Virus record (IMG/VR): IMGVR_UViG_3300008267_005679
Coordinates: 1-21,283 of that record
From: a virus
Strand: one strand, 5' to 3'
DNA length: 21,283 bases
Shown in pieces: positions 1-21,283 of the stretch (the stretch's first letter is position 1; every line of letters begins with the position of its first letter). The notes under the pieces were generated by a model. The model worked only from the letters and a program-made list of their open reading frames with translations, had not been told where the DNA came from and ran no database searches. Both the position numbers and the translations under genes were made by a program.

Positions 1-1
1 G

Positions 2-340
2 CAAATGCTTAAACGAAAGTTTCCTGATGAACTAGTAATTATAGGTGCACGAGGACCAGAAGGTGCAAACTTCCATGTACGTAAATTTGCATTAGAGTTC
101 GGTATGGAATACAGAGAATTTAATCCATCATTTTCTGGTTACAATTTATATTCAGCAATGCCAGAATCATATTATGGTAAAAAATATCATTTTAGTCAAT
201 TACATCACCGAATGAAACTTATTGCAGAAACGTGTGATTATATGATGATATTGAGTAACAATACACAACTAGATCCGGTATTACAAACTGCTTGGACTAG
301 AACTAAAAAATTGAATAAACCGGTGGTAATACTAGGTTAA
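2..340 (+). CDS. SLOG/DUF2493-like nucleotide-binding protein, 5' end cut by window
   Basis: The frame is open to the left edge, so the true start may lie upstream; the first ATG in the window is at 5 (111 aa from there). The visible part begins with FPDELVIIGARGPEGANF, which matches the glycine-rich 'GGArGaD' loop of YspA/DUF2493-type SLOG proteins. It is followed by a Tyr/Gly-Lys region, an HRMKLIAETCDYMMIL stretch like the 'RN..iv..cD.vv' block, and an end (TKKLNKPVVIL) like the family's last strand. The missing first strand of the Rossmann-like fold would lie outside the window. SLOG domains bind nucleotides or nucleotide-derived ligands, and phage copies have no settled role. It is separated from the glycan cassette by 47 bases carrying an AT-rich motif. 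The family call comes from remembered motif order, not a search. Confidence 0.6.
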   Translation, partial: QMLKRKFPDELVIIGARGPEGANFHVRKFALEFGMEYREFNPSFSGYNLYSAMPESYYGKKYHFSQLHHRMKLIAETCDYMMILSNNTQLDPVLQTAWTRTKKLNKPVVILG

Positions 341-344
341 TCAA

Positions 345-360
345 TATTTATATTAAATAA
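345..360 (+). promoter_or_regulatory. AT-rich intergenic motif ahead of glycan cassette
   Basis: TATTTATATTAAATAA lies in the short gap before the first glycosyltransferase. It shares its TATTTAT core with motifs ahead of other genes in this window (near 8748, 10577, 15533, 16659, 19114 and 20726). It could be a phage promoter for the cassette. The weak point is that the whole genome is AT-rich. Confidence 0.3.
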
Positions 361-387
361 GTTATAAACAAAAAACAAAGGTTACGT

Positions 388-1839
388 ATGAGTAAAAAGA
401 AAATTCTATTATTAGCTGATGATTTTAGATTACCATCGGGAATTGGAACCGTTAGTAAAGAAATCATATTCAATACAGTTAAGAAATATGATTGGATACA
501 ATTAGGATCCGCATTAAATCACCCAGAAGCTGGTAAAGGTTTAGATTTATCTACGCAAGTAGCACAAGAGACGGGTATTGAAGATGCCGATGTAAAAATT
601 ATTCCATGGAATGGCTATGGTGATAGAAACATATTATTTTCATTATTAAACGCTGAAAATCCAGACGCAATCTTACACTTTACTGATCCTAGATATTGGA
701 CTTGGTTATACGCATTAGAACATGAAATAAAAACTACATATAAAATTCCAATTATATATTATTCAATATGGGATGATTTACCATTTCCGCAATGGAACGC
801 TCCATTTTATGCAAGTTGTGATATGATTATGGGTATTAGTAAACAATCAGACAATATTCATAATGAAGTTCTTAAACAAAATGGATTTGGCGTTATTGAA
901 TATGATAAACACCCTACCCCATCAGTTTCTAAAAAATGGAATGATGTAGTTACCGGTTATGTACCACACGGATTGAATCATAATATATTTAAACCTGTAG
1001 ATAAAAACAGTGCCGAGTATCGAGAAATGTACAAACGAATGAAAACAGACAATAATGTAGATTTCATTGTGTTTTGGAATAATCGTAATATCAGACGAAA
1101 ACAACCAGGAGATTTAATATTAGCATTTAAACATTTTGTAGATCAATTACCAGAATCTCAAAAAACAAAAGTAGCATTAATGATGCATACCGATCCAATT
1201 GACGACAATGGTACTGATTTAATTGCAGTTCATAAAGCATTAGCACCTAATTGTAAAGTTTTATTTTCACAACAAAAAGTATCTGCATACGATTTGAATT
1301 TAATGTATAATGTTGCAGATGTAGTTGCAAATATTGGTAGCAATGAAGGTTGGGGACTAAGTAGTACAGAAGCAATTTTATCAGGTACTCCTATTATTAA
1401 TAACGTAACTGGTGGATTACAAGATCAATGTGGTTTTGTAGATGAAGATGGAAATGATATTGAGTTTGATGCTGAATTTACAACAAATCATACCGGTAAA
1501 TATAAATTGCATGGAATATGGGCTAAACCAGTATTTCCTAGTAACAGATCACTACAAGGATCTCCAGCAACACCATATATCTTCGATGACAGAGTTAAAT
1601 TTGAAGATGTAGCTGATGCAATCATGTATTGGTATGACACGCCAGAAACACTTCGCGAAGAGATGGGACTAGCAGGCAGAGAATGGGCGTTGAATAAAGG
1701 ATTAACCGGAGAACAAATGGGTGATAAGATGATTGAAATGTTTGAATATCTGTTCGAAGTACAAAAAGAATTCAGACCTAATTTTTCAATTCATAAATTT
1801 AAATTAAATAGTTACGAAAAACCAGGAATTGTATGTTAA
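388..1839 (+). CDS. GT-B glycosyltransferase (GT4-like)
   Basis: This 483-aa protein has a GT-B glycosyltransferase layout. The N-terminus (KKKILLLADDFRLPSGIG) is the first Rossmann strand plus a glycine loop for the acceptor domain. The C-terminal half carries GSNEGWGLSSTEAILSGTP with an EX7E pair at about E320 and E328, the nucleotide-sugar-binding signature of GT4 and related families. It would transfer a sugar from an activated donor in the cytoplasm; the donor and acceptor cannot be read from sequence. An AAAGG ribosome-binding site lies about 7 bases before the ATG. It overlaps the next glycosyltransferase by 7 bases, so translation of the two is probably coupled. No signal peptide or membrane segment is seen. 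Confidence 0.85.
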   Translation: MSKKKILLLADDFRLPSGIGTVSKEIIFNTVKKYDWIQLGSALNHPEAGKGLDLSTQVAQETGIEDADVKIIPWNGYGDRNILFSLLNAENPDAILHFTDPRYWTWLYALEHEIKTTYKIPIIYYSIWDDLPFPQWNAPFYASCDMIMGISKQSDNIHNEVLKQNGFGVIEYDKHPTPSVSKKWNDVVTGYVPHGLNHNIFKPVDKNSAEYREMYKRMKTDNNVDFIVFWNNRNIRRKQPGDLILAFKHFVDQLPESQKTKVALMMHTDPIDDNGTDLIAVHKALAPNCKVLFSQQKVSAYDLNLMYNVADVVANIGSNEGWGLSSTEAILSGTPIINNVTGGLQDQCGFVDEDGNDIEFDAEFTTNHTGKYKLHGIWAKPVFPSNRSLQGSPATPYIFDDRVKFEDVADAIMYWYDTPETLREEMGLAGREWALNKGLTGEQMGDKMIEMFEYLFEVQKEFRPNFSIHKFKLNSYEKPGIVC

Positions 1840-3119
1840 AAGTAGTTATATCAAGTCCAGTAGCAACACAAAGTGGATATGGACACCACGCTCGCGAAAT
1901 TATTACAAATATAATTGAAAGAAAAGACACGAAATGGGATATTAAACTGTTGTCTATGCCATGGGGTCATACTCCATTTACATATCCAATTAGCGATGAT
2001 TGGAAACGCAGAATTATACCATTACCATTACAATATCAACCAGATATTTTTATACAAATAACAGTACCTACTGAATTTCAACCTATAGCTAAATTGAATA
2101 TCGGAGTTACTGCAGGTACTGAAGGTGATATATGTCCGGCAGAATGGATTGATTGTATTAACCGAATGCAAATAGTAGTAGTTCCTAGTAAATTTACTAA
2201 AGAAGTTTTTGAAAATACTGCAAAAGCTAGTAATAAATTGATTACATGCAAATTGATAGTAGTTCCTGAATATTTCAATGAAGAAACTTATTCGAATAAA
2301 GCTGAAAGTGCTATTAATGCAAAGGATCTAATAGCAGATTTAAATGATATCCCAGAATCATTTGCATATTTATCGGTAGGACATTGGTTGCAAGGAAATA
2401 TTGGTGAAGATCGTAAGAATATATCTGGAGTTATTTATTCCTTTTTGAATACCTTTAAAAATACAAAGGATAAACCAGCATTAGTATTAAAAACTTCAGG
2501 AGCTACATATTCGGTAATGGATAGAATGGATATTGAAAATAGAATATCACAAATTATAGAACAACCAATATTCCAAAATGCAAAATTGCCAAATATATAT
2601 GTAGTACATGGTGATTTAACGGATGATGAAATGAATGCATTATATAATCATCCTAAGATTAAAGCTATGTATTCATTAACAAAATCAGAAGGATTTGGTA
2701 GACCATTATTAGAGTTTGCAACAACAGGTAAACCAATGATTGTTCCATTACATTCGGGTCAAAGTGATTTCTTACCAGCTGATTTTGTAGTAGAAGTAAA
2801 AGGTAATTTAACACCAATACATCCTAGTGCACAAAATGAATTTCTAATAAATGGTGCAAAATGGTTTACGCCAGATTATGGTTATGCACAGAATCTTTTA
2901 AAAGAGGTATTTACGAAGTATAAAAACTATTTAGATAATGGTAAGCGTCTTAGATATCATGTTAATCAATCTTTCACTAAAAGTGCAGTACAAGCAGAAT
3001 ATGATAACTTGATGGTATTGGTTGATGAATTTGAATCTAAAATACCAAAACCAGTTGAATTAACGCTACCAAAATTGAATAAATTAGAATTACCAAAACT
3101 TCAAAAGGTTGGTGAATAA
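1833..3119 (+). CDS. GT-B glycosyltransferase
   Basis: This 428-aa protein is a second GT-B enzyme. The N-terminus (SPVATQSGYGHHAREI) is a glycine-loop acceptor domain. The C-terminal domain contains SLTKSEGFGRPLLEFATTGK with an EX7E pair at about E286 and E294, typical of retaining GT4-type enzymes. The C-terminal tail, from about residue 400, is rich in Lys, Pro and Leu with repeated 'LPKLxK' units and looks like a flexible or amphipathic extension. Its start codon lies inside the end of the previous gene, so the two were probably acquired together and may add successive sugars to one glycan. Substrates are unknown. Confidence 0.82.
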   Translation: MLKVVISSPVATQSGYGHHAREIITNIIERKDTKWDIKLLSMPWGHTPFTYPISDDWKRRIIPLPLQYQPDIFIQITVPTEFQPIAKLNIGVTAGTEGDICPAEWIDCINRMQIVVVPSKFTKEVFENTAKASNKLITCKLIVVPEYFNEETYSNKAESAINAKDLIADLNDIPESFAYLSVGHWLQGNIGEDRKNISGVIYSFLNTFKNTKDKPALVLKTSGATYSVMDRMDIENRISQIIEQPIFQNAKLPNIYVVHGDLTDDEMNALYNHPKIKAMYSLTKSEGFGRPLLEFATTGKPMIVPLHSGQSDFLPADFVVEVKGNLTPIHPSAQNEFLINGAKWFTPDYGYAQNLLKEVFTKYKNYLDNGKRLRYHVNQSFTKSAVQAEYDNLMVLVDEFESKIPKPVELTLPKLNKLELPKLQKVGE

Positions 3120-3131
3120 TATTAATTTTCA

Positions 3132-3137
3132 TATAAT
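3132..3137 (+). promoter_or_regulatory. TATAAT -10-like box
   Basis: A TATAAT hexamer lies 7 bases before the ATG of the small GT2 gene, in a 24-base gap. No clear -35 element is visible. The short distance to the start codon makes a promoter role uncertain. Confidence 0.2.
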
Positions 3138-3143
3138 AGTAAT

Positions 3144-3764
3144 ATGAAACTAACATATGCCATAACAGTTTGTAATGAATTTGTAGAAATTCAACGTTTA
3201 GTGTCCTTTTTGCTTCGACACAAACGGTTACAAGATAATATAGTAGTATTATATGATGAAGCAAATGGTGATCCTGCTGTGGAAGAATATCTAAGGACCC
3301 ATTCCTTAAACGAGGAATTTGTATGGTTCGGTGCAAAATTTGATAATCATTTTGCAAATTGGAAGAATAAATTAAGTAGTCTCTGTTCGGGAGACTACAT
3401 CTTCCAAATCGATGCAGACGAGATGATCGATGAATATCAATGTAAACTTATCCCAGAAGTTATAGAATCAAATAATGTTGATGTTATACGAGTTCCTAGA
3501 ATCAATACAGTTAATGGTTTAACAGAAGAACATATTGCTAAATGGGGATGGCAAGTTAATGAACGAGGATGGATAAACTTTCCGGATTATCAATGGAGAA
3601 TATATCGAAACTCCGATACGATTTTTTGGGAAGGAAAAGTTCATGAGCAATTAACCGGTTATACATCGATTGCACATTTACCTGCAGACATTGATTGGGC
3701 GTTAACTCATCACAAAACGATAGACCGACAAGAAAAACAAAATAATTATTATAATACATTATGA
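3144..3764 (+). CDS. GT2-family glycosyltransferase, short form
   Basis: This 206-aa protein has a GT-A fold of the GT2 type. It starts LTYAITVCNE, the usual first strand with an Asn-Glu turn. A donor- and metal-binding DxD motif occurs as IDADEM with D90 and D92. Later W/R/H-containing stretches (QWRIYRNSDTIFWEGKVHE) resemble the acceptor region of GT2 enzymes related to lipopolysaccharide core biosynthesis. It is shorter than many GT2 enzymes and seems to be one catalytic domain with no membrane segment. It is followed after 4 overlapping bases by the LpxA-like reading frame. A strong predicted hairpin sits inside the coding sequence at 3359-3407. Confidence 0.78.
   Translation: MKLTYAITVCNEFVEIQRLVSFLLRHKRLQDNIVVLYDEANGDPAVEEYLRTHSLNEEFVWFGAKFDNHFANWKNKLSSLCSGDYIFQIDADEMIDEYQCKLIPEVIESNNVDVIRVPRINTVNGLTEEHIAKWGWQVNERGWINFPDYQWRIYRNSDTIFWEGKVHEQLTGYTSIAHLPADIDWALTHHKTIDRQEKQNNYYNTL
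3359..3407 (+). other. Predicted stem-loop inside GT2 coding sequence
   Basis: An 8-bp perfect inverted repeat, GTAGTCTC (3376-3383) and GAGACTAC (3391-3398), encloses a 7-base loop. An outer 7-bp pair, TTGGAAG (3359-3365) with CTTCCAA (3401-3407), can stack below it with a 10-base bulge on the left and 2 bases on the right. No U-tract follows, so it is not a classic terminator. It may only be chance in coding DNA, but the length and GC content stand out here. Confidence 0.45.
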
Positions 3765-3955
3765 ATATAATACATCCAACTGCGATTATTGGTGACTTCG
3801 TTATATTAGGCGATAATAATTATATTGGTCCATATTGTTATATAACTGGTAATACGGTTATTGGTGATAATAATAGATTCGAAGCTTTTTGTACTATCGG
3901 AACATCGGCACAAGACAGATCTGTATATATAACAACGAGCCACAACATCCGGTAA
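3761..3955 (+). CDS. LpxA-like acyltransferase, N-terminal part (frameshifted)
   Basis: This 64-aa frame is the N-terminal part of a left-handed beta-helix (hexapeptide) acyltransferase. It begins IIHPTAIIGDFVILGDNNYI, then continues IGPYCYITGNTVIGDNNRFE and CTIGTSAQD. This is the order seen in LpxA (UDP-GlcNAc O-acyltransferase), where 'G.PQD' precedes the active-site coils. The frame ends at TAA in 3953-3955, while the rest of the same protein continues in the -1 frame. A (TA)4 repeat at 3924-3931 is the likely site. Removing one TA gives a continuous reading frame (R-S-V-Y-N-N-E-P-Q-H-P). It could be a real inactivating or phase-variable mutation, a programmed -1 frameshift, or a sequencing error. 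It overlaps the stop of the upstream GT2 by 4 bases. Confidence 0.6.
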   Translation: MNIIHPTAIIGDFVILGDNNYIGPYCYITGNTVIGDNNRFEAFCTIGTSAQDRSVYITTSHNIR

Positions 3956-4380
3956 TAATTGGTAATAATAACGTATTTCGAGAATATTGCCAGGTACATT
4001 CGGGAACTAAAAATACAACTATAGTGTCTGATAATTGTTTACTACTAGTTAATTCACATATATCACACGATTCAGTTATAGAAAATAATGTAACTATAGG
4101 TAATAATACCGTATTAGGTGGACATACATTAATAATGGAAGGTGCTAATATCGGAATTGGTTCGCTTATACACCAAAATAGTATTATTGGTGCATATTCA
4201 ATGGTAGGAATGGGGTCGGTTATCACAAAACACAAAAAAATAGAACCAGGACATGTAGTAGCCGGAAATCCTGTAAAATTTATTAAAATTAATCAAATTG
4301 GATTATCTAGAAATAACATTTCTGATGACCAATTACATGATTTACAAAAAAGATATAATACAATATATGAAACAATATAA
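3889..4380 (+). CDS. LpxA-like acyltransferase, C-terminal part (frameshifted)
   Basis: This frame is open from the ATG at 3889, but meaningful homology begins near 3928, where it continues the preceding fragment. It reads VIIGNNNVFREYCQVHSGT, then NSHISHDSVIENN, GGHTLI, HQNSIIGAYSMVG and AGNPVKFIKINQIGLSR. These match LpxA blocks in order, including the H-x-x-H-D segment that holds the catalytic histidine in bacterial LpxA. The joined protein would be about 205 aa, shorter than the roughly 260 aa of LpxA, and it lacks most of the C-terminal helical domain. LpxA itself acylates UDP-GlcNAc in lipid A synthesis. A phage copy next to a WlbA-like dehydrogenase could instead acylate an amino sugar. 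The end overlaps the dehydrogenase start by 14 bases. Confidence 0.6.
   Translation: MYYRNIGTRQICIYNNEPQHPVIIGNNNVFREYCQVHSGTKNTTIVSDNCLLLVNSHISHDSVIENNVTIGNNTVLGGHTLIMEGANIGIGSLIHQNSIIGAYSMVGMGSVITKHKKIEPGHVVAGNPVKFIKINQIGLSRNNISDDQLHDLQKRYNTIYETI
3924..3931 (+). repeat. (TA)4 dinucleotide repeat at the LpxA frameshift
   Basis: Four TA units lie exactly where the acyltransferase reading frame switches. Loss of one unit (or gain of one base) restores an open frame across the whole gene. Short tandem repeats of this kind can change length by slippage during replication or by sequencing error. Confidence 0.5.
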
Positions 4381-5290
4381 CGTAGGCATCATAGGTTGTG
4401 GTGCTATATTAAATAGACATCTAGAAGCAATTGAAGCTAATTCGAATTTTAAATTAGTTGCATTATGTGATATACAAAAATCATTAGTAGATTCAGTTGC
4501 ATTACGTCATAAAGTACCTGGCTTTACGGATTATCAGACAATGTTAAGCACAGTAAATGATCTTAATTTTATTGTAATTGCAACTCCAAACTCATTACAT
4601 GTTGAACAAGCAATATATTGTTTAAAACATAATTGCGATGTATTAATCGAAAAGCCAGTTTCATTTGATAGCAAATCTGTAACTAAAATTTTAGAATGTG
4701 CTAATAAATATAATCAAAAAGCATATTCAGTTTTACAAGTTAGATTGAACCCAACTGTTGATATAATTAAAAAAACATTGAGTCAATCATTATTAGGTGA
4801 TATACGATCAGTTAATTTTGTTCAGCGCTGGCAAAGACCACACGAATACTTTACCGGTTGGAGAAATGAACCTAAAATAGGAGGCGGAACATTATATGAA
4901 GTTGGAATACATTATTTAGATATTGTTCAACATCTATTTGGTAAACCGGATATCATAGCATCTAAATGTTATCAAACAAAACATATTAATACAGAAATAG
5001 AAGATACCGTATATGCATTATTAGATTTTGGTAAATATGGTGGAACGTGTGAAGTTACGATAGCAGCAGAACCAACAAATTTAGAATGCTCTATCTCTAT
5101 ATTAGGTTCAAATGGTTATTTAAAGTTAGGAGGTAAAGCATTAAATATAATCGAATCTTATAATTTTTTGAGCAATGGGGCTAAACTAGCATTTGAAAAT
5201 ATATTACGAACTACGGATATGTCGATAACATTTAATGTTATCTCAATAATTGAGCAAATTTATAATAAATCTAATATTAGCTATATATGA
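4367..5290 (+). CDS. Gfo/Idh/MocA-family sugar dehydrogenase, WlbA-like
   Basis: This 307-aa protein is an NAD(P)-dependent Gfo/Idh/MocA oxidoreductase. I place the start at the ATG of MKQYNVGIIGCG; an earlier in-frame ATG at 4298 would add 23 residues before the dinucleotide-binding strand and overlap the upstream gene more. G7, G10 and G12 form the NAD loop. E95-K96-P97 is the family EKP motif. The segment YSVLQVRLNPTV and the later GGGTLYEVGIHYLD with H182 resemble WlbA/WbpB, which oxidise UDP-N-acetylglucosaminuronate at C3 to prepare a 3-amino sugar. An acyltransferase next door fits such a pathway, but no aminotransferase is in the window. The exact substrate is inferred. The stop overlaps the next start (ATGA). 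Confidence 0.8.
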   Translation: MKQYNVGIIGCGAILNRHLEAIEANSNFKLVALCDIQKSLVDSVALRHKVPGFTDYQTMLSTVNDLNFIVIATPNSLHVEQAIYCLKHNCDVLIEKPVSFDSKSVTKILECANKYNQKAYSVLQVRLNPTVDIIKKTLSQSLLGDIRSVNFVQRWQRPHEYFTGWRNEPKIGGGTLYEVGIHYLDIVQHLFGKPDIIASKCYQTKHINTEIEDTVYALLDFGKYGGTCEVTIAAEPTNLECSISILGSNGYLKLGGKALNIIESYNFLSNGAKLAFENILRTTDMSITFNVISIIEQIYNKSNISYI

Positions 5291-6135
5291 AAAAAATATT
5301 AATTGCATGTTTAAACGCAAATGGTGTTGGTGGTTCTGAATTATATCATTTAGAACTAGTCAATGCATTATCTAAATTTGATATTGATTTAACATTTTCT
5401 ACATTAGTACCAAAAACAGAAAATGATATCCGAAAAAAAATAAATAATTCAGTTAAACAAATTGATATCGCAGATCTAAATGAGTCATATGATTTAATAG
5501 TAGCGAGTCAACCACAAGTATTAACCGCATTAATTCAAAAATTTCCAGACACACCTAAAATTGCAATAATACATAGTGTTATACGAAGTGAAGATCCAAT
5601 ATTTCATCCATCAATAAAACATTATATCGCAGTACAACCTGATATATATCGTTTATTAAAAAAACATATGCCTGTTAGTAAAATTGATTTATTTTACAAT
5701 CCAATTGACACTAATAGATTTAATCCAACTGTTAATATTAAACGAGATAAATATACTGTATTATTTGTTGGTAATTGGGATGATCCTATTCGAGCGAATC
5801 CAGCAAATCATTTAATACAAAATTGTATTGAACAAGATTGGGAATGTTGGTTTGTGTGTGTTAATAGACCAGCTGGATTTAATCATCCTAATGTTAAGTT
5901 TTTTGATCAAGTATATGATACTGAAATATTTTTAAGATATGCTGATGCAACTGCTGGTATAGGGGGCAGAAGTACAATTGAAGGATGGATGTGCGATAAA
6001 CCTAGTTATATATATACTATTAATGCAAATGGAGATATTTTAAATATACGATTAGTTAATCCACCCAAAATGAATAGATTTAAATCTGATGTAGTTGCCG
6101 AGCAACACTTACAATTATATTCAAAATTTATATGA
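5287..6135 (+). CDS. GT-B-like glycosyltransferase
   Basis: This 282-aa protein begins KKILIACLNANGVGGSELY, a typical GT-B first strand with the GG-x-E loop. The middle YTVLFVGNWDDPIRANP starts the second Rossmann domain, and GIGGRSTIEGWMCDKP resembles the donor-binding 'G..E....G.P' region in a reduced form, without a full EX7E pair. It is short for a GT4 enzyme and ends soon after the donor motif. It may be a compact variant or a shortened one. It is linked to both neighbours by ATGA overlaps in a run of four coupled genes. The acceptor and donor are unknown. Confidence 0.68.
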   Translation: MKKILIACLNANGVGGSELYHLELVNALSKFDIDLTFSTLVPKTENDIRKKINNSVKQIDIADLNESYDLIVASQPQVLTALIQKFPDTPKIAIIHSVIRSEDPIFHPSIKHYIAVQPDIYRLLKKHMPVSKIDLFYNPIDTNRFNPTVNIKRDKYTVLFVGNWDDPIRANPANHLIQNCIEQDWECWFVCVNRPAGFNHPNVKFFDQVYDTEIFLRYADATAGIGGRSTIEGWMCDKPSYIYTINANGDILNIRLVNPPKMNRFKSDVVAEQHLQLYSKFI

Positions 6136-7013
6136 AAACGCAGATTATAGTTCATTTGATGCCATATGAGATTGATTGGTTCGAATGGCAAGCAAAACAA
6201 CTTAAAATAAGTAGCCACTATTTAGATTCTGATGATGATATAACTTTAGATATAACATTGAATTTAAATTTTGTAGATTGGGAAAATTCAAAGATACCAA
6301 AAGACTTTTTTATAGAAAAATTCAATCAGTGTATTGATACATGTTTTGATTGGTGTCGGGTTATTAAAGATATCAACATTGACAAAACATGTATGGGTTG
6401 TGCAGATAAAAGGCGAACTAGTATACGAACTTATAATGATGTAGATTCATTTATTTATCTAGATTCAGATTTAATATTCTCACCATTAACATTAAAATTA
6501 ATATTAGATTCGGCAAAACATGTTAATAATGAATATTATATCGTTTCACCACAGATTCCAAAATTATGGGATGATACGTGGTATGGTTTAATGAATTCAA
6601 CATATCAAGATGATATATGGGACAATAAAACATTTATAGATCCATATACCGTTATAAGTACACAATATGGTAGTCCAGTATTAAAACCAACTACATCGTT
6701 TAAATTAGGAGGTGGTTGGTTTAATTTAATATCAGCAAATTTAATTAAATTAATTGATTTACCCGATTCATTCGGTTCATATGGTCCCGATGATACGTTT
6801 TTAATGTATGGAGCTGAAATTTTAAAACAAGCTGGATATGACGTACAACAATGGGTTGTTGAAAATTTAGTTGTTTCTGAAAACCACAAATATCGTGTGA
6901 ATTCATACAATAACTTATTAATTAATACTAATAATAGAAATAATTTACGTATCGAATCTGATAAACAATTATTAAACGAAATAACTAAATTAAAAAATAA
7001 ATTTAAATTATGA
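6132..7013 (+). CDS. GT-A-like glycosyltransferase with DxD motif
   Basis: This 293-aa protein has a GT-A-like layout. SFIYLDSDLIFSP contains a hydrophobic strand followed by D111-S-D113, the usual metal and nucleotide-sugar site. GSYGPDDTFLMYGAEILK downstream resembles the acceptor-side acidic motif of GT2-like enzymes. The first strand (QIIVHLMPYEIDWFEW) lacks the common 'xxNE' turn, so it is a divergent member. A C-M-G-C sequence near residues 95-98 is unusual but may not bind metal. It sits between a GT-B and a methyltransferase with ATGA overlaps on both sides, so it is probably part of the same glycan pathway. Confidence 0.65.
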   Translation: MKTQIIVHLMPYEIDWFEWQAKQLKISSHYLDSDDDITLDITLNLNFVDWENSKIPKDFFIEKFNQCIDTCFDWCRVIKDINIDKTCMGCADKRRTSIRTYNDVDSFIYLDSDLIFSPLTLKLILDSAKHVNNEYYIVSPQIPKLWDDTWYGLMNSTYQDDIWDNKTFIDPYTVISTQYGSPVLKPTTSFKLGGGWFNLISANLIKLIDLPDSFGSYGPDDTFLMYGAEILKQAGYDVQQWVVENLVVSENHKYRVNSYNNLLINTNNRNNLRIESDKQLLNEITKLKNKFKL

Positions 7014-7594
7014 AGAACATTTTTTTAGATTGCGGAACACATTTGTGCGAAGGATTGGTAGATTTTTATAATCGTGGTATCATTAATGATACGTTTGAAA
7101 TACATACTTTTGAAGCAAATCCTGCTTGTAATATTGAAGAACGTATAAAACAGTTACCGTTGAATATTACACCATATAATAAAGCAGTATGGATTGAAGA
7201 TGGGGTTGTATATTTTAACCAAGAGCATCATGAAAAATATAAAACAGGTTCACCAAATGATGGATTTTCAGATCGCGATGGTTGGGCATCATCTGTTGAT
7301 GGAATTGGATTTTATTATCAAGGATATGAAGATAAAATTGAAATTCCTAGTATCAATTTTAGTAAATTTGTATCAGAATTGCCAGATGATTCAAATATAA
7401 TATGCAAGATGGATATCGAAGGAAGTGAATTTTTTGTTTTACGCCAAATGATAGAAGAAAAAACAATTTGCAAAATTAAAGATATTTATATCGAATTTCA
7501 TGAAAGATTTATGCCAAATGAATCTTCACAAAGCAGAATAGACATAATAAACGAAATTACTAAATTAGGAACTACGGTTCACGAATGGTTTTAA
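7010..7594 (+). CDS. FkbM-family SAM methyltransferase
   Basis: This 194-aa protein matches the FkbM-type methyltransferase pattern. It starts KNIFLDCGTHLCEG, the first SAM-binding strand and loop (D7, G9), then HTFEANPACN, where the acidic residue after strand 2 would bind the ribose. Its most diagnostic part is CKMDIEGSEFFVLRQM with D135, E137, G138 and E140, typical of FkbM. These enzymes methylate sugar or glycan oxygen atoms, so the likely job is to cap or decorate the glycan made by the neighbouring transferases. It is coupled to the upstream GT by ATGA, and the next gene starts 2 bases after its stop. Confidence 0.78.
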   Translation: MKNIFLDCGTHLCEGLVDFYNRGIINDTFEIHTFEANPACNIEERIKQLPLNITPYNKAVWIEDGVVYFNQEHHEKYKTGSPNDGFSDRDGWASSVDGIGFYYQGYEDKIEIPSINFSKFVSELPDDSNIICKMDIEGSEFFVLRQMIEEKTICKIKDIYIEFHERFMPNESSQSRIDIINEITKLGTTVHEWF

Positions 7595-7596
7595 AT

Positions 7597-8733
7597 ATGA
7601 ATATATCATTACTAGTAGGCTTAAAAAATAATTTAAACTACAACAAGCACTTTTATCAAACAACGAGGGAGTTATATCCGGATGTTGAAATATGTTTTGT
7701 GAGTTACGGATCAACTGATGGTACTCACGAATGGTTAGACTCATTAAATGATAAACACGTACGATATTACTATTCAGATGAAAATAAAACATTTTCTGAT
7801 ACATTTAATATGGCTGCAACTATTTCAACACGAGATTATGTAGCATATCTGCATAATGACATTGTATTAGCGCCAGGTTTTATTGAAAATTTAGAAAAAC
7901 ATGTTGGTGAAAATAACATAGTATCATATACCACAATAGAGCCACCTATATTCGCAGGACATGAGCGACCTGGTAAAATTATTCATGATTTAGGTGTAGA
8001 GCTAGAGACGTTCGATAAACATAAATTATATGAATATGTAGAATCGATACAAGATAAATATTCAGATAAAACTGAACCAGGAATTACTTTTTTTATGTGT
8101 ATGCCACGTAAAAAGTTATTAGAGATTGGCGGTATGGATAATTTATATAATCCAATGTTTTGTGAAGATGATGATTTAATTCGTCGTTGGAAGTTATTGG
8201 GAATGAATTGTTTCACGGCTCTAGATGCAATATGTTATCATTTTGTTAGCAAAACATCTAGATTCTCAGATGAGTATCAGAATAAAACACAAGAAATTGA
8301 AATTAAATCTAATCGCAATTATATGAGAAAATGGGGTAGTAGAACATGCCCTATTAAATATAATATAGCATATGTAGTCAAAAACTGTACTCCAAATTTA
8401 TTGCCAGCATTCGAACCATATTGTGATAGACTGTATGTTGATGATCATTATGGATCTATGATTTATAGTTATATTGAATCTGAACAACCCAATACCAAAT
8501 TTAATTTAAAAACTAGGGTATTGAATACTAATTTAAATGATCCATTCAATGAAAATGATATCGTAGTAGAATTTGATGCAAATGATGTTACCAATCATAA
8601 TATGTACATATTACAACAATTGCCTGATATATTATACGATCAAGGCGAACCTGGTAGATTTACTATTGAAGTATTCAATTTACATGTTACTAGTTTAATT
8701 GAATATCAAAATGATCTGATAAAATTAGGTTAA
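7597..8733 (+). CDS. GT2-family glycosyltransferase
   Basis: This is a GT2 enzyme of 378 aa from the ATG at 7597 (MNISLLVGLKNN), directly after the previous stop. An earlier ATG at 7585 adds four residues. GST DGTHEWL-type sequence (SYGSTDGTHEW) is the GT2 'S.DgT' loop. YLHNDIVLAPGFIENL carries the DxD-equivalent H-N-D, and CEDDDLIRRW is the acidic catalytic ED motif. The C-terminal 130 residues form a second region without a recognisable family, containing VEFDANDVTNHNMY. It is the last gene of the glycan cassette, and a promoter-like motif follows. Confidence 0.82.
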   Translation: MNISLLVGLKNNLNYNKHFYQTTRELYPDVEICFVSYGSTDGTHEWLDSLNDKHVRYYYSDENKTFSDTFNMAATISTRDYVAYLHNDIVLAPGFIENLEKHVGENNIVSYTTIEPPIFAGHERPGKIIHDLGVELETFDKHKLYEYVESIQDKYSDKTEPGITFFMCMPRKKLLEIGGMDNLYNPMFCEDDDLIRRWKLLGMNCFTALDAICYHFVSKTSRFSDEYQNKTQEIEIKSNRNYMRKWGSRTCPIKYNIAYVVKNCTPNLLPAFEPYCDRLYVDDHYGSMIYSYIESEQPNTKFNLKTRVLNTNLNDPFNENDIVVEFDANDVTNHNMYILQQLPDILYDQGEPGRFTIEVFNLHVTSLIEYQNDLIKLG

Positions 8734-8747
8734 AGTTGATGACACCA

Positions 8748-8765
8748 TATTTATTATTATAATAA
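8748..8765 (+). promoter_or_regulatory. AT-rich motif with TATAAT box before lysis-like module
   Basis: This stretch reads TATTTATTATTATAATAA and includes TATAAT at 8758-8763. It lies 20 bases before the next start, in the 52-base gap between the glycan cassette and the membrane/lysis genes. Position and repeat of the core elsewhere support a promoter. Confidence 0.38.
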
Positions 8766-8785
8766 AAAAATTACGGAGTTACTGT

Positions 8786-9025
8786 ATGAAAAAATTTATA
8801 ATAGATATGGTGTCTGATGCTCACAGCAAGACAATTTCCTCAAAACGAGTAATAGGAGTATTAGGGTTTCTTTTACTTGCAATTAACATGACAATCACCT
8901 GCTATGTTCCTATAGCTAAACCAATTCCAGCAGAATTAATTTCCGCAATTGAATTTATAACTATCGCAGCCATATTTGGTACAACTGCTGATAGATTTTC
9001 TAGAGTAATGGATTCAAAGAAATAA
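8786..9025 (+). CDS. Small two-helix membrane protein, possible holin
   Basis: This 79-aa protein has two hydrophobic segments, about residues 23-44 (VIGVLGFLLLAINMTITCYV) and 51-68, joined by a proline-containing turn. Both ends are charged. The size and layout suit a class II holin or a small accessory membrane protein. A GGAG ribosome-binding site lies about 9 bases before the ATG. It is the first gene of a group with a GH19 endolysin and a holin-like protein, which supports a role at the inner membrane in lysis. There is no family motif, so the holin call is from size and neighbours only. Confidence 0.55.
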   Translation: MKKFIIDMVSDAHSKTISSKRVIGVLGFLLLAINMTITCYVPIAKPIPAELISAIEFITIAAIFGTTADRFSRVMDSKK

Positions 9026-9029
9026 CATC

Positions 9030-9083
9030 ATGGAAAATGAAATAGAATGGGATAACGAATGGCACCCAGATGTGTCATTTTAA
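9030..9083 (+). CDS. Candidate 17-aa micro-ORF
   Basis: A tiny frame, MENEIEWDNEWHPDVSF, starts 4 bases after the upstream stop and ends 13 bases before the endolysin. It fills what would otherwise be an empty gap. It is acidic with two Trp. It has no obvious ribosome-binding site, since the 4-base spacing would make it depend on coupled translation. Chance occurrence is likely for such a short frame. Confidence 0.3.
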   Translation: MENEIEWDNEWHPDVSF

Positions 9084-9096
9084 TTAAGGATACAAA

Positions 9097-9708
9097 ATGA
9101 GTTTAATTAAACTACAAGAAAAATGCGGAGTAACTGCCGATGGTATCTTTGGTAAAGGAACATTTGCCGCAGCAGCTAAACATTTAAACCTATCTCCGAT
9201 ACGAGCAGTACACTTTTTTGCACAAACTGGCCATGAGACTGGTAACTTTTCTACATTTAGTGAAAATCTAAATTATTCAGCAGATGGTTTAATTAAAATA
9301 TTTCCTAATTATTTTAGATCAAATGCATTAGCATTAGCATATGCCCGTAAACCAGAAAAGATTGCAAATCGAGTATATGCAAATAGAATGGGCAATGGAG
9401 ATGAAGCGTCTGGTGATGGATATCGATACCGAGGTAGAGGTGCAATTCAATTGACCGGTAAATCTAATTATATAGCATTTTCTAAACACATTAAAAATGA
9501 AGAGATAGTAGAAAATCCATCTCTTGTTGCAGAACAATATTCTTTTGACTCTGCATTATTTTTCTTTGAACGAAACAATTTATGGCGTATAGCAGATCGC
9601 GGATTTGATGAAAAAACTATTACAGAATTATCAAAACGCATCAATGGTGGTTACAATGGGTTAGCAGATCGTATAAAATTAACAACTAAATACAAAGCAT
9701 ATATTTAA
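9097..9708 (+). CDS. GH19-type endolysin
   Basis: This 203-aa protein is a chitinase-class-I-like (GH19) lysozyme that cuts peptidoglycan glycan strands. The first ~30 residues (LQEKCGVTADGIFGKGT) look like the start of a peptidoglycan-binding repeat or the GH19 lead-in common in phage endolysins. FFAQTGHETGNFS gives catalytic E47, and SENLNYSADGL gives the second Glu, E56. GDGYRYRGRGAIQLTGKSNY is the strongly conserved GH19 core. No signal peptide is visible, so export would need a holin; the next gene fits. A clear AAGGA site precedes the ATG. Most likely this is the main lysis enzyme. Confidence 0.88.
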   Translation: MSLIKLQEKCGVTADGIFGKGTFAAAAKHLNLSPIRAVHFFAQTGHETGNFSTFSENLNYSADGLIKIFPNYFRSNALALAYARKPEKIANRVYANRMGNGDEASGDGYRYRGRGAIQLTGKSNYIAFSKHIKNEEIVENPSLVAEQYSFDSALFFFERNNLWRIADRGFDEKTITELSKRINGGYNGLADRIKLTTKYKAYI

Positions 9709-9719
9709 AAATAAATAAT

Positions 9720-10193
9720 ATGAAAAGTAACTACTATATGGAAAAAGTAATGGAATACACAAAACCGTTTTTAATGGCTGTTTTTACATTTTTAACACCA
9801 ATTAATGGACTATTAGGTCTATTGTTTTTAGCTGTATTGATAGATACACTATTTGCAATATATATTGCAGTTAAACAACGAGGATGGAGTGCATTTCAAA
9901 GTGTAATACTCAGAAAAGGTATTGGTGCTAAACTTCTTTTCTATTTAGGAACAGTTATACTAGCATTTTTAATTGATAAATATATAATAGGTGCATCTGC
10001 ATTCCGTATTCCTTATTTATTATCTAAAGCAATTTCGTCTATTTGGATCTATGTGGAAGTTAAAAGTATTGATGAAACTTCAATGAAAATGGGTAACAGA
10101 TCCATATGGGTAATTATCAGAGAAATGATACAAAAACTTGCAAATTTAAAAAAAGAAATTGACGATACTTGCGATAAACCAAAAAATTCTTAG
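9720..10193 (+). CDS. Holin-like membrane protein
   Basis: This 157-aa protein has about three or four membrane segments, near residues 15-33, 37-52, 75-95 and 102-118. Pattern features include a LAVLIDTLFAIY segment with an intramembrane Asp, VILRKGIGAKLLFYLG and a second Asp in AFLIDKY, which recall the holin_4/toxin-secretion holin group. The C-terminus is charged and soluble (MIQKLANLKKEIDDTCDK). It starts 12 bases after the endolysin, which strongly suggests holin/endolysin pairing. The start at 9720 is the first ATG; another in-frame ATG lies at residue 7. Confidence 0.62.
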   Translation: MKSNYYMEKVMEYTKPFLMAVFTFLTPINGLLGLLFLAVLIDTLFAIYIAVKQRGWSAFQSVILRKGIGAKLLFYLGTVILAFLIDKYIIGASAFRIPYLLSKAISSIWIYVEVKSIDETSMKMGNRSIWVIIREMIQKLANLKKEIDDTCDKPKNS

Positions 10194-10213
10194 GATTTAA
10201 CGCAATATCTTCT

Positions 10214-10219
10214 TATAAT
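10214..10219 (+). promoter_or_regulatory. TATAAT -10-like box
   Basis: A TATAAT hexamer sits 6 bases before the ATG of the 115-aa membrane protein, in a 31-base gap. The spacing is very short for a promoter serving this gene, so it is only a candidate. Confidence 0.2.
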
Positions 10220-10224
10220 ATAGT

Positions 10225-10572
10225 ATGAATTATAAGTACATACTATATGCAACAATCATGTTTATATTAGGTCAATCCTTAGCATGGTTTCAATTTAATG
10301 GCCCAATATTGTGGAGTTGGGCTAAACAATACAAATACATTATATTAGTACTAGGTTTACCGGTTTCTTGGGTTTTCATGGAAGCCACTAGTACTGCTGT
10401 TACTGGGTTTGATGGTCAATTGTGGCCTAGCAGATTCCTATCATTTGTCTCCGGAATGTTTGTATTTTCTGTATTAACATATATGTTCAAATCAGAACCC
10501 ATTACTGCAAAAACAATGATATGTTTAGCCTTATCATTTGCCATTATTTGTATACAGGTGTTTTGGAAGTGA
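10225..10572 (+). CDS. Four-helix membrane protein of unknown function
   Basis: This 115-aa protein has about four hydrophobic helices, near residues 3-20, 33-50, 71-90 and 95-113, with short loops. It contains many aromatic residues (several Trp and Phe) and the central loop TSTAVTGFDGQLWPSRFLSF. I recall similar small membrane proteins in large aquatic phages but do not know a function. It follows the holin-like gene and precedes the putative internal virion protein, so it could be a late lysis-timing factor (antiholin-like) or a host-membrane modifier. No catalytic motif is visible. Confidence 0.6.
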   Translation: MNYKYILYATIMFILGQSLAWFQFNGPILWSWAKQYKYIILVLGLPVSWVFMEATSTAVTGFDGQLWPSRFLSFVSGMFVFSVLTYMFKSEPITAKTMICLALSFAIICIQVFWK

Positions 10573-10576
10573 AATA

Positions 10577-10589
10577 TATTTATTAATAA
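10577..10589 (+). promoter_or_regulatory. AT-rich motif before 658-aa virion-type gene
   Basis: TATTTATTAATAA lies in the 33-base gap ahead of the large gene and shares the TATTTAT core with the other intergenic motifs. It is 16 bases before the start codon, a plausible place for a phage promoter. Confidence 0.33.
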
Positions 10590-10605
10590 AATAAAAAGCT
10601 AGTAT

Positions 10606-12582
10606 ATGAGACAAATAGATATTCTTATCCAAAATCAATTACGAACTCTATTAAAAGAAGAAGTTCACCAAACATTCCAATCAAATCAAACACCAGGTGA
10701 CCCATGGCCTAATAATGTAGTAAAAAATTGGAAAGGCGAAGCTGCTAAATTGCAAAAATATTTAGAAAAAATTAAAGCATCTAAATTTAATATCGGTTCC
10801 AATCAATATGGGTTAGCAGAACATCCGATATATGTATTAAATTGGAAACGCGAAACATATTGGTTTTATGATACACATGAAGTATTTTCATTAGGTGGTG
10901 GTAAAAATGGTAGAAATTTAGGATATGATGTAGTAAACGAAAATGGCGAAGAACGTTTAAATTTATATAAATTAGTTGACGACCGCAATGAAGATACATT
11001 GATAGGATACTATACATGGACTGGATCTGATTTAGTATGGACTGCAAAAGTAGAGAAACCAAAATCTGAAACAGAAGTTATCGACAAAATCCATATGGCA
11101 TTGGACATAGCAGGTTTCATCCCAGTAGTAGGTGATGCTGTCGATTTAGTTCATGCAGTTTGGTATTTTTATGAAGGCAATATATTTGAAGGAATATTAT
11201 CTAGTTTAGCAGTTATACCAGTTGTTGGATCATTTATTGCTGCGAGTGGTAAAGCTGTAGTTCGTGCAATGAAAGGCTTAAATAAAGTAGATGATATGGG
11301 TGAAGTTGTATTAGGAATCGTTAAAAAGATGAATCCTACTAAAGCAGAAATGGCACTTGTTAGTCGCGGTTTAGCAGATGTTTATGATAAAGTTGGAAGC
11401 AGCAAGATGCTTAAAGATTTAGTTGGATCATCAACTATAGATAATATATTAAAACAACTAGATAAAGCTAGAAAAAAATTAGATGGTCTAGATTTAGATA
11501 AATTACAAGATATATCAAAACAACAAGCTAATTTAAGTAAAGGAATTGATGCAACTACCGATGCATCTAAACTTACCGATAAAGCAACTGCAGCAACTGG
11601 TATATTAGGAAAAGGTAGAATTAACAAAGAAATACGAAAAATATCTTCATTAACATATGAAGCTAGTGCTAAAGAAACCGGAAATCTATTAGTTAAGTTA
11701 GTAAACGGATTACCAGCTGGCAGAAAAATAACTTCGGGGTTAGGTGGACTATTTCAATTAGGCGTTAAACCAAAAAATGCTCAAGCACTAGTAAATACAA
11801 TGGCACGTGGTTTTATAAAACGTGTTAAACAAGATCCAGACAAATTATTATTAATAATAAAAACGTCAAACAAATTACCAGTTAATACATATGAACCGTT
11901 ATTGAAAAATATGAACCGTTTGCTGAAAAAATCACAAAAAAATATGGATATAGATTCAATACGAAAATATGCAAAAAACATAACTACAGATACTGCTGCT
12001 GGGATGAAAAAGTTTAAACTAGATGATTTAACTGATGCAGAAATTACTAGTATGTTAACATCTGGTGCGGTTAAAATAAATCCGAAGGCTTTGGAAAAAG
12101 TAGATGCAGACGGATTACGTAATTTAATGAGTAATGTTGATCCAAAACAATTTGCAACTATGTCTGATACTATTGCAAAACATGCAATCGATAATGATAA
12201 TCCATTTTGGAATAGTATGTTATCAGATCCACAATCTAAATTAAAAGCGTGGATTTGGCCTGGTGATTTTAAAGGAGCACAGGACATGTTAATGGCAAAT
12301 TTTAATGATGTTAGAAAATGGGCTGATATTGTATATAACGAAGTTTCTGCCGCAGTTGGAGATACAGTCGTTGATGAAAAATTACCTGGTTTAGTTCCGG
12401 ATAGTCCGAGACGAGAAGCTTTTATATATCCTGCAGTTAAAAAAGGAATGAAAAAATACGCTCCGGATACATATGGTATGGTTAAAGGAACTATTGGTAA
12501 AGATAGTATAATATCAAACATAGTACCAATTGGATTACCAGATGAGAGTATGGCAGCATACGATCCAACTAAAAGTGTATAA
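10606..12582 (+). CDS. Large putative internal/ejection protein with pre-toxin-like hydrophobic hairpin
   Basis: This 658-aa protein has no overall family I recognise. Residues 1-20 (MRQIDILIQNQLRTLLKEEV) form a basic amphipathic helix ending L16-K17-E18, which fits the L-x-E cut site of a T4-like prohead protease. Residues about 166-222 read LDIAGFIPVVGDAVDLVHAV, WYFYEGNIFEGILSSLAVIP and VVGSFIAASGKAV. This is the paired G-x-x-P-x-x-G-D hydrophobic module found before the toxin domain in many bacterial polymorphic toxins. The rest is Lys-, Asp- and Leu-rich and likely helical, with no visible catalytic motif. I infer a capsid-internal protein that may insert in a membrane during DNA ejection; a toxin-related role is possible but unproven. 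The next gene begins 2 bases downstream. Confidence 0.6.
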   Translation: MRQIDILIQNQLRTLLKEEVHQTFQSNQTPGDPWPNNVVKNWKGEAAKLQKYLEKIKASKFNIGSNQYGLAEHPIYVLNWKRETYWFYDTHEVFSLGGGKNGRNLGYDVVNENGEERLNLYKLVDDRNEDTLIGYYTWTGSDLVWTAKVEKPKSETEVIDKIHMALDIAGFIPVVGDAVDLVHAVWYFYEGNIFEGILSSLAVIPVVGSFIAASGKAVVRAMKGLNKVDDMGEVVLGIVKKMNPTKAEMALVSRGLADVYDKVGSSKMLKDLVGSSTIDNILKQLDKARKKLDGLDLDKLQDISKQQANLSKGIDATTDASKLTDKATAATGILGKGRINKEIRKISSLTYEASAKETGNLLVKLVNGLPAGRKITSGLGGLFQLGVKPKNAQALVNTMARGFIKRVKQDPDKLLLIIKTSNKLPVNTYEPLLKNMNRLLKKSQKNMDIDSIRKYAKNITTDTAAGMKKFKLDDLTDAEITSMLTSGAVKINPKALEKVDADGLRNLMSNVDPKQFATMSDTIAKHAIDNDNPFWNSMLSDPQSKLKAWIWPGDFKGAQDMLMANFNDVRKWADIVYNEVSAAVGDTVVDEKLPGLVPDSPRREAFIYPAVKKGMKKYAPDTYGMVKGTIGKDSIISNIVPIGLPDESMAAYDPTKSV

Positions 12583-12584
12583 TT

Positions 12585-12965
12585 ATGGAAAAACTATATG
12601 AATCAGTACTCCCAACTATTGCTGATATATTATTAATGCATATTGGAGGATCATTTCGATTAAAAGATAGACATTGGGACACGATAATGCACGTTACCGG
12701 TGGAATACTAGACCCAATGGGTCAATGGAAACACCCAGGTAAATGCACAATGATACCTACAACAGATGGTAGTATTACAATGCATCGTGTGCCATTTGAA
12801 GTTATAGGAATAGATGAAACGGGTCATGCAATGTGTATGAAGCCAGAACAAAATTATCAGTATACCGGTAAAAATATATTTGAAATACCAAATGCTGGTC
12901 AATTTAAAACATTAGCAATACAATTAAAAAACGCAATAGAAAATGGATCGAAATACACCAAGTAG
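12585..12965 (+). CDS. Conserved-looking hypothetical protein, virion region
   Basis: This 126-aa soluble protein is not recognised. It starts MEKLYESVLPTIADILLMHI, then has Gly-, Pro-, His- and Met-rich stretches such as GGILDPMGQWKHPGKC and EVIGIDETGHAMCM, which suggest a small beta domain. L4-Y5-E6 near the N-terminus could be a short protease-site match but is too close to the start to be convincing. It lies between the large internal-type protein and a CGC-motif small protein, with coupled starts, so a minor structural or assembly role is the best guess. Confidence 0.55.
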   Translation: MEKLYESVLPTIADILLMHIGGSFRLKDRHWDTIMHVTGGILDPMGQWKHPGKCTMIPTTDGSITMHRVPFEVIGIDETGHAMCMKPEQNYQYTGKNIFEIPNAGQFKTLAIQLKNAIENGSKYTK

Positions 12966-13140
12966 AGGGTTAGGCGATGATATAAAAAAAATTACATCAG
13001 CAACCCGTTTAGATCAGTTAACTGATAAAATTTTTCAATTATTAAACATGGATTGCGGTTGTGACGATCGTCAGGAGTGGGTTAATGAAAAAACAAAAAA
13101 TTGGTCAATATATAAAAAAAATAGAAATAAGGATAAATAA
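12943..13140 (+). CDS. Small CGC-motif phage protein
   Basis: This 65-aa protein has an N-terminal SRGLGDDIKKITSATRLDQL and a middle MDCGCDDRQEWVNE. The combination of 'GLGD.I.K.T.AT' and 'DCGC..R...LN' is a pattern I remember from small proteins next to tail-fibre genes in Bacteroidota-related phages. Its function is unknown; the two Cys in C-G-C could bind metal or form a disulphide. The start lies 23 bases inside the previous gene, and the stop overlaps the next start (TAATG). The context points to a small tail or structural component. Confidence 0.6.
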   Translation: MDRNTPSRGLGDDIKKITSATRLDQLTDKIFQLLNMDCGCDDRQEWVNEKTKNWSIYKKNRNKDK

Positions 13141-15311
13141 TGGGTTTGTTAAATAAATCAGGAATTGGTACAGGTGCTACTATAGAATCATCGCATGTTA
13201 CTAACATATATGATGCATTAAACGGTACAGGATCATATGAAGTAGTAGCAACCGGTTCATTTACCGGTACGTTTGATGGTACGTTTACGGGAACGGCAAC
13301 TACATCATCATTTGCAATATCATCATCGCAATCGGTATCATCATCATATGTTAACACATTAACACAAGAAGTAAATATATCAGGTTCGCTTCGATTACAT
13401 AAAACAACTAGACCAACACCTGATTCTACATCAACATATTTATTTGTTAGTAATTCTGCCGATCAAGGTGATACAAACCAATATGATTTATATTATACTC
13501 ATAACAATTATGATTTTAATATGGGGTGGTATGAATCTAAATTGGATACTGGTATAAAATGGGGTGGGGTAGTAACATATTCTGGATCTACAATATATGT
13601 TACTCCAGGTTGTGGTATCATAACAAATCACAATTCTTTAACAACACAGAATGGAGATACAGAAGTTACTACGGTTAATTGGGGTGCAATAACTGCTAGT
13701 GCTACATATCTAACTACATCACAAGTTTCATACTTATTAATAGATCAAAATGGATCATTGTTGCAACATACATCTCCATTTACTCCACAAGAATACAATG
13801 AAAAATTTCCATTAGGATATATATTTTCATTAACCACATCTAGTATTAGTACTTATGCAGATGCACGAGTAACTACATATGGTAATGATGAACAACAATA
13901 TCAATTTATTCGTTCATTTGGTCCTTTAAAGATCAAAGGATATGATATCACAGCACAAACATCTAGTTTAAAATTAAGTATAGCAGGTGGTAGAACATAT
14001 TGCGCCGGCGGATTCTATAGTCAAAATCCAGATGAACCATCCATATATGATTCAACTGCGATCGCAACTGGTAGTTTAATTAGAATATATCGAGACCCAG
14101 CTGCAATTGGTAGTTTTAAAGCTGCACTTAGTTCAAGTGGACAGCCATATCGAGATATAGATCCAACTAAATGGGATGATGGAACAGGTACATTAGCAAG
14201 TGTCGGAGCAAGCGAATGGACAATCCAACGTTTATTTCACGGACCGGTAAATGGCGTAACATATGTGTATTATGGTCAAAATAAATATGCAAGTTTAGAT
14301 GCCGCTGTACAAAATTTAGCAACTGATTCATTTGCGGAATCTGATACTAGTATAATTGCATTGCCATTTATTGGTTATGTTATATGTAAAGGCGATACTA
14401 CTGATTTGAGTAATACTACTAATAATCGAATCATCAATGCTGGATTATTCCGTAATACTGCAGGTTCATCTGGAGGTGGTGGTGCTAGTGCAACCAATTT
14501 AGATTCTTTAAGTGATGTTGCTATTACATCGGCAGCAAATGGTCAAACCATTATATATGATGCAGGTAACTGGATAAACAAAAACATATTTCCATATACT
14601 GGCTCAGCTACAATTACCGGATCGTTAACTGTTAATGGTAGCATATCAGCATCATCATTTACCGGATCATTATTTGGAACTGCATCTTTCGTCACTACTG
14701 CACAAACAGCTAGTTATGTTTTAAATGCAGTATCAGCATCTAGATCCATTACATCATCATTTGCTATAACGGCATCTCACGCAATAACATCATCTTACAT
14801 TGCTGCAAGTTCGTTAACACAAAATATTAGTATCACAGGATCATTGATCGTATCGGGGTCTGGTTTACAAACTAATAACGCAATTATAGTTTCAATGCCA
14901 TCGGCTTCAGCTTCACAACAATATGGTGTGGCAGTATTTAAATATAAACAATTTACCTATAATGCAGATCAAGCAAAAATATATGAAGATGATTATATTC
15001 GTTTAAGTTATGATACTAGTGGAGCAGATCCAGAAGTTTATGTATTACAAAATCCAACTACCGGTCGTATGCAGTGTGTTACATTTAGTACTAAATTTCC
15101 TAGTTCAACTGTAGCAATTGATGGTATTACTAGTTTATCATTAACAGATATTTGGCCAAATGGTATTGGAAGTGATGAAGTATTAACATCATATATAACT
15201 GCAGGATTAGATCCAACATATCCATATTATATAGTTACTTGGTATAGAACTAATACAACATATGGTGGAAATATCAGTGTAGTAGTGCATCGTTATTCAA
15301 CTAACGTATAA
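13140..15311 (+). CDS. Tail-fibre-like structural protein with Ser/Thr/Gly repeats
   Basis: This 723-aa protein looks like a phage tail fibre or host-recognition protein. The N-terminal ESSHVTNIYDALNGTGSYEV is a typical attachment-region start. It is followed by short repeats of the form TGSFTGTFDGTFTGTATTSS and SSSQSVSSSYV, and a second repeat region (TGSLFGTASFVTTAQTASYV, SSFAITASHAITSSYI) at about residues 485-560. Such 'GS-F-G-TAS-x-A' units form thin trimeric beta fibres. Between them, residues about 100-440 form a larger domain with Tyr, Trp and Gly. The C-terminal ~140 residues (QYGVAVFKYKQFTYNADQ onward) are not repetitive and are the likely receptor-binding tip. No chaperone domain or catalytic motif is seen. 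Host attachment is inferred from this architecture. Confidence 0.8.
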   Translation: MGLLNKSGIGTGATIESSHVTNIYDALNGTGSYEVVATGSFTGTFDGTFTGTATTSSFAISSSQSVSSSYVNTLTQEVNISGSLRLHKTTRPTPDSTSTYLFVSNSADQGDTNQYDLYYTHNNYDFNMGWYESKLDTGIKWGGVVTYSGSTIYVTPGCGIITNHNSLTTQNGDTEVTTVNWGAITASATYLTTSQVSYLLIDQNGSLLQHTSPFTPQEYNEKFPLGYIFSLTTSSISTYADARVTTYGNDEQQYQFIRSFGPLKIKGYDITAQTSSLKLSIAGGRTYCAGGFYSQNPDEPSIYDSTAIATGSLIRIYRDPAAIGSFKAALSSSGQPYRDIDPTKWDDGTGTLASVGASEWTIQRLFHGPVNGVTYVYYGQNKYASLDAAVQNLATDSFAESDTSIIALPFIGYVICKGDTTDLSNTTNNRIINAGLFRNTAGSSGGGGASATNLDSLSDVAITSAANGQTIIYDAGNWINKNIFPYTGSATITGSLTVNGSISASSFTGSLFGTASFVTTAQTASYVLNAVSASRSITSSFAITASHAITSSYIAASSLTQNISITGSLIVSGSGLQTNNAIIVSMPSASASQQYGVAVFKYKQFTYNADQAKIYEDDYIRLSYDTSGADPEVYVLQNPTTGRMQCVTFSTKFPSSTVAIDGITSLSLTDIWPNGIGSDEVLTSYITAGLDPTYPYYIVTWYRTNTTYGGNISVVVHRYSTNV
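13251..13350 (+). repeat. Low-complexity fibre repeat region 1
   Basis: The DNA repeats short units such as ACCGG(T)T/A, ACGTTT and CATCATC, which encode the Ser/Thr/Gly-rich stalk near the fibre N-terminus. Protein-level repeats of the 'TGTFDGTFTGTA' kind explain it. Confidence 0.6.
14599..14815 (+). repeat. Low-complexity fibre repeat region 2
   Basis: A second set of degenerate Ser/Ala/Thr-rich repeats (TASFVTT, SASRSITSS, ITASHAITSS) lies before the C-terminal tip. CATCATC-type runs recur in the DNA. Repeats of this type can allow recombination between related fibres. Confidence 0.6.
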
Positions 15312-15321
15312 TTAACATAAT

Positions 15322-15525
15322 ATGATATACATAGCAAACATCAAAAAATCTAAAATACAAGAATCGGATAGATTTACTAGAAAAGAATTTATAACCGAAG
15401 CTCATGTCGTAGATGCAATAAATGAAACAGAAGTAAAAGAAAAAATACAGGCATATTATAACAGTTTAACTGTAGTTGGTACTACATATGATATTGATTA
15501 TCAAAGTATATACCCATTGTTATAA
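15322..15525 (+). CDS. Small hypothetical protein downstream of fibre
   Basis: This 67-aa soluble protein is not recognised with confidence. Its form, a first strand (YIANIKKSKIQE), then FITEAHVVDAINETEVKEKI, then a last strand (TYDIDYQSIYPLL), is like small one-domain proteins of the kind seen in DUF4494-type entries from Bacteroidota. It sits between the tail fibre and a Cys-rich protein. I-Q-E at residues 12-14 would fit a protease site, but the sequence before it is not leader-like. A role in fibre assembly is possible. Confidence 0.5.
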   Translation: MIYIANIKKSKIQESDRFTRKEFITEAHVVDAINETEVKEKIQAYYNSLTVVGTTYDIDYQSIYPLL

Positions 15526-15532
15526 TATGCCA

Positions 15533-15546
15533 TATTTATAATAAAA
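15533..15546 (+). promoter_or_regulatory. AT-rich motif with TATAAT box
   Basis: TATTTATAATAAAA contains TATAAT at 15537-15542 and lies 14 bases before the next ATG in a 31-base gap. It is one of the best copies of the recurrent intergenic motif. Confidence 0.38.
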
Positions 15547-15556
15547 GAGATAAATA

Positions 15557-16021
15557 ATGAAACGTTTAAATGAATGTGGTTGTGGTTGCGGCGGAGCAAC
15601 TGGCGGATGTCAAGATAAAGAAAGTCAAAATTACATGTTCTTTCAAAATTTGCAAACGATACAACACGCTATAGAAGAATTATTAAATATGGATCCGGCT
15701 CAAGTAGATTCAATGTTAAGTGATGGCCATGCATGGGCAGTAGATCATATAACAACTTCTGCAGATGATATCGAAGAAGTATATCATTTTCTTACTGCTA
15801 ATTCAGAACATGAAGATGCATACAATTCACAACAGCCACAATTTGTTCCAACTAGTTTCGGCAATCATTTAAAACAAGTAATGTCAGAACGCATTGAGCG
15901 AAGAGATGGTAATTGGATAGTTAAACCTAAAAAAGGCAACCATGTATTGGGAACACACCCAACTAAAAAAGCAGCACTAAAACAATTAGCTGCAATTGAA
16001 ATTTCAAAACATAAGAAATGA
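15557..16021 (+). CDS. Cys-rich N-terminus plus basic repeat-type C-terminus, hypothetical
   Basis: This 154-aa protein starts MKRLNECGCGCGGATGGC, with Cys at 7, 9, 11 and 18 in a Gly-rich run, then an acidic helical middle (AIEELLNMDPAQVDSM, TTSADDIEEVYHFL). The C-terminus (WIVKPKKGNHVLGTHPTKKA, then ALKQLAAIEISKHKK) is a basic module found at the ends of many phage proteins ('kG..LGtH.tk..A..QL.AI'). L4-N5-E6 before the first Cys fits the L-x-E rule but is very close to the start. It likely belongs to the virion or capsid-assembly genes. Its stop overlaps the next start. Confidence 0.55.
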   Translation: MKRLNECGCGCGGATGGCQDKESQNYMFFQNLQTIQHAIEELLNMDPAQVDSMLSDGHAWAVDHITTSADDIEEVYHFLTANSEHEDAYNSQQPQFVPTSFGNHLKQVMSERIERRDGNWIVKPKKGNHVLGTHPTKKAALKQLAAIEISKHKK

Positions 16022-16656
16022 GTTATTTAAATGCAAATATTCCAACTATAACATGTTATATTCGGAATGAATTTTTATTCAATAAAGAACGCGGTCAAGG
16101 TGAATTCACTTTGGCCGATGTACATTCAGTGGCATCAATTCAAAAAAGAACGCCATTGTTTGAAGCATTCTTAGAAAATGGTGTTAATTGGACGAGAAGA
16201 CCGATACACGCATTTTGTTGGAAAAAAGATGCCGAAGTATTACCATTAACAGAGCATGTATATTGGGACTGTTTTTCTTCATATATCGATGTTCAGATAC
16301 GAGAACGATTGTCTGGATTGCGAGCTGATTTAATATCGATAACGGGAGTTAAAAGATCAGGAACATATATGTTCACATTAGATTGGTCACACGAAAATCG
16401 AAATGTTTTAGATACTAATTTTTCAGAAACACCAGAACACAAATGCGGTCATGTATTTAAAATGGATAACGGAAATTATTTTATCTATCCGAATAATCGA
16501 GTAATATGGATGGATAATGCATGGACATATAAAAGAATAGATAAGAATCCAGGATATAAAATTGATATGACAATATATTCAGTTGAAGGAAATGCTGGGT
16601 ATGAAACTGATTATTCATATATGACTGAATTTAAACCAGATAAATTGTCCAAATAA
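16018..16656 (+). CDS. Conserved phage protein of unknown function
   Basis: This 212-aa soluble protein is of a type I recall from large aquatic phages, with a start like MSYLNANIPTITCYIRNEFL followed by a 'G.GEF....V.sv.s...R...F...L..G' region. It has many Trp and His residues (FCWKKDAEV, VYWDCFSSYI, DWSHENRNVL, NNRVIWMDNAW) and a beta-rich feel. No catalytic site is clear. The gene is coupled to the previous one by ATGA and is the last before the leader-bearing genes. Confidence 0.58.
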   Translation: MSYLNANIPTITCYIRNEFLFNKERGQGEFTLADVHSVASIQKRTPLFEAFLENGVNWTRRPIHAFCWKKDAEVLPLTEHVYWDCFSSYIDVQIRERLSGLRADLISITGVKRSGTYMFTLDWSHENRNVLDTNFSETPEHKCGHVFKMDNGNYFIYPNNRVIWMDNAWTYKRIDKNPGYKIDMTIYSVEGNAGYETDYSYMTEFKPDKLSK

Positions 16657-16658
16657 GA

Positions 16659-16670
16659 TATTTATTAATA
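16659..16670 (+). promoter_or_regulatory. AT-rich motif abutting start of leader gene
   Basis: TATTTATTAATA runs directly into the ATG at 16670, as also seen at 20726-20737. If this were a -10 element for this gene the transcript would be leaderless, so it may instead be part of the translation start region. Confidence 0.25.
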
Positions 16671-17008
16671 TGAAACTATTAAATTTATTATTCGAAGCCA
16701 AAGAAAAGAAATCAAATGATGATTTCGAAGACTTTGCAGAAACTAGAGGTGATGGAGCTGAGAAAATTGCTAATACTGCTAGACAAAAAGGTGGATTAGC
16801 ACTTTTAACGTGGCATCATTTCAAAGTTAAGTTACCATATTATAAAAAAGCTACTAATGGTAAATTTGATTTAAAAGCAGCAAAACAAGAATTTAATAGG
16901 ACTAAATCTAAAATATCTTTAAGTATGAGTCCAATTGAATTTCAAAGAGAAGTAGGTCGTTTAGAAGTATTAGGTGAATTAATAATCCGAGAACAAGGTA
17001 AAAAATGA
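16670..17008 (+). CDS. Leader-bearing protein 1, unknown function
   Basis: This 112-aa protein starts MKLLNLLFEAKEKK, a variant of the shared leader with L7-F8-E9 and then Ala. The mature part would be about 103 aa. It contains GDGAEKIANTARQKGGLALL, TWHHFKVKLPYYKKA and a C-terminal helix (EFQREVGRLEVLGELIIREQ-like). I recall similar proteins in T4-like aquatic phages without a function. It is acidic then basic and probably helical, as many internal head proteins are. It is coupled to the nucleotidyltransferase downstream by ATGA. I infer a capsid-internal protein processed by the prohead protease. Confidence 0.6.
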   Translation: MKLLNLLFEAKEKKSNDDFEDFAETRGDGAEKIANTARQKGGLALLTWHHFKVKLPYYKKATNGKFDLKAAKQEFNRTKSKISLSMSPIEFQREVGRLEVLGELIIREQGKK

Positions 17009-17778
17009 TATCGTTTAAAGTATTATTATCAGAACAATTAGATTTTTCTGGATTCACAATGAATAAAACATTGAATTCAGATATATGGGACGGTATGAAA
17101 CTTCAAACTGAAATTAGAACTAAACTATTAAAGATTGCTCGCGATTACATCAATTCATTGGATATAAAGGTAAAGCTAAAAGATATTACATTTACTGGTA
17201 GTTTAGCAAATTTTAATTGGTCAAAACATTCTGATGTTGATTTACATGTTATAATTGATTTAGGTAATATTGATCACAAAACAGAAATAAAAGATCTATT
17301 AGATATCAAAACGGATTCATGGAATACTAAACACAACATAACTATAAAAGGCTTTGATGTTGAGTTATATTTACAATTGCACGATCAAGAACATCACTCA
17401 ACAGGAGTATATTCGGTATTACACAATGAATGGGTAACTAAACCTAAATTTAAAGAAGTTTCCATTAATAAAAAACAAATAACAAAAAAATACAATAAGA
17501 TTGCTGATACATTTAATGACATCCAATCAGATTATAAAAAACATAAAGATTATTTAGACGTAGTTGATAGATTAGAAGCTTTGCGAGATAAGATTAAAAA
17601 AATGCGTAAAGCTGGTTTAGAAACTAAAGGAGAATTTTCCACTGAAAATATAGTGTTTAAATTAATTCGACGCAATGATATAATGGGAAAACTAAAAGAT
17701 TTATTAACCAAAGCATATGACAAATCAGTTTCAATTGATGAGTCTCATATTGCCAGTTTAACCGAATATGACATATGA
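17005..17778 (+). CDS. Leader-bearing nucleotidyltransferase-fold protein
   Basis: This 257-aa protein joins a leader variant (MISFKVLLSEQL; L8-S9-E10) to a polymerase-beta-type nucleotidyltransferase fold. FTGSLANFNWSKHSDVDLHV has the G65-S66 loop and D77-V-D79, and KGFDVELYL offers a third acidic residue (D118 or E120). All three parts of the metal and NTP site are present, so it is probably active. Such enzymes add nucleotides to RNA, proteins or small molecules; the target is not visible. Residues 155-257 are Lys-rich and helical. It lies in a run of leader proteins with ATGA overlaps on both sides. I infer packaging in the head and possible action on host molecules early in infection. 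Confidence 0.75.
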   Translation: MISFKVLLSEQLDFSGFTMNKTLNSDIWDGMKLQTEIRTKLLKIARDYINSLDIKVKLKDITFTGSLANFNWSKHSDVDLHVIIDLGNIDHKTEIKDLLDIKTDSWNTKHNITIKGFDVELYLQLHDQEHHSTGVYSVLHNEWVTKPKFKEVSINKKQITKKYNKIADTFNDIQSDYKKHKDYLDVVDRLEALRDKIKKMRKAGLETKGEFSTENIVFKLIRRNDIMGKLKDLLTKAYDKSVSIDESHIASLTEYDI

Positions 17779-17807
17779 TACGATTAAAAGATTTATTATT
17801 TGAACAA
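17775..17807 (+). repeat. Leader DNA repeat, copy A
   Basis: The 33 bases coding for residues 1-11 match copies B and C except for codon 6 (GAT here, Asp). The first five codons (ATGATACGATTAAAA) and codons 7-10 (TTATTATTTGAA) are identical in all three. In two leader genes the ATGA also supplies the stop codon of the upstream gene. Confidence 0.8.
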
Positions 17808-18428
17808 ACTAAAACGGTTGTTAAAAAAACACCTACTCAGGCAGTTGCTAAACCATTACAGCCAAATAAGGTAATGGAACCGCAACATATTACGAGAGGT
17901 TTGGAAATTGCAAATAAATTAAAACAACGTGGTTTTACTGATGAGCAAGCAGCTGCAATTACAGGTAACTTCTGGGCAGAGTCTGAATTTAATCCAGCAG
18001 TATCAGGTATGGGTGGGGCAAAGGGATTAATGCAATGGACTGGTAACCGTAAGGCAAATCTAATTAATTATGCAAAGAAACAAGGTAAAGCATGGACAGA
18101 CGAAGATATCCAATTGGATTTTTTAAAACACGAATTATCAGATCCGTGGGAGAAGAGACAATTTGACTCTGGTATGGCTGGTCAAGACGTAGCAGCAAAA
18201 GCAAAGGGGTTCTATTCAAAAAGTGAACGAGCAAATGCACCAGACTCGATAGTAGATCGAATACATGGAGCTCAGGAAATATATAAAAATTTAGTTAATC
18301 CAGCTGCATCTACTAACCAACTCACCAACCCAACTAACACTACAACTAATAGTACAACTCCTGCAACTACTACTACTGAAACTCCTGCAACTACTGCTGC
18401 ACCTACAACTAACCAAAAAACTAAATAA
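17775..18428 (+). CDS. Leader-bearing tail-lysozyme-like protein
   Basis: This 217-aa protein starts MIRLKDLLFEQ, the consensus leader (L8-F9-E10, then Q11). Residues about 38-175 match a phage tail lysozyme fold. TRGLEIANKLKQRGFTDEQA, then AAITGNFWAESEFNPAV with E69 and E71 as likely catalytic Glu, then GAKGLMQWTGNRKANL and RIHGAQEIYKNL. It would cut peptidoglycan. From residue 176 the tail is a low-complexity run of Thr, Pro, Asn and Ala, probably a flexible linker or spacer. The start overlaps the nucleotidyltransferase stop. Domain and leader are seen directly; head packaging is inferred. Confidence 0.8.
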   Translation: MIRLKDLLFEQTKTVVKKTPTQAVAKPLQPNKVMEPQHITRGLEIANKLKQRGFTDEQAAAITGNFWAESEFNPAVSGMGGAKGLMQWTGNRKANLINYAKKQGKAWTDEDIQLDFLKHELSDPWEKRQFDSGMAGQDVAAKAKGFYSKSERANAPDSIVDRIHGAQEIYKNLVNPAASTNQLTNPTNTTTNSTTPATTTTETPATTAAPTTNQKTK

Positions 18429-18431
18429 ACT

Positions 18432-18464
18432 ATGATACGATTAAAAACATTATTATTTGAACAA
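18432..18464 (+). repeat. Leader DNA repeat, copy B
   Basis: Same 33-base leader as copy A with codon 6 changed to ACA (Thr). The identical DNA before and after a single variable codon suggests recent duplication or recombination. Confidence 0.8.
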
Positions 18465-19088
18465 TTCGGCCGAATTGATAGTGAATTAATATTAGCAACT
18501 ACATTGGTACTAGAAGCTGGCGGCGAAGGCGAAACTGGTATGTTAGCAGTAGCACATGTTATTAATAACAGAGCTAAAGAAAATCACAATGGTTGGGGAA
18601 CTAACCCAGTTAAACAGGTATTACAACCATATCAGTTTTCAATGTGGAATGATTATAATGCAGGGACAGAAAAATGGGGTGATGTATTAAAACGTGCTCA
18701 ATCTAGAACATCACAATGGGCATATGCATTTCCATTAGCAAAACAATTGAGATCTAAAACACTATCATCTGCAGATCCAACGAAAAATGCAATATTTTAT
18801 TACAACCCAGTAACGGCAAATGCTGATTCATTAGGATTCACAAAACATCCAGATTATGTACAAACTAAAAAAATTGGTAAACATGTATTTGGTAAATTAG
18901 TTTCTGATGGTGATACCGTAAAGCCTAAGGATAAAAAAAATAATAAAGGTAAAGAGTACTCAGTAAAAGACGGTGAAACATTAGGTGGTATTGCAAATAG
19001 AAATAATACTACCGTTGATGACATCATAGCAAAAAATCCAGGATTAAAACCAAATAATATTAGAGCAGGCCAGAAAATAAAGATATAA
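18432..19088 (+). CDS. Leader-bearing SleB-like cell-wall hydrolase with LysM
   Basis: This 218-aa protein starts MIRLKTLLFEQ, the consensus leader. Residues about 20-160 match the SleB/hydrolase_2 cell-wall hydrolase fold. LATTLVLEAGGEGETGMLAV contains the probable catalytic E28 and the G-E-G-E turn, followed by AHVINNRAKEN, VLQPYQFSMWND and NAIFYYNP, typical blocks of the family. A Lys-rich linker leads to one LysM peptidoglycan-binding domain at about 176-218 (YSVKDGETLGGIANRNNTTV onward). It would cleave peptidoglycan and bind it through LysM. It begins 3 bases after the lysozyme stop, giving two different hydrolases in tandem with the same leader. Confidence 0.82.
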   Translation: MIRLKTLLFEQFGRIDSELILATTLVLEAGGEGETGMLAVAHVINNRAKENHNGWGTNPVKQVLQPYQFSMWNDYNAGTEKWGDVLKRAQSRTSQWAYAFPLAKQLRSKTLSSADPTKNAIFYYNPVTANADSLGFTKHPDYVQTKKIGKHVFGKLVSDGDTVKPKDKKNNKGKEYSVKDGETLGGIANRNNTTVDDIIAKNPGLKPNNIRAGQKIKI

Positions 19089-19113
19089 AATAACTTTGAT
19101 TTGTGTATTGAAT

Positions 19114-19126
19114 TATTTATAATAAA
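19114..19126 (+). promoter_or_regulatory. AT-rich motif with TATAAT box
   Basis: TATTTATAATAAA contains TATAAT at 19118-19123 and lies 18 bases before the ATG of the next gene, in a 56-base gap after the hydrolase. It nearly matches the motif at 15533. Confidence 0.38.
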
Positions 19127-19144
19127 GATAGAAATGATAAAGTT

Positions 19145-19354
19145 ATGGCAGAAACTAAAAATTATATGAACATATTATTTGAGGAATCAATGAAATTGTT
19201 TATAAAGTCTGGCGGAGAATTTCCATCTGATTGGGATACAACTAAAAAACTAACATTTCTAAATGAGAGTTTAAGTTATGCACTAAAACATGAATATTAT
19301 GAACAATGTGGAGTTATTCGTGACTACAAACAACAAATCGAAGAAAAAGGGTAA
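19145..19354 (+). CDS. Small protein with leader-like LFE segment
   Basis: This 69-aa soluble protein is not recognised. It starts MAETKNYMNILFEESMKLFI. L11-F12-E13 recalls the shared leader, and an internal ATG at residue 8 would give MNILFEES, even closer to it. The rest is helical, with FPSDWDTTKKLTFLNESL and YYEQCGVIRDYKQQIEEKG. It could be a small regulator or a further internal protein. The leader resemblance is weak compared with the four good copies. Its last bases overlap the ClpS-like gene. Confidence 0.5.
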   Translation: MAETKNYMNILFEESMKLFIKSGGEFPSDWDTTKKLTFLNESLSYALKHEYYEQCGVIRDYKQQIEEKG

Positions 19355-19619
19355 GTATCAAGTATTTATACTTAATGATACTGTTAATACGTTTTCTAAT
19401 GTAATCGACTCATTACAGAACATCTGTGGGCACAACTATTACCAAGCAGGGCAATGTGCCACCATTACGCATAATGTCGGTAAATGTTCGGTATTCATTG
19501 ATACTTGGGATGAATGTGAATCCGTGGCTGAAGATTTAAAACTCAACGGAATTAATTCTCAGATTGAAAAATATAAAGCAGTTACAAATGATAAAGGCAA
19601 TACAAAAAATTCTAAATAA
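19320..19619 (+). CDS. clpS: ClpS-like N-degron adaptor
   Basis: This is a 99-aa ClpS-type adaptor from a GTG start that has a GGAG site 6 bases upstream; an ATG at 19290 would add ten residues that have no counterpart in the family. ClpS binds N-degron proteins and delivers them to ClpAP. FILNDTVNTFSNVIDSL matches the N-terminal block: Asn19 and Asp20 keep the pair that holds the substrate amino group, but the next Asp is Thr21. ICGHNYYQAGQCATITHNVG has the conserved His (H51), followed by GKCSV. The 'ND.VNTF..VI' and 'QA.QCA.I.H..GKC' pattern resembles Bacteroidota ClpS. The phage may redirect host proteolysis. The downstream small gene overlaps its end. Confidence 0.75.
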   Translation: MTTNNKSKKKGKYQVFILNDTVNTFSNVIDSLQNICGHNYYQAGQCATITHNVGKCSVFIDTWDECESVAEDLKLNGINSQIEKYKAVTNDKGNTKNSK

Positions 19620-19806
19620 TTTTCGTATTGGGGTATTACATGCAACATATCACCGATGTATGCGCAAAGCTGTAAAAGCTAGCGAAGAGAAAAATCTAGT
19701 TGAATTTAAAAAGTATATATACCAAGCAGAAGATGCTTGGCGTAAAATAGTTATAATAACAGAAAAACAAAAACAATGGGAAGAAAGTCAGCACACACAG
19801 GATTAA
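19588..19806 (+). CDS. Small basic helical hypothetical protein
   Basis: This 72-aa protein is not recognised. I start it at the ATG of MIKAIQKILNNFRIGV, which overlaps the ClpS end; a TTG at 19564 is possible but less likely. It is Lys-rich and helical with RKAVKASEEKNLVEFKKYIY and EDAWRKIVIITEKQ. Nothing indicates catalytic activity. Its stop lies 31 bases inside the next gene. The position between ClpS and other small genes suggests a host-takeover or regulatory accessory factor, which is only a guess. Confidence 0.5.
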   Translation: MIKAIQKILNNFRIGVLHATYHRCMRKAVKASEEKNLVEFKKYIYQAEDAWRKIVIITEKQKQWEESQHTQD

Positions 19807-20162
19807 GTCCAAAGGATAGATCCATTAACCTTATGGATCAATTCATAAAAAAGAATTCAGTAAAAACAAAGAATGTTCCACTTCTTCCAGCAAGAAGAAA
19901 AGATCCAAACGTACCGATCGAATTGTGGCCATTCCAAGATCAAATTGATTATTATGAAAACCGTACAGAAGCTGACAAATTCAATGATAAATTCACTAAC
20001 TATGCAGATTGGTTCAATGAAGTAAGAAAACAATCTAAAGTATATCCTAGTACATTTATTAGTTTCGTTGCAGATAAAAAAGACTTAATGAAATCTATGT
20101 ATACTAAGAAATGTTGGCCTAAAGAAGCAGTTCGCGAATTACAAAAACTAGGTGTATATTAA
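19776..20162 (+). CDS. Hypothetical basic protein
   Basis: This 128-aa soluble protein is not recognised. It starts MGRKSAHTGLSPKDRSINLM, is basic at the N-terminus, and contains VPLLPARRKDPNVPIELWPF followed by acidic-aromatic helices (DQIDYYENRTEADKF, DKFTNYADWFNEVR). The C-terminus (KKCWPKEAVRELQKLGVY) is basic. The pattern could suit a nucleic-acid or protein-binding factor, but no motif supports this. It overlaps the previous gene and sits 3 bases before the HNH-like gene. Confidence 0.5.
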   Translation: MGRKSAHTGLSPKDRSINLMDQFIKKNSVKTKNVPLLPARRKDPNVPIELWPFQDQIDYYENRTEADKFNDKFTNYADWFNEVRKQSKVYPSTFISFVADKKDLMKSMYTKKCWPKEAVRELQKLGVY

Positions 20163-20165
20163 ACA

Positions 20166-20723
20166 ATGAGCGATCAACCTCAATATAAGTATATTTATGG
20201 TATTGGTAAACAACCAATGAATATATCTGAGTCTGAAATCAGATATGCAATTGACAATACCAAATCTAATGCTGAGGCCGCACGTTTCATGAAGGTTTCT
20301 TTTAGTACATGGAAGAAATATGCTAAAATGTATGTTGATAGAGAAACTGGTAAGACTTTATATGATATGCATACCAATCAAGAAGGTCATGGTATCAAAA
20401 AGGCTTCAATTCGTGCAACTGCAGGAATGTATAGCATAGACGCTATATTAGAAGGAAAACATCCTAATTATCCTAGTTGGAAACTTAGAAATCGTTTATT
20501 GGCATTAGGTATATTTTCAGAGCAATGTAGTTGTTGTGGATATGCAGAACGCAGAGTAACAGATGATACAGTTCCATTACTATTAGATCATATCGACGGA
20601 GATGATACAAACCATTGTATAGAAAATTTACAATTGCTTTGCTTAAATTGTTTCTATATGCAAAGTGGTAATCCATTTAATAAAGACAAAGAACATTTTT
20701 GGAATTATAATATGTTAGGTTAG
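20166..20723 (+). CDS. HNH-like zinc-binding protein, last His changed
   Basis: This 185-aa protein has two parts. Residues about 35-60 (TKSNAEAARFMKVSFSTWKK) look like a helix-turn-helix DNA-binding segment. Residues 121-165 form an HNH-like module: C121-x2-C124 and C159-x2-C162 would hold a structural zinc, and LLLDHIDGDDTNHCIENLQL supplies D141-H142 and N154. The position after C162, normally His in active HNH nucleases, is Phe163 (LCLNCFYM). It may therefore be a DNA-binding protein that has lost cutting activity, or a variant seen in many T4-like phages. It has no intron or insertion context in the window that would mark it as a homing enzyme. Confidence 0.66.
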   Translation: MSDQPQYKYIYGIGKQPMNISESEIRYAIDNTKSNAEAARFMKVSFSTWKKYAKMYVDRETGKTLYDMHTNQEGHGIKKASIRATAGMYSIDAILEGKHPNYPSWKLRNRLLALGIFSEQCSCCGYAERRVTDDTVPLLLDHIDGDDTNHCIENLQLLCLNCFYMQSGNPFNKDKEHFWNYNMLG

Positions 20724-20725
20724 TA

Positions 20726-20737
20726 TATTTATTAATA
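20726..20737 (+). promoter_or_regulatory. AT-rich motif abutting start of last leader gene
   Basis: TATTTATTAATA runs into the ATG at 20737, the same arrangement as at 16659. Two leader genes thus share both the upstream motif and the coding leader, so the pair may have moved together. Confidence 0.28.
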
Positions 20738-20769
20738 TGATACGATTAAAACACTTATTATTTGAACAG
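20737..20769 (+). repeat. Leader DNA repeat, copy C
   Basis: Same 33-base leader as copies A and B with codon 6 changed to CAC (His) and the final codon CAG instead of CAA. It is 2.3 to 3 kb away from the other two copies. Confidence 0.8.
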
Positions 20770-21283
20770 TCAGGATTTAATGCTGCTCGCATAGCTAAAC
20801 AAATTTATGACTCCAAAGGATACGTTTGGGATGATGAACGAGGTGCGATACAAATAATAAAACAAAATATTAAAGATCTAAAACAATATACTGCAGTAAC
20901 TAAACAAATTCAGAAATTAGCCGGATCTGGTCTAGGTCAATTTTTGCATAGTTTTATGAATCCAAACGACTTAATTGAAGTTGGTAAATATTTGATAAAA
21001 ATATTACCGTCATCTGATTGGGCATGGACTGTAAAACAAGTTATTACATGGGAAGATGTAATAGCAGAAGTTAGTGCGAGAAGAAGAGGAGTTGCGTTTG
21101 GTAGTGAACGTCGTCCATCTGAATATCAAACAGTAAAAGAAATATTCGATGAGTGGGAAAAGAACCCTGAATCTAAAAAAACGGATATATTATATAAATT
21201 GTTAACTGATCCTAATTTATATGGTTCAAAATTAGATGTTTTAGTTAGAGATTTCCAAAGACATGAAACACACGCTGGATTAG
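20737..21283 (+). CDS. Leader-bearing protein 5, 3' end cut by window
   Basis: An open frame of 182 codons runs off the right edge. It begins MIRLKHLLFEQSG, a full copy of the shared leader (L8-F9-E10, then Q11). The following sequence includes AARIAKQIYDSKGYVWDDER, QKLAGSGLGQFLHSF, KYLIKILPSSDWAWTVKQVI and a basic SARRRGVAFGSERRPSEY. It ends in the window with RDFQRHETHAGL. I do not recognise a domain. The mixed helical and basic content would suit a virion-internal protein. The gene is preceded by the TATTTATTAATA motif and no ribosome-binding site is clear. Confidence 0.65.
   Translation, partial: MIRLKHLLFEQSGFNAARIAKQIYDSKGYVWDDERGAIQIIKQNIKDLKQYTAVTKQIQKLAGSGLGQFLHSFMNPNDLIEVGKYLIKILPSSDWAWTVKQVITWEDVIAEVSARRRGVAFGSERRPSEYQTVKEIFDEWEKNPESKKTDILYKLLTDPNLYGSKLDVLVRDFQRHETHAGL

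Follow-up and report, generated by a model that had tools for sequence, protein, structure and literature searches.

The capsid-targeting tag of bacteriophage T4 has been known for decades and, to our knowledge, few natural cargoes of it were known. The T4 record shows IPII and IPIII starting with MKTYQEFIAE followed by A, and gp24 starting with MAKINELLRE followed by S. The T4 prohead protease gp21 has its cut site after L/I-X-E and takes off propeptides 7 to 65 residues long, and mutagenesis of IPIII assigned targeting to residues 4 and 7 and processing to residues 8 and 10 (PMC9026906), in agreement with the precedent cited in the preliminary description of the DNA studied here, a tag of about ten residues cut by gp21 after (L/I)-x-E. 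The propeptide of the vertex protein gp24, MAKINELLRE, is a short N-terminal head-protein propeptide with nearly the same pattern as the leader reported below (PMC5694885), but it sits on one structural shell protein, whereas the leader is found on a set of enzymes. Ejection proteins of phages phiKZ and SPN3US have N-terminal propeptides that are cut by a prohead protease after Glu, as we propose here, although with S-x-E or A-x-E specificity, mostly with more than 100 residues and with no short tag common to enzymes (PMC5694885). Polyvalent proteins, with ParB-like, lysozyme, peptidase and ART domains, have also been proposed to be packaged and injected (PMC5512222); these are large multidomain polypeptides, in contrast to the single enzymes with a tag each that we describe. 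A search of the open-licence literature found no paper on this tag in the present clade.

The window, i.e., the whole stretch of DNA that was analyzed, is a 21,283-base IMG/VR fragment with a GC content of 31%, and five of its genes start with a leader of about ten residues. The features considered are as follows.

10606..10659, plus strand: candidate sixth leader, MRQIDILIQNQLRTLLKE, N-terminally extended, on a 658-aa protein
16658..16669, plus strand: promoter/start element ATATTTATTAAT abutting the ATG of leader 1
16670..16696, plus strand: leader 1, MKLLNLLFE (cleavage predicted between E9 and A10), on a 112-aa protein
16697..17008, plus strand: body 1, helical and conserved; the whole protein has 487 relatives in IMG/VR
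17005..17034, plus strand: leader 2, MISFKVLLSE (cleavage predicted between E10 and Q11)
17035..17778, plus strand: body 2, nucleotidyltransferase (phrog_36119)
17775..17804, plus strand: leader 3, MIRLKDLLFE (cleavage predicted between E10 and Q11)
17805..18428, plus strand: body 3, muralytic enzyme of the Phage_lysozyme2 type (PF18013, E 8e-29) whose tail is rich in Thr and Pro
18432..18461, plus strand: leader 4, MIRLKTLLFE (cleavage predicted between E10 and Q11)
18462..19088, plus strand: body 4, cell wall hydrolase (SleB-like) with LysM (PF07486, 4e-16; PF01476, 2e-13)
20725..20736, plus strand: element ATATTTATTAAT abutting the ATG of leader 5
20737..20766, plus strand: leader 5, MIRLKHLLFE (cleavage predicted between E10 and Q11)
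20767..21283, plus strand: body 5, no assigned function, truncated by the window end

The preliminary description had reported MKLLNLLFEA at 16670, MISFKVLLSEQ at 17005, MIRLKDLLFEQ at 17775, MIRLKTLLFEQ at 18432 and MIRLKHLLFEQ at 20737, on unrelated bodies. All five were recovered at these coordinates, and Pfam and PHROG assignments bear out the unrelated bodies: a helical protein of 112 aa, a nucleotidyltransferase, Phage_lysozyme2, Hydrolase_2 plus LysM, and an unassigned fifth. The 112-aa protein gave no match in PHROG, Pfam or PDB fold searches. In relatives, the 20737 slot is occupied by a different leader-bearing protein of 249 aa with an HEIEH motif.

Using the 16670 protein as a query, we obtained 487 relatives, of which 80 were kept. 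In these 80 related contigs, the tight leader pattern was present at 184 of 1,530 ORF starts compared with 4 of 4,069 internal Met residues (12% versus 0.1%). As the contigs had been picked via a leader gene, the count was repeated in seven long or complete clade genomes, six of which (Flavobacterium phage immuto_2-6A, Microcystis phage Mel-JY01 and G021 to G024) were found via gp21 or portal rather than the leader. The pattern occurred in 53 of 1,473 ORFs and at 12 of 5,175 internal positions (Fisher p 2e-24), with 46 of 1,294 and 8 of 4,467, respectively, in the six genomes found without the leader, and each clade genome contained 5 to 12 pattern-matching carriers. The leader, which the preliminary description had suggested collecting across relatives, is present far above chance in both samples. 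Carriers in the two named phages include the immuto proteins at 112261 (MRLLELLRE, predicted to begin at A10 once cut), 103366 (MISIYNILKE, V11) and 24569 (MIKLIDLLTE, S11) and the Mel-JY01 protein at 60276 (MIKLKSLLQE, I11). We also selected ORFs matching only the front half, M[IV][RSKT][LMF][KRQTSN], in which L-x-E is not built in; 119 of 131 reached [LIV]-x-E within their first 12 residues, compared with 3 of 17 internal controls, and the 12 exceptions included several near misses such as LFLE and IMNE. The exact leader DNA as a search key matched only three contigs; the leader drifts at the DNA level, and protein-family searches were therefore used in its place. The nucleotidyltransferase was rejected as a guide, having retrieved mostly other large phages in which the leader was little enriched.

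In 38 non-redundant carriers that have E as residue 10, the conserved leader positions are 4, 7, 8 and 10, with 6 and 9 free, while residue 2 and part of residues 3–5 are set by the search pattern and do not count as independent evidence of conservation. Conservation stops at E10, with an entropy of more than 3.1 bits from residue 11 on (n = 38), and the bodies behind it fall into 18 families by blastp. A peptide of about ten residues is common to the N termini of otherwise unrelated proteins. The four conserved positions, 4 and 7 (hydrophobic), 8 (L/I) and 10 (E), are exactly the CTS positions defined by mutagenesis in T4 (PMC9026906). The residue that follows E10 (P1') is I, G, Q or S and is more varied than in T4. 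AlphaFold models of two carriers place the leader apart from the better-modeled body, with pLDDT below 50. The leader has the N-terminal position, basic start and hydrophobic residues that would be expected of a signal or membrane-anchoring peptide for enzyme export. However, hydrophobic residues 4, 7 and 8 are spaced and interrupted by polar residues at 5, 6 and mostly 9, leaving no continuous core, and the last conserved residue is acidic, which makes the chance that the leader serves export close to negligible.

In the 16670 family, L3, L6, L7 and E9 are invariant among 17 aligned homologues, followed by variable, gapped residues 10–17 and then a conserved body. Across 43 copies of this leader, Leu7 is invariant even though four codons are used for it, and residue 4 varies freely in amino acid, so the leader is clearly under selection at the protein level. 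This bears on the possibility that the leader functions chiefly as a nucleic-acid element, a translation start or promoter copied between genes, with the peptide incidental. Such an element could account for the identical codons that window leaders 3, 4 and 5 use at every shared residue except the last (chance about 2e-4 given the window codon usage) and for TATTAAT, usually as ATATTTATTAAT, abutting the start codon (ATG) of 9 of 43 leader genes compared with 8 of 970 others. Yet it would not explain the invariant Leu7, the leaders of relatives diverge in DNA but retain L-x-x-L-L-x-E, and the upstream element is absent from most leader genes; we regard this possibility as largely refuted and very improbable. 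The synonymous identity of the three leaders, together with the common promoter/start element, instead suggests cassette swapping, in which promoter-like element, start and leader seem to move together. With respect to T4-like late promoters, no upstream 8-mer occurs more often in these genomes than ATATTTAT, and elements resembling it are common upstream both genome-wide and of leader genes, whereas TATAAATA is not.

Individual relatives show the leader with exchanged cargo at corresponding loci. The nucleotidyltransferase of contig L008, a close relative, has a body 87–88% identical to that of the window and, at the same place, the leader MKLRSIISE. In the lysozyme slot, the same contig encodes one fusion of a lysozyme domain (35% identical) with the LysM of the next window gene (66%), and in its 20737 slot the leader is found on a different body. 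A nucleotidyltransferase homologue in genome G001 (40697) is without a leader.

The preliminary description had also called for a gp21-like prohead protease. Relatives do encode one (E 1e-33), within a T4-type head cluster, while the window itself is a fragment in whose 21 kb we found no head genes; judging from these relatives, its own phage would be expected to encode gp21 as well. G001 (144,950 bases, the record behind contig L099) encodes a large terminase, a portal, gp21 (Peptidase_S77, E 1.8e-32; phrog_207, 2e-56), a gp22-like scaffold candidate and a major capsid protein, and a gp21-family (S77) protease is also present in immuto, Mel-JY01 and the gp21-selected G021 to G024. The gp21 motifs GELDHP and G[IV]SSRG, which we take to contain the catalytic His and Ser, align with GELNHP and GVSSRG of T4 gp21.

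Head proteins of the clade carry sites similar to the end of the leader. In 70 relatives, gp21 has [SAT]L[NT]E just before the protease domain, followed mostly by Q, S or T. The major capsid protein has QLVKE followed by [AS] in the relatives of G001, QIVSE/A in immuto and QLISE/A in Mel-JY01, and its Glu aligns (MAFFT) with the FLTE/A cut of T4 gp23. The motif is thus L-x-E in gp21 and V/I-x-E, not strictly L/I-x-E, in the capsid protein.

The cargo comprises at least 18 unrelated families, several peptidoglycan hydrolases among them. Pfam supports Phage_lysozyme2, Hydrolase_2 plus LysM, a GH24 lysozyme plus LysM, and M23 plus Phage_lysozyme2, as well as a zeta-toxin-like kinase in L059, a less closely related contig reached via the nucleotidyltransferase; a ParB-like cargo is supported by PHROGs. 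Other cargo is recognized by motif, namely HEIEH in the 249-aa family and a glycine-rich kinase-like loop. Neither the 249-aa HEIEH protein nor the 112-aa protein had a match in PDB fold searches, and accordingly we claim no enzyme class for either. A kinase reading of the MIRLKQLLTEI...GRGDNGRVYE proteins, based on the motif, was not confirmed by profile searches and was dropped, as was an ADP-ribosyltransferase reading of three Mel-JY01 paralogues (RVWHLT), which found no support in Pfam or PHROGs.

By analogy, the muralytic cargo would match ejection proteins that open peptidoglycan, but it could equally be tail-associated. The leader might be an uncleaved docking peptide for a tail, baseplate or neck protein, recruiting enzymes to the virion outside or tail: peptidoglycan hydrolases are among the cargo, PHROG matches include tail lysozymes, a large, repetitive protein resembling a tail fibre is encoded upstream of the window cluster, and docking motifs also look like a conserved amphipathic peptide. 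On the other hand, the last conserved residue is E10 in L/I-x-E, which matches the gp21 site and is close to the capsid-protein site, the conserved positions correspond one for one to T4 CTS residues, and ParB-like, zeta-like and nucleotidyltransferase cargo is not expected on tails. We consider such docking unlikely, although less so than either export or a nucleic-acid element.

Altogether, modularity, the CTS positions, the gp21 of relatives and the matching head-protein sites support head packaging of tag-borne effectors, as proposed in the preliminary description, and we accept it as the best explanation: by analogy with T4, the leader is probably a capsid-targeting sequence for head packaging, cleavage and injection with the DNA. 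The match to T4 CTS positions and the predicted head-protease cut site indicate that these poorly known T4-like phages from water samples probably load a swappable enzyme set into their heads and deliver it with the DNA. Packaging, docking, cleavage, injection and the role of the cargo in the cell are modeled on T4. The N-terminal peptide, through hydrophobic residues 4 and 7, would dock its carrier to the scaffolding core and thereby bring it into the prohead, where a gp21-type protease would cut after L/I-x-E (residues 8–10) and free the enzyme inside the head. At infection the cargo would exit with the DNA; muralytic enzymes could help to open peptidoglycan, and other cargo enzymes may act on the host after entry. 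New cargo could be gained when a body becomes linked to the cassette of promoter, start and leader.

We regard the leader as a T4-type capsid-targeting sequence in a new and expanded form, with no new principle involved. Like the CTS of IPI, IPII, IPIII and Alt with gp21, it is a ten-residue N-terminal peptide on unrelated bodies with exchangeable cargo, has hydrophobic residues at 4 and 7 and L/I-x-E at 8–10, and occurs in a clade with a gp21 protease. In contrast to the aromatic T4 sequence (MKTYQEFIAE), it is Leu-rich (MIRLKxLLxE), and its carriers are muralytic and other enzymes, 5 to 12 per genome, whereas those of T4 are small basic proteins; none of the cargo bodies tested matched an IPI–III or Alt family in Pfam or PHROGs. 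The clade further differs from T4 in the promoter/start element that appears to be part of the cassette and in having a further leader, 21 residues long, in which L-x-E occurs twice. A tag that can be read from sequence would allow the predicted injected proteome to be listed for uncultured T4-like phages, and it flags dozens of uncharacterized proteins as candidate first-contact effectors. As immuto and Mel-JY01 are cultured phages of the clade, the prediction can be tested directly. In phages that infect bacteria where T4 fails, the tag could be a tool for putting proteins into the heads.

The second leader was observed in G021 to G023, where about ten genes with varied bodies have a longer leader whose end reads LLAENMRRFGTKNL[SNHK]E or nearly so, with two L-x-E motifs in most copies. 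A tblastn search against cultured phages, for which the 24-residue query is weak, gave no match. With low confidence, we assign the longer leader to a second tag class. It is tempting to speculate, and we do so tentatively, that this aquatic T4-like clade as a whole has a two-class tag system (10-residue, single-site; 21-residue ENMRRFGTKNL, double-site) by which a large set of enzymes under rapid exchange is directed into the head, promoter, start codon and tag being transferred jointly as one recombination cassette.

Judging from its sequence, window gene 10606 may have the motif of the ten-residue leader after a short N-terminal addition (MRQIDILIQNQLRTLLKE then E), and we treat it as a lead. 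Its homologues in L008 and G001 have LLSE or LLTE near the N terminus.

Many leader genes, in the window as well as in the clade genomes G001 and G021-G024, have ATATTTATTAAT immediately upstream of their start codon. If ATATTTAT is a -10-like element, transcripts of the leader genes with ATATTTATTAAT would be almost leaderless.

Window 16658-16669 and 20725-20736: ATATTTATTAAT, adjoining a leader-gene start codon

A second modular N-terminus, (LL/IL)(A/S)ENMRRFGTKNLxE or near variants, is found on differing bodies in about ten genes of G021-G023, with two L-x-E motifs in most copies. Loci of this type are:

L280:16011-17364, minus strand
L284:9268-12873, plus strand
L294:1407-1907 and 15124-15510, plus strand
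L295:3479-3916, plus strand
L301:4342-4617, minus strand
L304:14935-15630, plus strand

RHEIEH-x-TQSGWN, containing a zincin-like HExxH motif, is invariant in a leader-bearing 249-aa family for which Pfam, PHROG and PDB fold searches gave no match.

L179:15644-16393, minus strand: family member
L095-L174 and L008:13229-13975: other members

Three leader-bearing paralogues of the cultured Microcystis phage Mel-JY01 appeared ART-like by eye only, and no family match was found for them.

L273:11276-13718 (Mel-JY01 60276-62718): three paralogues (MIKLKSLLQEIISDRVWHLT...)

In the T4-like Synechococcus phages DSL-LC02 and DSL-LC03, unrelated proteins whose annotation is hypothetical or cytidyltransferase carry aromatic T4-style leaders (MKTFQDFLEE, MKRFLQFLSEA, MKSFLEFISEA); these leaders are probably the Kyanoviridae form of the same tag.

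L010:9795-9968, L010:18863-19942 and L011:15045-15317: aromatic leaders

MAETKNYMNILFEES in the window protein at 19145-19354 matches the leader spacing Y-x-x-I-L-x-E at residues 7-13, which could be chance; its homologue in the close relative L008 has HMNLLFE. A hexapeptide-repeat acyltransferase-like protein (window 3761-4380) appears to be divided between two overlapping frames, 3761-3955 and 3889-4380, as if by frameshift.
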